Shown here in pieces: positions 1 to 64,000 of a DNA stretch of 64,000 bases (position 1 is its first letter; the number at the start of each line of letters is the position of its first letter). Source of the DNA: Asticcacaulis aquaticus (GTDB taxonomy: Bacteria > Pseudomonadota > Alphaproteobacteria > Caulobacterales > Caulobacteraceae); contig NZ_JAQQKX010000016.1 in the NCBI RefSeq assembly GCF_028550415.1, forward strand, positions 1-64,000. Direction: 5' to 3'. The notes under the pieces were generated by a model that was given only the letters and a program-made list of their open reading frames with translations, was not told the origin of the DNA and searched no databases. A program made the position numbers and the translations under genes.

Positions 1-39
1 CGACCATTGCGCGTCACTAAGCCAGAACTCATGAGCCAT
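1..39 (-). CDS. IS5-family transposase, N-terminal 13 codons only
   Basis: Reading leftwards from an ATG at 39, the frame gives MAHEFWLSDAQWS and runs open to the window edge. This resembles the usual start of IS5-family transposases ('FWLSDAQW', normally followed by a VDDRRVISG block that would lie outside the window). A good ribosome binding site (AGGAG) sits about 8 bases before the ATG. The match is recognised from memory of the family and rests on 13 residues, so the IS subgroup cannot be given. The enzyme would cut and rejoin the ends of its own element. Whether the gene is intact cannot be judged here. Confidence 0.6.
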   Translation of the reverse strand, partial: MAHEFWLSDAQWS

Positions 40-120
40 AGCTTATCTCCTCGAATAAACGAAGAGAATCAATGTTTGCACCTTAAATCAATAGGATGAT
101 TAGGTTTTAAACCTAGGCCG
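1..120 (-). mobile_element. Left end of a probable IS5-type insertion sequence
   Basis: The transposase start at 39 is followed outwards by about 80 AT-rich bases containing the near-palindrome GGTTTTAAACC (103-113) and CTAGG just beyond. IS5-group elements carry their terminal repeat 50-100 bases before the transposase start, so the IS end probably lies at about 105-120, before the gene that stops at 128. The exact boundary and target duplication cannot be set because the other end is outside the window. Confidence 0.45.
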
Positions 121-127
121 ATCTGAT

Positions 128-406
128 TTAAGACTGAGCGGCGCCCCCGGCAACGGCGGGCGTCGCATCCATTTTGGCCTCAAGGCGCGAGAGATAGAAT
201 TCGAGCGCCTGACTGTGGCCGCCGGGTATGGGCGACAGACGGGGATCGAACACGGCGGCCCGCAATCGCTCCAGTTCCGCCAGACGGTCCGGCGCGGCGG
301 TCACCTGTATCAGGGCGGTGGCCATGACCAGCCGCTCCAGAGCCATGGTCATGCGGTAATAGTCGTCCAGCATATCGCTGAGGGCGTCCTGTGCGGTCAA
401 AGGCAT
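128..406 (-). CDS. Small hypothetical protein (92 aa)
   Basis: A 92-residue soluble protein with no family I recognise. It is predicted helical: an acidic amphipathic N-terminus (AQDALSDMLDDYYRM), then a Leu/Arg-rich helix (LAELERLRAAVF). There is no signal peptide or membrane segment. A strong ribosome binding site (AAGGAG) lies about 8 bases before the ATG at 406, which supports it as a real gene. It is transcribed towards the IS end at the window edge and away from the small gene at 726. Function unknown. Confidence 0.6.
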   Translation of the reverse strand: MPLTAQDALSDMLDDYYRMTMALERLVMATALIQVTAAPDRLAELERLRAAVFDPRLSPIPGGHSQALEFYLSRLEAKMDATPAVAGGAAQS

Positions 407-725
407 ACACTATTCTCCTTATTAAGCTCGCCCGCACATTCTAGCAAAAGTAGAGTTACCGGAATATTTACACACGCATCGTGTGCATTTCGCCACACGC
501 GCCCCTTACCGGTCGATCACGAGGGAATTTTAAAATAAATAATAAATTTCAGTATATTAAAATTTTTTGCTGCAATTGCAAAACACGGTAATGTGAAAAA
601 TGACGCGCTCAGGTTGAATTGCGCCAGCCACAGTCTTTCATATGTCCGCCTTGATATCCACAGACCGCGATCCTCATTGTCCGTTTATCCCTTCCGGCGC
701 AGGCTCGATGTCAGAGGAACCCGAC
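407..725. other. Divergent intergenic region, AT-rich core
   Basis: No gene is supported here. The region separates two divergent small genes and has a strongly AT-rich stretch at about 530-590, unusual for this genome. An inverted repeat TTTTGC (565-570) / GCAAAA (578-583) sits at its right edge and could be a regulator site. Promoters for both flanking genes probably lie here, but I do not see a clean -35/-10 pair. Confidence 0.3.
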
Positions 726-1031
726 ATGACCGTAAAGATCCAATTCCACGACATGAAGACCATCGAGCGGCAACTGGACATGCTGCTCTACGCCTATGCC
801 ACGGACGACGCGGCCGAACCGCTCATCATCCGGGAACTGGCCCTGTTGATCAGCGATCCCCTGCCCGACCTGTCGGGTGAGGACATCACGCGCATCCACG
901 CCTTCATCTATCATGCGCTGCAGGGATTTTACGCGCCGACGATCAACTACGCCGCCATCCGCCGGGAATTCGTCATTGCCATCCTCGCCGCGCGCAAGGG
1001 CAATCAGACGCTCAATCGCGTGATCGCCTGA
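726..1031 (+). CDS. Small hypothetical protein (about 101 aa)
   Basis: I chose the ATG at 726 because AGAGGA lies about 9 bases upstream; an in-frame ATG at 708 has no such site. The product is about 101 residues, helical and soluble, with acidic and hydrophobic heptad-like segments (ERQLDMLLYAY, IIRELALLISDPLPDL) and a basic C-terminus. No signal peptide, membrane segment or known motif is visible. It precedes the COQ7-like gene by about 70 bases on the same strand and may share its transcript. Function unknown. Confidence 0.55.
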   Translation: MTVKIQFHDMKTIERQLDMLLYAYATDDAAEPLIIRELALLISDPLPDLSGEDITRIHAFIYHALQGFYAPTINYAAIRREFVIAILAARKGNQTLNRVIA

Positions 1032-1099
1032 TCCTATTGACTTGAACCGCGACACCGCACACCTTGCCTTCAACGGGGCCTTCTTCGGGGGGATTGGGT

Positions 1100-1660
1100 G
1101 TGGATTTATCCGTCAGCAAAACGATTTCGCGTATCCTGAAGGTGAATCATGCCGGTGAATTCGGCGCCATACGCATTTATCGGGCACAGGTGTTCGTCGC
1201 CCGGTACCTGATCCCCGATCTGGTGCCGTTTCTCAGCGAAACGCTCGGCCACGAAATCGACCATTGCCTGAAATTCCGGGCAGCCATGCCCGAGCGCGGG
1301 TCGCGACCGTGCTACGCCATGGGGCTATGGGGCATAGGGGGTTACACACTGGGCCTTATTACCGCTCTGATGGGCCGCAATGCCGTCATGGTCTGTACCA
1401 AAGCCGTCGAGGCCACGGTCCATCAGCACCTGACGGAACAACTCGTTTTTCTTGAAGGACGCGATGAAGCCTTGAAAAGTCTGATCGCCGATATCCAGAT
1501 TCAGGAAATCGGGCACCTCGACTATGCGCAGGCACACATATGTCCCTCGCCGTTTAATGCGCCGCTGGAAGGTTTGATCGTCGTGGCGACCGAAATCGTG
1601 ATCTGGCTGTCAACTCAGGGCGCGGTCACGCGCATGACGCGCGCCCTTGAACAGGCCTAA
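1100..1660 (+). CDS. COQ7-like demethoxyubiquinone hydroxylase
   Basis: Di-iron monooxygenase of the COQ7 family, which adds a ring hydroxyl in a late step of ubiquinone synthesis at the inner membrane. The family signature ILKVNHAGEFGAIRIY is near the N-terminus. The iron-ligand motifs follow in order: the Glu of NHAGE, E/H in ETLGHEIDH, Glu in KAVEATVHQHL, and E/H in QEIGHLDYA. The length (about 186 aa) suits the bacterial family. No ATG is available; GTG at 1100 follows a GGGGGG-type ribosome binding site by 6 bases and is preferred over TTG at 1064 or 1094. The stop overlaps the convergent esterase gene by four bases. Family assignment is firm; the start is less so. Confidence 0.85.
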   Translation: MDLSVSKTISRILKVNHAGEFGAIRIYRAQVFVARYLIPDLVPFLSETLGHEIDHCLKFRAAMPERGSRPCYAMGLWGIGGYTLGLITALMGRNAVMVCTKAVEATVHQHLTEQLVFLEGRDEALKSLIADIQIQEIGHLDYAQAHICPSPFNAPLEGLIVVATEIVIWLSTQGAVTRMTRALEQA

Positions 1661-2649
1661 CCCCACAGCCCGTGGCGTTTGGCGAAGGCCATCCACGGCG
1701 TCGTATAGTCCTGACCGCTGAGGCCGTGGCCGCCCAGTTCGAAGATGTGAAGCTCCGTCGGCGTCTTCTGGGCGCGCAGGGCCTGATAGAGGATCAGGCT
1801 GTTTTCCGCCGGGACCGTCTTGTCGTCGCCGGCATGGGCCAGGAAGGTCGGCGGCATGTCTTTGGGCAGGCTGAACTCCAGCGACACCTTCTTCTTTTCC
1901 TCGTCGGTCGCGCCGTTCGGGAACATGCTCTTGACCGAACCGCCATGCGCATAGGGCGCCAGCATGGTCATGACCGGATAGAACATGCCGGTGACCAGCG
2001 GCCTGGCCGATTGTGTATCGGCCGCGTCGATCGGCGCATAGGTCTCGCGGCCGAAGCTTTCCGACAGCCAGCCCGCCAGATGCCCCCCGGCCGAGAAGCC
2101 CATCACGGCGATGCGGTTCGGATCGATGCCGTATTTCGCGGCATTGTGTCGGATCAGACGGATGGCGCGCTGGGCGTCCTGCAAGGGGGCCAGTTGCGCC
2201 GAACCCCAGTTATCGTGCGGCAGGCGATAGGTCATGATGAAGACCGTAGTCCCCGCGTCGGCCAGTTCCTTGTCGGTGCCGCCGCCAGCGCGGCTGACGG
2301 CCACGCGGACATAGCCGCCGCCAGGGATCATCAGGATCGCCGCCCCGTTGGGCTTGGCCGCACGACGCACCATCAGGATCGGATCGGTCACGTGCGTGGC
2401 CGCCGTATCGTTCGGGTTGCCGTCCTTGGGGTTGCGCAGAATCCACTCTTCCTTTGCCGTCACGCCCGCGGCGCCCGGCATCTTGCCCTTCGGCCAGATC
2501 GGGAAGCTTTCGAGCGGCGGCAGGAGCGGCTTCATCGTCACCGACGGATCGCTGGCCAGAGGCTTGCCCGAGTCCTGTGCGGCGGCGCTGGTCACGGCGG
2601 GCAGCAGGGCGGCCACGGCCCCGAAAGAGAGAAGTTGTCGGCGATCCAT
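1657..2649 (-). CDS. Exported alpha/beta-hydrolase, acetyl-xylan-esterase-like
   Basis: Secreted serine esterase of the BD-FAE/acetyl-xylan esterase type. The N-terminus (MDRRQLLSFGAVAALLPAV) is a twin-arginine-like signal. Numbered from the upstream in-frame ATG at 2658, the oxyanion segment IPGGGYV is near residue 113, the nucleophile elbow GFSAGG puts Ser at 189, Asp is in HAGDDKTVP (278/279) and His in LGGHGLSG (311), a complete triad in canonical order. I prefer the ATG at 2649, which follows AGGGAT at normal spacing; the one at 2658 has its site too close. It is divergent from the SGNH esterase at 2920. Deacetylation of hemicellulose or pectin fragments is inferred from family and context. 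Confidence 0.82.
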   Translation of the reverse strand: MDRRQLLSFGAVAALLPAVTSAAAQDSGKPLASDPSVTMKPLLPPLESFPIWPKGKMPGAAGVTAKEEWILRNPKDGNPNDTAATHVTDPILMVRRAAKPNGAAILMIPGGGYVRVAVSRAGGGTDKELADAGTTVFIMTYRLPHDNWGSAQLAPLQDAQRAIRLIRHNAAKYGIDPNRIAVMGFSAGGHLAGWLSESFGRETYAPIDAADTQSARPLVTGMFYPVMTMLAPYAHGGSVKSMFPNGATDEEKKKVSLEFSLPKDMPPTFLAHAGDDKTVPAENSLILYQALRAQKTPTELHIFELGGHGLSGQDYTTPWMAFAKRHGLWG

Positions 2650-2919
2650 TGGCGGCATCCCTGATTGGATTTGATTGTTCAGCGCAGTTTAGGCGGTAAC
2701 AAAGGCCGGGAAAAGGCATATCGACCAAAGTCGTAGAGCTTTCCCCGTTTGAATTTTTACACACGAAATATCTATACGCCCCACCGGCCAGGTAGCGTTG
2801 AAACTTCGGGGAACCTCCCCATGCCCAACACTGGAGCGGAGATGTGACTTTGGTCTGATTGCGCGGCACCGCCGGACATCCTATGAGTCCCTCAACCATA
2901 ATCGATCAGGGACTACTCC

Positions 2920-4359
2920 ATGCGCCGCCTACTGCTCTCGCTTACCGCCGCCGCCACCTTTGCCGCTACGGGCGCCCTCGCCGATGTCAAGCTGCCGAAC
3001 CTCATTTCGGATCACATGGTGCTGCAGTCGGGCCAGCCGGTCGCCATCTGGGGCAAGGCCGACGCCGGTGAAAAGGTGACGGTAAAACTGGCAGGCCAGA
3101 CCGTGCGCGCCACGGCGGGGGCCGACGGCAAATGGAAAGTGATGCTCAAGCCGCTCAAGGCCTCGGCCACGGCGGCGCAGATGAGCGTCAAGGGCAAGAA
3201 CAACCTGACGGTTTCCGACATCCTGATCGGCGAGGTGTGGCTGGCGTCAGGGCAATCGAACATGGAAAAGCCCTTCCGCAACCAGTCGGGTCAGAAGGAC
3301 GTCTTCGATGCGGACAAGGCACTGGCCGCCGCCGATACGCCGCAGATCCGCCTGTTCAAGGTCAAGAAGACCCGCACCAACACCCCCGCCGCCGACGTCG
3401 AGGGCAAGTGGATCGTCACCACGCCGCAAAGCCTCGACGAATCCCGTTTTTCCGCCACAGCCTATGTGTTCGGCCAGCGGCTGCACACGACGCTGAACAC
3501 GCCCGTCGGCCTGATCGACTCGACCTGGGGCGGTACGCGCATCGAGCCGTGGACCGCCCCGGAAGGCTTCGCGGCTGTACCGGCCCTGAAACGCTTCACC
3601 GGACAGGCCCCCGGCACCAAGGTCGATGAGACCGTCATGTCGGAACTGTATAACGGCATGATCGCACCGCTGGTGCCCTACGGCCTGAAAGGCGCCATCT
3701 GGTATCAGGGCGAATCGAACGTCTATCCCGTCGGCGCCCCCGACTATACGGCCAAGATGGAAGCCCTGATCGGCGGCTGGCGCACCGTCTTCGGTCAGGA
3801 TCTCGCCTTCTATTACGTGCAGATCGCCCCGCACACCTATCACATCACGCGCCAGAATCAGGTCGTCTCGCCCGAAGCCGAACCGCGTATCTGGGAGGCC
3901 CAGACCGATGCCCTGCGTATTCCCAACACCGGCATGATCGTGACGACCGACCTTGTGGATGACCTCACCGACATTCATCCGCGCGACAAGATTACGGTGG
4001 GGCAGCGCCTTGCCGGTCAGGCTCTGGCCAAGACCTACAAACAGACGGGCCTCGTTGTCGACGGACCGAAATTCCGCAGCCTGAGCGTCGAAGGCAACAA
4101 GGCCGTCCTCAGCTACGACGATATCGGTGGCGGGCTGATCGCCAGGGACGGCAAGGCGCTGAACTGGTTCAATATCCGTGGCGCAGACGGTGTCTGGTTC
4201 CCCGGCGTCGCCACGATCGAAGGCGACAAGGTGGTCGTGTCCAGCCCCGCCGTCGCGACCCCGGTCGCCGTGCGCTTTGCCTGGGACGAAGCCGCGCGGC
4301 CCAACCTGACCAACAAGGAAGGTTTGCCCGCCCTGCCGTTCCGCTCAACGCGGGACTAA
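2920..4359 (+). CDS. Sialate O-acetylesterase-like SGNH esterase
   Basis: Periplasmic or secreted esterase of the sialate-O-acetylesterase (SASA) family. A signal peptide spans about residues 1-21 (ending GALA). An N-terminal beta-sandwich-like domain (LISDHMVLQSGQPVAIWGKA) precedes the SGNH core. Block I WLASGQSNME gives the nucleophile Ser113. The block III-like IWYQGESN is at about 260, and the Asp/His pair is in TDIHPRDK (Asp351, His353). In polysaccharide loci such enzymes remove acetyl groups from plant glycans rather than sialic acid, which is more plausible beside the TonB receptor and GH28/GH29. A ribosome binding site (AGGGA) supports the start. A terminator follows directly. Confidence 0.85.
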   Translation: MRRLLLSLTAAATFAATGALADVKLPNLISDHMVLQSGQPVAIWGKADAGEKVTVKLAGQTVRATAGADGKWKVMLKPLKASATAAQMSVKGKNNLTVSDILIGEVWLASGQSNMEKPFRNQSGQKDVFDADKALAAADTPQIRLFKVKKTRTNTPAADVEGKWIVTTPQSLDESRFSATAYVFGQRLHTTLNTPVGLIDSTWGGTRIEPWTAPEGFAAVPALKRFTGQAPGTKVDETVMSELYNGMIAPLVPYGLKGAIWYQGESNVYPVGAPDYTAKMEALIGGWRTVFGQDLAFYYVQIAPHTYHITRQNQVVSPEAEPRIWEAQTDALRIPNTGMIVTTDLVDDLTDIHPRDKITVGQRLAGQALAKTYKQTGLVVDGPKFRSLSVEGNKAVLSYDDIGGGLIARDGKALNWFNIRGADGVWFPGVATIEGDKVVVSSPAVATPVAVRFAWDEAARPNLTNKEGLPALPFRSTRD

Positions 4360-4384
4360 GATTCTTCATTCATCTCCGGCCTGC

Positions 4385-4414
4385 ACCCTGAGCGTCCGCG
4401 CTCAGGGTATTTTT
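4385..4414 (+). terminator. Rho-independent terminator after the SGNH esterase gene
   Basis: Perfect 10-bp stem ACCCTGAGCG (4385-4394) / CGCTCAGGGT (4399-4408) with a TCCG loop, followed by ATTTTTAT. It lies 25 bases after the esterase stop and separates that gene from the receptor gene. Confidence 0.85.
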
Positions 4415-4561
4415 ATGCACGCGACCCAACGCGCCTACCTTCAGGCAATTTAAAATATCTATATTACGTCAAAAATAATCTATATCGGACACTTTCAATC
4501 AGAAATTCGCCTCTAATCATGTCGCTTTTGCCACACAAATCGTCTGAAAATGGCTATTTTC

Positions 4562-4603
4562 TGACAAAATTGTCAAAATCGATCTTGACTTGAAACGATT
4601 GCA
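4562..4603. promoter_or_regulatory. Candidate operators upstream of the TonB receptor (LacI-like and a second palindrome)
   Basis: Two short palindromes lie in the AT-rich leader of the receptor gene. TGACAAAATTGTCA (4562-4575) is a 6-2-6 inverted repeat. TTGAAACGATTGCA (4590-4603) matches the LacI-family consensus TGnAAnCGnTTnCA at 9 of 10 fixed positions. A -35-like TTGACT (4585-4590) touches the second site, as expected for repression. No LacI-family gene is in the window, so the regulator would be elsewhere. The remaining leader (about 4415-4744) holds no gene that I can support. Confidence 0.35.
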
Positions 4604-4744
4604 CGCGGATTCATCTAACCGACACGACCCTGACGAGTCGACCTATCTCGTCACCGCACGGTCTGGCGACCATCTGGGCCGCAAAGAACGACATTCTACA
4701 TAAAAAACAAGGGGTTCCATACCCCTCCAACAGGGAGCTTTACG

Positions 4745-7700
4745 ATGCAGTTTTCCAAGACGCCCGGAATCCGTCGCGCGCTGGGCGCCGGTACGGCCAT
4801 GGCGCTGGTTATTCTTATAACCGGTCACGGCACGGCTCTGGCGCAGAACGCTGGCACGACCGACGCTGCGGCTAATGACGATGCCACGACGGTGATCGTC
4901 ACCGGGGTGCGCGCCTCGCAGCGCACGGCCATCGACCGCAAGAAAAAGGCCAAGACCGCCACCGACTCGATCATCGCCGAAGACGTCGGCAAGTTCCCCG
5001 ACAAGAACATCGGTGAAGCCATTTCACGCATCGCCGGCGTGGCCCTGTCGCGCAGCGACTATGGCGAAGGCGAAACCGTCAGCGTTCGGGGCGGCAACTC
5101 GGCGCAGACCAGCATCGAAATCGACGGCCTCGGCGTGCAGAACACCTCGACAACCGGCGGTCTGGCCTTCAACGGCGACGGTCGTTCCAAGGATTTCCGC
5201 GAATTTCCCGCCGACCTGATCAAGAGCGTCGACGTCATCAAAGGGAATACCGCGGCCCAGACCGAAGGCGGCATCGGCGGCGGTATCGTCATTCAGACGC
5301 GCAGCCCGCTGGACTTCAAGAAGCCGTTCGTGTCGTTCCGTTACGACATGACGCAAAATTCGCTGAGCAAGAAGTGGACACCGGAAGTCAATCTGATCGC
5401 CACCAGCAAGTTCCTTGACGGTCGCCTCGGCATCCTGTTCAACGCCTCGCAGTCGAGCATCCAGAACGATAACAACGCCGTCCAGAACTCGACCTCGGGT
5501 TCGCAGGGGCTGGCGCGCGCCTATGTCGGCGCGGGTACCGGCAACGTCATCGGCACCACCTCGATAGACCTCGATGGCTCGGCGGAAAAGACGTTTACGT
5601 TCAACCCATCGACGCTGTCCGGCGCGGGCATCAATACGGCTTTTGCCAACAGCACCGAAACCCCTCTGTCTCTGGTGACCAAGTCAGCCGCCGCCAAGAC
5701 CAAGGCCGAGTGTATGGCGGCTTTTCCGTTATTGACGGGCAATACCGCAGCTACGGCGCAGCGCACCAACGAACTGATCACCTGCCTGAACCAGTGGGGC
5801 GATTATACGCCGTCTCTGGTGCGCTATTTCGTGCGTCAGAACAAGGAGTTGCGCCAGACGGTTGATTTGCGCGCCGACTACCGCGTCAACGAGCACCTCG
5901 ATGTCTACGCCAAGGTGATGTATAATAAACGACGGGTCGAAGACGTCCAGCTGACCCTGACACCGGGTCAGATTCTGTTCAACTCAGCTACGACCGCGTT
6001 CCCGGCCAACGGCAGCTTCGCGGCCTATAACGGTGCCGGTTATACCGACACGGGAAATGTTCGCAGCGCTATCGCCGGTTCGGGCTACTATCTTTATGAC
6101 GGCATCAGCTTCGGCAGCGTCACCGCACCGAATAACGCTGCCGGTACGGCCAACGGCGTCATCGGCGCGGTCGCCAACCTGATCCCCAGCTCGCTGAAAT
6201 TCGACTCGGCACACCATCTGATCGCCGGTACGATCACCGACGGTTCGACCACGCTCGATCAGGTTCAGAACACCAACGACATCAGTTCGAAATATTTCTC
6301 GGCAGGCCTCGATTATCATCGTGGCCCGATCAAGGCGACCCTGCTCTACGGGCATGCCGAGTCCGAATATACGCGTTACGACTTCCGCATCAACCCCGGC
6401 CTGACCTACGCCTATGGGCAGGCTAACCTGTCGCTGGAAAACGGCCTGTGGAACTTCTCGCTACCGGCCAATTTCGACACGGGCAATGCGTCGAACTACA
6501 CTATTACCCGTGCAGCGGCAGCTACTCGCGGGGCCTGTACACCATCGGGCATCAACCCCTGTGTGACGGGTCAAACCGGTGCCTATACGGTCGCCCAGCA
6601 GCCCTGGACAAGCTTCAATATCGGCATTCAGATGTCGCCGAAACTGAGCGAAACCTCCGAAGACACGCTCAAGGGGGATTTCACCTATAATTTCGAAGAG
6701 AAGATTCCCTTCATCAAGACCCTTCAGCTCGGTTTCAACAACCGTAAGACCGAGTCTTATGGATGGGACGGCTCGGGCCGAACGATCTCGCCGGAAAACA
6801 CTCACATCGTCAACGGCGTCGCCACCACGCCTTACGGCACTGCGGGCTATGTAGCCCCCGTAGTCATCGCCCGTCAGAACCTGCGCGGCGTCGTGCGCGC
6901 CTGTGACGACACGCGCTACGGCACGACCGGCACGGCTGCACCGGCGGGCGCCCTGCCCTGTAACTATGGTTATCTGGCCAATACCGACCTGACAACGCGC
7001 TATGAAGGCACCTACACCATGCGTCCGGGTGACCTGCAGGCGATCCTCAATCAGGTTCTGACCGGACCGACCAATCAGTTCTTCGCCGGGTTCCCTGATC
7101 GCGGCAATCTGATCAACGGTTTCAGCCAGATCGACGTCCACAAGTTCTATAACCTGATCGCGCAGTCGGCGACCGGCTTTTATGGCGCGGGCGGCAATCC
7201 GCTGGCCCACTATAACTTCGACTGCATGAAGGTCTGTACGGCCAGCGATGGCAAACAGTACGACATGCTGTACCGACATGCCCTCGAAGAAACGACCGCC
7301 GCCTACTGGATGGTCGAATTCGAGCAGGACCTGCCGTTCGACATGGTGTTCAACGGTAACGTCGGCACGCGGATGGTCAAGACCGACGTCGAAGGCACCG
7401 GCTTCATCACCCTGTCGAGCGTCCGCTGCAACAGCCTGGCGAACTGCACCCCCTCGACGGCAACATCGGGTAATACCTACACCTTGACCGCTCAGACGAA
7501 TGTCGCGGTTTCGAGCCACACGACCGACTGGCTGCCCAGCTATAACTTCAACCTGTGGGTCCTGCCCGACCAGCTGGTCGTGCGTTACAACACGTCGAAG
7601 TCGATGTCGCGCCCCAGTATCGCGCAACTGCTGCCCGCCGGGACCTGTACCTTCGATCAACGCTTCGACGGTGCGGGGGCGGATAACGGCTGCGGCACCT

Positions 7701-8506
7701 TCGGCAATCCCGGCCTGAAGCCACTGACGGCCAAGAAGAAAAACCTGTCGATCGAATGGTATCCCAACAAGGATACGCAGTTCTCCTACGCCCATTTCGA
7801 AGACGACATCACCGGCAGCGTCACTACCGGTTCCGTCACCGATGCCAAGCTGCTGGCCGGTACAGGCGCTATCGATCCCGTTACGGGCCGCGACGTGACG
7901 AATGACGATTTCGCCTATACGACCTACGTCAATGCCGGCGGCTTCCTGCGCGAAGGTGACGAATATTCGTTCAAGACGGCATTCACCTTCCTGCCGTGGA
8001 AGCTGCGCTATCTGGGGGCCGACGGCAACTATGCCAAGATCACCTCGACGACCAACAGCGCGGCGGTCCGCGATCCGAACACCGGCGAAACCCTGCCGCC
8101 GATAGATGAACCGAGCTATTACGCCAACCTGTCGCTGTGGTACGATGACGGCCGGACCAATGCCCGTGTTTCCTATCAGGCGCGTTCAGAAGTGTTCAAA
8201 TGTATCGCCTCGTGCGGCGCTAACACCGCGGCTAACTATCCCGGCGACGGCTATACCAATATCCGTCTGCCCTATAACCCCGGTGCGCCGACCTATACCG
8301 ACGAGTCCAAGTATGTCGATATCAAGGTGACCCACAAGGTCCGCCCGGAAGTCGAACTGTTCTTCCAGATGACCAACGCTCTTAAAGAAGAAACCCGCAA
8401 GGATCAGGGCAACTTCGTCACCTATGCCGACGGCACGCCGTCGGTGCTCGAAGTCGGCTACGGCGGCTATCGCGTGACGGCGGGCTTTACGCTGCGGACG
8501 CGCTAA
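4745..8506 (+). CDS. TonB-dependent receptor, large Xanthomonas/Caulobacter type
   Basis: Outer-membrane TonB-gated importer, 1253 residues, in the size range of the large receptors that import oligosaccharides in Caulobacter, Xanthomonas and sphingomonads. A signal peptide ends near residue 34 (ALAQ). A TonB-box-like TTVIVTGVR follows at about 48-56. The plug domain contains IAEDVGKFPDKNIGEAISRI and VSVRGGNS, typical of the subfamily. The rest is a beta-barrel with long Ser/Thr/Gly-rich extracellular loops and several Cys residues. The start has a strong AGGGAGC site. Neighbouring glycosidases and esterases point to a pectin- or xyloglucan-derived saccharide, which is inference. Two hairpins with T-runs follow the stop. 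Confidence 0.93.
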   Translation: MQFSKTPGIRRALGAGTAMALVILITGHGTALAQNAGTTDAAANDDATTVIVTGVRASQRTAIDRKKKAKTATDSIIAEDVGKFPDKNIGEAISRIAGVALSRSDYGEGETVSVRGGNSAQTSIEIDGLGVQNTSTTGGLAFNGDGRSKDFREFPADLIKSVDVIKGNTAAQTEGGIGGGIVIQTRSPLDFKKPFVSFRYDMTQNSLSKKWTPEVNLIATSKFLDGRLGILFNASQSSIQNDNNAVQNSTSGSQGLARAYVGAGTGNVIGTTSIDLDGSAEKTFTFNPSTLSGAGINTAFANSTETPLSLVTKSAAAKTKAECMAAFPLLTGNTAATAQRTNELITCLNQWGDYTPSLVRYFVRQNKELRQTVDLRADYRVNEHLDVYAKVMYNKRRVEDVQLTLTPGQILFNSATTAFPANGSFAAYNGAGYTDTGNVRSAIAGSGYYLYDGISFGSVTAPNNAAGTANGVIGAVANLIPSSLKFDSAHHLIAGTITDGSTTLDQVQNTNDISSKYFSAGLDYHRGPIKATLLYGHAESEYTRYDFRINPGLTYAYGQANLSLENGLWNFSLPANFDTGNASNYTITRAAAATRGACTPSGINPCVTGQTGAYTVAQQPWTSFNIGIQMSPKLSETSEDTLKGDFTYNFEEKIPFIKTLQLGFNNRKTESYGWDGSGRTISPENTHIVNGVATTPYGTAGYVAPVVIARQNLRGVVRACDDTRYGTTGTAAPAGALPCNYGYLANTDLTTRYEGTYTMRPGDLQAILNQVLTGPTNQFFAGFPDRGNLINGFSQIDVHKFYNLIAQSATGFYGAGGNPLAHYNFDCMKVCTASDGKQYDMLYRHALEETTAAYWMVEFEQDLPFDMVFNGNVGTRMVKTDVEGTGFITLSSVRCNSLANCTPSTATSGNTYTLTAQTNVAVSSHTTDWLPSYNFNLWVLPDQLVVRYNTSKSMSRPSIAQLLPAGTCTFDQRFDGAGADNGCGTFGNPGLKPLTAKKKNLSIEWYPNKDTQFSYAHFEDDITGSVTTGSVTDAKLLAGTGAIDPVTGRDVTNDDFAYTTYVNAGGFLREGDEYSFKTAFTFLPWKLRYLGADGNYAKITSTTNSAAVRDPNTGETLPPIDEPSYYANLSLWYDDGRTNARVSYQARSEVFKCIASCGANTAANYPGDGYTNIRLPYNPGAPTYTDESKYVDIKVTHKVRPEVELFFQMTNALKEETRKDQGNFVTYADGTPSVLEVGYGGYRVTAGFTLRTR

Positions 8507-8513
8507 ACCGGAC

Positions 8514-8547
8514 CCGCCGCCTGATAAACAGGCGGCGGTTTCGTTTT
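8514..8547 (+). terminator. Rho-independent terminator of the TonB receptor gene
   Basis: Perfect 10-bp stem CCGCCGCCTG (8514-8523) / CAGGCGGCGG (8529-8538) with loop ATAAA, followed by TTTCGTTTT. It begins 7 bases after the stop codon. Confidence 0.85.
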
Positions 8548-8553
8548 CACACT

Positions 8554-8626
8554 GAGACCTCAAGGCTCCCCAGCCTGTTGGAGAGGTCACCTTGATCCGT
8601 CAGGCCCGCACCTGACGGATTTTTTG
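8554..8626 (+). ncRNA. Structured element ending in a second terminator
   Basis: About 10 bases after the first terminator is a second folded block. A helix GACCTC (8556-8561) / GAGGTC (8583-8588) encloses GGCT/AGCC (8564-8567 / 8572-8575). Then comes a perfect 10-bp hairpin ATCCGTCAGG (8595-8604) / CCTGACGGAT (8611-8620) with a T-run to 8625. Tandem terminators are the simplest reading. A short stable 3'-end-derived RNA of about 70 bases is the alternative. A GGAGAGG followed after 5 bases by a seven-codon TTG frame (8592-8615) overlaps the last hairpin and is probably chance. Confidence 0.4.
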
Positions 8627-8639
8627 TGAGGAACAGGCT

Positions 8640-9959
8640 CTAAACCAGATTTACCGGCTGTCCGTTGACCCGGACATTCCGGGTCTTAAGCCCTTTCACG
8701 CCCTCGACGGCCAGTTTGGCCTGCGTCAGTTGCACGTCGAAATCCTCAAGTCGGATATCGCTGATCGTCGTCTGGCCCGGGTTCGGGCGGATATTGCCGA
8801 AGCCGCCGAAGCGCCCCCGAAGCCCGATCATACGCACATTGCGCACCACGGATTGCGGCGGCGCCTCGCCCTTGAGGTTAATATACTGACTCCACGGCTG
8901 GATGCGTACGATATTGCCGCCCGCCGCGTCGAGCGTGAGGTTACGATAGAGGATATTCTCATAATGCTGAGGCGTATCGGCCCGCAGTTTGAGCATCAGC
9001 ACGCTCATCCCGCCCGTGACGGTGCAGTTTTCGACGATCACATCGCGTACGATGGTCGCCTCGCTGCCGCAGGTGAACATGTTGTGCCCGCGTTTGAACA
9101 CACAGTCGCGCACCCGGATGCGCTCGACCGGCGGGCTGTCCTTATCGCTCAGGGCGTGCGGCCCCTTGGTGCCCTTGGCCGCGATGCAGTCGTCGGTTAC
9201 CGAAAAATGGCAGCCCTCGATGATCACATCCTGACAGGAATCGAGGTCGATGCCATCGGTCGAGGGCGCCTGCTTGTAATCGTCCGGGACCTGAAAGCTT
9301 GCCCTGCGCACGGTAACCCCGCGGCAGCGATAGATATGCAGGTTCCAGAACTGCGAATCCTTGAAGGTCACGCCTTCGATCAGAACGTTTTTCGAATTTT
9401 CGATCAGGGCCAGGCGCGCGCGCGGCAGGCCGATATTGGGAAATTCGTTCGGCACCGGCGCGGCATTGCGCAGCTTCCAGAACTGGTCCCAGATAACCCG
9501 CCCGGCCCCGTCCAGCGTGCCTTCGCCGGTGATTTTCAAACCGTCACAGCGGGCGGCATTGATCAGGGCCGGGGTGAATTTGTCCTCGAAATGGCCTTCG
9601 ATGCGCGTCCGCCGGGCCGGAAAATGCACCGCCACATCGGTCGAAGCCCTGAGCACAGCGCCCTTGTCGAGGTGCAGATGCACTTGAGGCTTCAGGAAAA
9701 TGGCCCCGGTCACAAAAACCCCTGCCGGGACGACGACCGTGCCACCGCCTGTGCCCGCCAGTTGATCGATAGCCTGTTGAATGGCGGGCGTATTGACGGT
9801 CCGGTCATCCGCCACCGCCCCGAAATCGAGGATCGAGACGCGCCGCGTCTTCGGATTCGCGGCCGCTGCCAGCGCCGCCGTGGTTCCAAGCGTCGTGACA
9901 CCCATCGCCGACATGACCCAGCGCCGGGTATGGGCCCAGTTATGAAAGCGAACCTTCAT
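8640..9959 (-). CDS. GH28 polygalacturonase-like glycoside hydrolase
   Basis: Right-handed beta-helix glycosidase of family GH28, which hydrolyses galacturonan or rhamnogalacturonan linkages by inversion. The N-terminus (TRRWVMSAMGVTTLGTTAALAAAA) looks like a twin-arginine signal. The fold start ILDFGAVADD is typical. The catalytic carboxylates are visible: Asp235 in STDGID (family: NTD) and Asp256/Asp257 in VTDDCIAAKG. The family GHG motif appears as RGHNMF (His292), and the usual RIK is replaced by LKLRAD further on. The divergence suggests a substrate other than plain polygalacturonate. It is divergent from the GH29 gene with about 170 bases between. Confidence 0.85.
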   Translation of the reverse strand: MKVRFHNWAHTRRWVMSAMGVTTLGTTAALAAAANPKTRRVSILDFGAVADDRTVNTPAIQQAIDQLAGTGGGTVVVPAGVFVTGAIFLKPQVHLHLDKGAVLRASTDVAVHFPARRTRIEGHFEDKFTPALINAARCDGLKITGEGTLDGAGRVIWDQFWKLRNAAPVPNEFPNIGLPRARLALIENSKNVLIEGVTFKDSQFWNLHIYRCRGVTVRRASFQVPDDYKQAPSTDGIDLDSCQDVIIEGCHFSVTDDCIAAKGTKGPHALSDKDSPPVERIRVRDCVFKRGHNMFTCGSEATIVRDVIVENCTVTGGMSVLMLKLRADTPQHYENILYRNLTLDAAGGNIVRIQPWSQYINLKGEAPPQSVVRNVRMIGLRGRFGGFGNIRPNPGQTTISDIRLEDFDVQLTQAKLAVEGVKGLKTRNVRVNGQPVNLV

Positions 9960-10049
9960 CGTTCCTCCGAATGATTGGCACCGTTGGTCGGCACCTGTGG
10001 TCTTTTATACGTCCGCCCCAGCCATAACCGGCGGCAGGCGACAAGTCTA

Positions 10050-10080
10050 TTGACAGCCTTATTCATGTCAGACAAATTAA
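10050..10080 (+). promoter_or_regulatory. Putative promoter and GntR-like palindrome before the fucosidase gene
   Basis: TTGACA at 10050-10055 is a consensus -35. A weak AAATTA lies 18 bases on. Between and overlapping them is the palindrome TGTCAGACA (10066-10074), a shape common for FadR/GntR-family repressors of sugar-acid genes. It sits about 55 bases before the GH29 start. No GntR-type gene is in the window. Confidence 0.3.
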
Positions 10081-10130
10081 TGCCAAATATGGAATTAATT
10101 TCCGCAAAAGAAATCAAACAGGGATCTATC

Positions 10131-11789
10131 ATGCGCTCCACGAAACGTCAGTTCCTGCACGGCGTCAGCACGCTTGGCCTGTCGGGTCTCATTACCTCCG
10201 CCGCCGGAGCCGTCGAATTATCCGCCCCCGGCTATGATAAGATCACCGACGGCCCGTTCAAACCCGACTGGGACTCGCTGATCGCCGGCTACAAGACCCC
10301 CGACTGGTTTCGCGACGCCAAGTTCGGCCTGTGGGCGCACTGGGGGCCGGGCTGCGTACCGGAATACGGCGACTGGTACGCGCGCAAGATGTACCAGCAG
10401 GGCAACCCGTTTTACGAACACCACGTCAAGACCTACGGCCACCCGGCGGATTTCGGCTTCATGGAATTCTATCCGCGCTGGAAGGCCGAAAACTGGAACC
10501 CGGAAGCGCTGCTCGACCTCTATGTGAAGGCCGGGGCGAAATATTTCGTCGCCATGGCCAATCACCACGACAATTTCGACATGTACGATTCGAAGTTCCA
10601 CGACTGGAACTCGACGCGTATCGGCCCGAAGACCGACATCATCTGGCGGTGGGAAAAGGCGGCGCGCCAGCGCGGTCTGAAATTCGGCGTCTCGAACCAC
10701 TCGGCCCACGCCTGGCACTGGTTCCAGACGGCCTATGGCTACGACCCCGAAGGCCCGCGCGCCGGGGAACGCTACGACGCCTACAAACTCAGCAAGCTCG
10801 ACGGCAAGGGCAAGTGGTGGGAAGGGCTCGATCCGCAGGCACTCTATACCGGCGCCGTCATGCCCCTGCCGCCGGGGATCACGACGATTGCCGAGGCCAA
10901 TAAATGGCACGAAGCCAACGACCGCGTGTGGACCGAGGAGCCGCCGCTACACAATCCGGCCTTTACGCGGCAATGGTATCTGCGCTGCAAGGACCTGATC
11001 GACAGTTACAATCCCGACCTCGTCTATTTCGACGATTTCGACCTGCCTCTGGGGCAGGCCGGGCTCGACATCGCGGCTCACTATTACAACGCGTCGATCA
11101 AACGCCACGGCAGCGTACAGGCGGTCCTCAACATCAAGCCACAAGGTGCGCCCAGAGGCGGCTATGTCGCCGATGTCGAACGCGGCTTCCGCGCCGAGAT
11201 CAGCCCTGAACCGTGGCAGACCGACACCTGCATCGGGCAGTGGCACTACGACCGCCGCATCTACGATGCCAAAAAATACCTGCCCGCGGCGGCGGTCATC
11301 CATCGTCTGTGCGATATCGTGTCGAAAAACGGCAATCTGCTCCTCAGCATTCCGGTACGCGGCGACGGCTCTATCGATTCGGAGGAGCGCAAGATCGTCG
11401 AAGGGATCGGCGAATGGATGGGCCGCTTTTCCGAAGCCATCTACGGCACGCGCCCGTGGCAGGTCTTCGGCGAAGGCCCGACCCAGGTCGGCGCGGGTAT
11501 GTTCGGCGAAAGCAAGCAGAAGCCCTATACGCCGCAGGACCTGCGCTTCACCACCAAGGGCAAGGCGCTCTATGCCATCACCTTGGGCCGTCTCGAAAAC
11601 AACCGGATCACCGTCACCCGTCTGGCGCGCGGTTCGAAACTGGCGCGCGGTTCGGTCAAACGCGTCGAGGTGCTCGGCAGCCCCGCACCTCTGGCCTTCC
11701 GTCAGGATGATAAAGGCCTGCACGTTACCCTGCCCGACGCAGCTCACCACGATATCGGCGTCGCGTTGAAGATTATCGGTGTCGTCTGA
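10131..11789 (+). CDS. GH29 alpha-L-fucosidase
   Basis: Retaining exo-alpha-L-fucosidase, about 552 residues. The chosen ATG (10131) has CAGGGA just upstream and begins a twin-arginine-like signal (TKRQFLHGVSTLGLSGLITSAAG); an earlier TTG frame start at 9975 has no support. Family landmarks follow: WFRDAKFGLWAHWGPG, the His-His segment MANHHDNFDMYDSKFHDWN, and PDLVYFDDF with the nucleophile Asp at about 301. A C-terminal beta domain ends near residue 550. It would remove terminal fucose from xyloglucan or pectin side chains outside the cytoplasm. It forms the locus with GH28, the receptor and two esterases. Confidence 0.9.
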   Translation: MRSTKRQFLHGVSTLGLSGLITSAAGAVELSAPGYDKITDGPFKPDWDSLIAGYKTPDWFRDAKFGLWAHWGPGCVPEYGDWYARKMYQQGNPFYEHHVKTYGHPADFGFMEFYPRWKAENWNPEALLDLYVKAGAKYFVAMANHHDNFDMYDSKFHDWNSTRIGPKTDIIWRWEKAARQRGLKFGVSNHSAHAWHWFQTAYGYDPEGPRAGERYDAYKLSKLDGKGKWWEGLDPQALYTGAVMPLPPGITTIAEANKWHEANDRVWTEEPPLHNPAFTRQWYLRCKDLIDSYNPDLVYFDDFDLPLGQAGLDIAAHYYNASIKRHGSVQAVLNIKPQGAPRGGYVADVERGFRAEISPEPWQTDTCIGQWHYDRRIYDAKKYLPAAAVIHRLCDIVSKNGNLLLSIPVRGDGSIDSEERKIVEGIGEWMGRFSEAIYGTRPWQVFGEGPTQVGAGMFGESKQKPYTPQDLRFTTKGKALYAITLGRLENNRITVTRLARGSKLARGSVKRVEVLGSPAPLAFRQDDKGLHVTLPDAAHHDIGVALKIIGVV

Positions 11790-11867
11790 CGGACTGAGTA
11801 ATTGCATAATGGCCTGAAATTTGCGAGAACGGCGTTTTAGGTTGTTCTCTTTTTTCAGGGGCTTACC

Positions 11868-12518
11868 ATGCACGCTTTCATTCAGGCTCTATCCGGCGGG
11901 TTTCTTGTGGCGGCCCTGTCTCTGGGCGTCCTGTCCATAGGTTCCGTTTACGCTCAGGTTCCCAAAACGTCTGACCAGACAAAGCCTGAAGGCACATCGG
12001 ACGGCATCACGCCCCAGCGCCATTCGGATGACGTGCCACCGAAACAAACGCTGGAAGGCGCACAGCGCTTCCTGTCGGAAGTGGCCTATAACGGCGGCAT
12101 CGCGGTCGAAATCCCCCTCCGCAACGGGCAGTACAATCTTGTCGAGGTGAGCCGCGATAAATACGACTGTCCGGTGGATAAAAAAACGGGGGCGCAGGTT
12201 TGCCATCTTGTCCCCGGCGTAAAGGAGTATACCGAGCAGACCCTGGCCCCGTTACCGACCGAAAACGCCGTATTTGCTGAACTGTGTCTGACGCAGTTCA
12301 CGCTCGCGCGCAGCTACGCCGCCACCAGCGACGTGCCGAAGGAAACGATGGTGGACTGGCGAAAAGTGCTCAAGGCTGAAGTAAAGGGCAATGTGGTGAA
12401 TCTTTCAGGCGTGCCCATCAAATTCCATCTGTCCTCGCCCGAACTGGCGACGCGTTTTGCCTATACGGCGGTCTTCATGCAAAAGGCCTGCGACCCGAAG
12501 CAAAGAACCGGTTTTTAA
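11868..12518 (+). CDS. Exported hypothetical protein
   Basis: A 216-residue exported protein. The N-terminal signal peptide is clear (LSGGFLVAALSLGVLSIGSVYAQ, cleavage near residue 30), and a Lys/Pro/Thr-rich linker follows. The mature part has four Cys (CPVDKK, CHLV, LCLTQF and CDPKQ near the end) that could form disulfides. No domain is recognised. The start has CAGGGG about 8 bases upstream. It ends tail-to-tail with the MarR gene, sharing the bases TTAA as both stop codons. Function unknown. Confidence 0.65.
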   Translation: MHAFIQALSGGFLVAALSLGVLSIGSVYAQVPKTSDQTKPEGTSDGITPQRHSDDVPPKQTLEGAQRFLSEVAYNGGIAVEIPLRNGQYNLVEVSRDKYDCPVDKKTGAQVCHLVPGVKEYTEQTLAPLPTENAVFAELCLTQFTLARSYAATSDVPKETMVDWRKVLKAEVKGNVVNLSGVPIKFHLSSPELATRFAYTAVFMQKACDPKQRTGF

Positions 12519-12973
12519 TCTGTTCCCCACAGGCTCATCTGGGCGGCGATGCGGCGCATATAGTCGCCGACCTGCGCGCATTCCTGGTCGCTGAGGATCG
12601 TCATCATCCGCTCGATCACCTCGGCCTGAACCTTCAAGGCCGCAAGGGTCAGGGTCTGGCCCTCGCCGGTCAGGTGCAGGCGGCGCACGCGTCGGTCGGC
12701 CGGATCGGCGCGCCGTTCGACCCATCCGCGCCTTTCCAGTTCCGGCAGCAGCATGGACAGGTTCGACCGCCCGACCAGAAGCCGTTCGGCCAGTTCGTTC
12801 TGCGTCAGGCCCGGCATCCGGCAGATATTGGCCAGTATATCGTGCTGGGCCAGCTTGAGCCCTAACGGGGCCAAACGCGCCCCCAGAACCTTTTCGACCA
12901 TCTGATGCGCCTTGGCCACCGCGATCCAGTTGCGGAAACGCGGCATGTCCCACGGTAAAATGTCCCGGCTCAT
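12515..12973 (-). CDS. MarR-family transcriptional regulator
   Basis: A 152-residue winged-helix repressor of the MarR family. Visible are a dimerisation helix (AKAHQMVEKVLGARLAPLGL), the HTH core (LTQNELAERLLVGRSNLSMLLPELERRGWVERR) and the wing (ADPADRRVRRLHLT) with its family D-x-R-x-R pattern. It is divergent from an alpha/beta-hydrolase gene, and two identical palindromes in the shared promoter region are its likely operators. It probably represses both genes and is released by a small ligand or an oxidant; the ligand cannot be told. No conserved redox Cys near the N-terminus is seen, so an OhrR role is unlikely. Confidence 0.88.
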   Translation of the reverse strand: MSRDILPWDMPRFRNWIAVAKAHQMVEKVLGARLAPLGLKLAQHDILANICRMPGLTQNELAERLLVGRSNLSMLLPELERRGWVERRADPADRRVRRLHLTGEGQTLTLAALKVQAEVIERMMTILSDQECAQVGDYMRRIAAQMSLWGTD

Positions 12974-13004
12974 CGGTGCCCTGCTCGTTTGCGTCTTGTT
13001 ATAT

Positions 13005-13039
13005 GTTCAAGATTGAACTAAATTCGTTCAACCTTGAAC
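13005..13039. promoter_or_regulatory. Twin palindromic operators between marR and the hydrolase
   Basis: GTTCAAGATTGAAC (13005-13018) and GTTCAACCTTGAAC (13026-13039) are two perfect 6-2-6 palindromes with the same half-sites. Their centres are 21 bases apart, two helical turns, so two dimers would bind one face of the DNA. They lie between the MarR start (12973) and the hydrolase start (13057), where a divergent repressor should bind. Confidence 0.8.
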
Positions 13040-13056
13040 ATACTAGAGGCGATCCC

Positions 13057-13899
13057 ATGTCGGCACAAGATATCGCGCAAACCGTAGAAGACCCCGCCAC
13101 CATCGCCGACCGGATGTTCGACCTGTTCTGCACACCGCCCGCCGTCCCCGAGGATGCGAAAGCCGGCATGTCGCGGATGCAGACGCGCCTCGACCGCGCC
13201 GAAGCCTTCCGTGTACCGTTCGAAGGGGATGCCTTGCAGGCCTATCGTTTCATCGGCACGGGCCGCGGCACGGTGGTGCTGGTGCACGGCTGGACCGGAC
13301 AGGCGGCGGTCATGTCGGCCTTTGTCGATCCTTTGCTCGACGCGGGGTTCGACGTGGTGGCCTTTGACCTGCCCGCGCACGGACGCTCAAGCGGCGACCG
13401 TTTGCACGTGCCCCTGGGGGTTCGTGCCCTGCACGCCTTACACGCCGCAACCGGCCCATGGCACGGTCTGATCGGGCATTCGTTTGGTGGCGCGGTGATC
13501 ACCTCGGCCCTGTCGGGGCTGGTCGACGGTCTGCCGCGCCTGACCGCGTCCCGACTGGCGCTGGTCGCCGCGCCCAATTCCATGCCGCGCATCTTCGACA
13601 CGTTCAGCCGCCACCAGAGCCTGTCTCCGGCGGCGCAGCTACACCTGAAAAGCCATGTCCGCCGCCTGACCGGTCGCGCGGTCGAAGCCTTTATCGGTGC
13701 CGATATCCTCCGGCGCGATCCGGTGCCGACCCTGGTTCTGCACGCCCCCGACGACAAGGAGGTCGATTACCTCAGCGCCGAGGAATTCGCTACGGCCGGT
13801 CCGCATGTGACGGTGCATCCCCTGCCCGGACTGGGGCACCGGCGTATCCTCTATGCCCGCGACACTCTGCGGGCGGTGGCCGATTTCATGGCCGCGTAG
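13057..13899 (+). CDS. Alpha/beta-hydrolase
   Basis: Cytoplasmic alpha/beta-hydrolase of about 280 residues. I chose the ATG at 13057 (AGAGG 7-11 bases before); the frame stays open upstream but would run through the operators. Visible motifs are the HG oxyanion segment VLVHGWTGQ, strand DVVAFDLPAHGRS, the nucleophile elbow LIGHSFGGA, the acid in LHAPDDKEVDY, and the catalytic His in LPGLGHRRIL, a complete triad. There is no signal peptide. The divergent MarR suggests induction by a substrate or toxic compound such as an ester or lactone. The substrate is unknown. Confidence 0.85.
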   Translation: MSAQDIAQTVEDPATIADRMFDLFCTPPAVPEDAKAGMSRMQTRLDRAEAFRVPFEGDALQAYRFIGTGRGTVVLVHGWTGQAAVMSAFVDPLLDAGFDVVAFDLPAHGRSSGDRLHVPLGVRALHALHAATGPWHGLIGHSFGGAVITSALSGLVDGLPRLTASRLALVAAPNSMPRIFDTFSRHQSLSPAAQLHLKSHVRRLTGRAVEAFIGADILRRDPVPTLVLHAPDDKEVDYLSAEEFATAGPHVTVHPLPGLGHRRILYARDTLRAVADFMAA

Positions 13900-13958
13900 G
13901 GGCCGTTTAAGGGCTGTTCAAATTGACCTGAGCGGCTAAGTTACGGCCCTACACAATT

Positions 13959-14561
13959 ATGGGGCAGGACATGGCGCAGGCAACGGATCAGAAGGTCGAC
14001 AGCCGTATCGAGGGCGAAACCCGCTGGGGCGTCGAATTTACACGTTTGCGCGCCCTGATCCTCGACTGCGGTCTGAGCGAAACGCTGAAATGGGGGCAGC
14101 CCTGCTACACGCTGGACGGCGCCAATATCGTCCTGATCCACGGTTTCAAGGACTATTGCGCCCTTTTGTTCTTCAAGGGCGCGCTGCTGAAAGACGAGAG
14201 CGGCGTCCTCATCCAGCAGACCGAGAACGTGCAGGCGGCGCGTCAGATCAGGTTTACCGGGCTCGACGGCATCGCGCGCATGGACAACCTGATCAAGGCC
14301 TATGTCCATCAGGCGATCGAGGTCGAAAAAGCCGGACTGAAGGTCGATTTCAAGACAACCGACGCGTTCACGATGCCCGACGAGTTCCGCGCCCGATTGG
14401 ACGCCGATGCCGGGCTGAAAGACGCGTTCGAGGCCCTGACGCCGGGGCGGCAGCGCGCCTATCTGCTGCATTTTTCGTCGGCCAAGCAGGCGAAGACCCG
14501 CGAAGCCCGCATCGACAAGGCCGTGCCGCAGATTCTCGACGGCAAAGGGCTGGACGATTAA
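13959..14561 (+). CDS. YdeI/DUF1801-type protein
   Basis: A 200-residue soluble protein of the YdeI/OmpD-associated type. The DUF1801-like fold is seen in LIHGFKDYCALLFFKGALLKD and the preceding WGQPCYTLDG. The C-terminal basic helical segment (LTPGRQRAYLLHFSSAKQAKTREARIDK) is the typical YdeI tail. These proteins are widespread and have no firmly assigned biochemical role. The start is uncertain: ATG at 13959 lacks a clear site, and ATG at 13971 follows GGGGCAGG closely. Neighbours give no functional clue. Confidence 0.75.
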   Translation: MGQDMAQATDQKVDSRIEGETRWGVEFTRLRALILDCGLSETLKWGQPCYTLDGANIVLIHGFKDYCALLFFKGALLKDESGVLIQQTENVQAARQIRFTGLDGIARMDNLIKAYVHQAIEVEKAGLKVDFKTTDAFTMPDEFRARLDADAGLKDAFEALTPGRQRAYLLHFSSAKQAKTREARIDKAVPQILDGKGLDD

Positions 14562-14650
14562 GACTCCTGAGCATCAGGCGCTGCAATTGACAGTTGCCAA
14601 GCATCGTCATGACTCTATGATCGGCCCAAAGCGACACAAACGAGGCATGA

Positions 14651-15079
14651 ATGGATCTGATCAATCTGGACTCTCTGGCCAATCTCCCGGCCTATCTGGT
14701 GTTTCTGACGACCGGGTTCATCGTCTGGCTGGTGGGGATCACGGTTTATCTGTGGATCACACCGATCCGGGAACTTGAAGAGATTCGCAAAGGCAATATC
14801 GCCGTCGCCATTCATTTCCTTGCGGTCAGTATGGCTCTGGCCCTGCCGATCCAGTCGGTCGGGCATTCAACCTTCAATCCCGGCGATATGATCCTTTGGG
14901 GCGGGATCGGCATCCTGTCGCAGATCCTGCTGCACGCGGTGGTGCGGATTTTCTGGAAGACGCTATATGCCCGCCTGACCGATCCGGCCAATGAGAAGGG
15001 CTGCATCGCCGCGGCGCTGGCCCTGTCCGCCCTCAGTCTGGTGGTGGGGCTGCTCAACGCCTCGGCCCTGTCCTACTGA
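14651..15079 (+). CDS. DUF350 inner-membrane protein (YjfL-like)
   Basis: A 142-residue integral membrane protein with about four transmembrane helices: YLVFLTTGFIVWLVGITVYLWI, then IAVAIHFLAVSMALALPIQSVG, a third at ILWGGIGILSQILLHAVV, and a C-terminal one. This is the DUF350 pattern, including the charged loop IRELEEIRKGN and the DPANEKGC loop. The ribosome binding site CGAGG lies 5 bases before the ATG. It leads a three-gene operon with a DUF1190 protein and a glutathionylspermidine synthase-like protein, the same set as E. coli yjfL-yjfM-yjfC. The role is unknown; the gene association is established. Confidence 0.85.
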   Translation: MDLINLDSLANLPAYLVFLTTGFIVWLVGITVYLWITPIRELEEIRKGNIAVAIHFLAVSMALALPIQSVGHSTFNPGDMILWGGIGILSQILLHAVVRIFWKTLYARLTDPANEKGCIAAALALSALSLVVGLLNASALSY

Positions 15080-15089
15080 GGTCGCCAGA

Positions 15090-15755
15090 ATGGTTACGCA
15101 TAATGCGACAAAGGCCTATCAGAGCCGCTACAAGGCCGAGCTAAAACGTCGCCACACGCGCCGTGCGGGCATACTGGCCGGTACGGTGTCGGCACTGGCC
15201 ATGCTCAGCGCCTGCGATTCGCCGGAGCCGTCAGCACCAACACCGACCACCGAGCAGATGCTGGTCTACAAGACCCTCGACGAATGCAAGGCCGCGCAGG
15301 CCGACGACAAGCTGTGCGAAACGGCCTTCGCCGAGGCCTGGCAATGGCAGGGTCAGCAGCCCGCCTATTCGGAAAAGGCACGCTGCGAAGCGGAGTATGG
15401 CGAAGGCCACTGCGAAAGCCGCGCCACCGCCTCGGGCGGTAGCTGGTTCGTGCCGCTGATGGCCGGCGTCATGTTGTCGAACCGGATGAACAACGCGTCT
15501 TACGATACGTACCGGCGCGAACGGGAATACAATGGCTATTCGGGTGCCTATCCGGTCTATGTCAATCGCCGGGGCGATATCTCGACCTATGGCGGTTCAG
15601 GTATGCGTCCGCTAGGCTACAGCCTCACCTCGTCGGGTCTGCCGTCGCGGATGAACGTCGAGACCGCGAGGGGCACGTCGGACAGCCGCTACCGGGCCTC
15701 GTCGCGCGGCGGCTTCGGAAAATCGTCCACGGCGCGCGGCGGCTGTTGCGGATGA
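15090..15755 (+). CDS. DUF1190 protein (YgiB/YjfM-like lipoprotein or membrane-anchored)
   Basis: A 221-residue DUF1190 protein. A basic N-terminus (YKAELKRRHTRR) leads into a hydrophobic segment with a lipobox-like AMLSAC, so it may be a lipoprotein. The conserved Cys-rich region follows: TLDECKAAQADDKLCETAFAEA, and GEGHCESRA. The C-terminal half is Gly/Ser/Tyr-rich and ends in GGCCG. I chose the ATG at 15090, ten bases after the DUF350 stop. Its stop overlaps the next start (ATGA at 15752-15755), which implies translational coupling with the ATP-grasp gene. Family members sit in the envelope; the function is unknown. Confidence 0.8.
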   Translation: MVTHNATKAYQSRYKAELKRRHTRRAGILAGTVSALAMLSACDSPEPSAPTPTTEQMLVYKTLDECKAAQADDKLCETAFAEAWQWQGQQPAYSEKARCEAEYGEGHCESRATASGGSWFVPLMAGVMLSNRMNNASYDTYRREREYNGYSGAYPVYVNRRGDISTYGGSGMRPLGYSLTSSGLPSRMNVETARGTSDSRYRASSRGGFGKSSTARGGCCG

Positions 15756-16978
15756 GGCGTTGTCTCGTGCCCCGGCGTCCCGGCTGGGAGGCCTGCGTCG
15801 AGGCAGAGGGCATGCTGTGGCACACGACGGGCGGCGTCCCCTACTGGAACGAAGGCGTGGCCTACCGGTTCACAGCGGCGGACATCGATGCGATCGATGA
15901 GGCGACCGCGGCCTGTCATCGCATGGCGCTTGGGGCCATCGAGGCGATCATCGCCGCGAAGGCACTCCCGGCCTATGGTTACGACGCGGACGCCATCCGT
16001 CTGATCGAGCATAGCTGGCAGACCCGCGAGCGCGACATCTATGGCCGGATCGACTTCGCCTATGACGGCTCAGGCCCGCCGAAGATGCTGGAATATAATG
16101 CCGACACCCCGACCAGCCTGCTCGAAGCCGCCGTGGTGCAGTGGTCGTGGCTGACCGACACCCACGGCCCTGACGCGACGCATCAGTATAACGACCTGCA
16201 CAATGCTCTTGTCGCGCGGATGCGGACCCTGAAGCGCGAACGCGACGACGGCCTGCTGGGGGCCCGGCAACGCACCGCACCGCTGCACGTGAGTTGCGTG
16301 TTTCCGCACGACGAAGATACCGGGACGGTCGCCTATATCGAAAGCGTGGCGCGCGAAGCCGGGATCGAGGTCGTTTTTGTCCCCATCGACAGTATCGGGT
16401 TCAGCCCGGCGGACGGCGGCACCTTCGTCGATGAGGCGGATCAGCCTATTCGTCTTCTGTTCAAGCTCTATCCGTGGGACTGGCTTCTGGCCGACGACTA
16501 CGGTGTGCACCTGACCGACGCTGTGCTGAAAAGCCGCATCCGCCTGTTCGAGCCGGCGTGGAAGATGCTGATGGCCAACAAGCTTTTGATGGTCAGGATG
16601 CGTGAGATGTACCCAGACAGCCCCTACCTGCTGGACACCTTTCGCAGCGATCAGCCGTTCAGGGCGGCCAGCCGGGCCTTCGTTCGCAAACCCGCTCTCG
16701 GCCGCGAAGGGCAGAATGTCGAACTGTTCGCGCCCGGTGAGGCTACCGCCACAGAGCAAACCGACGGCAACTATGCGGACAATGTCTTCGTCTATCAGGC
16801 CTTTGCCGATCTGTTCCGCGATGAGGCGAGCGGCACCTACGCGCTAGTAGGCAGTTGGGTGATCGACGGCGAGCCGCAGGGCATGGGCATCCGCGAAAGC
16901 GACCGCGCCATTACCGACGACCGGTCGCGCTTCGTGCCGCACAGCTTCGATCCGCCGCTTACTTCATCGTCGGAATGA
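15752..16978 (+). CDS. Glutathionylspermidine synthase-like ATP-grasp protein (YgiC/YjfC type)
   Basis: An about 408-residue protein of the glutathionylspermidine synthase preATP-grasp family, lacking the amidase domain of E. coli Gss. Seen are the N-terminal GVPYWNEGVAYRFT segment, the substrate-binding ERDIYGRIDFAYDGSGPPK, EYNADTPTSLLEA, and the ATP-grasp end PYLLDTF / FVRKPALGREGQNV / VGSWVIDGEPQGMGIRE. The family forms amide bonds using ATP; for YgiC/YjfC the true substrate is not known to me. The start is the ATG overlapping the DUF1190 stop. The 3' end overlaps the convergent mmsA by 20 bases. Confidence 0.87.
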   Translation: MRRCLVPRRPGWEACVEAEGMLWHTTGGVPYWNEGVAYRFTAADIDAIDEATAACHRMALGAIEAIIAAKALPAYGYDADAIRLIEHSWQTRERDIYGRIDFAYDGSGPPKMLEYNADTPTSLLEAAVVQWSWLTDTHGPDATHQYNDLHNALVARMRTLKRERDDGLLGARQRTAPLHVSCVFPHDEDTGTVAYIESVAREAGIEVVFVPIDSIGFSPADGGTFVDEADQPIRLLFKLYPWDWLLADDYGVHLTDAVLKSRIRLFEPAWKMLMANKLLMVRMREMYPDSPYLLDTFRSDQPFRAASRAFVRKPALGREGQNVELFAPGEATATEQTDGNYADNVFVYQAFADLFRDEASGTYALVGSWVIDGEPQGMGIRESDRAITDDRSRFVPHSFDPPLTSSSE

Positions 16979-18458
16979 CGAAGCTCTGATCCACCACAGG
17001 CCCACCTTTCGGCCATTTCTGAGTGACGGTCTTGGTGCGGGTATAGAAGCGTACCCCGTCCATGCCGTACTGGTTCAGGTCGCCGAAGCCCGAGCGCTTC
17101 CAGCCACCGAAGGAGTGATAGGCGACCGGTACCGGGATCGGCACATTGATCCCGACCATGCCGACCTCCACCGTCGAAGCAAACTCCCGCGCCGCGTCGC
17201 CGTTGCGCGTGAAGATCGCCACCCCGTTGCCGTAGGGGTGCTTCGACGGCAGGGAAATGGCCTCTTCCAGCGTCTGCGCCCGGACGATTTGCAGCACCGG
17301 GCCGAAGATTTCGTCCTGATAGGATTTCATATCCGCTGTCACATGGTCGAACAGCGAGGGGGCAAGGAAAAAGCCGTCTTCATGGGCCTGCAACTTGAAG
17401 CCGCGTCCGTCGAGGACCAGTTCCGCGCCCTCATCGACGCCCATCTGGATATATTGCTCGATGCGCGCCTTGTGCGCTGCGCCGACGACCGGGCCGTAAT
17501 GCGCCTCCGGATCGGTCGAGACCCCGACGCGCAGGCTTTCCGCCGCCGCGATCAGCCGTTCGCGCAGGGCCTCCGCCGTCGCCTCGCCCACCGGCACCAC
17601 GACCGGCAAAGCCATGCAGCGCTCGCCCGCCGAGCCATAGGCAGCGCCCATGATATCGGCCACCGCCTGATCGAGATCGGCATCGGGCAGGATGATGCCG
17701 TGGTTCTTGGCGCCGCCCATGCACTGCATCCGCTTGCCGTTTTGCGCGCCCTTCGCATAGACGTAGTTGGCGATGTCGGAAGAGCCAACGAAGCTCACCG
17801 CGCGGATGTCCGGATGGTCGAGGATGGCGTCAACCACGGTCTTGTCGCCATGAACGACATTGAGCACGCCTTCGGGCAGACCGGCCTCCAGCAGCAGCTC
17901 GGCCAAGGCCACCGGCACGGACGGATCGCGCTCGGACGGCTTGAGGATAAAAGCATTACCGCAGGCCAGCGCCGGGGCGAACATCCACATCGGGATCATG
18001 GCCGGGAAGTTGAACGGCGTAATCCCCGCGACGACACCCAGAGGCTGCCGCATCGAATAGACGTCGATGCCGGGCCCCGCCCCTTCGGTATATTCGCCCT
18101 TCAGCAGGTGCGGGATGCCGCAGGCGAATTCGACGACCTCCAGCCCGCGCTGGATATCGCCCTTCGCATCCGAAATGACCTTGCCGTGCTCGGAGGACAA
18201 AAGATGCGCCAGCTTGTCCATGTCGCGCTCGATCAGGCGCTTTAGCTCGAACATCACCCGCGCGCGGCGTTGAGGGTTGAGGGCCGCCCAGCCGACCTGT
18301 GCGGCCTTCGCGACCGCCACCGCGTGGTTCAGTTCCTCGACCGTCCCCAGATCGACACGCGCCTGCACCTTGCCGATATTGGGATCGAAGACGTCACCCT
18401 GACGACCGGACGTCCCGGCAACCGTTTTGCCGCCGATGAAATGGGAAATAGTACGCAT
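16959..18458 (-). CDS. mmsA: CoA-acylating methylmalonate-semialdehyde dehydrogenase
   Basis: An NAD-dependent aldehyde dehydrogenase of 499 residues that converts methylmalonate semialdehyde to propionyl-CoA, or malonate semialdehyde to acetyl-CoA, in valine and myo-inositol breakdown. The family hallmark QCMGGAKNH replaces the general-base Glu motif of ordinary aldehyde dehydrogenases, as expected for the CoA-dependent type. Catalytic Cys281 is in GERCMALP. The cofactor region ITPFNFPAMIPMWM and FVGSSDIA are typical. A ribosome binding site (GGAGA) precedes the ATG. It stands alone on its strand; no iol or val genes are adjacent. Confidence 0.93.
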   Translation of the reverse strand: MRTISHFIGGKTVAGTSGRQGDVFDPNIGKVQARVDLGTVEELNHAVAVAKAAQVGWAALNPQRRARVMFELKRLIERDMDKLAHLLSSEHGKVISDAKGDIQRGLEVVEFACGIPHLLKGEYTEGAGPGIDVYSMRQPLGVVAGITPFNFPAMIPMWMFAPALACGNAFILKPSERDPSVPVALAELLLEAGLPEGVLNVVHGDKTVVDAILDHPDIRAVSFVGSSDIANYVYAKGAQNGKRMQCMGGAKNHGIILPDADLDQAVADIMGAAYGSAGERCMALPVVVPVGEATAEALRERLIAAAESLRVGVSTDPEAHYGPVVGAAHKARIEQYIQMGVDEGAELVLDGRGFKLQAHEDGFFLAPSLFDHVTADMKSYQDEIFGPVLQIVRAQTLEEAISLPSKHPYGNGVAIFTRNGDAAREFASTVEVGMVGINVPIPVPVAYHSFGGWKRSGFGDLNQYGMDGVRFYTRTKTVTQKWPKGGPVVDQSFVIPTMK

Positions 18459-18661
18459 GCTGAAAAGGTCTCCGTGATCACATATGAGACTATCTTATTC
18501 ATACCGCATGAGAAGCCCCAATCTGCAACCTCGGCTGCGATGCAGCACGCCGCCATATTCCGCCCTTTGCAACAGCTTGCGACACGGTGTGAAACACTCT
18601 TCTGCGGCATGCTGAGGCGGCATCCGGTGACCGGACCTCACATCTTCTCTACAGGTGATTC

Positions 18662-20185
18662 ATGACCAGATCCTTGCTGAAAGCCCTTCTCCTGAGCGGT
18701 GCCGCCGCTTTACTGTCCCTGACCTTCACCGCCCCCATAGCCGCGCACGCTGTCGAGGTGGACAAGATGACCAGCGAACGCAATCCTGAGGGCAAGTGTC
18801 GGGACACGACCAGCCCGCGTTTCCACTGGCAGGCCTATGCCACCGTCATCCCTGTTTTGGGTGTCAGCGGTTCGGGCACGGAGCGCGTCGAATTTTACGG
18901 CGACTATATGGACACGGTGTACGACGATAAGATCCATTTCGAGAACCTGCCCGGTGCCACGGTCACGCGCATTCGCGGTCATTCGGGCTTTATCAACAAT
19001 ACCGCCAATTGCGGCACCAAGGGGTCGCTGGCGCTGAAAATCACCCTGCCGGTTTACACCAGCAAAACCAACGGCACGCTCGTCATCGACAATGTGCGCA
19101 TCCCCTTTTCGGTGTCACCGCGCCACATGACCGACATCCAGTGGACCAAAGACAATATAGATAATTCGTCTGCCAACGATATGGCCGACGGGGCGACCGA
19201 GGGCACCTCGGTCCCCAATCCGGTCTATGAGGCGCAGCGAAAGGCCATTGCCGATCGTCAGGCCCGTTGTGCCGGCGTAGATCCGAACGTCGCGAACAAC
19301 AGCAATTGCGGGCCGGTCGTCGTACTCTTCGTAGATCCCTATATTAACCAGACGAACGGCAATACTTCTCGCAACCGGACCTTTGTGCGTTGCATGGACG
19401 ATTTCGGCGGGCGGTCGTCGCAGCCGGGCTCGGGGCAGTTGCGGGTCGTCCTGCCAACGAGCCTGCCGACCGACGCCTTCAAATGCTTCAGCCGCCCCTT
19501 CGTCAGCGATTATGAGCTGACGCCTTTCCGTGATGGTAATTCTTTGTTCGATGTCGAACCGCTCGATCCGACCATAAGTCTTGTGGCGCCGGGCCTGCCG
19601 ACCATGGTGGGCGATGCCGAGGCTGGCTATATCCGGGCGTTTTTTGAAGATCCTGCCGACGTTCTGACCATGGTCGGCGAATATAGCTATACCGTCAGAA
19701 TCAAATATGCGGACGGGCGTTCGCCGACCACTTCGCCCCTGACCGTGACCTTTGTGTCCGACCCGCCCTACGGTGTAAATCAGGTACTGCCGCCGTTTAT
19801 CCCCGCCAATGGCCGCTTCAACGACGCCGTGCCGGTTATCGTAAAGCCATATCAGCGTACCAAATCCGGGCAGTCTTTCGCCTGGACAGTCACTGGCAAT
19901 CGCGCGGCGGAGTGTTTTGAAGCCGTGTCGGGCACCCTTACCGCCGCCGCGGGCGTAGACAGCTTCGCCTTGCCACTCAAGACCACCGACGCCAGCGGGT
20001 GCGGGGCGATCACCTTCACGGCTGAGGTCCAGCCCGAAGCCCTGCGCGGTCAGACCATTCAGAACAATCGGTTTGTGGCGCGGACAACGTTCAAGATCCC
20101 GCCGAGCCAGCAGCTTCAGAATCTGCCCGATCGAAAAGTACTGCCCGACGGCGTAACGATCACACGGCCCTTACAAAATCCATAG
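18662..20185 (+). CDS. Large exported hypothetical protein (507 aa)
   Basis: A secreted or periplasmic protein of 507 residues. The signal peptide is clear (LLKALLLSGAAALLSLTFTAPIAAHA, cleavage near residue 29). The mature protein is beta-rich with scattered Cys (GKCRDT, ANCGTK, ARCAG, SNCGP, VRCMDD, FKCFSR, ECFEA, SGCGA), suggesting several disulfides, and Ig-like repeats in the second half (TFVSDPPYGVNQVLPPF onward). No catalytic motif or known family is recognised. The start has AGGTGA at good spacing. A stem-loop follows the stop. Surface display or adhesion is only a guess. Confidence 0.65.
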   Translation: MTRSLLKALLLSGAAALLSLTFTAPIAAHAVEVDKMTSERNPEGKCRDTTSPRFHWQAYATVIPVLGVSGSGTERVEFYGDYMDTVYDDKIHFENLPGATVTRIRGHSGFINNTANCGTKGSLALKITLPVYTSKTNGTLVIDNVRIPFSVSPRHMTDIQWTKDNIDNSSANDMADGATEGTSVPNPVYEAQRKAIADRQARCAGVDPNVANNSNCGPVVVLFVDPYINQTNGNTSRNRTFVRCMDDFGGRSSQPGSGQLRVVLPTSLPTDAFKCFSRPFVSDYELTPFRDGNSLFDVEPLDPTISLVAPGLPTMVGDAEAGYIRAFFEDPADVLTMVGEYSYTVRIKYADGRSPTTSPLTVTFVSDPPYGVNQVLPPFIPANGRFNDAVPVIVKPYQRTKSGQSFAWTVTGNRAAECFEAVSGTLTAAAGVDSFALPLKTTDASGCGAITFTAEVQPEALRGQTIQNNRFVARTTFKIPPSQQLQNLPDRKVLPDGVTITRPLQNP

Positions 20186-20208
20186 GCCTGCCTATCAGCC
20201 TTTGTAAT

Positions 20209-20236
20209 CCGTCACCCCCCTGTTCGGGGGTGACGG
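20209..20236. terminator. Stem-loop after the 507-aa exported protein gene
   Basis: Perfect 11-bp stem CCGTCACCCCC (20209-20219) / GGGGGTGACGG (20226-20236). There is no T-run on either strand, so it may be a weak terminator or an mRNA 3' stabiliser rather than a classical intrinsic terminator. Confidence 0.45.
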
Positions 20237-20377
20237 TGTCCGGCAATCAGTGACATGATCCGGACGTGCCGCCGACGGATGGACTTTTTTCAGTTGCAGT
20301 CCATTTCAATTCTACTTTTTTCGTGTTCCTTTTCAGGCGTCTGTCCATCGGCGGCGCAGTCCGGCCTGAGGTTTTCA

Positions 20378-21049
20378 ATGAAGTTCATTTTCGTCCTTGC
20401 CGCGATCGGTGCCCTGTCGGCAGCGCCAGTACAGGCCAGACCGCCTATGCTCGACGCCGTGCCGCAAACCCAGTGGGGGCAGGATCGCACGGGCATCGAC
20501 CGTCACATCTGGGTGCACCCGAAGGGCGATATCGGCCTGTCGACGCCCAACGACTGGACATGGACCTTCGTCACGCCACGGACCCACGAGCTGACGCTGC
20601 TACAGGTCTTTTCGCCACGCACCGGCGGCCCGGCACGCGCCTGCACTCTGATGCGCGAGGCTCTGGTCGAAGGTCAGGGCGTCTATAACAGCTTTACCGC
20701 CGCGCAATCGGCCCTGCCGTCGCTGGTCGACGACTATGCCGACGAAATCCGCCTCAATGCGCGCGACATCTTCCCCGAAGCCAATGCCAGAATCGACATC
20801 ACCAAGAAGGGCCTGACGTCGATGATCTCGGCCCCGGTAAGCGGCGCGCAGGTCAAGTTCGTCTCGGTCGATATGAGTATCGAGGTGGGCGCGGAGGCCT
20901 ATCTGATGCGCGCCGTCGGTCTGGATTTACCGGACAAGACCTTCGTGACCCTGACTTGTCTGGTCGGGCCGGACGACGCGGCGTGGCTCGATACCCTGCC
21001 GATGATGCTCCGGGTGCATGCGGCGGTGCTGACGCCCGCGGATCGTTAA
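20378..21049 (+). CDS. Exported hypothetical protein (223 aa)
   Basis: An about 223-residue periplasmic protein. The ATG at 20378, after TGAGG, starts a clean signal peptide (MKFIFVLAAIGALSAAPVQA); longer frames upstream lack a ribosome binding site. The mature part has two Cys (ARACTLM and TLTCLVGPDD) and mixed alpha/beta character, with a repeated 'WTWTFVTPRTHELTLLQVF'-like beta region. No family is recognised. The stop TAA shares the palindrome TTAA (21046-21049) with the stop of the convergent aminotransferase gene. Confidence 0.6.
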   Translation: MKFIFVLAAIGALSAAPVQARPPMLDAVPQTQWGQDRTGIDRHIWVHPKGDIGLSTPNDWTWTFVTPRTHELTLLQVFSPRTGGPARACTLMREALVEGQGVYNSFTAAQSALPSLVDDYADEIRLNARDIFPEANARIDITKKGLTSMISAPVSGAQVKFVSVDMSIEVGAEAYLMRAVGLDLPDKTFVTLTCLVGPDDAAWLDTLPMMLRVHAAVLTPADR

Positions 21050-22206
21050 ACGAATAACCGTCGCGCGCGTTTAAGCGCCTCTATGCCGCGCTGGAGCGTG
21101 GCGTCGCTCTTGGCAAAACACAGCCGCACGACCGGCAGGGGCAGCCCGCCCGACGCACAGAAGGCCTCCAGCGGGATGGTCGCCACGCCGACTTCACGCA
21201 CGGCGCGTAAGGCGAAATCGGTGGCGCTCAAAGCGATACCCGACTCCGGCAAATCAATATTGAGGAAATAGGTGCCTTCAGCGGGTAAGGTACAGAAACC
21301 TTCGGCCTCAAGACCGGCCATCAACAGGTCGCGTGACCTTTGCAATTCCGCCACGGCGTCACTGAAACGTGCATCGGGCAGGTTCAGCCCGAAAGCCACG
21401 GCGGTTTGCAGCATCGGCGGCGTGGCAAAGGTCAGAAACTGGTGCGCCTTGGCGATCTGCGTCACCAGCGCTTCCGACGCACAGACAAAGCCGACCTTCC
21501 AGCCGGTCAGGGCGAAAATCTTGCCCGCCGAACCGATTTTGACGCCTAGCCCCGTCAGTTCCGGTACGTTCAACACGCCGACATGGCGAACACCGTCGAA
21601 AACAACCTGCTCCCACACCTCGTCGGAAATGACATAGGCCTGATGCTGGGCGCAAAACCGCGCCAGCAATGCCCAGTGTTCCCGCGATATCAGCCGTGTG
21701 GTCGGGTTGTTCGGCGTCGTCAACAGCACGGCCTTGGTGCGCGGTGAAAAGGCCGCCGTCAGTTGCCCCTCGGTGAACCGCCAGTCCGGTGGCGACAGCC
21801 TGATCCGCACGACCACGCCGCCCGCCCGCTCGATCAGGGGCGCATAGGCGTCGTACATCGGTTCGAAAACGATCACCTCGTCGCCGGGGGAGATCAGCGC
21901 AAACAACGCCGCCGCAAGGGCTTCGGTCGCCCCCGACGTGATCAGCACCTCGCGCGCCGGATCGAGCGACAGGCCCTGCGTTCGGCCATAGAACCCGGCC
22001 ACGGCGTCGCGCAGCGCTGCCGTCCCTTTCATCGGCGCATACTGATTGGAGTCCGCCATAACCGCGCGGGCAGCATCGGCGCGCACCTCCGGGAAGCCGT
22101 CGGTTTCGGGAAAGCCCTGCCCCAGATTGATCGCACCCAACTCGGTCGCCAGCCCGGACATGGTGGTGAAGATGGTCGTACCCAGCGCGGCATAGATGGG
22201 GTTCAT
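21046..22206 (-). CDS. PLP-dependent class I/II aminotransferase (YbdL/KAT-like)
   Basis: A fold-type I aminotransferase of 386 residues, closest in pattern to methionine/kynurenine aminotransferases of the YbdL type. Seen are INLGQGFPETDGFPEV near the N-terminus, NQYAPMKGTAALRDAV, the PLP phosphate site SGATEALAAAL, Asn167 in TPNNPTT, Asp195 in VISDEVWE, and the Schiff-base Lys229 in GSAGKIFALTGWKVGF. It transfers amino groups between a hydrophobic or sulfur amino acid and a 2-oxo acid in the cytoplasm. The exact substrate is not set by sequence alone. AGAGGAA precedes the ATG. Confidence 0.88.
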   Translation of the reverse strand: MNPIYAALGTTIFTTMSGLATELGAINLGQGFPETDGFPEVRADAARAVMADSNQYAPMKGTAALRDAVAGFYGRTQGLSLDPAREVLITSGATEALAAALFALISPGDEVIVFEPMYDAYAPLIERAGGVVVRIRLSPPDWRFTEGQLTAAFSPRTKAVLLTTPNNPTTRLISREHWALLARFCAQHQAYVISDEVWEQVVFDGVRHVGVLNVPELTGLGVKIGSAGKIFALTGWKVGFVCASEALVTQIAKAHQFLTFATPPMLQTAVAFGLNLPDARFSDAVAELQRSRDLLMAGLEAEGFCTLPAEGTYFLNIDLPESGIALSATDFALRAVREVGVATIPLEAFCASGGLPLPVVRLCFAKSDATLQRGIEALKRARRLFV

Positions 22207-22321
22207 GGCGGTTCCTCTTATTTAGGGACAGACCCTAGACCACCGTAATTGCCTCTCAGCATTTGTAAATTGTGCGGATCGACCGCGCGGCTAAAAATCG
22301 CCTATGCCTCAGGAGACCTTT

Positions 22322-22696
22322 ATGCGCCACACCCTTATCGCCCTTATCCTCGTCGTCGCGCCGTCACTCGTGGGGGCGCAAACCCCCGACGACACCGCCT
22401 ATACCAAGGCGATCATGCACGCCGAGGTTTTCGACAAGCTGGGCGACGCCATGATCCAGAACGCGTCGATCGCCACCGAAAAAGAAGACAAGGCCGGCGC
22501 ATGCGAAGCCTTGGAAAGCGCGGCCCGCAACTATACCAAGGCCATCCCGCTCTATGCCGCTGCCCTCGCGGCCCCGGTCGACGCGCGCGACAAGGACCGC
22601 AAGACGCCCGAAGCGCTCAAGGACGCCAGCGACTTCGCCACCACCAAACGCGACCGCACGCAGGAAGTGTTCGACAAACACTGCAAACCGGCCTGA
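22322..22696 (+). CDS. Small exported hypothetical protein
   Basis: A 124-residue exported protein. The ATG at 22322 follows AGGAGA by 6 bases and is preferred to an ATG at 22304. The signal peptide is short (MRHTLIALILVVAPSLVGA, cleaved before QTPDD). The mature part is helical, Lys/Asp-rich, with two Cys (AGACEALES, DKHCKPA), resembling a four-helix bundle. No family is recognised. It is convergent with the next gene, with one base between the stops. Confidence 0.6.
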   Translation: MRHTLIALILVVAPSLVGAQTPDDTAYTKAIMHAEVFDKLGDAMIQNASIATEKEDKAGACEALESAARNYTKAIPLYAAALAAPVDARDKDRKTPEALKDASDFATTKRDRTQEVFDKHCKPA

Positions 22697-22697
22697 T

Positions 22698-23105
22698 TCA
22701 GGGAGAGACGGGGCATCCGCCTTTCGGCCCATAGGCGATGATCAGCCGATAAAGCTCGTCCTTGCCCGCAAAGCTGCGCGGCAGCATGACCTCCTGACGG
22801 ATGACCAGGGCGGGATCATAGCCGTGCAGGGCGATGCGGCTCTCGATATATTTCAGTCCGGCCGCCTGCAGATCGGCGATGTCCGGATGGGTGCGCGACG
22901 AGGCAAAGGTCAGTTCGATACGCTCGACCTCCGGGTCGACCCTATTGAGCAGGGGCATCAAGAGTGGATCATAAGGTTTTGATTTATAATCTATCGTTCG
23001 GATATCGAGCGTGATTTGTCCGCAGGCGGCCTGTGCCGTGCCGGTGTGGAGCACCGTGAACAGGATCGCCACCCCTATCCTTGGGGCCATATGACCAAAA
23101 CGCAT
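22698..23105 (-). CDS. Exported hypothetical protein
   Basis: About 135 residues. I chose the ATG at 23105, which follows AGGGGA at normal spacing; an earlier in-frame ATG at 23135 lacks one. The signal peptide ends near HTGTAQAA. The mature part has two Cys (CGQITLDIRT and GGCPVSP at the end), likely a disulfide joining its termini, and a mixed alpha/beta pattern. No family is recognised. Confidence 0.6.
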   Translation of the reverse strand: MRFGHMAPRIGVAILFTVLHTGTAQAACGQITLDIRTIDYKSKPYDPLLMPLLNRVDPEVERIELTFASSRTHPDIADLQAAGLKYIESRIALHGYDPALVIRQEVMLPRSFAGKDELYRLIIAYGPKGGCPVSP

Positions 23106-23229
23106 GAGGTTGTCCCCTGATTTTCGGAAAGACAACCGTAGAGCAAACCCGGCAAAAACAAATTCGCATTTCCGTGAACGGAAAGCTGTAGACGTTTATC
23201 GCCACCTTATTATTTGCGAATAATTCTCA
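23106..23229. other. Intergenic region before the structured RNA
   Basis: AT-rich spacer between the start of the preceding gene and the RNA promoter. No coding frame is supported. It probably contains the promoter of the leftward gene. Confidence 0.3.
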
Positions 23230-23258
23230 TTGACATGACCCGAGCCGTATGGTCTATA
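23230..23258 (+). promoter_or_regulatory. Strong sigma-70-type promoter of the structured RNA
   Basis: A perfect -35 TTGACA (23230-23235), a 17-base spacer and a -10-like TCTATA (23253-23258). A 6-bp inverted repeat AGGGAT (23258-23263) / ATCCCT (23270-23275) spans the expected start point at about 23265. No open frame with a ribosome binding site follows, which points to an RNA gene. Confidence 0.7.
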
Positions 23259-23264
23259 GGGATC

Positions 23265-23593
23265 ACTGTATCCCTTTCGCCTTAGAGATTGTTTGGGAAA
23301 TCAGCGGTTGAGCATCGGCCAGGGATTTTTGCTGATCCGCAAGGCGGAAACGCAGCCGTGATGTGAACATCATGGCAAGTTTCCAACACAGCGGGCAGCA
23401 ATAAAGACCGGACGAGGCGACCCGAAGATTTTCCAAACAGTCTCTTAACCCCTTAAGGCGATCTACCAAGCCGGCAAGAGCTGCGGAATGCCTCCCTCCC
23501 CTTGTCCGCTTACCCTGAGTGGCCTCGTGCCTCTCTTGATTCCTCGGTGCACTTGAAAGGCCTGCTTCCCTCGTGGAGCAGGCCTTCTTTTTT
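23265..23593 (+). ncRNA. Long structured non-coding RNA; 5' part has a 6S-RNA-like rod fold
   Basis: Between a strong promoter and a strong terminator lies about 330 bases with no credible reading frame and extensive self-pairing. A 7-bp helix CGCCTTA (23278-23284) / TAAGGCG (23454-23460) encloses a continuous 17-bp helix (23285-23301 with 23428-23444, two G-U pairs). Inside are two unpaired strands of 28 and 27 bases (23302-23329, 23401-23427). A terminal arm follows: TGCTG/CAGCA, CCGC/GCGG, GGAAAC/GTTTCC, and a 9-bp hairpin with UGAA loop (23355-23376). Closing stem, large central bubble and terminal arm over 183 bases match the layout of 6S RNA. I see no RNase P, tmRNA or SRP RNA signatures. 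The 3' part (23461-23556) is CU-rich. The identity is inference. Confidence 0.6.
23557..23593 (+). terminator. Rho-independent terminator of the structured RNA
   Basis: Perfect 10-bp stem AAGGCCTGCT (23557-23566) / AGCAGGCCTT (23577-23586), loop of 10 bases, then C and six T (23588-23593). Confidence 0.92.
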
Positions 23594-23633
23594 GTTTATC
23601 CCCATTCCCAAAACCTGCGCGCATCATAGGCGC

Positions 23634-24083
23634 ATGTCACAGATCGACCGCACGAAAGAACAGTTCACCCCCGAAGAACGGCGGGCGCGGTTGCGCGCCT
23701 TCGCCGACCGGATGCTGGCCTGTGCGGAAAAGCTGCCCGATCCGGAAACCCTGCCGCAGATCGAACGCGCGGTGCGCATCGGCGGTAGTATCGAACGGTT
23801 ATATGCCCGTGTTGATGCGTCCGAAGCCGCGGCGGCCAAGGCGAAGCTTGAGGTTTATCGGCACACCGAGGCCCTTAAAAGCGCCGAGGCCGAGATCGTG
23901 CGTCAGGTCGAACACACCGCGCTTTGCCAGCGCCGCGAAAGAATGCGCGACGATGAGATGCTGCGCACCGAGCCGAAACTGGCGCGCAAGCTAATCGAAC
24001 AGCGCACCGGGCGTCCGCTGGAAGATTATCTGGCGCAGAGGCAGGCTGAGGTGGAAGTTTTGACTACCGAAGACAGCCCATGA
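23634..24083 (+). CDS. Hypothetical coiled-coil protein (149 aa)
   Basis: A soluble, charged, mostly helical protein. I chose the ATG at 23634, after the RNA terminator, since the open frame further upstream lies in the RNA gene. Heptad-rich segments (RRARLRAFADRMLACAEKL; ASEAAAAKAKLEVYRHTEALKSAEAEIVRQVEH) suggest a coiled coil. A conserved-looking C-terminal motif is KLIEQRTGRPLEDYLAQRQ. There is no signal or membrane segment. No clear ribosome binding site is seen. Function unknown. It is convergent with otsA across a short inverted repeat. Confidence 0.6.
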   Translation: MSQIDRTKEQFTPEERRARLRAFADRMLACAEKLPDPETLPQIERAVRIGGSIERLYARVDASEAAAAKAKLEVYRHTEALKSAEAEIVRQVEHTALCQRRERMRDDEMLRTEPKLARKLIEQRTGRPLEDYLAQRQAEVEVLTTEDSP

Positions 24084-24090
24084 TCTTTTC

Positions 24091-24112
24091 CCCTCTCCTT
24101 CAAGGGAGAGGG
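24091..24112. repeat. Short palindromic element between convergent genes
   Basis: CCCTCTCC (24091-24098) / GGAGAGGG (24105-24112) with a 6-base loop. It has no T-run on either strand except TTTTC just before it. It resembles the small interspersed palindromes found between convergent genes in GC-rich alphaproteobacteria; only one copy is in this window. Confidence 0.4.
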
Positions 24113-24120
24113 AGACGAAG

Positions 24121-25527
24121 TTAGGCCACCGCCTCGACTTCGTGCAATCTCACCGCTTCGCCTTTTAGTCGTGCGACGAAATCGTTGCGCCACCATACCA
24201 CATCGCGCGCCTTGACGTCCTCAAGCAGGTCCGCGTGACGCTGACGGCGCTCTTTCAAAGGCATATGCACGGCTTCGGAAATCGCTTCGGCCATGGCCTG
24301 ACGGTCGAACGGATTGACGATCAGGGCTGCCGTCATCTGCGCCGCCGCCCCCGCAAATTCCGACAGGATCAAGACGCCCGGATCGCGCTCGTCCTGAGCC
24401 GCGACGAACTCCTTTGCCACAAGGTTCATCCCGTCGCGCAACGGCGTCACCAGCCCCACCTGTGAGGCGCGGTAGATCCCGGCCAGTTCGTCGCGGCGAT
24501 AGGCGCGGTTGACGTAACGCACCGGCACCCAGTCGATGGTGGCGTGTTCGCCGTTGATGCGCCCCGACAGGCTGTCCAGCCGCGCGCGGAGGTCCTGATA
24601 GGTGCCGACCTCTTCGCGCGTCGCGGTGGCGATCTGCATCAGGAAGACCTCGCCCTCCATGCGCGGGTGATTGTTGAGGAACTGCTCGTAAGCGAGGAAA
24701 CGCTCCTCAAGCCCCTTGGAATAGTCAAGCCGGTCGACGCCGGTGATCATCTTGCGGCCCGCCTGCGAATTGCGCATCAGATTGTAATAGGCCAGCGCCT
24801 TGTCGGAATTGGCGGCGGTGATGAAGTCTTCGGAATCGATGCCGATCGGGAAGGCCGCCGCCTGCACCACCTTGCCGAACGCCTTCAACTGACCGTCGGG
24901 CAGCAATTCGCCGTCGGCGCAGTTCAGCACATATTCCTGAAACGCCCCCAGACTGTCTTCGGTCTGGAACCCAATCAGGTCGTAGTCGAACAGGGTTTCG
25001 ACCAACTCCTTGTGCTTGGGCAGGGTCTGAAACACCCGCATGGCCGGCCACGGAATATGCAGAAAGAAGCCGATGCGGTTCTTCACCTCGTGTTCGCGCA
25101 GCTTTTGCGCCAGCGGCAGCAGGTGGTAGTCCTGCACCCAGATCAGGTCGTCTTTCTCGATCAGCGGGAACAGGGTGTCGGCAAAGCGCTGATTGACGCG
25201 TAGATAGCCCTCGTCATAGGTCCGCTCGAAGGCCACAAGGTCGGTGCGGTAGTGGAACAGCGGCCACAGCGTGCGGTTGGCGTAGCCATTGTAATATTCC
25301 TGCACGTCCTGCTGCTCCAGATCGGTCAGGGCGACGGTCACGCCACCGATCTTCTGGATCGACAGATGCCCGGTGAAGGTATCGGTGATTTGCCCGGACC
25401 AGCCGAACCAGATGCCGTTTTCTTCGCGCAGCGCCGCGGACAGCGCCATGGCCAGCCCGCCTTGCGTACCGACGGCGGTGTCGGCGGGGGGATTGACGCG
25501 GTTGGAAACTACGATCAGTCGACTCAT
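24121..25527 (-). CDS. otsA: Trehalose-6-phosphate synthase (GT20)
   Basis: Joins UDP-glucose and glucose-6-phosphate to give trehalose-6-phosphate. It has 468 residues, normal for OtsA. Seen are VSNRVNPP at the N-terminus, the GTQGGLA loop, WVQDYHLLPLAQKLR, GFFLHIPWP, the sugar-nucleotide site GVDRLDYSKGLEER, and TPLRDGMNLVAKEFVAAQ near the C-terminus. GAGGAATAA precedes the ATG. It is the last gene of the otsB-GH15-otsA operon, 48 bases after the GH15 stop. Trehalose protects against osmotic and drying stress. Confidence 0.95.
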   Translation of the reverse strand: MSRLIVVSNRVNPPADTAVGTQGGLAMALSAALREENGIWFGWSGQITDTFTGHLSIQKIGGVTVALTDLEQQDVQEYYNGYANRTLWPLFHYRTDLVAFERTYDEGYLRVNQRFADTLFPLIEKDDLIWVQDYHLLPLAQKLREHEVKNRIGFFLHIPWPAMRVFQTLPKHKELVETLFDYDLIGFQTEDSLGAFQEYVLNCADGELLPDGQLKAFGKVVQAAAFPIGIDSEDFITAANSDKALAYYNLMRNSQAGRKMITGVDRLDYSKGLEERFLAYEQFLNNHPRMEGEVFLMQIATATREEVGTYQDLRARLDSLSGRINGEHATIDWVPVRYVNRAYRRDELAGIYRASQVGLVTPLRDGMNLVAKEFVAAQDERDPGVLILSEFAGAAAQMTAALIVNPFDRQAMAEAISEAVHMPLKERRQRHADLLEDVKARDVVWWRNDFVARLKGEAVRLHEVEAVA

Positions 25528-25575
25528 GCTTTATTCCTCAGTATGCTTTACAAAACAGGTGATTATCGCCAATTT

Positions 25576-27438
25576 CTAACGAATATCGCGCCAAGGACGA
25601 CTAAGCAGCCCGGCGCAGTTGATGATCCCCACCAGCGAATAGGTCTGCGGGAAATTGCCCCACAGGGTGCCGTCCTCATAGGACGTGTCTTCCGACAGCA
25701 GACCCGACGGTGTGCGCCGCGCCAGCATCTGCCCGAACAGGTCGCGCGCCTCGTCGGTACGACCGGCGTAATGCAGGGCTTCGATCAGCCAGAAGGTACA
25801 GAAATTGAACGCGGTTTCCGGCTCGCCGAAATCGTCGGGCACAGCGTAGCGCAGCATGTGCTCGCCGCGACGCAAACCCGACTCCACGGCCTTCAGCGTA
25901 GCCAGATGGCGCGGATCGTCCGGCGTGATGAAACGCAGGTCGATCATCTGCAGCAGGCTGGCGTCCAGTTGCGTATGGTCGAAACAGGCGCTGAAAGAGG
26001 TATCTTCGGCGCATTCGGCGCGCGTTTCGATGGCCGTGCGGATCACCTGCGCCCGCTCTTTCCATACGGCGGCGCGCTGCGTCAGGCCCAGTGCCACGGC
26101 GGCGTTTTCCAGCCGGTCGCACGCCGCCCAGCACATCAGGGCGCTATAGGTATGGATGTTCGATAGCGTCCGGTATTCCCATAGCCCCGCATCGGGCTTG
26201 TCATAGACTTCGAAGGCGCGCTCGCCCATGGCCTCCAGCGCCGTGAAGTCTTCGATGGTGCCGGGACGCAGCAGGCGCTGGTCGAAAAAGGCGTGGACCG
26301 AGGACAGGACGATCTGACCATAGACGTCGTGCTGGTGCTGGATATAGGCGAGGTTGCCGACGCGCACCGGCCCCATGCCGCGATAGCCGGGCAGGTCTTC
26401 GGCCACCGTCTCTGTCAGGTCTGGCCCGAAGCCGATGCCATAGACGGGCTGGATCGGCCCCTCGCCGGCCTGATCGACGATGTTCCGCAAATATTTCAGA
26501 TAGTTTTCGAGGATATCGACAGCGCCGAGACGCGTCAGGGCCTGCACCACATAATAGGCGTCCCTGATCCAGCAATAGCGGTAATCCCAGTTGCGGCCCG
26601 AATCCGGCGCTTCGGGGATCGAGGTCGTCATGGCCGCGACAATGGCGCCGGTTTCCTCATAGACGCACAGCTTGAGCGCGATGGCCGCGCGGATCGTCGC
26701 CTCCTGCCATTCCAGCGGTAGCGACAGGGTGCGCACCCAACGCTTCCAGTAGGCGTCGGTCTTTTCCTGCATGTCGCGCACGCCCTGAAGCAGGCCGGTC
26801 GAGAAGGACTCGTCGGGCCCGAGGAAGAAGGCAAAGCTCTCCTCCAGACGGAAGGTGCGCTCGTTGATCAGGTGCGACACCGGACAGTTGGTCGTCAGGC
26901 GCAGATCGGTGTCGGTCCCCAGATAGCGAATGTGGTTCGACCCGAAGGAATGCGGCGCGCGCACCTTGCCGTAGTCGCGCATGGGCCGCAGGCGGACGCG
27001 GATGCGCGGCGCGCCTGACAAGGGCCGGATCACCCGGCACCACGCGACGGGGCGGTATTGCCGCTCGTGCGCCATAAAGCGCGGGCAGAAGTCGGTGATC
27101 TCCAGCGACGCCCCGTGCCGGTCGGTCAGGACCGTGCGCAGGACGGCGCTATTGCGTTCATAGGCCTGTTCGCTTGTGGCGAAATCGATCAGGTCGATGG
27201 CCCACAGGCCCTGGGCGTCGTCGCTGTCCGCCGCCACGCCGCTGAGCAGGTTGCTGAACATCGGGTCGCCGTCGTAACGCGGGACGCAGGCCCAGACCCA
27301 GTTTGCGCGCGCGTCTATCAGTGCTGAGACCGTGCCATTGCCAATCAAAGCCAGATTGAGGTCGTGCGACGCCGGACGCGACTGGGGCTTGACCTCGGTC
27401 GCCGCGTCGATATGCAGGGATTGCGACTGATCAGGCAT
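25576..27438 (-). CDS. GH15 family glycosidase (glucoamylase/trehalase-like)
   Basis: A 620-residue cytoplasmic protein of family GH15. An N-terminal beta domain (LALIGNGTVSALIDARANWVWACVPRYDG) precedes the (alpha/alpha)6 barrel. Barrel landmarks are GRNWDYRYCWIRDAYYVVQAL, QPVYGIG, and DTSYEDGTLWGNFPQTYSLVGIINCA near the C-terminus, the family's usual end. There is no signal peptide. Its start lies inside the end of otsB (8-base overlap) and otsA follows, so it is co-translated with trehalose synthesis. GH15 includes trehalases; a role in trehalose turnover or a regulated futile cycle is inference. A glucan or other alpha-glucoside is the alternative substrate. Confidence 0.9.
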   Translation of the reverse strand: MPDQSQSLHIDAATEVKPQSRPASHDLNLALIGNGTVSALIDARANWVWACVPRYDGDPMFSNLLSGVAADSDDAQGLWAIDLIDFATSEQAYERNSAVLRTVLTDRHGASLEITDFCPRFMAHERQYRPVAWCRVIRPLSGAPRIRVRLRPMRDYGKVRAPHSFGSNHIRYLGTDTDLRLTTNCPVSHLINERTFRLEESFAFFLGPDESFSTGLLQGVRDMQEKTDAYWKRWVRTLSLPLEWQEATIRAAIALKLCVYEETGAIVAAMTTSIPEAPDSGRNWDYRYCWIRDAYYVVQALTRLGAVDILENYLKYLRNIVDQAGEGPIQPVYGIGFGPDLTETVAEDLPGYRGMGPVRVGNLAYIQHQHDVYGQIVLSSVHAFFDQRLLRPGTIEDFTALEAMGERAFEVYDKPDAGLWEYRTLSNIHTYSALMCWAACDRLENAAVALGLTQRAAVWKERAQVIRTAIETRAECAEDTSFSACFDHTQLDASLLQMIDLRFITPDDPRHLATLKAVESGLRRGEHMLRYAVPDDFGEPETAFNFCTFWLIEALHYAGRTDEARDLFGQMLARRTPSGLLSEDTSYEDGTLWGNFPQTYSLVGIINCAGLLSRPWRDIR

Positions 27439-28177
27439 GATGGGCTACCCCGTCTTCGAGCCAGTCGAGCACCGCCGCCACGTTCGGCAAATTATAGCGC
27501 GCCAGGGTTTCACGCTCCGGACCGACAAGGACGCCGAAGCCCCCCAGTTCCACCGCGGCCCTGAAAGCGTGCTCATCCGTCAGGTCATCGCCGACAAAGA
27601 CCGGCATCCGGCCCTCGAACGGCACCTCGTTCATGAAGGCCCTGAGTGCGTCACCCTTGTCCGGTCCCGGCGCGCGCAGTTCGGCCACGCGATCGCCCCG
27701 TTGCAGCGACAGGGGCGAATTCTGCGCGATATTCTGGGTGATGGTGAGGACCATATCCTCGGCCTCGGGGTTGAGGCGATAATGGACACCTACCGACTTG
27801 CCCTTGGCTTCGATCAGGACGCCGCGCTTTTGTTCGGCCAAAGCATTGAGCACCAGAATCGCCTGATCGAGCGCCTGACGCACCTCGTCGGTAATCAGGT
27901 AATCGCGGCGCTCGCCTTCGGTATCGCGACGCTCCAGCCCGTGCACACCGGCCACCGCACGGACGGCGTTGTCGAGGATATAGTCGACTTCGGGGATGGT
28001 GCGACCGCTGAGGATGGCCAGTCGTCCGTCCACTGCGCGCGCCACCCGGCGCAGCAGCGTGTTGCGGCGCACATCGGGTCCGACGTCTTCGGGACGGGGT
28101 CGAATCTGGGCCAGGGTGCCGTCGACATCGAGGAAAAGCGACACGCGGTCCGGCAGGAGTCGGTGCGGGTGGGTCAT
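27431..28177 (-). CDS. otsB: Trehalose-6-phosphate phosphatase
   Basis: A 248-residue HAD-superfamily phosphatase that converts trehalose-6-phosphate to trehalose. Motif I is LFLDVDGTLAQI. Motif II is ILSGRTIPEVD, motif III is in the PDKGDALRAFM region, and motif IV is FVGDDLTDEHAF. The cap residues ...VHGLERRD are typical for OtsB. It leads the operon and its stop overlaps the GH15 start by 8 bases. The long upstream region (28178-28512) should hold its promoter. Confidence 0.94.
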   Translation of the reverse strand: MTHPHRLLPDRVSLFLDVDGTLAQIRPRPEDVGPDVRRNTLLRRVARAVDGRLAILSGRTIPEVDYILDNAVRAVAGVHGLERRDTEGERRDYLITDEVRQALDQAILVLNALAEQKRGVLIEAKGKSVGVHYRLNPEAEDMVLTITQNIAQNSPLSLQRGDRVAELRAPGPDKGDALRAFMNEVPFEGRMPVFVGDDLTDEHAFRAAVELGGFGVLVGPERETLARYNLPNVAAVLDWLEDGVAHHA

Positions 28178-28512
28178 GATCTTAGCCAGTCTTTACAGGT
28201 TAGCAGGGCAGCCGAAGGGACAATCAACCCCATATCCGACAAGGCAAGGTCGGACATTCAGCTCGCTTCACTTGGCCCGAAGCGGCGTAAGGAAGCCATT
28301 ATAAACCCTCCCCTGTTCCGGAGAGCCTTGCTAAACCTAGCCTGTATGATGATCACACAGGGTCAAAAGCCTGTGACGGCCGCGTTACCGCAGCGCACAA
28401 CGGGATTGCCATCGTTTTCATGCGCGTCACCTGTTTATTGCCCCTTGATTTTCACAAACCGATCAGGCCATATCGGCGCCAATTGTAGGACAATATAAAG
28501 GGAGCGACTACG
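28178..28512. other. Divergent intergenic region between otsB and the GH51 gene
   Basis: No gene is supported in these 335 bases. A small inverted repeat ATTGT-AGG-ACAAT (28482-28494) lies 18 bases before the GH51 start and overlaps its probable promoter, so it may be an operator. A perfect AAGGGAG ribosome binding site closes the region. I do not see a riboswitch or hairpin with a T-run. Confidence 0.35.
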
Positions 28513-30087
28513 ATGAAATTCACGCCTTTTAAGGCTCTGGCCATAGGCGCGCTGATGACGGCCACCGCCCTGAGCGCCTCAGCCCAAACGAAAATCGATG
28601 CGACGCTGAAAGCCGATCAGCCAGGTGCTGAGATCTCGCGCTATATCTACGGGCAGTTTTCCGAACATCTCGGCGCGGGCGTCTATGAAGGCGTGTGGGT
28701 CGGTAAGGACTCGCCTATCCCCAATACGCGCGGTATCCGCAACGACGTCGTCGGTGCACTCAAGGCCATCAAAGTGCCGGTCATCCGCTGGCCCGGCGGC
28801 TGTTTCGCCGACGAATATCACTGGCGCGACGGTATCGGTGATCCGGCCAAACGCCCGTCGCGCAAGAACAACTGGTGGGGCGGTACGCCCGAATCGAACC
28901 AGTTCGGCACGCATGAATTCTTCGATTTCGTCGAACAGGTCGGCACCGACGCCTATCTGTCGGTCAATGTCGGCTCTTCGAACCCGACCGAAATGCGCGA
29001 ATGGATCGAATATCTGACCTCGCCCGGCGACGATACGCTGGCTCAGGAGCGCCGTGCCAATGGCCGCAAGGACCCGTTCAAGGTGCCCTTCATCGGCATC
29101 GGCAACGAATCGTGGGGCTGCGGCGGCAATATGACGCCGGAATATTACGCCAACGAACTGCGCCGCTTCGAAGCCTTCTACCATAAGGGCAAGGACAATT
29201 CCGGCGCCCGCGTGGCGTCCGGCGCCAACGCCTTCGACACCAACTGGACCGACGTGGTCATGAAGAATGCCGTCCGCAATATGGACGCCATTTCGCTGCA
29301 CTACTACACCCTGCCGACCGCCAACTGGTCGAAGAAGGGCCCGGCGCTGAACTTCGACGAAGCGCAGTGGAACTCGACCTTCTATCAGACCTACCGCATG
29401 GACGACCTGCTGCAAAAGCACATCGCCGTCATGGACAAGCACGACCCGAAAAAGCGCGTCGGCCTCTATGTCGACGAATGGGGCACCTGGTACGACGTCG
29501 AGGCCGGCACCAATCCGGGCCACCTCTATCAGCAGAACACCCTGCGCGACGGTATCGTCGCCGCGGTCAATTTCAACATCTTCCACCACTATACCGACCG
29601 CGTGAAGATGACCAATATCGCGCAGACGGTGAACGTCCTTCAGGCCATGATCCTGACCGACAAGGAAAAGATGGCCCTGACGCCGACCTATTACGCCTTC
29701 AAGATGTACGTGCCGTTCCAGGATTCGACCGCCATCCCGCTCGACGTGACGGCCCCGACCCTGATCGGCGGCAAGGATAAGGACGGCAAGGACCAGACCT
29801 TCCCGGCGTTCAACGTCTCGGCGGCCAAGGCGAAGGACGGCAAGATCTATATCGGCATCGCCAATATGAACGCCAAGGAAGGCTATGTCCTGAACATCAA
29901 TCTCGGCACGCTGAAAGCGAAATCGGTATCGGGCGACGTCCTGACCGCCGACAAACTCGATGCCCATAACGTGCCGGGTCAAAAGGAAGTCATCACCCCG
30001 GTCGCCTTCAAGGGCGGCAAGATCAAGGGCAGCGTGCTTGAACTGACCATCCCGGCCAAGTCGGTCGTCGTGGTGAAGCTCGACTAA
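28513..30087 (+). CDS. GH51 alpha-L-arabinofuranosidase
   Basis: Retaining exo-arabinofuranosidase of 524 residues that removes L-arabinose from arabinan, arabinoxylan or pectin side chains. A signal peptide (residues 1-24, ending LSASAQ) places it outside the cytoplasm, which is not the rule for GH51. Acid/base Glu199 is in GIGNESWGCGG and nucleophile Glu322 in LYVDEWGTWY. Substrate-site motifs RWPGGCFADEYHWRDGIG and LSVNVGSSNPTE are present. A C-terminal beta domain ends the protein. AAGGGAG precedes the ATG. A strong terminator follows. Confidence 0.95.
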   Translation: MKFTPFKALAIGALMTATALSASAQTKIDATLKADQPGAEISRYIYGQFSEHLGAGVYEGVWVGKDSPIPNTRGIRNDVVGALKAIKVPVIRWPGGCFADEYHWRDGIGDPAKRPSRKNNWWGGTPESNQFGTHEFFDFVEQVGTDAYLSVNVGSSNPTEMREWIEYLTSPGDDTLAQERRANGRKDPFKVPFIGIGNESWGCGGNMTPEYYANELRRFEAFYHKGKDNSGARVASGANAFDTNWTDVVMKNAVRNMDAISLHYYTLPTANWSKKGPALNFDEAQWNSTFYQTYRMDDLLQKHIAVMDKHDPKKRVGLYVDEWGTWYDVEAGTNPGHLYQQNTLRDGIVAAVNFNIFHHYTDRVKMTNIAQTVNVLQAMILTDKEKMALTPTYYAFKMYVPFQDSTAIPLDVTAPTLIGGKDKDGKDQTFPAFNVSAAKAKDGKIYIGIANMNAKEGYVLNINLGTLKAKSVSGDVLTADKLDAHNVPGQKEVITPVAFKGGKIKGSVLELTIPAKSVVVVKLD

Positions 30088-30111
30088 ATACGATCAAATT
30101 CAGTGATTGAG

Positions 30112-30141
30112 CGGCTCCCGACACCGTCGGGAGCCGTTTTT
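30112..30141 (+). terminator. Rho-independent terminator after the GH51 gene
   Basis: Perfect 10-bp stem CGGCTCCCGA (30112-30121) / TCGGGAGCCG (30127-30136), 5-base loop, then five T and GTTTT. Confidence 0.92.
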
Positions 30142-30218
30142 GTTTTCGGCCTTGTCAATTTCCATGAAAGGTAATAACTACCATATATAAATCATATAAA
30201 TGAAACGGGGAGGTCGTC

Positions 30219-32570
30219 ATGACTGATTTCACGCTCAATCGCCGCCACCTGATGATCAGCGCTACGGCGGTCGGTGCGCTGGCTTTGGTCAGTCAGGTTA
30301 TGGCCCAGACCCCGCCGCCCTCGCCCTTACGCCTGTGGTACGATCGTCCGGCGGACGAGTGGGTGAAGGCCCTGCCGGTCGGCAACGGGCGTCTGGGCGG
30401 CATGGTTTTCGGCGGCGTCGCGGTCGAGCGCGTGCAGATCAACGAGGACACCTTCTACGCCGGATCGCCCTATAATCCGACCAATCCCAAATCGCGCGAA
30501 GGCCTGCCGCAGGTCCAGAAACTGGTCTTCGAAGGTAAATATGCCGAGGCCGAAAAGCTGGCCAACCAGACCCTGATCAGCCAGCCCATCAAGCAGATGG
30601 CCTATCAGCCCGTCGGCGACCTGATCATGCTGTTCCCCGGTCTCGACAACACCTCAAAATACGAGCGCAGCCTCGACCTGAGCGAAGGCGTGGTCGCGAC
30701 CGAGTTCAATGCCGGATCGACGCGCCACCGCCGCGAGGTCTTCGTCTCCGCCACCGATCAGGTGATGGTCGTGCGGCTCTCCGGCGATAAGGGCAAGCCC
30801 GTCACGGTCGACCTCAGCCTGTCGACACCACAGAACGCCGACATCGAGACCGTCGACGGCGACACCATTGTCACCAAGGGGATTAGCCCGACGCAGCAGG
30901 GCATTGAGGGCAAGCTGCCGTTCGAGTTACGCGCCAAGGTCATCGCGCCAACCGGCACCCTCATCTCGCGCGAAGGTGGGGTCTATGTCACGGGTGCCGA
31001 AGATGTTGTCATCCTGATTTCGGCCGCCACCGGCTACGTTAAATACAACGACATCTCCGGCGACCCCACCGCGCGCAATGCCGAAGTGATCACCAAGGCC
31101 GCCGCCAAAGGCTACACCGCGCTCCGGGCCGGACACGCCGCCGACTATAAGTGCCTGTTCGGGCGTGTGGCGATCGATCTGGGGACCGGCGATAATGCCA
31201 CCCTGCCGACCGATCAGCGCATCGCGAAATTCAACGAGGGCAAGGATCCCGGTCTGGCGGCGCTCTATGTGCAATATGGACGCTATCTGCTGATGTCGTC
31301 GTCGCGCGGGTCGCGACAGCCGGCCAATCTGCAAGGCATCTGGAACGACAAGCTTAGACCGTCGTGGGAGTCCAAGTGGACGCTCAACATCAATGCCGAG
31401 ATGAACTACTGGCCCGCCGAGGTCTGTAATCTGCACGAGACGATGGAACCGCTGCTCTGCCTCGTCGAAGACCTCAGCGAGACCGGCGCGAAACTGGCGA
31501 AGGACATGTACGGCGCACCGGGCTGGGTGGCGTTCAATAACACCGATGTCTGGCGCGTGGCGACGCCGCCGGACGGCGCGGTGTGGGCGCTGTGGCCGAT
31601 GGGCGGCGCGTGGCTGCTGCAAAACCTGTGGGAGCCGTGGCTCTATAACGGCGACGTGGCGTGGCTGAAACGGCTTTATCCCCTGATGAAGGGCGCGTCG
31701 GAATTCTATCTGGCGACTCTGCTGAAAGACCCGAACACGGGCTATATGGTCACCAACCCGTCCAATTCGCCGGAAAACAAACACCCCTTCGGCTCCTCGG
31801 TCTGTGCCGGACCGGCGATGGACAATCAGTTGCTGCGCGATCTGTTCGCCCACACCGCCGAAGCGGCTAAGATACTGAAAACCGACGCGGCGTTTGCGAA
31901 ATCGTGTCTGGCCATGCGCGCCAAGCTGCCGCCGGAAAAGATCGGCAAGGCCGGGCAGCTTCAGGAATGGCAGGGCGACTGGGACATGGAGGCCCCGGAA
32001 ATCCATCACCGCCATGTGTCGCACCTCTATGCGCTGCACCCGTCGGATCAGATTACCGTCGAGGACACGCCGGACCTGGCCCGGGCGGCGCGGAAATCGT
32101 TGGAGATTCGTGGCGACGACGCGACCGGCTGGGGTATCGGCTGGCGCATCAATCTGTGGGCGCGGCTGAAGGACGGCAACCATGCCTTTGACGTGATTAA
32201 ACTTTTGCTACATCCACGCCGCTCCTACCCCAACCTGTTCGACGCCCACCCGCCGTTCCAGATCGACGGTAATTTCGGTGGCGCGGCGGGGATCGCCGAG
32301 ATGCTCCTGCAAACCCATCGCGGGCGGATTGAACTTTTGCCCGCCCTGCCCTCGGTCTGGCCGCAGGGATCGTTCAGCGGCCTCAAGGCGCGTGGCGGAT
32401 TCGAGGTGGCATTGGACTGGCACGACGGTCAGGTGACGCGGGCCGTCGTTAGCTCCACACGCGGCGGCAAGACCCGTGTCGTGTGGGGCAAGTCCGCGCT
32501 CGACCTGACATTGAGGGCCGGTGAAACCGTCACGCTCACGGGACAGGCCGGTAAGCTGATCAGGACCTGA
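30219..32570 (+). CDS. GH95 glycoside hydrolase (alpha-L-fucosidase or alpha-L-galactosidase)
   Basis: An inverting exo-glycosidase of 783 residues, usually acting on terminal alpha-1,2-L-fucose or L-galactose of xyloglucan and related glycans. The N-terminus (NRRHLMISATAVGALALVSQVMAQ) is a signal, possibly twin-arginine. The family start LWYDRPADEWVKALPVGNGRLGGMVFGG is clear. Catalytic-region motifs are NINAEMNYWPAEVCNL, the Glu/Asp segment EWQGDWDMEAPEIHHRHVSHLY, and FDAHPPFQIDGNFGG. GGGAGG precedes the ATG. With the GH29 at 10 kb it gives the strain two fucosidase families. It ends in an 11-base overlap with the convergent RES gene. Confidence 0.92.
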   Translation: MTDFTLNRRHLMISATAVGALALVSQVMAQTPPPSPLRLWYDRPADEWVKALPVGNGRLGGMVFGGVAVERVQINEDTFYAGSPYNPTNPKSREGLPQVQKLVFEGKYAEAEKLANQTLISQPIKQMAYQPVGDLIMLFPGLDNTSKYERSLDLSEGVVATEFNAGSTRHRREVFVSATDQVMVVRLSGDKGKPVTVDLSLSTPQNADIETVDGDTIVTKGISPTQQGIEGKLPFELRAKVIAPTGTLISREGGVYVTGAEDVVILISAATGYVKYNDISGDPTARNAEVITKAAAKGYTALRAGHAADYKCLFGRVAIDLGTGDNATLPTDQRIAKFNEGKDPGLAALYVQYGRYLLMSSSRGSRQPANLQGIWNDKLRPSWESKWTLNINAEMNYWPAEVCNLHETMEPLLCLVEDLSETGAKLAKDMYGAPGWVAFNNTDVWRVATPPDGAVWALWPMGGAWLLQNLWEPWLYNGDVAWLKRLYPLMKGASEFYLATLLKDPNTGYMVTNPSNSPENKHPFGSSVCAGPAMDNQLLRDLFAHTAEAAKILKTDAAFAKSCLAMRAKLPPEKIGKAGQLQEWQGDWDMEAPEIHHRHVSHLYALHPSDQITVEDTPDLARAARKSLEIRGDDATGWGIGWRINLWARLKDGNHAFDVIKLLLHPRRSYPNLFDAHPPFQIDGNFGGAAGIAEMLLQTHRGRIELLPALPSVWPQGSFSGLKARGGFEVALDWHDGQVTRAVVSSTRGGKTRVVWGKSALDLTLRAGETVTLTGQAGKLIRT

Positions 32571-33036
32571 ACCGCTGATCGTAGGTCCATTTACGCAGCT
32601 TGGTGACCCTGATGCGCTTGATGTCGGGGTGCAGCGGATTGATCAGGACGTTGTACTCTTCGGGGACGATGACCGACGGCACTTTGAGCAGGAGCGACGC
32701 GGCGCTTTTAAGCCAGGCATCGCCCTGATCGAGGCTGACGCGGCCCGCTGGCACCGCGTCCCAGCCGACATGGCGTTCCGCGTCGAAGGTTCTGGCTGCC
32801 GCCCACACCTCGTCCGGCACGTCGAGGCGAACCAGATAGCGGTTGAACGGCAAGCCCGTGGCGTTCAAATGGACATAGGTTTCGAGACAGGCCAGAGCGA
32901 TGGTTTCCGACGCATAGACGACGCCCAGACCCTTGCGGTTCCAGCGGCCGCCGGTGGCCTTGGCCCCGGCACCTGAGCGGTCGTCGGCGGTATAGTCCGG
33001 CGTATCGGTGGCAATGCGCCACACATGTTTCGTCAC
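32560..33036 (-). CDS. RES-domain toxin of a Xre-RES toxin-antitoxin pair
   Basis: A 158-residue RES-domain protein. Known RES toxins degrade NAD+ and have an ADP-ribosyltransferase-like fold. Landmarks are WRIATDTPDYTADDRSGAGA, the Arg of GGRWNRKGLGVVYASE, the Glu in ACLETYVHL, and the C-terminal PEEYNVLINPLHPDIKRIRV. The Arg/Tyr/Glu set expected for the active site is present, so it looks functional. Its start overlaps the antitoxin stop (ATGA at 33033-33036), as in characterised pairs. Confidence 0.9.
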   Translation of the reverse strand: MTKHVWRIATDTPDYTADDRSGAGAKATGGRWNRKGLGVVYASETIALACLETYVHLNATGLPFNRYLVRLDVPDEVWAAARTFDAERHVGWDAVPAGRVSLDQGDAWLKSAASLLLKVPSVIVPEEYNVLINPLHPDIKRIRVTKLRKWTYDQRFRS

Positions 33037-33473
33037 GCGTAGGCGCCGCTTTGCGATTGCGCCAACAGGCTGGAGATCAGGCGTTGCCCTTCTAGCGTGT
33101 CGAGATAGTCTGCCGGACGTTCACCGCCCAGTGCGGGTAAAGGCTGATCGAGCCAGTGGGCCAGCCACTTGGCGGCGTCGAAGCCATCAGCAATGCCCGA
33201 TTGTTCGACCATGACCTGCACCTGACCGATCAGGTTCGAGACACCGAGCACGCGTTCCGAATCCTCGCTCGACAGGCCCTCAGACCGCTTGGCCTTGCGG
33301 TTGACCGTCGCCATGGACATGCCCAGCGAGTGCAGCAGCTTTTCCTGCGGCATGTCCATCAGGCGCGCCATATCCTTGACTTCGGAGGCAGGCACGCCGT
33401 CGCGCACCAGCCGCACACGCTGTAAGGGGCTGGCGCGGTAAAGGTCGCTGAAATCGAGGGTGCCGTCGGCCAT
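33033..33473 (-). CDS. Xre/MbcA/ParS-type antitoxin (DUF2384)
   Basis: The antitoxin of the RES toxin, about 146 residues. The N-terminal part (LQRVRLVRDGVPASEVKDMARLMDMPQEKLLHSLGMSMATVNRKAK) is the Xre-like HTH. The C-terminal part (SERVLGVSNLIGQVQVMV...AAKWLAHWLDQPLPALGGERPADYLDT) is the DUF2384 toxin-binding domain that blocks the active site. The ATG at 33473 follows GGGGAG at good spacing and is preferred to the ATG at 33488. Autoregulation through the repeats at 33501-33531 is likely. Confidence 0.9.
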   Translation of the reverse strand: MADGTLDFSDLYRASPLQRVRLVRDGVPASEVKDMARLMDMPQEKLLHSLGMSMATVNRKAKRSEGLSSEDSERVLGVSNLIGQVQVMVEQSGIADGFDAAKWLAHWLDQPLPALGGERPADYLDTLEGQRLISSLLAQSQSGAYA

Positions 33474-33500
33474 GTCATCGCTCCCCATGCCTTCGCTTGA

Positions 33501-33531
33501 TTGAGCGATGACAATAACTCAATTGAGCGAT
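33501..33531. promoter_or_regulatory. Probable operator of the Xre-RES pair
   Basis: A direct repeat TTGAGCGAT at 33501-33509 and 33523-33531, 22 bases apart (two turns). The second copy overlaps a perfect palindrome CTCAATTGAG (33518-33527). It lies 28-58 bases before the antitoxin start and next to the 3' end of the pump gene, so the antitoxin promoter must be here. Confidence 0.6.
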
Positions 33532-33541
33532 ACCTGCAAGA

Positions 33542-36500
33542 TCAGACGCTTTCCGGTACCGGCGTAGCATCCTTCGGTGTTCTATCCTTACGATTGAACA
33601 GCTTCTGCACCAGCACGAAGAACAGCGGGATATAGAAGATGGCCAGCAGGGTCGCCGACAAAACGCCGCCGATCAGGCCGGTGCCGATGGCGTGCTGTGC
33701 GCCGGACCCGGCCCCGGTCGCCAGAGCCAGCGGCAGAACGCCGAAGGTGAAGGCGAAGGACGTCATCAGGATCGGGCGCAGACGGATGCGCGAGGCCTCA
33801 AGCGTGGCGTCGATCAGGCTCTTGCCTTGTTCCTGCAGCGTGCGGGCATATTCGACGATCAGGATGGCGTTCTTGCACGACAGGCCGATGGTGGTCAGAA
33901 GCCCGACCTGGAAGAAGATATCGTTGTCGAGCCCGCGCAGCCACGTCGCCAGAAGCGCCCCCAACACCGCCAGAGGCAGGACCAGAATGACTGAGAACGG
34001 AATCGTCCAGCTCTCATAAAGCGCCGCCAGCAACAGGAAGACGACCAGCACCGACAGGGCATAGAGCGCCGGGGCCTGAGCGCCGGATTCGCGTTCCTGA
34101 AGCGACAGGCCGGTCCATTCGATCGCCGTGCCCTGCGGCAGGCCCTCGGCCAGCTCCTCGATGGCCTCCATGGCGTGACCGGATGACACACCTTCGGCGG
34201 GCGCGCCCTGTACACCGGTCGACGGCGAGCCGTTATAGCGTTCCAGCGACGGTGCGCCGGACTGCCAGCGCGTCGAGCCGAAGGCCGCGAACGGCACCAT
34301 CTGGCTGTCCTTGTTGCGCACATACCAACGGTTCAGATCTTCGGGGCGCATACGGTAGGGGATATCGGCCTGCACATAGACGCGCTTGACGCGGCCGCGG
34401 TCGATGAAGTCGTTGACGTAGGAACCACCCCACGCCGCCGACAGCATGGCATTGATGTCGCTGACGCTGACGCCCATCGCCCCGGCGGCGGTCTTATTGA
34501 TATCGATCTTGAGCTGCGGCGTAATGTCCTGACCACCCGAGCGAACGGAGCCCAGACGCGGATCGTCACCGGCGCGGCGGATGAGGTCGTTACGCGCGGC
34601 CAGCAGAGCCTGAGCCCCGACGCCGCCGACGTCTTTGATGACGAAGGAGAAGCCTGAGGCATCGCCGAGCGAGCGCACGACCGGCGGCTGGACCGGGATG
34701 ATGCGCGCGCCACGGTATTCGGACTTGGCGAATTCCTTGCGAGCGCGCTCGATGACCGCTGGGACGCGCAGGTCCGAGGTCTTGCGCTCCTCGAACGGCT
34801 TCATGCGAATATTGACCTGCCCCTGGTTCTGCCCGTTGGTACCGGAGCGGGCGAAAACGTAACGCGCGGTCGGGTCCTTGGCCAGATAGGCCTCGACCTT
34901 CTTGACCATTTCGTTGGTGACATTGCCCGTCGTGCCGACCGGCAGCTGAATCTGGGTCTGCATGAAGCCCTGATCCTCGTCCGGCAGGAACGAGGTCGGC
35001 AGGACGTGGAACATCATGGCGCAGGCGACGATCACCGCGCCATAGACGGCCAGATAGCGTATAGGTTTGGCCACGATACCACCGATGGTGCGCATATAGC
35101 CGTGGCTGGCCTTATCGAACCAGCGATTGAACCAGCCGAAAAAGCCTTTCTTTTCCGCGTGATGGTCGCGGTCGACCGGCTTGAGCAAGGTGGCGCACAG
35201 CGGCGGCGTCAGGATCAGCGCTACGATGACCGACAGGCCCATGGCCGACACGATGGTGATCGAGAACTGACGATAGATAATGCCCTGCGTCCCGCCGAAA
35301 AAGGCCATCGGCACGAACATCGCCGCCAGCACCAAACCGATACCGATCAGGGCGCCGGTGATTTCGTCCATCGATTTGCGCGTGGCGTCCTTGGGGCTCA
35401 GCCCCTCTTCGTGCATGACGCGCTCGACGTTTTCCACCACCACGATGGCGTCGTCGACCAGCAGACCGATGGCCAGCACCAGCCCGAACATGGTCAGGAG
35501 GTTGATCGAGAACCCGGCGGCGGCCAGAATCCCCAGCGTCCCCAGCAGCACGACCGGCACCGCAATGGTCGGGATAAGCGTCGCGCGCCAGTTTTGCAGG
35601 AACAGGTACATGACCACGAAGACGAGGACGATGGCTTCGATCAGGGTCTTCACGACCTCATGGATCGACAGCTTGATGAAATCGGTCGAGTCGTTCGGGA
35701 TGGCGTATTCGATATTCTTGGGGAAGTTCTTCGACAGGGTCTCCATCTCGGCCTTGACCAGATCGGCGGTCTTCAGCGCATTGGCACCGGTGGCCAGATT
35801 GATGACGATGCCGATCGCGGGCTTGCCGTTGATGCGGCTAAGCTGATCGTAGCTTTGTTGCCCCAGTTCGACGCGGGCCACATCGCGCAGATAGACCGTC
35901 GCACCGGAGGTCTCGCTCTTGACGATGATATTGGCGAATTCCGCGACCGTGGTCAGGCGCGACTGCGAGGTGATGGTGGCGTTGAGCGCGATGTCCTGAC
36001 TGATCGGCTGGGCGGCCAGTTGCCCCGCGGAGACCTGCGCGTTCTGGGCGCGGATCGCTGTCACGATATCGGCGGGCGTCAGGTTATAGCCCACCAGCTT
36101 GTCCGGATTGAGCCAGATGCGCATGGCGTAGCCCGAGCCGAAGACATTAGTTTCGCCCACCCCGTCGACGCGGGCCAGCGTGTCCTGAATATTGGTCACC
36201 AGATAGTCGCCAAGGTCGGCATTGGTCAGCGAACCGTCCGTCGAAAAGAGCGAAAAGACCAGAAGCTGGTTATTGGACGCCTTATTGACGCGAACGCCCT
36301 GCGTTTGCACGTCCTGCGGCAGGCGGTTGATGACCGACTGCACCTGATTCTGGACCTGAACCTGCGCGGTGTCGATGTCGGTGCCCGCCTCGAAGACGAG
36401 GGTGACGTTGGCCGAGCCGTTGTCCGAGGACGTCGCCGACATGTATTTCAGCCGGTCGAGGCCGGTCATGCCCTGCTCGATGATCTGGGTCACGGAGTCC

Positions 36501-36676
36501 TCGACGGTCTTGGCCGAAGCCCCCGGATAAGAGGCGTTGACGCGCACCTGCGGCAGGGCGATGTCGGGGTATTGTTCTACAGGCAGGGTGCGTATCGACA
36601 AAAGGCCGGCCAGCATGATGACGATGGCCACGACCCAGGCAAAGATGGGACGGTCGATGAAGAAACGCGAAAGCAT
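33542..36676 (-). CDS. RND multidrug efflux transporter, HAE1 type (AcrB/MexB-like)
   Basis: Inner-membrane proton-driven drug exporter of 1044 residues, full family length. Twelve membrane helices and two large periplasmic loops are implied. Landmarks are FIDRPIFAWVVAIVIMLAGL at the start, the SYPGAS motif, GLLVDDAIVVVENVERVM with the proton-relay Asp pair, the relay Lys in SCKNAILIVEYA, and FAFTFGVLPLALATGAGSGAQHAIGTG. AAGGAC precedes the ATG. AcrB-type pumps need a periplasmic adaptor, normally encoded just upstream; here that place holds only a terminator and a TetR gene. It must use an adaptor encoded elsewhere. Confidence 0.94.
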   Translation of the reverse strand: MLSRFFIDRPIFAWVVAIVIMLAGLLSIRTLPVEQYPDIALPQVRVNASYPGASAKTVEDSVTQIIEQGMTGLDRLKYMSATSSDNGSANVTLVFEAGTDIDTAQVQVQNQVQSVINRLPQDVQTQGVRVNKASNNQLLVFSLFSTDGSLTNADLGDYLVTNIQDTLARVDGVGETNVFGSGYAMRIWLNPDKLVGYNLTPADIVTAIRAQNAQVSAGQLAAQPISQDIALNATITSQSRLTTVAEFANIIVKSETSGATVYLRDVARVELGQQSYDQLSRINGKPAIGIVINLATGANALKTADLVKAEMETLSKNFPKNIEYAIPNDSTDFIKLSIHEVVKTLIEAIVLVFVVMYLFLQNWRATLIPTIAVPVVLLGTLGILAAAGFSINLLTMFGLVLAIGLLVDDAIVVVENVERVMHEEGLSPKDATRKSMDEITGALIGIGLVLAAMFVPMAFFGGTQGIIYRQFSITIVSAMGLSVIVALILTPPLCATLLKPVDRDHHAEKKGFFGWFNRWFDKASHGYMRTIGGIVAKPIRYLAVYGAVIVACAMMFHVLPTSFLPDEDQGFMQTQIQLPVGTTGNVTNEMVKKVEAYLAKDPTARYVFARSGTNGQNQGQVNIRMKPFEERKTSDLRVPAVIERARKEFAKSEYRGARIIPVQPPVVRSLGDASGFSFVIKDVGGVGAQALLAARNDLIRRAGDDPRLGSVRSGGQDITPQLKIDINKTAAGAMGVSVSDINAMLSAAWGGSYVNDFIDRGRVKRVYVQADIPYRMRPEDLNRWYVRNKDSQMVPFAAFGSTRWQSGAPSLERYNGSPSTGVQGAPAEGVSSGHAMEAIEELAEGLPQGTAIEWTGLSLQERESGAQAPALYALSVLVVFLLLAALYESWTIPFSVILVLPLAVLGALLATWLRGLDNDIFFQVGLLTTIGLSCKNAILIVEYARTLQEQGKSLIDATLEASRIRLRPILMTSFAFTFGVLPLALATGAGSGAQHAIGTGLIGGVLSATLLAIFYIPLFFVLVQKLFNRKDRTPKDATPVPESV

Positions 36677-36796
36677 GGCTGTCCTTTATTCCGGTCCCTC
36701 AAACCTGCGGGAAGGTTTCGGCATGAGGTTCTTTTGTCAGGGCATTTTACCGCTGGCAAGTCGAAACTGAGGCCCGGCGATATGGCTCACGCGATC

Positions 36797-36841
36797 AAAA
36801 AAAAAGGGTCACGGGCGTAAGAGAGGGGTGCGCCCGTGACC
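36797..36841 (-). terminator. Rho-independent terminator of the TetR gene
   Basis: On the minus strand, a perfect 11-bp stem (GGTCACGGGCG at 36807-36817 pairing with CGCCCGTGACC at 36831-36841) is followed by a run of nine T (36797-36805 as A on the plus strand). It separates the TetR gene from the pump gene, so the pump has its own promoter in 36677-36796. Confidence 0.93.
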
Positions 36842-36927
36842 AGATCAGGATGTGCACCAGTCAGAGTTACGCAAGGCGAACAGCATTCCGTCGCAGAAAA
36901 GATGCTTTTGCTTAAAAACCAGCGTTC

Positions 36928-37551
36928 TTATTTGACCGCATGGGCCATCATGAAGACGCGCACGGCATGGGACACCCGGCGCTGAATAGCGGTTTCATCC
37001 AGCGTCTCGTTGATATTGAACAGGCGCTTCATATGCAGATCGCCAAACAGCATCCCTGCAAAAGCCTCCGCCGAGGCATGGGGATCGGGTACGTGGACAT
37101 GGCCCCGGTCATGGGCGACCTGAAGCAGGCGCACCATGCGAATGCGCCCTTTCCCCGGTCCGGCTTCGTAAAACCGCCGGGCCAGGTCCGGATTGCGGCG
37201 CGACTCCTCTATGACCAGAAGACCGGCCTGCGACATCTCCTCCCAGCCCAAGAAGCGGAGCGCCGCGGTCCCGATAGCCGTCAGGGTCTCCGGCAGGTTA
37301 TCGGGGTCGGCGCTGAACTCGACCTGCTGATGCAGACGGTCGCACAGGTCGGTGATATAGGCTTCGAGCAGGTCTTCCTTGGACGGAAAATAGCTGTAGA
37401 GGGTGGTTTTCGAGCCGCCGACCTTCGCGGCGATGGCCGACATGGTGGTCGCGACGAAACCGTCGCGGAAAAACGCATCGCGCGCAATATCAAGAATACG
37501 CTTACGCCGTTCGGCCGCCGTTGACGGCGTTCCGTTTACTGTGGTGGTCAT
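36928..37551 (-). CDS. TetR/AcrR-family regulator
   Basis: A 207-residue TetR-family repressor. The HTH is typical: RILDIARDAFFRDGFVATTMSAIAAKVGGSKTTLYSYFPSKEDLLEAYI. The ligand domain includes AAFRFLGWEEMSQAGLLVIEESRRNPDLARRFYEAG-like features of the AcrR C-terminal type. GGAGGGG precedes the ATG. It lies upstream of the pump gene on the same strand and is a plausible regulator of it, though a terminator separates them. The ligand is unknown. Confidence 0.88.
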   Translation of the reverse strand: MTTTVNGTPSTAAERRKRILDIARDAFFRDGFVATTMSAIAAKVGGSKTTLYSYFPSKEDLLEAYITDLCDRLHQQVEFSADPDNLPETLTAIGTAALRFLGWEEMSQAGLLVIEESRRNPDLARRFYEAGPGKGRIRMVRLLQVAHDRGHVHVPDPHASAEAFAGMLFGDLHMKRLFNINETLDETAIQRRVSHAVRVFMMAHAVK

Positions 37552-37626
37552 CTACCCCTCCGAAGTCGGCGGCATAGCATGGTTTTCTAAAGAGACCAAC
37601 GCTTTACCCTCAAAAATTATGGGGTT

Positions 37627-40407
37627 TTACGCGCTTCGGCGGATATCCGGACCGGCCTCGTCCGGCACCAGCGCCGCCGGGCGACCGAAATAATAGCCTT
37701 GCGCCTCGTCGCAGCCTTCCGATTTCAACAACTCCAGTTGGGTGACCGTCTCGACACCTTCGGCCAGAACCGGCACCTGCAGACTCTTGCCGAGCGCCAG
37801 AATGGCGCGGATGATGGCGCGCGCCTGAGGGCTGTGCTCGGCTTCCAGCAGGAACGAACGATCGATCTTGATCTTGTCGAACGGGAAGGAATTGAGCGTA
37901 TCGAGCGACGAATAGCCGGTGCCGAAATCGTCGATGGCGATGGTTACGCCCAGGGCCTTGATCTGACGTAGGATATGCAGGGCGCGGGCCTTGTCGCCGA
38001 TGATGGTCGATTCGGTAATTTCCAGCTCCAGACGCCGCGGCGACAGCCCCGTTTCGATCAGAATGGAATGGACCAGATGGACCAGATCGACATGCCCCAG
38101 TTGCACGGGCGACAGGTTGACGGCGATCTTGGCCTGATTGTGCCAGCTGGCCGCCTCGGCGCAGGCCGTACGCAACACCCACTCGCCGATATCCAGAATG
38201 GCACCGCACTCCTCGGCTATCGGAATGAAGTCCGCCGGGCTGACATGGCCGCGCTCGGGATGTTTCCAGCGCAGAAGGGCTTCGTAACCGGTGATTTCCT
38301 GCGTATCGACGGCCTTCTGCACCTGATAATGGACCGAAAATTCGTTGCGGCCGATGGCTTGCCACAGATCCTTGGCCAGGGCCCGGCGGTCGCGTGCCAC
38401 CTCGTCCATGCGGGCTTCGTAGAAGCAGACGTGCTCGCCGTGGGTCGACTTGGCGCGATAGAGCGCCAGATCGGCATTGTTCATCAGGCCTTCGCGCTGG
38501 GTCGCGTCGTCGGGATAGATAGCCACGCCGACCGAGCCACCGGGCGCGACTTCGAAGCCGTCCAGATCGATCGGCCCGTTCAGCGCCGTCTGGACCCGTT
38601 CGATGAAATCGGTCAGGTCGCGCGTGTCGATAACGCGTTTGATACAGGCGAATTCGTCACCGCCGAGACGCGCCGTAAATTCGCCCTCGCCGCAGGTGGC
38701 CCTCAGGCGCTCGGCAATCACCTTCAGCACCGTATCGCCCGCCGCATGGCCGCGCAGATCGTTGATTTCCTTGAACCGGTTGAGGTCGATGGCGATGGCG
38801 GCGACCTTTTGCCCGTGACGCGCGCCCCATTCCAGTTCCTGATCGAGGCAGGTGTTGAAATGATCGCGATTGGGCAGGCCGGTCAGGCCGTCGTGGCGGG
38901 CCATGTGCGCGATACGCGCCTCGTCGCGGCGACGTTCGGTGATGTCGTCGAACGTCGTGACCCAGCCGCCGTCCGGCATCGGGCGGTGCGTGATGGCCAC
39001 CACCGTGCCGTCGCGGAATTCGGAAATGAAGGTGCCGCCGCCCGGCTGGGCAATAAGCGCCTTGTGCGCCTGATAGCGCGCCTCGATAAACTCGGCCGTT
39101 GCCCCTGTGCGCGCCAGGATTCGGGCGATCTGCTCGCGGAACGGTAAGCCCGGCACGACCTTTTCGGGATCGGAGTTGAAGATATCTATCACGCGCGGGT
39201 TGGCCAGAATCAGGCGCTCTTCGGCGTCGTACAAGCACAGGCCCTGCGACATGTGACGCAGGGCGGTGTCGAAATTGTGCGTCGTCTGACGCAGGCGTTC
39301 GCGGTCGGCCTTGATCTGGGTGACGTCGCGCGTGATCTTGGCAAAGCCCAGCAAGGTGCCATTGGCCTTGAACATCGGCGTCAGGACGACGTGGGCGTAG
39401 AAGTGCGAGCCGTCCTTGCGCACGCGCAAGGCTTCCTCCTCGAAGCGGCCCATGTCGCGTGCGATCTGCAAGGCCTTCTGCGGCTTGCCGGCGCGGCGCT
39501 GGGCTTCCGGATAGAAGCGGTCGAAGCCCTGACCGACGATCTCATCGGCCGTATAGCCCTTGAAGCGCTGGGCGCCGCTGTTCCAGTTACTCACCCGACC
39601 TTCGGGATCCAGCATGCAGATAGCGTAGTCCTGAATGGCATCGACCAGCACGCTCAGGTGACGTTCATTGTCGGCCACGACGTCGTCCAGCTTCTGACGA
39701 TGGAGGATGGTCGCTCCGCACAGGCCCAGCACCGCCAGCGCCACGGCTGCAATCGTCAGCGACATGCTGTCCGGCGATAGAACCAGACCGGAGGTCGCGC
39801 GTGCCGGGTCTGCTACCATCTCGATAGCGCCCATGCCGGTGAAGTGATGGCCGACGATCCCCAGCACCAGAAGGCCCGTGCCGGCCCACAGGCTGTGCGC
39901 CCGGTCGCTGGTCGCCACCGAAAGCGCCGCCGCACCGCAGGCCATGCCGAGAAGGACGGAAACCGCCACCAGATCTTTCAGCCAGTGGATATGCGCAGGC
40001 ACTTCCAGTGCCATCATGCCCGTATAGTGCATACCGGCCACGCCCAGCCCGACGAGGGCCCCGCCGACCGACCGCCACACCAGCCGGTCTTCCATGGCCG
40101 CCAGACCGATGCCCGCCGCCGTGACCGTCACTGCCACGATCAGGGAGACGAGGGTACGGACCAGATCGTAGCCCGTAATGACACCGGGATTATAGGCCAT
40201 CATGGCGATAAAGTGCGTCGCCCAGATGCCGAACCCCGTCGCCGCGCCCGCCGTCAGCACCCAGCGCATACGCTCGCGGCTATCGCTTTTCTTCGCCCGG
40301 CGCACCAGAGCCATCGCCGTCAGCGACGCCGAGACGCAGACGACCGCCGCCAGAACGACCAGCGCCCAATTGTGCTGATCCCGCAGACAGGTAAGGACTC
40401 TCAACAT
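37627..40407 (-). CDS. MHYT-PAS-GGDEF-EAL c-di-GMP signalling protein
   Basis: A membrane sensor of about 926 residues. The N-terminus is a seven-helix MHYT domain with its three signature sites (ATHFIAMMAY, GMHYTGM, GHHFTGM), proposed to bind copper and sense O2, CO or NO. Two PAS-like domains follow (VDAIQDYAICMLDPEG...; MSQGLCLYDAEERLILANP). Then comes a GGDEF domain with intact GGDEF at about 582-586 and no RxxD inhibitory site before it, and an EAL domain with YEALLRW at about 708-714 and DDFGTGYSS. Both activities look possible. I prefer the ATG at 40407; an ATG at 40455 would add 16 basic residues. Confidence 0.9.
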   Translation of the reverse strand: MLRVLTCLRDQHNWALVVLAAVVCVSASLTAMALVRRAKKSDSRERMRWVLTAGAATGFGIWATHFIAMMAYNPGVITGYDLVRTLVSLIVAVTVTAAGIGLAAMEDRLVWRSVGGALVGLGVAGMHYTGMMALEVPAHIHWLKDLVAVSVLLGMACGAAALSVATSDRAHSLWAGTGLLVLGIVGHHFTGMGAIEMVADPARATSGLVLSPDSMSLTIAAVALAVLGLCGATILHRQKLDDVVADNERHLSVLVDAIQDYAICMLDPEGRVSNWNSGAQRFKGYTADEIVGQGFDRFYPEAQRRAGKPQKALQIARDMGRFEEEALRVRKDGSHFYAHVVLTPMFKANGTLLGFAKITRDVTQIKADRERLRQTTHNFDTALRHMSQGLCLYDAEERLILANPRVIDIFNSDPEKVVPGLPFREQIARILARTGATAEFIEARYQAHKALIAQPGGGTFISEFRDGTVVAITHRPMPDGGWVTTFDDITERRRDEARIAHMARHDGLTGLPNRDHFNTCLDQELEWGARHGQKVAAIAIDLNRFKEINDLRGHAAGDTVLKVIAERLRATCGEGEFTARLGGDEFACIKRVIDTRDLTDFIERVQTALNGPIDLDGFEVAPGGSVGVAIYPDDATQREGLMNNADLALYRAKSTHGEHVCFYEARMDEVARDRRALAKDLWQAIGRNEFSVHYQVQKAVDTQEITGYEALLRWKHPERGHVSPADFIPIAEECGAILDIGEWVLRTACAEAASWHNQAKIAVNLSPVQLGHVDLVHLVHSILIETGLSPRRLELEITESTIIGDKARALHILRQIKALGVTIAIDDFGTGYSSLDTLNSFPFDKIKIDRSFLLEAEHSPQARAIIRAILALGKSLQVPVLAEGVETVTQLELLKSEGCDEAQGYYFGRPAALVPDEAGPDIRRSA

Positions 40408-40558
40408 AAAAACGGTATCCGCTGCATGGTTACGCGCACGCCCTATCCGACGCACGGATCACTTGTAGCAACGCACTGATTTCTTTTATGTTAATAGGGC
40501 ACGGCATGGGCCCTACCCCAGATTGCAAAACGCGCCCAATTCGGGAAATTCTGAACGA

Positions 40559-41185
40559 TTATTGCGGCAGGGTTTTGCTTAAAAGACGCTTGAGCTGGAT
40601 TTGCTGCAGGCTGCGTTCGGCGGCGGCACGGGCCCGGCGCGCCGGATGTTCCTGCGGTGCGCGCACCCCGGCGACCATCGCGCCTTCGTACAGCAGCAGC
40701 CATTCGTGCGACAGGACCTCGGCCATGTCGGCGAAATCGGCGGCGGTGAGCAGGCCTTCGAACCATTCGCGCATCTGCCGTCGCGCCAGGGCGACCATGG
40801 CGGTTACCGCCGCCTTGTCGTCGCCCAGTTCGATCAGGGCCGTGATCAGCAGGTCGCCGCGAAAGGCACGATCCGCCGCCTGCGCCGCCAGAGCGTCGAA
40901 TACGGCCAGAGGCCGCGCCTTGTCGTCCGACGCCTCGACCTTCATCTTGAGCGCCGCGAATTGCGAGACATGCCACCCTTCGAGGCAGGCGAGGACCAGA
41001 TCGTCCTTCGACGGGAAATGCCGGTAAAAACTGGCCTTGGCAACGCCGGACGCCGCGATGATGCGGTCGATCCCCGTCGCCTTGAAGCCCGACGCCACAA
41101 ACAACGGCAGGGCCGTATGCAGGATGCGGTCCCTGACACCGGTTTTACCCGTTACACCCGTTGTGGTCTCTACGTCCTTGCTCAT
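40559..41185 (-). CDS. TetR-family regulator
   Basis: A TetR repressor of about 208 residues. I chose the ATG at 41185, which follows GGGGAG at good spacing; a frame start at 41227 lacks one and lies close to the operator. HTH: RILHTALPLFVASGFKATGIDRIIAASGVAKASFYRHFPSKDDLVLACL. A perfect operator palindrome (41234-41249) lies about 50 bases upstream, so it almost surely represses itself. The divergent EAL gene at 41311 may share control. Ligand unknown. Confidence 0.88.
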   Translation of the reverse strand: MSKDVETTTGVTGKTGVRDRILHTALPLFVASGFKATGIDRIIAASGVAKASFYRHFPSKDDLVLACLEGWHVSQFAALKMKVEASDDKARPLAVFDALAAQAADRAFRGDLLITALIELGDDKAAVTAMVALARRQMREWFEGLLTAADFADMAEVLSHEWLLLYEGAMVAGVRAPQEHPARRARAAAERSLQQIQLKRLLSKTLPQ

Positions 41186-41233
41186 GCCGCTCCCCTGTTC
41201 AGCGCTCAAGACCTTCGCGATCGCCACGATAGT

Positions 41234-41249
41234 GACAGACTTGTCTGTC
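41234..41249. promoter_or_regulatory. TetR-type operator palindrome
   Basis: GACAGACTTGTCTGTC is a perfect 7-2-7 palindrome of the AcrR/QacR style. It lies between the TetR start (41185) and the divergent EAL gene (41311). Confidence 0.8.
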
Positions 41250-41310
41250 TTGTCAATCTCCTCCCTCCACCTGCCGATACTCAGGCTTTTATTAAACTTT
41301 TCTGATTAGT

Positions 41311-43053
41311 ATGCGGAACAACCGGCACACCACCACGCGCCGGAATAAGAGGCCAGTAAGACGAATGCCCCATCGCGCCGAAGACTACAAAGCTCAACGC
41401 GACCGCTATATTGCTTTCTCGCTGGCGGCGGCGGATCTGCTGATCGAGGTTGACGGGCAGGAACGCATTCTGAGGACGGTCGGCGCGACCAACGCCCTCC
41501 TTAGCGGCACGGCCCAGAATCTCAAAAACAAGCCCGTCACCGAGCTCTTTCCGGTTTCCGAGCGGCTTCTTATCTCCCGATTGCTGAAGCGCGCCCGCGA
41601 AATCGGCCGTCTGGACCCGGCAACCGTCAAGCTTCAGCCCGAAGACCGCAAAGCCATGCAGGTCAATCTCGGCGCCTGCTACCTGCCCGGCCCCGACGGC
41701 GCGACCGGTTATACCTACATCACGGTGACCGTCCTGTCCGACACCCTGACCAAGGGGTTGCCGGCGCGCGACGACGTCAGCGGCCTGATCAGCATGGGCG
41801 ACTTCCAGCACATGGCCGCCAAGCAGATCAAGCCGACCGACCCCGATTCGGGCGCGGCCATGCTGCGCGAAATGCAGCTTATCCGCCTCAACGGCCTGTC
41901 GGGGGCCATGGAAAACCTGCCGCAATCACGCTCCGAGCAACTGATGGGTGAGATCGGCGCCTTGCTGCGCGCCTCGTCGGGCCCAAGCGGTCTGGCGGCG
42001 CAACTGGGCGATGACGAGTTCGGCATACTGGCGGCACCCGACGCCGACGGCACCGCCGAGGCGCAACTGAACGCCGACATCGGTCAGGCCCTGAGCAAGG
42101 CCGGCATCCGCGACGGCGCGGTCTCGCCTTCGGTCGTGACCCTGTCGCTGGATACCGCGCACCTCGACGAGGAAAGCGTCGCCCGGGCCCTGTCCTACGT
42201 GATGGACAATTTCACCAAAAACGCCGCGGTCGATGCGCGGGGTTTGCAGGCCAGCCTGAACGCCGCCATGACCGCCGCCGTCGACCAATATGCCAAGGTC
42301 AAGGCCGTGCTGGCCGCCGGGCAGTTCAACCTGCATTTCCAGCCGGTCGTCGACCTGAAAACCCGCGACGTGCAGCATTATGAAGCGCTTCTGCGCTTTA
42401 CGGGCGGCATGGACGCCTTCGACACGGTCCGCTTTTCCGAGCAGGTCGGCCTGGCCATGGAGTTCGATCTGGCCGTCTGCGCCAAGGGCATGGAGGCCCT
42501 TCAGCGCTATCCGGCGGAGTCCATCGCGGTCAACCTGTCCGGCCTGTCGGTGCAGGATGCGCAATTCCGCGACCGCCTGAGCGCCATGCTGCGCAACGCC
42601 CCCAGCCTGCGCGGCCGCCTGATGTTCGAACTGACCGAATCGCATCTGGTCGAAAACCTTGACGACGCCGCCAACTTCCTCGCCGATGTCCGCCGCCGGG
42701 GCTTCAAGATCTGCCTCGACGATTTCGGGTCGGGTGCTGCGGCCTATAATTACCTGCGTCGCTTCGACGTCGATTTCATCAAGATCGACGGCCCGTTCCT
42801 GAAGACCGCCCTCACCCATCCGCGCCAGCGGGCCCTTATCCACTCGATCAGCGTCCTGAGTCAGGAACTGAAATGCGTCTGTATCGGGGAAATGATCGAA
42901 AACGAGGATATTGCGCGTCTGGCGCTTGATCTGGGCATCAGTCACGGCCAGGGCTGGCTGTTCGGCAAGCCCGCCGAAACCATTACGCCGCGCGCCAATG
43001 CCATCGCCCACGCCATTGCCCGCCGCAAGGGAACGAAGGAGTGCTGGAGCTAA
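41311..43053 (+). CDS. EAL-domain c-di-GMP phosphodiesterase with PAS-like and degenerate GGDEF domains
   Basis: A soluble protein of 580 residues. A PAS-like sensor comes first (FSLAAADLLIEVDGQERILRTVGA). A degenerate GGDEF domain follows: GDDEF at 233-237, and the Mg-binding and substrate region is not conserved. The EAL domain has Glu358 in YEALLRF, Asn in AVNLSG, ELTES, DDFGSG, IKIDGPF, GEMIENE and QGWLFGKP, so hydrolysis of c-di-GMP is plausible. The start is uncertain (ATG at 41311 or 41365; no strong site at either). It is divergent from a TetR gene. Confidence 0.86.
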   Translation: MRNNRHTTTRRNKRPVRRMPHRAEDYKAQRDRYIAFSLAAADLLIEVDGQERILRTVGATNALLSGTAQNLKNKPVTELFPVSERLLISRLLKRAREIGRLDPATVKLQPEDRKAMQVNLGACYLPGPDGATGYTYITVTVLSDTLTKGLPARDDVSGLISMGDFQHMAAKQIKPTDPDSGAAMLREMQLIRLNGLSGAMENLPQSRSEQLMGEIGALLRASSGPSGLAAQLGDDEFGILAAPDADGTAEAQLNADIGQALSKAGIRDGAVSPSVVTLSLDTAHLDEESVARALSYVMDNFTKNAAVDARGLQASLNAAMTAAVDQYAKVKAVLAAGQFNLHFQPVVDLKTRDVQHYEALLRFTGGMDAFDTVRFSEQVGLAMEFDLAVCAKGMEALQRYPAESIAVNLSGLSVQDAQFRDRLSAMLRNAPSLRGRLMFELTESHLVENLDDAANFLADVRRRGFKICLDDFGSGAAAYNYLRRFDVDFIKIDGPFLKTALTHPRQRALIHSISVLSQELKCVCIGEMIENEDIARLALDLGISHGQGWLFGKPAETITPRANAIAHAIARRKGTKECWS

Positions 43054-43112
43054 AGCGCTTGTAACTTAAGGCCGCGTGATGTTACCTATTCCCTGAGTGT
43101 TAGGGGGATGTC

Positions 43113-43874
43113 ATGAAATTCACGATCGGTAATGTCTTCAGTCGCGCCTTCGACCTGATGGGGCGGCATTTCGCGCTGATTTTCGGCATGGCGGCGGTCA
43201 CGGTCGGGATTCCGACCTTCGCCTTCAGCGCCTATATGGTCACGGCACTCGGCGAATCCCCGCTCGAAACCAGCGGTGTCGGCTTTTCAACCACTTCGGG
43301 CAGTCTGACCGGGTTCGGCCTTGGGCTTGCCTCGATCATATTGTCGCTGATCAACTATTCCATGCTGACCGAACTGGCGGTGACCGGTCTGGTCGGGCGC
43401 AAATTCGAACTGGGGGAATCGATCGGCCGGGCCTTCGCCAATATCCTGCCGCTGATCGCCATCGGCATCCTGTACGGCCTGGCGTTCATCGTCGGCTTTA
43501 TCCTGCTGATCATCCCCGGCATCATCGTCGCTGTGGCCCTGAGCCCCTGCTTCGCCGTCTATATCGCTGAACGGGGTAACGGCATCGGCGGCGCCCTGTC
43601 GAAGAGCTGGAAGCTGACCGAGAACCATCGCTGGGGGCTGTTCTTCATCAGTCTTTTGGTCGGGGTGGCCACCCTCATCCTGTCCAGCGTCGTACAGGCA
43701 CCGTTCCTGTTCCTGGCCGCCAGCCTGCCGCCTTTGGTCATTCTGGGCATCTCGACCCTGGCCAACGTGGTGGTCAACGCCGTATCGCTGGTGTTCAGCG
43801 TCACCTGTTACGTGCTCCTGCGCGAAAGCAAGGAAGGCCGGACGCCGGAAACCGCCGCCGACGTGTTTGCCTGA
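43113..43874 (+). CDS. Polytopic inner-membrane protein
   Basis: A 253-residue protein with about six transmembrane helices. Landmarks are FSRAFDLMGRHFALIFGMAAVTVG at the start and YIAERGNGIGGALSKSWKLTENHRWGLF in the middle; this resembles the membrane domain seen before glycerophosphodiester phosphodiesterases and DUF975-like proteins. AGGGGG precedes the ATG. It follows the EAL gene by 60 bases and faces the RDD gene. Function unknown. Confidence 0.7.
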   Translation: MKFTIGNVFSRAFDLMGRHFALIFGMAAVTVGIPTFAFSAYMVTALGESPLETSGVGFSTTSGSLTGFGLGLASIILSLINYSMLTELAVTGLVGRKFELGESIGRAFANILPLIAIGILYGLAFIVGFILLIIPGIIVAVALSPCFAVYIAERGNGIGGALSKSWKLTENHRWGLFFISLLVGVATLILSSVVQAPFLFLAASLPPLVILGISTLANVVVNAVSLVFSVTCYVLLRESKEGRTPETAADVFA

Positions 43875-43879
43875 CGCAA

Positions 43880-44827
43880 TCACGTCGCCGGATCGAACTT
43901 GTCCTTCCGGCGGCGGCCCATCAGCATACGGCCTTCCAGATGCGCCCGCAGCGCCGCGTAATAGGCGCGCAGGAAGGACTCGTCCGACGGCATGTCCGCC
44001 TCGGCTTTCGGCCCTTTCCAGTCGATGCGCGCCTTGATGCGGCTCGCCACGGCCTGCAGCGTCGAGGCACGACGCTCGCGCAGCACCTCTTCCAGCACCG
44101 TAAGCTCCTTTTCGCCGTAGGCCGCGACCTGTTCCGGTGTGAACTGCAGCCACGACGACACCGCGGCCTGTTCGACCAGATCGAAGCTCAGGGCCTCACG
44201 CGGGACGTGGACGACGCGCGTTCCCCCGAGAAAATCCCCCAGCCGCGCCTTGGCCTTGTTGAACAGCGGCAGGAGCGCCAGACCCAGCGCCCACAGGAAG
44301 GCCACAAGCCCCAGCCAGCCGCCGCCCGCCATCGCCTGAAACGACAGGGTTAGGGGCAGGAACAGCTCGACCTCGCGCAGGGCGTTGCGGGTGATCACCG
44401 CGGCGGGCGTCAGATGGCCGCCATCGTGTGAAATGACCCGGATCTTCATGACCCGCTTGCCCGGCGTGGCGGCGCGCGGCCCCATCTCGAAAAACATGAA
44501 ATAGCCCGACCGCGCGAAGAACAGCGTCAGGATGATGAGGATATTGACCAGTTGCCGGAACGGATGGTCCGGGGCCATGTCGAGGTTTACGTGCTCCAGC
44601 GGCAACAGGAAATAGACCAGCACCAAGACGATCGGGATGGCGATCATGATCATGAGGTCGATCAAAAGGGCCCCCAGTCGCGTCCCGAACGACGCGGTGC
44701 GGAAACCGAGCCTGACCCCTTCGGGCGTAGTGACGACCGTCGTAGGGCCTTCGATGCCGCCGACCGCGATCGTGCCGCCCTTCATCAGGTCCTGTTTAAG
44801 CTTGCGCGGCTTAGGGGTTTTGGCCAT
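43880..44827 (-). CDS. RDD-family membrane protein
   Basis: A 315-residue RDD-domain membrane protein. The RDD hallmark is GFRTASFGTRLGALLIDLMIMIAIPIVL (Arg, Asp). The second hallmark GPRAATPGKRVMKIRVIS follows, and about four membrane helices are seen. The C-terminal cytoplasmic tail is charged and helical. It is the last gene of the six-gene operon; its ATG lies 17 bases inside the SpoIIM gene. RDD proteins are proposed transporters or partners of MoxR-type chaperones; the role here is unknown. Confidence 0.87.
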   Translation of the reverse strand: MAKTPKPRKLKQDLMKGGTIAVGGIEGPTTVVTTPEGVRLGFRTASFGTRLGALLIDLMIMIAIPIVLVLVYFLLPLEHVNLDMAPDHPFRQLVNILIILTLFFARSGYFMFFEMGPRAATPGKRVMKIRVISHDGGHLTPAAVITRNALREVELFLPLTLSFQAMAGGGWLGLVAFLWALGLALLPLFNKAKARLGDFLGGTRVVHVPREALSFDLVEQAAVSSWLQFTPEQVAAYGEKELTVLEEVLRERRASTLQAVASRIKARIDWKGPKAEADMPSDESFLRAYYAALRAHLEGRMLMGRRRKDKFDPAT

Positions 44828-45830
44828 CGCCCGCCCCTTTCCGGTCGCGACCGAACAACCCGTAATAGGTCAGCCACCACACCAGCATGACGCCGCCGAA
44901 AGCGAAGCGCAGGCCCATATCGGTAATGGTCTGACGGCCGACGCCCTCGATGACCCCGGCGATGATCAGCATCAGCATGGCCCCCAGCATGACCGTCCCG
45001 GCGGTGCGTCCGGCGGTCGACAGCGCCGCCTTGCGCGTCAGATGACCGGGGAACATCAGCCGCCGCGCCAGATGGAAACCGGCCCCGCCGCCGATGATGA
45101 TGGCCAGCATTTCGGTCGTGCCGTGGATCGACAGCCAGGCGGCGAAATCAAAGCCCAGCCCCTTGCTGGCGAACAGCCACATCATCGCCCCCAGCATCAT
45201 GCCGTTATAGAGCAGGACGAAGGCCGTCGGCACCCCGCCGATCACGCCGACCGCGAAGGCCATCAGGGTCACCCGCGTATTGTTCGACATCAGATAGACC
45301 GAGAAGGTGCCAAGCTGCTCCTTTTCGGCGCCGCCCAGGGTCTTGCGCAGATCCTCGGCGGTGGCCGATGTATCGCGGCCCTGCGCCGAATGGCCGACCA
45401 GCGCATTGTACCAGCTGGGGTCGAAGGCGCACATCAGCCAGCCGCCAACCGCCCCCAGAAAGAAACAGGCGAACGACAGCCACATCTCGATACCGAGCGC
45501 GCGGAAGCTCTGCGGCAGTCTGCGCAGGAAAAAGTCCTTCAAGACCTGTAACGGACGGGCATGGGCGCCGTACATATAGACATAGGCGCGGCCGCACAGA
45601 GCCTGAAGATAGGTGATCAGGTTGCGATCGAGCGAGATCGACTGCGCCATGGACAGCGACGACACCGTGGCACGATACAGGACCGGCAGTTCGAGCAGTT
45701 CCTCGGTGGTGAAACTGCCGATCTGGCCCTTTTCGGCGCGGTCGATCTGACGCGCCAGCGCCCGCCATTCCTTTTCGCGCGTGTCGCGGAATTTCTGGCT
45801 CTTGAGTTGAAGCGGCGGCGTATCGCTCAC
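44811..45830 (-). CDS. Stage II sporulation protein M (SpoIIM)-like membrane protein
   Basis: A 339-residue SpoIIM-family membrane protein. A cytoplasmic N-terminal helical domain (KEWRALARQIDRAEKGQIGSFTTEELLELPVLYRA) is followed by about six membrane helices, with the family's MSNNTRVTLMAFAVGVIGGVPTAFVLLYNGMMLGAMM and HGTTEMLAIIIGGGAGF. The start is GTG, with a GTGA overlap with the DUF58 stop (45827-45830). The family is not tied to sporulation in proteobacteria. Confidence 0.88.
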   Translation of the reverse strand: MSDTPPLQLKSQKFRDTREKEWRALARQIDRAEKGQIGSFTTEELLELPVLYRATVSSLSMAQSISLDRNLITYLQALCGRAYVYMYGAHARPLQVLKDFFLRRLPQSFRALGIEMWLSFACFFLGAVGGWLMCAFDPSWYNALVGHSAQGRDTSATAEDLRKTLGGAEKEQLGTFSVYLMSNNTRVTLMAFAVGVIGGVPTAFVLLYNGMMLGAMMWLFASKGLGFDFAAWLSIHGTTEMLAIIIGGGAGFHLARRLMFPGHLTRKAALSTAGRTAGTVMLGAMLMLIIAGVIEGVGRQTITDMGLRFAFGGVMLVWWLTYYGLFGRDRKGAGDGQNP

Positions 45831-47140
45831 AGCCGGTCCTCCCGTTTCATTTCGAGGTATTTCAGCACCACATTCACCGCCATGGCCTCGGTCGTCGCCT
45901 CCAGCACCTCGATCCCCATGCGCCTGAGCGTCGCATAAACCGTCTCGCGCCGATTGAGCAGCCGCCGCGCGAAGATGGCGCGCGTGATGTCGTCGGCTTC
46001 GTGCGGCACGTCGGCGGCCAGGCGTTCCAGCACCTCGTCCCGGAAGGCGACAAAAACGATCAGGTGCTTTTTCGACAGGCGTTGCAAGGACTCGATCATC
46101 AGGTCGGCGCTGATTTCATCGATGAAGTCGGTGAACAGGACGATCAGCGACCGCCGTCCGATTTTTGCGCCCAGATCGGCGAGCGCCAGCGTATGGTTCG
46201 ATTCCTCGGGCAGGTCGTCGAGCCCGTACAACTGCGCCTTCAACCCTTCGAAGGCCTGGGTTCCCGACAGCAGCGGCGCGTTGTGGTAGGGTCGCGCCGC
46301 GAAGGCGAAACTGCGTACATTGTCGCCGATTTTCAATGCACAATAGCCGAGCAGCAGACCGGCATAGAGGGCGCGGTCGATCTTCTTGACGTTGAGCAGC
46401 GGCTCACCCATCAGGCGGCCCGTATCGAAGGCCAGCACGATGTGGTGATTGCGTTCGGTCTGGAATTCGCGTGACAACAGTTTCAGGTGCCGGGCCGACG
46501 AGCGCCAGTCGATGCGGCGGTGGTCCTGAGACGAGTCGTATTCGCGCAGGGCGTGGTATTCGGAACCGTTGTGAAGCTGGTTCTGCACGCGCACGCCATA
46601 GACGGAGTCGCGCGAGAACAGCGCCGAGGCGTCCTGCTGCACGCCTTCGAGATCGGGCGTGACCACCAGATGCCAGTCGAGCGGAATGACCTTCTGTACA
46701 TAGCCGAGCCCCAACCCGCCGCTCCAGCGGACATGGGCGGCCTCGACCGCCGCCGCGCCCCGCGATGACGCGCGCAAGGGCAGTTCGCCTTTGAAAGCGC
46801 CGGTGTCGTCCGGCGTCAGGGTGACGCCGGCCTGCGGGGTATTCAGCCGCGCCGTGATGCCCCAGCGGATGTCGAGCTTACCCGGACGACGGCCGTTGAA
46901 ACTGAGCGCATAGGGAAACACATAGTCGCGTCCGACGCCGATCCGGCGCGGCAGGGGCGCATCGAGCGTAACCCGGGACGGCACCGGGGCAAAAACACCT
47001 TCGAAAAGCGCCAGCAGGATCAGGCCCACCATGACGACCGGCGCCACCCACCACAGGGCAGGCACGACAAAGACCAGAGCGCTGCCCAGAAGGACACCGA
47101 CGATCATCAGCCATATCAGTCGCGGGGTGGGATAGATCAT
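45827..47140 (-). CDS. DUF58 protein (vWA-like, MoxR partner)
   Basis: A 437-residue protein with two N-terminal membrane helices (LIWLMIVGVLLGSALVFVVPALWWVAPVVMVGLILLALF), a beta domain, and the DUF58 core SEYHALREYDSSQDHRRIDWRSSARHLKLLSREF followed by a vWA-like fold (HHIVLAFDTGRLMG). DUF58 proteins work with MoxR AAA+ ATPases in assembling membrane complexes. It begins 5 bases after the MoxR stop and overlaps the SpoIIM start. Confidence 0.9.
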   Translation of the reverse strand: MIYPTPRLIWLMIVGVLLGSALVFVVPALWWVAPVVMVGLILLALFEGVFAPVPSRVTLDAPLPRRIGVGRDYVFPYALSFNGRRPGKLDIRWGITARLNTPQAGVTLTPDDTGAFKGELPLRASSRGAAAVEAAHVRWSGGLGLGYVQKVIPLDWHLVVTPDLEGVQQDASALFSRDSVYGVRVQNQLHNGSEYHALREYDSSQDHRRIDWRSSARHLKLLSREFQTERNHHIVLAFDTGRLMGEPLLNVKKIDRALYAGLLLGYCALKIGDNVRSFAFAARPYHNAPLLSGTQAFEGLKAQLYGLDDLPEESNHTLALADLGAKIGRRSLIVLFTDFIDEISADLMIESLQRLSKKHLIVFVAFRDEVLERLAADVPHEADDITRAIFARRLLNRRETVYATLRRMGIEVLEATTEAMAVNVVLKYLEMKREDRL

Positions 47141-47145
47141 CTTAT

Positions 47146-48102
47146 TTACCGCGGAATCTCGATGCGTTCCAGCAGCGCCTGCAGCACACCATCCACCGTC
47201 TGGCCTTCGATTTCCGCCGCCGGAGCCAGCAGGACGCGATGGCGCATGGCCGGCAGATACAGCGCCTTGATATCGTCCGGCAGCACATAGTCCCGGCCAT
47301 CGAGCGTGGCGCGCGCGCGCGCCGCCCGAGCCAGCAAGGCGCCTGACCGCGGCGAGGCCCCGACCGACAGGGACGGACTTTCGCGCGTGGCGCGGGTCAG
47401 GCTAACGATATAGTCGAGATTGGCGTCGTTCAGGCGCACTCCCGCCACGGTCCGGATGGCGTCGTCCAGTGTCGCCGCGTCCAGCACCGCCTCGATCCCC
47501 GCCTGATCCGGGTCGAGCGCGACGGCGCTGTTGCCCGCCCCGTCGATGATGCGGCGCTCTTCGGCCACGGACGGGTAGCCCAGCACGTGCTTGAACAGGA
47601 AACGGTCGAGCTGCGCTTCGGGCAGCGGATAGGTACCCTGCTGCTCGATCGGGTTCTGCGTGGCGATAACGGTGAAACGGTCGCCCAGATCGTAGCGCGT
47701 GCCGTCGAGCGTCACCTTACGCTCCTGCATGGCCTCCAGCAGCGCAGCCTGGGTTTTCGGCGGGGTGCGGTTGATTTCGTCGGCCAGCAGCAGATCGCAG
47801 AAGATCGGCCCCTTGGTCAGCGAAAAGGACGAGGTCTGGAAGTTGAACAGGTTCGACCCCAGAATATCCGCCGGCAGCATGTCCGGCGTGAACTGAATGC
47901 GGCCGAAACGCAGGGCCAGCGCCTTGCAGAAGGTACGCGCCAGAAGCGTCTTGGCGGTCCCCGGCGGGCCTTCGAGCAGGATATGGCCACCGGAAAACAG
48001 GGCCGTCAGCATCAGTTCGACCGTATCGGCCTGACCGACGATAACCTTGCCGATTTCGCCCTTGAGGCGGTTCGACAGGTTCAGGACATCGGAAATCTGC
48101 AC
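47146..48102 (-). CDS. MoxR-family AAA+ ATPase
   Basis: A 318-residue AAA+ chaperone of the MoxR type. Walker A is [10 protein letters not shown], Walker B is [23 protein letters not shown], and sensor 1 lies in [26 protein letters not shown]. The C-terminal lid domain has [26 protein letters not shown]. The start is GTG, 3 bases after the DUF4350 stop. MoxR proteins insert cofactors or assemble complexes; the target here is unknown. Confidence 0.93.
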
Positions 48103-48105
48103 GTC

Positions 48106-49731
48106 TTAAGTCTCCGTTTTCACAATAGCGGCTTTCCACTGATGCAGGCGGCGCGCCCAGGTCAGCAGTTGCATGGGATTGGTGAGGGTTTGCGCCTCGG
48201 CCGACAGGGCGGCGAAGCGTTCGGGGGTATTGTATTTCTCGCTCAGGCGCTCGGCCATCTCGTCCGGCGCGGTCGTATGCTGGAACAGGCCCGTGGCCTT
48301 GAGCGCCTGATCGCGGATCATCTGGGCATAGGCCGGGGCCAGTTTGGGCTGCCGCCCCGCCTTGGCGATCAGGCGCGCGGCATTGTCGGCCAGGATCACC
48401 ACCCCGCGCCCATGCGGCGTCTCGGTCGCCGGATCGTGCGCCGGACCGAAGCGTGAAAAGGCCGACCACATCAGGGCCAGCGCCATCACGATCAGGGCCA
48501 GCGGGATGCCGACAAAGGGCACACGCGCCACGTGGTGCATGAAGTCCTGCTCGTAGGCCAGACTGTTGAACGTCACATCGAAAGCGATAGTGGGCTTGGT
48601 TCCGGTTTTAGGCGCAACGGAATCAATAATGGACAATGCTCCCGCCACGCGTTCGGGATCGGCCAGTATCTGATTGTTGAGCAGGTCCGGATCGGACAGC
48701 AGATAGATCGGCACTTTAAATGGCTTGTCGCCCGGCATGGGGTTGACGCGCGACAGCAGCACTTCGCCATTGGGCCCCAGCAGCAGCGGCGTCAGGTTCG
48801 GCCCGGTGATCGACTGAAGGCCGCGAATGCGTCCGCTGGTATAGCCTTTGGTGATGACGGTCTGACCGGCGGCGGGCGTCAGGGCGTAGGAGCGTCCCTT
48901 GGCCGCGGGGGCGCGCGTCAGGCGGTAATCGAGACGCTTATAGGTGATGCGGTAGGCGCACTCGCCCTCGACGCGGATGCAACGGCTCTCGATCGGCGAT
49001 AGCAGGGTCAGTTGCGTGAAGATATCGCCGGGCGATTTGAGGAACGGATCGGCGGCCCAGCGGGGATGACCGGCCATCGGATTGGCGTCCCACTTCGGCG
49101 CGACGACCAGCACCGCGCGACCGACCGGTTCGTACAGCAGCCGCTTGCCCTTTTCGGCGGACGGCGTCGCATAGACGTCCATCGCCGCCTCGTCCCGATG
49201 TTTGGGGTCTGCGCCCTCCGCCGAGGTCGAACTGGCGTCCTGCGACGCCTTGGACGCCGACGCCTCGGCCATTTCGCGGTTATAGGCGTCCTGGGCGGCC
49301 TTAGACGCCGACGCCGTATCGAACGAAGACGACGCGGAACCGGATGAAGATTCGGATGAAGATGCCGACACAGGCGGTTGAATTTTTTGCGGTTTTTCCT
49401 CACCCTCCACATATTCGCGTTCGGCATTGTAGATCGCGCCGTCGGAATCGAAGGTGACGATGGCCAGATCTTTCAGGTCGGGCCGACCGGTTTCCTGCCG
49501 GTTGAGGCTGGTCCGGTAACCATCGGCCTCCAGCAGTTCACGCAACCCCTTGAACCCCTGCGCCGACAGGGCGACCGGGTTGCCTGCGGGCCCCCGCGCC
49601 TCCGGTTCCAGATGCGGCGTGATCAGCATCAGCCCCGCCATGGCGAACAGGCCGAAGCACATCAGCCCCACCAGCAGCGGCAGGAAGTGCGTCAGGGGCG
49701 GAATCTCTTTTCCGATCAGGGGAATGCGCAT
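48106..49731 (-). CDS. DUF4350 membrane protein with a Ser/Ala-rich insert
   Basis: An about 541-residue inner-membrane protein. I chose the ATG at 49731, which overlaps the last base of the DUF4129 stop; a longer open frame upstream runs through that gene. It has a membrane helix near the N-terminus (LTHFLPLLVGLMCFGLFAMAGLMLI) and another near residue 430 (VPFVGIPLALIVMALALMWSAF), with the DUF4350 domain in between. Residues around 115-180 form a low-complexity Ser/Ala insert (SASSSESSSGSASSSF...) that homologues in my memory lack. It is second in the six-gene operon. Confidence 0.82.
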   Translation of the reverse strand: MRIPLIGKEIPPLTHFLPLLVGLMCFGLFAMAGLMLITPHLEPEARGPAGNPVALSAQGFKGLRELLEADGYRTSLNRQETGRPDLKDLAIVTFDSDGAIYNAEREYVEGEEKPQKIQPPVSASSSESSSGSASSSFDTASASKAAQDAYNREMAEASASKASQDASSTSAEGADPKHRDEAAMDVYATPSAEKGKRLLYEPVGRAVLVVAPKWDANPMAGHPRWAADPFLKSPGDIFTQLTLLSPIESRCIRVEGECAYRITYKRLDYRLTRAPAAKGRSYALTPAAGQTVITKGYTSGRIRGLQSITGPNLTPLLLGPNGEVLLSRVNPMPGDKPFKVPIYLLSDPDLLNNQILADPERVAGALSIIDSVAPKTGTKPTIAFDVTFNSLAYEQDFMHHVARVPFVGIPLALIVMALALMWSAFSRFGPAHDPATETPHGRGVVILADNAARLIAKAGRQPKLAPAYAQMIRDQALKATGLFQHTTAPDEMAERLSEKYNTPERFAALSAEAQTLTNPMQLLTWARRLHQWKAAIVKTET

Positions 49732-50483
49732 CAGCCGATCCCCTTGATCGACACAAAGCCGACATAGGCCTTGCGGCAGGCGTCGAAGCCTTCCCGCCCG
49801 ACCTTTATGCCCGCGAAAAAGCTCTTTTCGGCCCAGCGCGTGATCTCGGCATAGGCTGGGCGCGCATCTTCGGGCAATAACGGGTGTGTGCCGATGTCGC
49901 GCGCCGAATAGTGCTTGCGCACCAGATCGGGACGATAGGCGTTCAGGTCGGCGACCGAGCGTTTGAGCAGCAGGTGCACCGCCTCGTCGTAGTCGCCCTG
50001 CGCCGCCAGAGCGTCGATTTCCGAAAGCAGGGCGGCGGCGGCTTCGGCGGTGGGCCGCCACGGGGCATCGGCCTTGAGCCCGTCGCGCTGGAACAGGCGT
50101 TCGACCCGCGCGGTGATGGCGGCGCGGACCAGAGGCGACAACAGGAAAGCGATCAGCACCGCCAGCGCCAGATACATGAGGTACGGCAGGATTGGCGCAA
50201 TCGGTTCAAGGACATCGGCGATAAACTTGCCAATCTTGCCGAAGAACGAGAATAGCTTGCGCAGCCATTCGTAGTCCACGTCCCGGCGCGGCGGGGCGAC
50301 GGCGAAATGGGTCTGGAGACTGCCCGCTGCATTGACCTTTTTTATCAGGACTTCGGCCGCGGTCACATCGGCGGCGGTGACGCTGTCGGGCGACGCCGCA
50401 GGCACAGGCACAGGCGGCGCGGCGCTTGCGGTCGAGGCCGACGACGCGCTCAAAGCTTCGGTCGAGGTGGCCGCCGCACGCAT
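49731..50483 (-). CDS. DUF4129-domain protein
   Basis: A 250-residue protein that leads the operon. A Ser/Ala/Pro-rich N-terminus (TEALSASSASTASAAPPVPVPAA) comes first, then one clear membrane helix (ILPYLMYLALAVLIAFLLSPLV). The C-terminal DUF4129 domain includes DYDEAVHLLLKRSVADLNAYRPDLVRKHYSARDIG and WAEKSFFAGIKVGREGFDACRKAY. The start has no clear ribosome binding site. It precedes DUF4350 and MoxR as in other alphaproteobacteria. Function unknown. Confidence 0.82.
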   Translation of the reverse strand: MRAAATSTEALSASSASTASAAPPVPVPAASPDSVTAADVTAAEVLIKKVNAAGSLQTHFAVAPPRRDVDYEWLRKLFSFFGKIGKFIADVLEPIAPILPYLMYLALAVLIAFLLSPLVRAAITARVERLFQRDGLKADAPWRPTAEAAAALLSEIDALAAQGDYDEAVHLLLKRSVADLNAYRPDLVRKHYSARDIGTHPLLPEDARPAYAEITRWAEKSFFAGIKVGREGFDACRKAYVGFVSIKGIG

Positions 50484-50616
50484 AATAGACTGAAATACCC
50501 CCCAGGGAACCGCATGTGTTCACCCAACCATAGAGCGATATGCCGAAACGTGGCAACCGGTTTTCGACAAAAGAACAAAAAAGGCGGTGAGCCGATGCCA
50601 CCGCCTTCTGAGAGAG

Positions 50617-53046
50617 TTAGAACCCGCCGCCGGGGCCGCCGAAGCCGCCACCCCCGCCCCCGCCGTTATTACCGCCGCCAAAGCCACCGCCGCCCTGACG
50701 ACCGCCGCCCTGACCGCCCTGCTGGCCACCCTGACGGTTGCCCATGCGGCTGTTGAAGCCCATCGGGTTGAACTGGAGGGCGACCATGAAGGTCGTACCG
50801 CCGCGCTCGGATTCATTGAAGGATTGCAGCGTATCGTTGCTGTTGACCGAACGGTTAGTCCCCTCGCCCTGAGCGCTGACGGTAAAGCTGAGCTTGTTGT
50901 TGATCGGACGGCGGTACGACGCCTGCCAGCGCAGCGGCTGCTCGCGGTAGCCCTGTCCGTTCAACTGCTTCACCGGCGCATTGAACGACACCTGCGCCCG
51001 GTCGCGCGGCGTGAAGTTGTAGCCGATGCGCACCCGGCCATTGACCGAATCCAGTTCCGAAATGCCGCTGGACGTGCCGCTGCGCGGCGGCTGCTTGTCG
51101 TGCTTGACGGTGGCCTGAAGATTGATCGTCAGTTTGGTGAAACGCTGGTCGTACATGATGTCGAAACCGTTTTCCAGGCCCTCGCCGCCATTCTCGCGCC
51201 GGGTCAGGACCACGTCGTCCGACGTATCGAGCGGCGTATTGTTGGGGTCGATAGTGGTCGTGCGATTGATGGCGTTGTTTTCGGTAATCCGGTGGAAATA
51301 GGTCGTGGTAAAGGTCAGGTTCTTGGCATTGTCACGGTATTCGTAACGCAGTTCGTTAGCGTGGGTTTCCGCCGGCTTGAGGTCCGGATTACCCTGACGT
51401 GCGCTGCGTTCGCTGTTGTAGATGATGGCGGGGTTGAGATCGTCCGTACTCGGGCGCCCCACGCGATGGCTGTAATTGTACCTCAGCTTCATCTTGTCCG
51501 TCAGCTGGTACTGCGCGGCAAAGCTGGGGTGGTAGTTGATATAGCTGGTTTCGAAATAGGTCGGATCGTTCGCCGTCGGGTTCGGGTTGGGATTGTACCA
51601 TACCCGGCGGTTCAGGCTGACGTGGGTCTGCTCCACCCGGACGCCGCTCATCAGGTTCCATTTTTCCCCGAAGGTGCGCTGATAGGTGACATAGGCTTCG
51701 CTCTGGTCCTGATCCTGAGTCACGGCATTGGTACGCCGCAAGTCCGGGGTCCGCGCACCAGAGGCATCGGTATTGAACTGGGTCGCGTCGCGCGACGAGG
51801 TACGCGAATTGAGGTCGAAGCCCGTGGCAAAGACGCCGCCCCACAACTGACGATTATAGTCGGTGCTGATGGCAATCGTGCTGTCTTCGCTGCCCTCCCT
51901 GAATTCACGGCTATTGTTCTTGGACGCGGTCATATAGGTGAAGGTCGAGAAGCGGTCGCGGGTGGACTCGCCCTTCGTCAGCCGGATATCCGCCTTGAAG
52001 CTTTCGCCTTCCTGATCACCCTTGTGATTGAAGCCCAGACGCGAGGACGCCTGACGCGTGGTGTCCGGATTGGTCGTCACACCGATATAGCGTTCGGTCA
52101 GTGCGCCCGCCGCATCGCGGTCCTCGGTGAAATCGTTGCTGCGCCCTTCGTTCTTGCCGTCGCTATAGGTCGCTTCGACCGTAAAGGTATTCTTCGCATT
52201 CGGCGCATATTCCAGATTGCCGCGTAGTCCATAGTTGTCGCTGACGCTGCGCGTACGGCCCCCCGAGGTCGTGGTCGTATTGCCGCCGGTGCGGATATAT
52301 TCACGGAACCCTTCGGTCCGGCTCTTGTTCACGCCGTGCTGAACATTGATCCCGCCCGAGAACGAGATCGTCCCCTTGTCGCCCAGATCCTTGCCGGTGC
52401 CGCCCTGAACGGCGGCATTATAGCGGCCGAAGCTGCCCGCCGACGCGTTCATGAACAGGTTGGGACGCAAGCCGCGGCCCGGCTTCAGGACGATATTGAT
52501 GATGCCCGCGCCGCCTTCGGCTCCGAACTGCGCCGACGGGCTGGTCATGACTTCGACCGTATCGATGTCGTCGGCGGGCATGGATTGCAGGGTCATGGCG
52601 CGGAAATTGCCTTCGGTCCGCGCCGAAGGTTTGCCGTTGATATAGACCTGAACGTTGGAATTGCCGCGCAGGGTGACATTGCCTTCGGGATCGACATTGA
52701 CGCCCGGGGCCTTGTTCAGGGCGTCCGAGGCCGAGGACACCGGCGTGTCGGGGTCGGTCTTGGGGTCATAGACGTCGCGGTCGATCTTGGCGATCGGCTT
52801 TTGCCCCGTCACGGTCACCGTGGTGACGTCTTCACCCGTACCCGCCGCGGCTTTTTCAGCGGCGGCTTTTTCGGCCTCGGCCTTCTTTTGCGCCTCTGTC
52901 TTTTCCACCGGTTTCGGCTGGACCGTCGGCACCGGCGTCGGCGTCGGCGCGGGTGCGGTCTGGGCCGAAGCGGGGGCCGCGAGCACCAGACCTATCGCCG
53001 AGGTCATCAGAAGCGCGGGCATGAGAGAGGTGAAAGGCATTTTCAT
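50617..53046 (-). CDS. TonB-dependent-type outer-membrane receptor with Gly-rich tail
   Basis: An outer-membrane protein of 809 residues of the 'outer membrane beta-barrel' TonB-receptor subfamily. A signal peptide ends at about 28 (APASAQ). A Pro/Thr then Lys/Ala/Glu-rich linker (TEAQKKAEAEKAAAEKAAAG) may cross the periplasm. A TonB-box-like TTVTVTGQKP and a plug (NKAPGVNVDPEGNVTLRGNSNVQVYINGKP; MTSPSAQFGAEGGAGIINIVLK) follow. The last barrel strand is at FMVALQFNPMGF. Some 45 Gly/Gln/Asn-rich residues follow and end in Phe, an unusual extension. The substrate is unknown; no degradation genes are adjacent. Confidence 0.88.
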   Translation of the reverse strand: MKMPFTSLMPALLMTSAIGLVLAAPASAQTAPAPTPTPVPTVQPKPVEKTEAQKKAEAEKAAAEKAAAGTGEDVTTVTVTGQKPIAKIDRDVYDPKTDPDTPVSSASDALNKAPGVNVDPEGNVTLRGNSNVQVYINGKPSARTEGNFRAMTLQSMPADDIDTVEVMTSPSAQFGAEGGAGIINIVLKPGRGLRPNLFMNASAGSFGRYNAAVQGGTGKDLGDKGTISFSGGINVQHGVNKSRTEGFREYIRTGGNTTTTSGGRTRSVSDNYGLRGNLEYAPNAKNTFTVEATYSDGKNEGRSNDFTEDRDAAGALTERYIGVTTNPDTTRQASSRLGFNHKGDQEGESFKADIRLTKGESTRDRFSTFTYMTASKNNSREFREGSEDSTIAISTDYNRQLWGGVFATGFDLNSRTSSRDATQFNTDASGARTPDLRRTNAVTQDQDQSEAYVTYQRTFGEKWNLMSGVRVEQTHVSLNRRVWYNPNPNPTANDPTYFETSYINYHPSFAAQYQLTDKMKLRYNYSHRVGRPSTDDLNPAIIYNSERSARQGNPDLKPAETHANELRYEYRDNAKNLTFTTTYFHRITENNAINRTTTIDPNNTPLDTSDDVVLTRRENGGEGLENGFDIMYDQRFTKLTINLQATVKHDKQPPRSGTSSGISELDSVNGRVRIGYNFTPRDRAQVSFNAPVKQLNGQGYREQPLRWQASYRRPINNKLSFTVSAQGEGTNRSVNSNDTLQSFNESERGGTTFMVALQFNPMGFNSRMGNRQGGQQGGQGGGRQGGGGFGGGNNGGGGGGGFGGPGGGF

Positions 53047-53380
53047 TGGGGACGTCTTTTCCGCTGTAACGGTTTTTGGATAGGCCGGACCTTCAGGCCC
53101 GTGTTCGGAAGGTCATACGCACATGTCCGACTTTTACCGTCGCCGTTCTGCACATTTGTCATGCGATTATCCACATTGTGGGATTTATGAGACAATTTGT
53201 TTCCACCGCGTAACACGGCGCTGCGCCTCAGGACGCTAAATATAACGGCATTATTTATAATAATGTCCGCCATCGTTACAGTAAACAAAAACTAAACGAA
53301 AAATTTTATCCAGAATTCATGCACCTATTTGTAGTTTCCTAATAATTTGAAATTACTGTGAGCGGGCCGAGGTATTGTAT
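53047..53380. other. AT-rich divergent intergenic region (receptor / CHASE2-EAL)
   Basis: No gene is supported in these 334 bases. A small palindrome CCACATTGTGG (53171-53181) lies in the receptor-side half. The rest is AT-rich with several A/T runs at 53280-53350. A GAGG ribosome binding site (53369-53372) serves the EAL gene. Promoters for both genes must be here, but I cannot single out one. Confidence 0.3.
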
Positions 53381-55699
53381 ATGAAGTTTGCCCACGCCTT
53401 TTCCACGTTTAAAGCCCGCCTCCGCAAGCCGGGGGCGCTGGTTGTCCTGCTCGGTCTCTCGGCCCTGTTCACCGTGATCGAAATCGGCAACCCGCTGGAA
53501 CTGTTCCTGCGCACGACGCGTAATGCCGTGATGGAAAAGCCGGTCAGCGGCGATATCGCGGTCGTCGGCCTCGATGAGCCCGCCCTGGCGGCGCTGGGCC
53601 CGTGGCCATGGAAATCCGCACACCTGTCCGCCCTCACCGACCGGCTGTTCGCCGACGGTGCGACGCGCGTCTTCTTCACCCTGCCGCTTCAGGATCAGGG
53701 CGAAACCAGCAACAACCTACTGGCCGAAACCTTTTCCCGCCACCCGGGCCAAGTCTATGCGGCGGCCACCGTCGATTACCGGCTGGGCCGGCGCAAGGGC
53801 CGCGACGTCCTGCCCGCCGCCGCCCTGAGCGACGAGGTGCAGACCGTCTCCATGGCGCGCTTCGTCGGCTTCTGGCGCGGCGTCTCGGCGGTTCCGTACC
53901 GTTCGACCATCGGCGGCAAGGACCTCGAATCCATCGAATCCGCCCTGTCCGGCGTGACGGGCAAGGCCGGGGAACGCTTTCCGATCAACTACGCCTTCGA
54001 CGCCAGCTCGATCCCCTATGTCAGCGCCGCCGACGTCCTGTCGGGCCATGGCGGCAGCGTCGTGCGTAGCAAGGATGTGGTCATCGGCTTCAACGCCCCG
54101 GGGCTGGGCGAGCAACTGGCCGTTCTGGGTCAGGGACACCGTTCGCCCGAAGCCGTGGTTGTGGTCATGGGTGCCGAAACCCTCAAGGCGGGCAAGCCGC
54201 TGAACCTCGGCTGGCTGCCCGGCTGGCTGCTGGCGGCGTGTGCGGCGGCCTACGCCCTGAACGCCAAACCGTTGCCGTTCAGGCGCGTGGCGCTCACCGC
54301 GACGGCGCTGGTCCTGCTGGTCGCGCCGGGCGTTCTGGAAGCCTTCAACATCTTTGCCGAAGCCATGGGCGGCCTGTCGCTGCTCGGCATGGTGGCCGTA
54401 CTGAACCTGTGGCGGCGTTTCGGCGCGCGTCAGAAAAAGGGCGGCACGATCAACCCGGTATCGGGCCTCTATACGACAAACGCCATCCGCCACGACGACG
54501 GTCAGGACGGCCGCCAGCTGGTCGCCGCGCGCATCCGTCGCTACGCCGAGGTGGTCAGCGCCCTGCCCCCCGAAGCCGAAAAGCTGCTGATCAAGGAGAT
54601 TGTCGCGCGTCTTGAACTGGGGGCCGGTGGCGCACAGCTCTATCACGGCGACGACGGCAACTTCTTCTGGCTGTCCAATCTCTACGACCACGACCTTTTG
54701 ATCGAGCAGTTCATGGCGCTGCACGTCATCTTCCGCAGCCCCATCCGCGTCCAGCGCAACGCCTTCGACGTCGATATCTCGTTCGGCCTCGACCGCGAAT
54801 TCAACCTGCCCCTGTCGCACCGCCTGACCAGCGCGCTGGCCGCCGCCCACGCCGCCGAACAGGACGGCACGCGTTGGCGTTTGCACGACCCGTCGCTGAC
54901 CGGTCAGAAGGAATGGAACCTGTCGCTGCTGGGCGAACTGGACGAGGCGCTCGACAAGGGCGACATCTGGGTCGCCTATCAGCCCAAGATGGACCTCTAT
55001 TCCAAGGAACTGATCGGGGCCGAGGCCCTGGTGCGCTGGACCCATGCCGTGCGCGGCCCGGTCAGCCCGGTCGAATTCGTCGAAATGGCCGAAAAGCACG
55101 GTCGCATCGACCGCCTGACCGATTTCGTGCTGAACGATGCGCTGAAAGTGGCCAGGAGCGTACTGGCCGACAAGCCGGACTTCCGCATCTCGGTCAATAT
55201 CTCGCCCAGCCTGCTGGTCTCGCGTGATATTCTCGACATGGTGCGCGGTGCCCTGGCCCGGCACGAGGTCGATCCGACCTGCCTGATCCTCGAAATCACC
55301 GAGACCCTGGCCATCGCGCAGAACGAGACCCCCAGCCTGCTGATGGCCGAGTTCCGCGCCATGGGGATCGGCCTGTCGATCGACGATTACGGCACCGGCC
55401 TGTCGACGCTGGAATATCTGCGCAAGATTCCGGCGACCGAACTCAAGATCGACCGCCGCTTCACGCAGGATATCTGCACCGACAAGGCCGACCGCGCCGT
55501 CATGCGCTCGACCATCCAGCTGGCCCACGCGCTCGGCATGAAAGCCGTCGCCGAAGGGATCGAGACCATCGAGGTCATTTCGCTTCTGTCGCGCATGGGC
55601 TGCGACGTCGGTCAGGGCTACTATATCGCCCGCCCGATGGAGTCCAAGGCCTTCCTGGCGCGCATGGCCGCCGACGTGGCACAAATCCGTCACGGTTAA
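53381..55699 (+). CDS. CHASE2-degenerate GGDEF-EAL c-di-GMP phosphodiesterase
   Basis: A membrane sensor of 772 residues. A short N-terminal helix is followed by a periplasmic CHASE2 domain (SGDIAVVGLDEPALAALGPWPWKSAH...), two or three membrane helices (about 280-345), a degenerate GGDEF domain (HGDDGNFF where GGDEF should be), and an EAL domain. The EAL domain has Glu548 in AEALVRW, VNISPS, EITET, DDYGTGLSTLEYL, LKIDRRF, AEGIET and QGYYIARP, so phosphodiesterase activity is likely. The ATG at 53381 has GAGG at good spacing; TTG at 53375 is the alternative. A terminator follows. Confidence 0.9.
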   Translation: MKFAHAFSTFKARLRKPGALVVLLGLSALFTVIEIGNPLELFLRTTRNAVMEKPVSGDIAVVGLDEPALAALGPWPWKSAHLSALTDRLFADGATRVFFTLPLQDQGETSNNLLAETFSRHPGQVYAAATVDYRLGRRKGRDVLPAAALSDEVQTVSMARFVGFWRGVSAVPYRSTIGGKDLESIESALSGVTGKAGERFPINYAFDASSIPYVSAADVLSGHGGSVVRSKDVVIGFNAPGLGEQLAVLGQGHRSPEAVVVVMGAETLKAGKPLNLGWLPGWLLAACAAAYALNAKPLPFRRVALTATALVLLVAPGVLEAFNIFAEAMGGLSLLGMVAVLNLWRRFGARQKKGGTINPVSGLYTTNAIRHDDGQDGRQLVAARIRRYAEVVSALPPEAEKLLIKEIVARLELGAGGAQLYHGDDGNFFWLSNLYDHDLLIEQFMALHVIFRSPIRVQRNAFDVDISFGLDREFNLPLSHRLTSALAAAHAAEQDGTRWRLHDPSLTGQKEWNLSLLGELDEALDKGDIWVAYQPKMDLYSKELIGAEALVRWTHAVRGPVSPVEFVEMAEKHGRIDRLTDFVLNDALKVARSVLADKPDFRISVNISPSLLVSRDILDMVRGALARHEVDPTCLILEITETLAIAQNETPSLLMAEFRAMGIGLSIDDYGTGLSTLEYLRKIPATELKIDRRFTQDICTDKADRAVMRSTIQLAHALGMKAVAEGIETIEVISLLSRMGCDVGQGYYIARPMESKAFLARMAADVAQIRHG

Positions 55700-55717
55700 A
55701 ACCACCGGTGTGAAAAA

Positions 55718-55755
55718 CAAAACCCCCTTCGTTCCGGCGAAGGGGGTTTTGTTTT
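55718..55755 (+). terminator. Rho-independent terminator of the CHASE2-EAL gene
   Basis: Perfect 14-bp stem CAAAACCCCCTTCG (55718-55731) / CGAAGGGGGTTTTG (55738-55751), 6-base loop, then TTTT. It can work on both strands. Confidence 0.95.
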
Positions 55756-55953
55756 GCCTTTACGCAAGGTAACGCCCGCCGCTATTCAAAAACAACGCAC
55801 CAATAGCTGAGCGTTGTCATTAAATACTGTTGATCGGTGACCGAATGCCGCACACTCAACCCACCCGCTTGCCCTAAACTTTGAATTTTCTGCGGGTTTC
55901 CCGCAAAGGGAGTCAAATACGCTTAATGAGACGTAAAAAAACAGGGTTAATGC

Positions 55954-55982
55954 TTGTTAAGCTCAATTATTAATGGTAAATA
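55954..55982 (+). promoter_or_regulatory. Putative promoter of the Trp-rich micro-ORF unit
   Basis: TTGTTA (55954-55959), 17 bases, TAAATA (55977-55982). The expected start is at about 55989, where a small hairpin GCAGC/GCTGC (55990-55994 / 56001-56005) begins. A 6-bp hairpin TGCGGG/CCCGCA lies further upstream (55891-55905). Confidence 0.45.
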
Positions 55983-56028
55983 GACTCTTGCAGCGATCAG
56001 GCTGCGCGTACACGTAGAGGGCATCACC

Positions 56029-56061
56029 ATGTGGGATTGGCTTTTCGGTTACTGGATCTAG
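56029..56061 (+). CDS. Trp-rich ten-codon micro-ORF (MWDWLFGYWI)
   Basis: ATG at 56029, ten codons, TAG at 56059-56061. A ribosome binding site (GAGGG, 56017-56021) sits 7 bases before the ATG. Three of ten residues are Trp and one is Tyr, far from chance composition. The unit lies between two terminators (55718-55755 and 56091-56116) with a promoter-like sequence upstream, and no gene follows on the same strand. It resembles a leader peptide but has no downstream biosynthetic gene to attenuate. It may encode a peptide, or sense tryptophan for an RNA released in trans. Unproven. Confidence 0.4.
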   Translation: MWDWLFGYWI

Positions 56062-56090
56062 TATCCCCTGACCTACCGAACACAAAACGC

Positions 56091-56116
56091 GAAAAGCCCC
56101 TTGCGGGGCTTTTCTT
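56091..56116. terminator. Bidirectional terminator after the micro-ORF
   Basis: Perfect 10-bp stem GAAAAGCCCC (56091-56100) / GGGGCTTTTC (56105-56114), loop TTGC. It lies 30 bases after the micro-ORF stop and 24 bases beyond the end of the leftward response-regulator gene, so it may serve both. Confidence 0.85.
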
Positions 56117-56137
56117 GCGTCTGGGTGGCTGAAAAGC

Positions 56138-56788
56138 TTAGCTTCTCTGGATCAGGGCCATGGCGCGCGCCATGTCGGCATGCAGGGTCTGAATGGTACG
56201 GGTCGTGTCGCGCATCTTTTTCACCGCCCCGGCCAGCGCCGCATCGACCGCCAGCCCCTCCATATCGTCGGTCAACTGCATCAGCCGCGTCAGTGAGTCG
56301 CTCAGCTTGCCGTGCGACAACCGCAGCACCTCGCCTTTCAGCATATTGTCGTCCTGAAGCTGCTTCAGCGCACCGCGCACCGCCGCCTCGTCGCGGGCAT
56401 TGCGCAGGACATAGGACAACTGATGCGAAATCAACCGCCAGTTCAGCGGCTTGACGACGAAGGAGGTGGCCCCCGACGCAAAGGCCTTGTCCACCGCCAC
56501 CATGTCTTCGCGCCCGGTCGCCACGACGACCGGCACGTGCCTCAGGCGCGGATCGGCGCGCATCAGGCCCAGCAGTTCGAAGCCGTCCATGCGCGGCATG
56601 TCGAGATCGAGCAGGACGATATCGAAATCCTGCTTGGACAGGATGCGCCAGGCCGCCTCGCCGTCTTCGGCCACCTCGACCGTCACCTCGTCGGTGGACA
56701 GGTGCGACACGGCGAATTCGCGCAGGATCGGATCGTCGTCGACGACCAGAAGCCGAGCGGATTCAAAGGAGACGAAATGGTGGCTCAT
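56138..56788 (-). CDS. Response regulator with REC domain and helical output
   Basis: A 216-residue protein. The receiver domain has the acidic triad DDD at 17-19, phosphoacceptor Asp61 in VLLDLDMPRMDGFELL, ATGRED and the Lys of FVVKPLN. The C-terminal 90 residues (VLRNARDEAAVRGALKQLQDDNMLKGEVLRLSHGKLSDSLTRLMQL...) are helical and include no DNA-binding motif, so it probably signals by protein contact. It lies next to a TadG-like gene, 46 bases from it, on the same strand. Its kinase is not identified; the hybrid kinase at 58162 is a candidate only by proximity. Confidence 0.88.
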   Translation of the reverse strand: MSHHFVSFESARLLVVDDDPILREFAVSHLSTDEVTVEVAEDGEAAWRILSKQDFDIVLLDLDMPRMDGFELLGLMRADPRLRHVPVVVATGREDMVAVDKAFASGATSFVVKPLNWRLISHQLSYVLRNARDEAAVRGALKQLQDDNMLKGEVLRLSHGKLSDSLTRLMQLTDDMEGLAVDAALAGAVKKMRDTTRTIQTLHADMARAMALIQRS

Positions 56789-56834
56789 ACACGGTGACCT
56801 TGCGGGGATGGTCGAATACTGAGTTTACGCACGA

Positions 56835-58058
56835 TTACTTGGTCAATACAGGGGCTATACGTGAAGGGCCGACGCCCTGCGGCACCGGCACACCGGAGCC
56901 AGCATAGCGGTTATTGATAACCAGCACCGGATCCTTGCGCAAGGTCAGGGTCCGCGCCACGATGACGCTCCAGGCGGAATCCTGAGCCACACTGCCGGCG
57001 GTTTCGATTTCCAGCTCGGCATTGGGGATATAGATGGTCCCCAGAAGCTGGCTGACGCGGTCGGACTTAATGGTGAATTTCTGCGTATTGTCACGCGACG
57101 TAACGATCAGGAAGCCGGCGAACTTGCCCGAACGGCGTGCCGAAATACGCACCTCACCATTATCGGCGAAATCGAACTTCTGCTTGCCGCCGAAGATCAA
57201 CACCACGTCGTCTCCCTCAATCTGACCTTTTCCCGCCAGACTCAAAGGAGACATGAAATAGTGCTCGCCCGGCAAAAGGTAGAGTTTACCGGAATCGACG
57301 ACCTGCAAGATATCGCAATGAACGCCGGGCGGTAAATAAATTGTAGTGCTTTTGATTAGGACCGCTCTAATGGAAACAGGCAGGCACGGCAGGGGCGGCT
57401 TGAGGTCCATATCCGTAAACGGATCGGGGATGGTCATGGCGCCTGAATTGCCCTGCGGCTTGGTGACCCCACTAACCTTGCCCGCCGCCTGAATGCGGTC
57501 GGCCTCGATCATGGCGCTGGCCGTGACATTGATGTCGTGATTGGCGTGAATGGCGCAGCCCGGCGCCTTGATATAGGCCGTATTCTCGACCGACAGACCG
57601 CCGTCCATGGTCTGAAGCACGCAGAGCGGCACCTTTTGCAGGTTTTCCGCCTGAGCCACGACCGACATTCTGGTTTCGCCGATCTTCATGAAGCCCATAA
57701 GGGATTTACGGTCGGCGACACCCGTAACGGTAACAAGGCCCTTGGTCAGGTCGACCTCGGCAGTGAACTGTACCGAGGTCGATTTCGGCAGATCGTTCAA
57801 CTGATCCATCGCCGTATCGACCGCGATCTGACGGATGCCGTCGGTGTTCTGATTGTAGGTGGCGACCGCCAGCTTGCCCGCCCCGGCCAGAGCCCCGGCG
57901 TCGGCGGCGTCCTGCATCTGGGCGCGTTCCTTGTGCGCGGAGGCAAATTCCACCCCACCCGCGGCCGCCATCAGCAGCGGCACGGCGACCAGCCCTGTGG
58001 TCAGGGCCATGTTTCCACGGGTACAGGAAAGAAAAAAACGCGTCACTCGATTGCCCAA
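56835..58058 (-). CDS. TadE/TadG-like pseudopilin-family protein
   Basis: A 407-residue envelope protein. The N-terminus (TRGNMALTTGLVAVPLLMAAAGGVEFASAHKERAQMQDAADAGALAGA) matches the TadG/Flp-pilus Tad-like domain: GN at the start, one membrane helix, then a helical stem. The large C-terminal part is beta-rich and periplasmic. No cpa/tad genes are adjacent, so it is an isolated copy. The start is a TTG at 58058 (an in-frame GTG at 58046 is the alternative). Confidence 0.82.
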   Translation of the reverse strand: MGNRVTRFFLSCTRGNMALTTGLVAVPLLMAAAGGVEFASAHKERAQMQDAADAGALAGAGKLAVATYNQNTDGIRQIAVDTAMDQLNDLPKSTSVQFTAEVDLTKGLVTVTGVADRKSLMGFMKIGETRMSVVAQAENLQKVPLCVLQTMDGGLSVENTAYIKAPGCAIHANHDINVTASAMIEADRIQAAGKVSGVTKPQGNSGAMTIPDPFTDMDLKPPLPCLPVSIRAVLIKSTTIYLPPGVHCDILQVVDSGKLYLLPGEHYFMSPLSLAGKGQIEGDDVVLIFGGKQKFDFADNGEVRISARRSGKFAGFLIVTSRDNTQKFTIKSDRVSQLLGTIYIPNAELEIETAGSVAQDSAWSVIVARTLTLRKDPVLVINNRYAGSGVPVPQGVGPSRIAPVLTK

Positions 58059-58161
58059 TCCGGATTGGTTATTGGCAATCTTTACATATGCCTATTAAGA
58101 TTTATTAAAAGCCAAAGGTTTACGCCGGTTAAGAGGCTCGTAACGCTTCCTGTGGTAGAGC

Positions 58162-61100
58162 ATGACCCTACGCTGCCCCGAAAGTCGCATGATCCCCGCC
58201 TCTTCGTCCGCGCCCGCTTCGCGCCATACCTCCATCGCCCGGCGCCTGAATCGCCTGGTGATTGCCTGCGTCCTGTTCTGCACCCTGCCGGTGGCCGCCC
58301 TGTTCGTGGTCAACGAAGCCCAGCGTCACGCCGACAATCGCTGGTCGGTGATGAAGACTGCCGCCGAGGTTCTGGCCTCCAGCGTCGCCCAAGGCGTCGA
58401 GGCGCGTGACGCCGGGCAGGCCTTCACCGCCATCCGCGCCGTATCGCGCACGCCGGGGATCAACTATGCCCGGGTCGAACTGGCCGATGGCGAGGTGCTG
58501 GCCGAGACCGGTTCCGGCGCGCGGCTGAAAACCGATGTGGTGGTCGGCGCCGATACCCGACACCCGTCGTTGTCGGCGCTCCTGCTGACCCGTTCGGTGC
58601 AGGTCGAGGCCCCCATCGTCAGCGACGGTGCCGTCATCGGCAAGGTCAGCGTCGTCCATCGCGCTCAGGGTCTCTGGCAAAGCCTCCTGTTGTCCCTGGC
58701 CGGTATTACCGCTCTGGCCACCGGAGCGCTTATCGTCGCCCTGATCATTGCGCGACGCCTGCAGCAGGCCATGACCCGTCCGCTGGCGGAACTAACCGCC
58801 ACGGTCGGCCAGATCGCCCACACTGGCGATTTCTCCCACCCGGTCGAGCGGCGCTCCGAAGACGAGGTCGGGGCTCTGGTCGACGGCTTCAACACCATGC
58901 TGGACGCCATATCCCAGCGCGACCGCCGCATCGACGCCCAGATGAAGGGGCTTGAGGCGGACGTCGCCGAACGGACGCGCGACTATCTGGTCGCCCGCGA
59001 CGAGGCCCACGCCGCCAACGCCGCCAAGTCGGAATTTCTGGCCACGATGAGCCACGAAATCCGCACCCCGATGAATGGGGTAATGGTCATGGCCGAGCTT
59101 CTGGCGGCGGAAAGCCTGCCGCCCAAGGCCCGCCGCCACGCCCAGACCATCGCCAAATCCGGTCGCAGCCTGCTGGCCGTCATCAACGACATTCTCGATT
59201 TTTCCAAGATCGAGGCGGGGAAGATGGACGTCGAAATTACCGAGGTCGATCTGCTCGACCTGATCGACGACACCATCAGCCTGTTCCACGCCAAGGCGCG
59301 GGAAAAAGGCCTCGAACTGGTCGCCTTCGTGCAACCGGACGCGCCGCGCATCGCCCCCGCCGATGCCGTGCGTCTGGGGCAGGTTCTGAGTAATCTGGTT
59401 TCCAACGCCCTGAAATTCACCGAGACCGGCCATGTGACGATCCGGCTGCTGCCGGATCGTGATCCGGGGTTCTGGCGGCTGGTGGTCGCCGATACCGGCA
59501 TCGGCATCGCCGCGGACAAGCTTTCCGGCATTTTCGGCGCCTTCACCCAGGAAGACCAGACGACGACGCGGCGCTTCGGCGGCACGGGCCTCGGTCTGTC
59601 GATCGCGAAACGGCTTGTCGAAGCCATGGGCGGCGGCATCGCGGTCACCTCCGAACAAGAAACGATTCATAAGAGGGGGGGCACTCAGTTCCATGTCCGC
59701 CTGCCCGCGCTGGCCGATGCGCCCAGCGCGGCACCGCCCATGCTGGACGGCCATTGCGTCCATATCGCCGTGCATGGGCGCGCCGAGGCCCACGCCCTGA
59801 GAACCCGTTTCAAGGCCGCCGGTGCGGTAACAGACGGTCGTCCGGCGCTGGTGATCGCCGACAGCGCGGCGCGGCGTGAGCTCAATGCCGATCCGCGCAC
59901 GCTCGTGCTGCTGGCCGATGCCGAAGACACCGAGGCCGATAGCTGGCTGAAAAGCGGACGTTGCGCCGCCGTCCTGCCGCGTCCGGCCCGTCACCGCGAC
60001 CTCGACCAGCTCATTCAGTGCCTGCGTGACGGTGAACCTCTGGTGCTTAGTGCGCCTGAAACAGCGGTATGGACGGCCGGGACCGTTTACCCTGAGGCCC
60101 GTGTGCTGGTGGTCGATGATGCCGAGGTCAACCGCGAGGTCGCCGCCGAGTCGCTGTCGCGCTTCGGCATTGTCTGCGTCACCGCCAATGACGGTCAGGC
60201 GGCGCTGGATTGTATGGCGGCGGAACGCTTCGATCTGGTGCTGATGGACGGTTCCATGCCGGTGCTGGACGGCTTCGAGGCGTCGAAACGCTGGCGCGCG
60301 CAGGAAACGCAGGACCGCACGCCCATCGTCGCCCTCACCGCGCACGTGGTCGGCGCGGCGGCGACGGCGTGGCGCGAGGCGGGCATGGATGCCATCCTGC
60401 ACAAACCGTTCACGCTACAAGCGCTGGGCGACATCCTGAGCACCTTCCTGCCGCCGGAGCTGGCGCAGGCCGCCCCGGAATCCATCGCGACCGCCGCGTA
60501 TGAAGCGCCCACTATGGCGAACGATCCCACCGCCGCCTTCGCCCCCTCTTTCGATGGCCTGTTCGACGAGACCGTCTTCGCCACCTTCCTCGACGGTCGC
60601 CGTCAGGGGCGCGGCGAATTCGTCGACCGCGTATTGGGCCTCTATCGCCGCCACGTACCCGAAGCGCTGGCCGCGCTTCATGACGCCTTGCGCGACAAGG
60701 ACAATGACCGCGTGGCCTCCAGCGCTCACGCGATGAAATCGATGAGCCTCAATCTGGGGGCCAAGGCCGTGGCGACCGCCGCCGCCGCCATCGAAAACGC
60801 CATACGCAGCGATGGGCGCGACGCCACCCAGTCCGAGGCCGCCGCCTTGAGCGACGCGCTGAAACGCACCCTGGCCGCCCTCGACCAGCGGCTGGAAGGG
60901 ACCCTGCCGGCGGTCGCCCCTGCGGTCGTCGCGCGCGATGGCTTTACGGCGGAAGAAACGGAAATCCTGCGCCGCCTCGAAGCCGCGATGGCCGCCGGAA
61001 CGCTGGAAATGGTCTATCAGCCGATCTTCGACCGGCTCGGTGAAACGATCCTGTCGGCGGAATGCCTCATCCGCTGGCCCGCCACCGATACGCCGGTGAT

Positions 61101-61731
61101 CAGCCCCGCCCTGTTCGTGCCGCTGGCCGAACGCTCGGGCCTGATCGTGCAACTGGGGGCCTATATCCGTCGTCAGGTGCTGAAAGACGCGCATCTGTTC
61201 GGCGAATTACCGCTGGCCATCAATGTCTCACCGATCGAACTGGACCAGCCGGATTTTACTAGCGGCCTGACCGCCCTGTTCGAAGAGATGGGCTTCCCGC
61301 CGCGCCGCTTCGTGCTCGAAGTCACCGAAACCGCCATTCTGGGCGAGCCCGAAAAGATGAAACGCCTGTTCGAACGCCTGCGGACGCTGGGCTTCAAGCT
61401 GGCGCTCGACGATTTCGGGGTCGGCTACTCGTCCCTGACGGCCCTGCATCGCTATCCGTTCGACAAGATCAAGATCGATCGCGAATTCGTCGTAGCGCTC
61501 GACGGCGAGGCCCGTCCGGCCCTGGAAGCTTTGGCCATCATTCAGGCCGTGACCGGCATCGGGCGCGCCTTCGGGATGCAGGTCGTTGCCGAAGGGATCG
61601 AAACCGCCGGCCAGCACCGCCACCTCAAATCGGCGGGCGTCCACGGCCTGCAGGGCTATCTGTTCTCCAAGCCCCTGTCGAAAGGCGAATTTGCCGCGCG
61701 ACTGAAGGCCCCCGTTGCAAAAGCGGGATAA
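58162..61731 (+). CDS. Hybrid histidine kinase with REC, HPt and EAL domains
   Basis: A 1189-residue membrane protein joining a phosphorelay to c-di-GMP hydrolysis. It has a helix at 31-49, a periplasmic sensor (50-170), a second helix (171-197) and a HAMP (200-250). HisKA carries His298 in MSHEIRTP. The ATPase carries Asn411, Asp444 in ADTGIG and GGTGLGLS. A second, degenerate receiver-like region follows (about 530-620). REC carries Asp652/653, phospho-Asp696 in LMDGSMP and Lys748. HPt carries His856 in SSAHAMKS. The EAL domain (about 940-1180) has ECL in place of EAL (Glu967 kept), Asn1021, Glu1053, Asp1083/1084, Lys1104 and Glu1144. All key sites look intact. The start (58162 or 58189) is uncertain. 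Confidence 0.92.
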   Translation: MTLRCPESRMIPASSSAPASRHTSIARRLNRLVIACVLFCTLPVAALFVVNEAQRHADNRWSVMKTAAEVLASSVAQGVEARDAGQAFTAIRAVSRTPGINYARVELADGEVLAETGSGARLKTDVVVGADTRHPSLSALLLTRSVQVEAPIVSDGAVIGKVSVVHRAQGLWQSLLLSLAGITALATGALIVALIIARRLQQAMTRPLAELTATVGQIAHTGDFSHPVERRSEDEVGALVDGFNTMLDAISQRDRRIDAQMKGLEADVAERTRDYLVARDEAHAANAAKSEFLATMSHEIRTPMNGVMVMAELLAAESLPPKARRHAQTIAKSGRSLLAVINDILDFSKIEAGKMDVEITEVDLLDLIDDTISLFHAKAREKGLELVAFVQPDAPRIAPADAVRLGQVLSNLVSNALKFTETGHVTIRLLPDRDPGFWRLVVADTGIGIAADKLSGIFGAFTQEDQTTTRRFGGTGLGLSIAKRLVEAMGGGIAVTSEQETIHKRGGTQFHVRLPALADAPSAAPPMLDGHCVHIAVHGRAEAHALRTRFKAAGAVTDGRPALVIADSAARRELNADPRTLVLLADAEDTEADSWLKSGRCAAVLPRPARHRDLDQLIQCLRDGEPLVLSAPETAVWTAGTVYPEARVLVVDDAEVNREVAAESLSRFGIVCVTANDGQAALDCMAAERFDLVLMDGSMPVLDGFEASKRWRAQETQDRTPIVALTAHVVGAAATAWREAGMDAILHKPFTLQALGDILSTFLPPELAQAAPESIATAAYEAPTMANDPTAAFAPSFDGLFDETVFATFLDGRRQGRGEFVDRVLGLYRRHVPEALAALHDALRDKDNDRVASSAHAMKSMSLNLGAKAVATAAAAIENAIRSDGRDATQSEAAALSDALKRTLAALDQRLEGTLPAVAPAVVARDGFTAEETEILRRLEAAMAAGTLEMVYQPIFDRLGETILSAECLIRWPATDTPVISPALFVPLAERSGLIVQLGAYIRRQVLKDAHLFGELPLAINVSPIELDQPDFTSGLTALFEEMGFPPRRFVLEVTETAILGEPEKMKRLFERLRTLGFKLALDDFGVGYSSLTALHRYPFDKIKIDREFVVALDGEARPALEALAIIQAVTGIGRAFGMQVVAEGIETAGQHRHLKSAGVHGLQGYLFSKPLSKGEFAARLKAPVAKAG

Positions 61732-61805
61732 AATCCGATTTACCATGCGACGTATTTCTGTAAGCTGCCCGTTCAATAGTAAGATAAATAAAAACAGGCA
61801 CACCG

Positions 61806-62171
61806 ATGAAATCCGTTCTCCTTCTGGCCGCGACGTTCGGCCTTCTGACATCTGCGGCTCACGCTCAGGTCGCTGGCGACGCCGTGGCGGGCAAAAAGGC
61901 CTTCGGGGCCTGCATGTCCTGCCATTCGATCAAGCCCGGCGCGACCGGCATCGGCCCCAGCCTGTCCGGCATTGTCGGCAAAAAGGCCGCCACCGATCCG
62001 AAGTTCAAATATTCCCCGGCCATGAAAAAGGCCCCGGCGTGGTCCGAAGCGCAGCTCGACGCCTTTCTGGCCAACCCCAGCGCCACCGTACCCGGCACAT
62101 CGATGAGCATGGCGCCCACCAAGGACGCCAAGAAGCGCGCCGACATCATCGCCTATCTCAAGGCGAACTGA
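61806..62171 (+). CDS. Small soluble c-type cytochrome
   Basis: A 121-residue class I cytochrome c. A signal peptide ends at residue 20 (AAHA). The haem site is CMSCH (36-40), Cys36 and Cys39 covalent, His40 axial. The sixth ligand is probably Met100 in PGTSMSM. The protein is near the usual size of cytochrome c2/c550 and would carry electrons in the periplasm. It may accept electrons from the divergently placed molybdenum oxidoreductase downstream, which is inference from position. Its stop overlaps the end of xdhC by 14 bases. Confidence 0.93.
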   Translation: MKSVLLLAATFGLLTSAAHAQVAGDAVAGKKAFGACMSCHSIKPGATGIGPSLSGIVGKKAATDPKFKYSPAMKKAPAWSEAQLDAFLANPSATVPGTSMSMAPTKDAKKRADIIAYLKAN

Positions 62172-63057
62172 GTCCGCGATAAGCGGCGACCACCTCGGCC
62201 ATGACCGACAAGGCGATCTCCGGCGGCGTCAGCGCCCCGATATCGAGCCCGACCGGCCCGTGGATGCGGGTGAGCGCCGCGGCGTCAAAGCCCTGCGCAC
62301 GCAGGGCTTCCAGCCGCTGCACATGGGTCCGGCGGCTGCCCAGTGCGCCGATGTAAAACGCCGGCGAGTGCAAACCTGCGGCCAGTATCTCCGCCTCGTA
62401 ATCGTGATCGTGGAAGAGGCAAACCAGCGCCGTGGCCTCATCCAGCAGGTCGTAATCGCAGTCTCTGGGCGACCGTAGCGGATGGATACTGCCGAACGGG
62501 GTGCTGCGCTGACGCGTTGCCTCGTCCGGGCTGTAGATAATCACCGGCATTTCGTTGAGTTGCGCCAGTTGCGCCAGAGCGGGCACGATATGGCCCTGCC
62601 CGATGACGACCAGCCGCGCTTGCGGCGGATAGACACGCGCATAGGCTTCGATGCGATAGACCGCTCGCTGCCGCACCCGGCGGGCGGCGATCAGGTCATC
62701 CAGCGTCCGATCATCCAGCGTCACATCGAAGGCCACGTGGATGCCCGACCCGCACGGCAGGACGATGTCGCGAAAGCGCGAGCCCTCGCCATACAGTTCC
62801 ACATGGTTCCGGCCCCGTGCCATGGCGTCCAGCGCATCACGCACCAAGGCCTGTTCAGCGCAGCCTCCCGTGATGGCGCCCAGGGCCCGCCCGTCTTCGG
62901 CCACCGCGATCTGACTGCCCAACGGCCGGGGCGACGACCCGTCGACCCCGATCAGGGTCAGCAGCGCCGTCTTCAGCCCGTCGCGCCGCCAGTCGCGCAG
63001 GGCGTCGAGCACATAGTCGGCATAGGCCGGAACGGCGATATCGAGAACCTCGGTCAC
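62158..63057 (-). CDS. XdhC/CoxI-family molybdenum-cofactor insertion protein
   Basis: A 299-residue XdhC/CoxI protein that binds molybdenum cofactor, helps its sulfuration and inserts it into xanthine-dehydrogenase-type enzymes. The N-terminal domain has [32 protein letters not shown] and the conserved Cys of [14 protein letters not shown]. The C-terminal Rossmann-like domain has [17 protein letters not shown] and [11 protein letters not shown]...[15 protein letters not shown]. The start is GTG at 63057, in a GTGA overlap with the stop of the large subunit gene (63054), so the two are translationally coupled. Confidence 0.9.
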
Positions 63058-64000
63058 GCCTTCGCGGCCACCAGCGTCTCCGGCAGGAGCGGCAGTTTGC
63101 GGATGCGTATCCCGGTCGCCGCGAAGATCGCGTTGCACACCGCCGGAATGACCGGCGGCAGGGCCGGTTCACCCAGCCCCGTCGGCGGATTGTCGCTGAG
63201 GATGAAATGGACCTCGACCTGCGGCGCGGCGGACATGCGGATCATGGGAATTTCGTGGAAGTTGGTCTGAACCGCGCGGCCCTTTTCGAAGGTGATTTCG
63301 TGCAGCATTTCGCCGATGCCGTCCATGACCGAGCCCTCGACCTGATTGCGCGCCCCCGACGGATTGATGATCACCGACCCCACATCGCCGACCGCCCAGA
63401 CCTTGAGTACGCGCCAGTTGCCGTCGCTGTCGACCTTCACCTTGGCCACCTCGGCAAAGTAACCGCGATGGCTGAAATAGGTCGCCATGCCCATACCGAC
63501 ACCCTTGGGTAGCTCGGTCTTGCCCCAACCGGAGCGCACCTTAAGATCGTCAAGTACGGCCTTGATCCGATTGAAATTATATCCCGGAGCCCGGCCATTC
63601 GGCGTCTCCGGTGGCAGGGCCTGACGCGCGGCAATCAGTTCCAGTCGGAAGTCGAACGGGTCCTTGCCCGCCGCGTGAGCAACCTCATCGAGGAAGCATT
63701 CGTGGACGAAGCCCAGGGCATTCGACGACGGCGCGCGCAGATAGCCCGTCGGGATCAGGGTTTCGATCAGGGATTGCTCAAGCCCGAAATTCGGCGCGAC
63801 CTGCTGCGGGAAATCGTGCGGAATGATGCCCGCGCCCTGAGTCGGCTTGCCGCCGCGGCCATAGGTTACCCCGTGCGCGCGATAGGCGATCAGTTTGCCG
63901 TCGGTATCCAGTCCGGCCTGCAGGCGATGGCTATTGCCGGGTCGGAAGAAGTCGTAGGCGACGTCGTCTTCGCGCGTCCACAGCAGCTTGACCGGCACAC
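63054..64000 (-). CDS. Molybdopterin-binding oxidoreductase large subunit (IorB-like), C-terminal part
   Basis: The last 314 residues of a xanthine-dehydrogenase-family large subunit; the rest lies beyond the window. The end [33 protein letters not shown] carries the catalytic Glu (GLGEPA). Together with [48 protein letters not shown] and [23 protein letters not shown], it matches isoquinoline 1-oxidoreductase beta subunits (IorB). Such enzymes hydroxylate aldehydes or N-heterocycles in the periplasm and pass electrons to a cytochrome c. Product and substrate are family-level only. Confidence 0.88.

Follow-up and report, generated by a model that had tools for sequence, protein, structure and literature searches.

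A MITE-like near-palindromic element in the 5' hairpin of a probable Fur-repressed small RNA gene of Asticcacaulis

INTRODUCTION

Small RNAs (sRNAs) of the RyhB, PrrF, NrrF and FsrA class combine a Fur-box-like palindrome on the promoter with a short RNA in which a conserved segment precedes a rho-independent terminator. RyhB, PrrF and NrrF repress their target mRNAs through pairing with ribosome-binding regions. The Asticcacaulis gene described here has the same arrangement but differs from the members of that class in having no Rfam match, in occurring in only 9 of 25 Asticcacaulis genomes and in carrying a miniature inverted-repeat transposable element (MITE) inside it, and its targets are putative.

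For the same bacterial family, excerpts of work on Caulobacter crescentus suppose that "an unidentified iron-responsive sRNA" acts downstream of Fur for some genes and speculate that the CC0682-CC0681 region, which Fur represses, encodes two sRNAs (PMC3751524). An sRNA of about 1 kb, R0117, lies in such a Fur-repressed region (PMC3751524 and PMC6120978, both in excerpt), and the excerpted later study describes iron-responsive sRNAs with no Fur box upstream (PMC6120978). These proposed Fur-linked RNAs resemble ours in that link and in the family, but as excerpted they involve a larger transcript with small proteins and sRNAs that are speculated, a distinction that we draw from their description and not from sequence. 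RusT, the iron-starvation sRNA of C. crescentus, likewise has several stem-loops and a terminator; according to the excerpted account, it is controlled by NtrYX, its promoter showed no Fur consensus, and its gene is located between lolA and xth (PMC11005374). Unlike RusT, the Asticcacaulis sRNA has a Fur-type box and other neighbors. A genus-restricted sRNA with such a box makes the question of the family's iron-responsive sRNA directly testable.

CIR elements of Caulobacter, which are associated by name with the GANTC methylation site, are also intergenic repeats of this family, but GANTC is present in 0 of 11 copies of the element described here, and we rejected that identity. MITEs and Correia elements, as excerpted in PMC10969869, are short and mostly intergenic, have no evident coding role and carry inverted ends and short duplications, all of which fits the Asticcacaulis element. 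It differs from them in covarying as a rod throughout, beyond its ends, and we found no named insertion sequence (IS) with those ends. Among the open-access matches listed, as judged from titles and the first lines of abstracts and with most subscription papers outside that coverage, there was neither an sRNA with a Fur box from Asticcacaulis or any other alphaproteobacterium nor a Fur-controlled sRNA containing a MITE; the MITE-derived sRNAs of Coxiella are the nearest case (PMC10969869, in excerpt).

Here we describe a locus of Asticcacaulis aquaticus that is probably a Fur-repressed sRNA gene whose 5' hairpin received a 160-bp nonautonomous, near-palindromic MITE. The insert here and the uninserted gene in a relative amount to a natural before-and-after experiment on a mobile hairpin in a regulatory RNA.

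RESULTS AND DISCUSSION

A structured region composed of two things

The window, meaning the whole 64,000-nucleotide stretch of A. aquaticus DNA that was analyzed (contig NZ_JAQQKX010000016.1), had previously been examined from its letters, and this sequence-only reading had proposed a noncoding RNA gene with a promoter, a terminator and a rod-like fold. The promoter can be read in the sequence, with TTGACA at 23230 and TCTATA at 23253 separated by a 17-base spacer. A generic promoter scan did not list it, the rule of that scan being a TATAAT-like hexamer. Plausible −10 elements, read by eye, lie at a distance of 17 to 18 bases in the orthologues, with spacers that vary. The terminator is likewise present, as a 12-bp stem (23557-23586) followed by CTTTTTTGTT. 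The fold proved very stable: positions 23278-23462 gave −91.4 kcal/mol (z −10.24, with 0 of 200 shuffles as good), and the predicted transcript (23266-23593) gave a z of −5.85 (0 of 100 shuffles as good). The UGAA loop and the closing helices, of 7 bp and 17 to 18 bp, all appear in it.

What could not be kept was the treatment of the 183 bases as a single domain, because only the 17-bp helix, a terminal inverted repeat, derives from an inserted element, the 7-bp helix being part of a host gene. The sequence does contain a structured region, but one made up of two parts, an inserted element and a small RNA gene (Table 1).

Table 1. Features of the sRNA locus and its insert (positions in the window)
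Feature	Position	Strand	Basis
Fur-box-like palindrome TGCGAATAATTCTCA	23215..23229	+	Abuts −35 hexamer; motif evidence
Promoter TTGACA-N17-TCTATA	23230..23258	+	Sequence
Predicted transcription start	near 23265	+	From promoter TTGACA-N17-TCTATA
Host sRNA first hairpin, 5' arm CGCCTTA	23278..23284	+	CGCTTC-GTCA-GAAGCG at same place in YBE204
First target copy TTA	23282-23284	+	End of host hairpin's 5' arm
MITE-like near-palindromic element, 160 bp, terminal repeats GAGATTGTTTGG..CCAAACAGTCTC	23285..23444	+	Copies, ends, covariation, absence in YBE204 gene
Second target copy TTA	23445..23447	+	Sequence comparison of copies
Host sRNA first hairpin, 3' arm ACCCCTTAAGGCG	23448..23460	+	Sequence, comparison with YBE204
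sRNA body: stem-loops with CCTCCCTCCCC, conserved segment, terminator	23468..23593	+	YBE204 identity, alignments, folds
TCCTCGGTGCACT, proposed base-pairing segment	23541..23553	+	Present in all 8 box-pattern sRNAs
Intrinsic terminator	23557..23593	+	Pair 23559-23584 is G-C in window, A-U in YBE204

The rod is a dispersed, MITE-like element

We searched 41 genomes, including all 25 from Asticcacaulis, with positions 23230-23600 as the nucleotide query. The window genome (G000) gave seven matches, namely, the window itself, five further copies of the rod and an isolated right end of 26 bases that seems to be all that is left of a copy (L019, G000:C5:46346-46371). Its congener Asticcacaulis sp. 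YBE204 (G012) gave six, comprising five copies of the rod and one match to the tail only. When aligned, the 11 full copies from these two species (six from G000 and five from YBE204) are each 158 to 174 bp long and typically start with GAGACTGTTTGG and end with CCAAACAGTCTC. An exact 3-bp target duplication, TTA or TAA in every case, brackets eight of the 11; the other three are L010, L018 and L011, the last with a shortened right end. No two of the 11 copies have 1,200-base flanks in common at an E value of 1e-10, and each copy therefore looks like a separate insertion. A hairpin resembling an intrinsic terminator directly adjoins the element in four copies (L011, L012, L015 and L016), possibly reflecting a target preference.

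A covariance model of the element found six loci in G000, five in YBE204 and none in the remaining 117 of 119 family genomes scanned (16 of the 119 were Asticcacaulis). The opposite strand also matched in 10 of the 11 copies, as expected of a near-palindrome. A terminal-repeat pattern scan of 249 family genomes gave seven sites in G000, six in YBE204 and a lone site in G008. A pattern scan of genome contigs, from which records close to the window's own genome were possibly left out, yielded seven stretches, of which three (YBE204) were true copies and four lacked the element, and plasmids gave no blastn match at an E value of 0.01.

Ten copies were examined for ATG-started frames of at least 100 amino acids: six overlap none, and three (L010, L013 and L018) touch one by 1 to 7 bases. 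In the tenth, a 225-amino-acid frame starts inside the element (L017:1576-2253); either its start has been extended wrongly, or the element now supplies the 5' end of a gene. The window copy has minus-strand frames of 68 and 39 amino acids. The family thus has the features of a MITE, in that its copies are short, dispersed and without coding capacity, they have terminal inverted repeats and target duplications, and a relative retains the empty site of the window copy.

The TNA duplications presumably fit part of the IS5 family, and an IS5-type transposase could have mobilized the element. A search for a parental IS, made with PF01609 as the one family used, gave no hits in G000 and three in YBE204, none of which has these ends. 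We assigned no IS5 group, because an excerpted survey of Paracoccus lists 2- and 4-bp repeats for members of the IS427 group (PMC3281130).

The rod covaries, but not necessarily as RNA

The consensus of the 11 copies, a structure derived from the same 11 sequences, which favors it, has 60 pairs and 98.2% paired cells. Compensatory changes were found among the copies from the two Asticcacaulis species: 18 of the 60 pairs are changed on both sides (17 in a separate count), compared with 5.0 (standard deviation, 1.7) in shuffles, none of which reached 18 in 500, although this control ignores the kinship of the copies and related sequences can exceed shuffles. The covariation score was 0.212, versus 0.104 in shuffles, and sliding the partners out of register left 0 to 7 pairs changed on both sides.

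One copy (L018:1502-1675, corresponding to G012:C3:228960-229133) has an interior like that of the others, but its ends differ and are nevertheless complementary (GAGATAGGGTGG..CCACCCTATCTC), and it has no exact duplication. Either its ends were replaced or this is an extreme case of covariation.

Taken at face value, the excess of paired changes over both controls and the complementary ends of L018 would suit an element that works as a structured RNA and is mobile only incidentally, with the covariation arising from selection on the RNA. We regard that reading as unlikely, given that the copies sit in unrelated sites, that kinship lies outside the shuffle control and that the structure comes from the sequences on which it was scored. 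Moreover, quasi-palindromes corrected by template switching, or DNA hairpins selected during transposition, would also keep their arms complementary. The sequences suggest that the rod is under pressure to stay hairpin-like, whether through selection on RNA or through DNA-hairpin and template-switch effects.

The rod is not 6S RNA

Given its outline, a long rod of about 183 bases with closing helices and its own promoter, the rod had been taken for a possible RNA polymerase-binding homologue of 6S RNA with a 130-base trailing segment. The outline is all that it has in common with 6S RNA. The 6S model (RF00013) has no match at positions 23130-23660, even at E values of up to 10. Most of the supposed central bubble (28 and 27 bases) is paired both in the minimum-energy fold and in the consensus of the 11 copies, where helix 2 (19 pairs) takes up most of the region. 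The rod is, in addition, a repeated element flanked by target duplications, and the orthologous gene lacks it. The 130 trailing bases do exist, but they are the body of the sRNA, and the rod is an insert. Elsewhere in the window genome, RF00013 has a full-length match on the minus strand of contig C9 (L124, G000:C9:183736-183902; 43.8 bits against a cutoff of 46.4; E value, 2.3e-7), with a counterpart in YBE204 that is also below the cutoff (40.3 bits). L124 is likely the true 6S gene of this genome, such that 6S is probably encoded away from the rod locus. Membership of the rod in the 6S family is refuted, and we give a 6S homologue at this position almost no credence.

No Rfam family reaches its cutoff anywhere in the 64-kb window. 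Between 23130 and 23660, the sole matches at E values of up to 10 were to suhB/mmgR on the tail and to the threonine leader on the terminator, the latter on both strands. We rejected mmgR/suhB (RF00519) as well, because its match to the tail scores 18.3 bits against a cutoff of 41; the orthologue loci L068, L060 and L066 gave none at E values of up to 0.5. The sRNA is thus without an Rfam match at this locus and at these three orthologue loci.

The host gene stands without the rod in related species

In YBE204, the orthologous gene stands without the rod and provides the empty site for the window copy. It consists of a Fur-like box, TTGACATG..TCTATAGGG, a small hairpin (CGCTTC-GTCA-GAAGCG), and then the tail and terminator. 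The window counterpart of the small hairpin, CGCCTTAA..TTAAGGCG, is split at TTA by the element, and its arms are what had been read as a 7-bp closing helix. The rod enters about 20 nucleotides past the predicted start, and the element would extend the predicted sRNA from about 166 to 329 nucleotides.

The proposal of a noncoding RNA gene gains support, as the gene without the rod is conserved in eight other species. A covariance model of the sRNA (R2), whose consensus structure implausibly pairs the −35 element with the conserved segment and which was used for searching alone, found it in 9 of 249 family genomes, all of them among the 25 Asticcacaulis genomes. The 224 family genomes outside Asticcacaulis gave no match, nor did 16 of the 25 within the genus, under filters that lose weak matches. 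The copy that carries the insert is the sole one found in G000. Weak nucleotide hits were obtained in six other genomes (L003 to L008; E values, 1.6e-4 to 0.005): L005 (G005) and L007 (G016) are the sRNA, and inspection of L003, L004, L006 and L008 found no such gene. The conserved segment itself occurs in 13 of 199 genomes of the family, 9 times as the sRNA and 4 times (G015, G180, G048 and G108) in other, apparently coding sequence.

Seven orthologues could be delimited and extend 112 to 154 nucleotides from the predicted start (the limits of L064 were set by hand), and the six that were folded show stem-loops, the conserved segment and the terminator. In the folds of the window and YBE204 RNAs, GGUGCA of the conserved segment pairs with the 5' end, and the segment may therefore not be free there. 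The conserved segment and terminator that characterize a Fur-repressed sRNA are accordingly present, the segment being partly paired in these two folds.

Whether the sRNA survived the insertion is a separate issue. The inserted gene is the only copy found in its genome, and with the insert, a hairpin of −81.9 kcal/mol, the transcript becomes twice as long; such a hairpin could stall transcription or mark the RNA for decay, and the strain would then have lost the sRNA. We consider such a loss of function a real rival, if the less likely outcome, as the promoter, the box, UCCUCGGUGCACU and the terminator are intact and the tail is 95% identical to that of YBE204 (query positions 237-363 of 23230-23600). 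Furthermore, one terminator pair (23559-23584) differs on both sides, being G-C in the window and A-U in YBE204, and the predicted fold of the body is alike with and without the element, the split hairpin excepted.

A Fur-like box marks the promoter

In the 64-kb window, no site other than the palindrome abutting the −35 hexamer comes within three mismatches of TGAGAATNATTCTCA, the Fur consensus as we entered it for the scan; the palindrome departs from it at one position. An exact match to AATNATTCTCATTGAC occurs 12 times in the 25 Asticcacaulis genomes: 8 sites (in 8 genomes) lie on the −35 element of the sRNA, and 4 (in 4 genomes) precede a DUF4198-type gene. All eight sRNAs found through the box carry UCCUCGGUGCACU, and a search with UCCUCGGUGCACU found a ninth carrier (G011), in which the box has one changed base. 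Because the box search finds the segment and the segment search finds the box, their co-occurrence does not result from having selected one by the other. As a motif, then, a Fur box is present on the promoter in exact form in eight carriers and with one base changed in the ninth.

The DUF4198-type gene (L061, L062, L063 and L070) has two Fur-like sites upstream, one of them identical to the sRNA box; the assignment rests on a Pfam match of L061, which the other three genes resemble. The protein that follows it has what we take to be EF-hand-like motifs.

A Fur protein is encoded (130 bits), but each of the four genomes examined also encodes a second, weaker FUR-family protein, and the palindrome might serve another regulator, such as a Zur- or Mur-type paralogue, in which case the sRNA would not be under Fur control. 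This seems improbable to us, as the box has the Fur-type 7-1-7 form and recurs ahead of the DUF4198-type gene, where a second Fur-like site accompanies it. The sRNA is most likely repressed by Fur and RyhB-like in its action, and, judging by its promoter, the gene looks as if it is switched on by iron shortage.

A model for the inserted gene and its putative targets

Our preferred explanation, a Fur-repressed sRNA gene with a MITE in its 5' hairpin, would work as follows. With iron present, Fur bound to the box against the −35 element would keep the gene silent. When iron is short, transcription would run from about 23265 to 23593, and the conserved UCCUCGGUGCACU, perhaps along with the CCUCCCC segment, would repress target mRNAs by pairing with their ribosome-binding regions. 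The element would add a long hairpin near the 5' end, as the 5' domain of a 329-nucleotide RNA. RNase III would naturally take its 18-bp terminal helix as a substrate, and cleavage there could free an sRNA close to the ancestral length. Such processing suggests a way in which the insert could be tolerated, since RNase III cuts the terminal repeats of Correia-element transcripts (PMC10969869, in excerpt). More tentatively, and with somewhat less confidence than we give to loss of the sRNA, the transposon-derived rod may be a structurally selected RNA hairpin that was built in as a new 5' domain and now determines how stable a Fur-controlled sRNA is, how it is processed or how Hfq gains access to it, which would be a direct case of MITE domestication.

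We compared the pairing of sdhC leaders with that of shuffles from our own routine (100 shuffles per leader). In six of nine genomes pairing was no better than in shuffles (z −0.8 to +1.1), it was weak in G005 (z −1.6), and it reached a z of −3.2 in G000 and −3.3 in YBE204 through long-range pairing. CACCGGG, present in eight of the nine sdhC leaders, could pair over 7 bases, a match that we estimate to be common by chance. A pattern linking the seed to ribosome-binding sites gave 20 hits in six genomes, versus 9 for the reversed control pattern, and these 20 hits included no iron-related or ribosome-site target common to the genomes. Three of them (L107, L108 and L118) are one gene, which we take to be pnp, with the site inside the coding frame.
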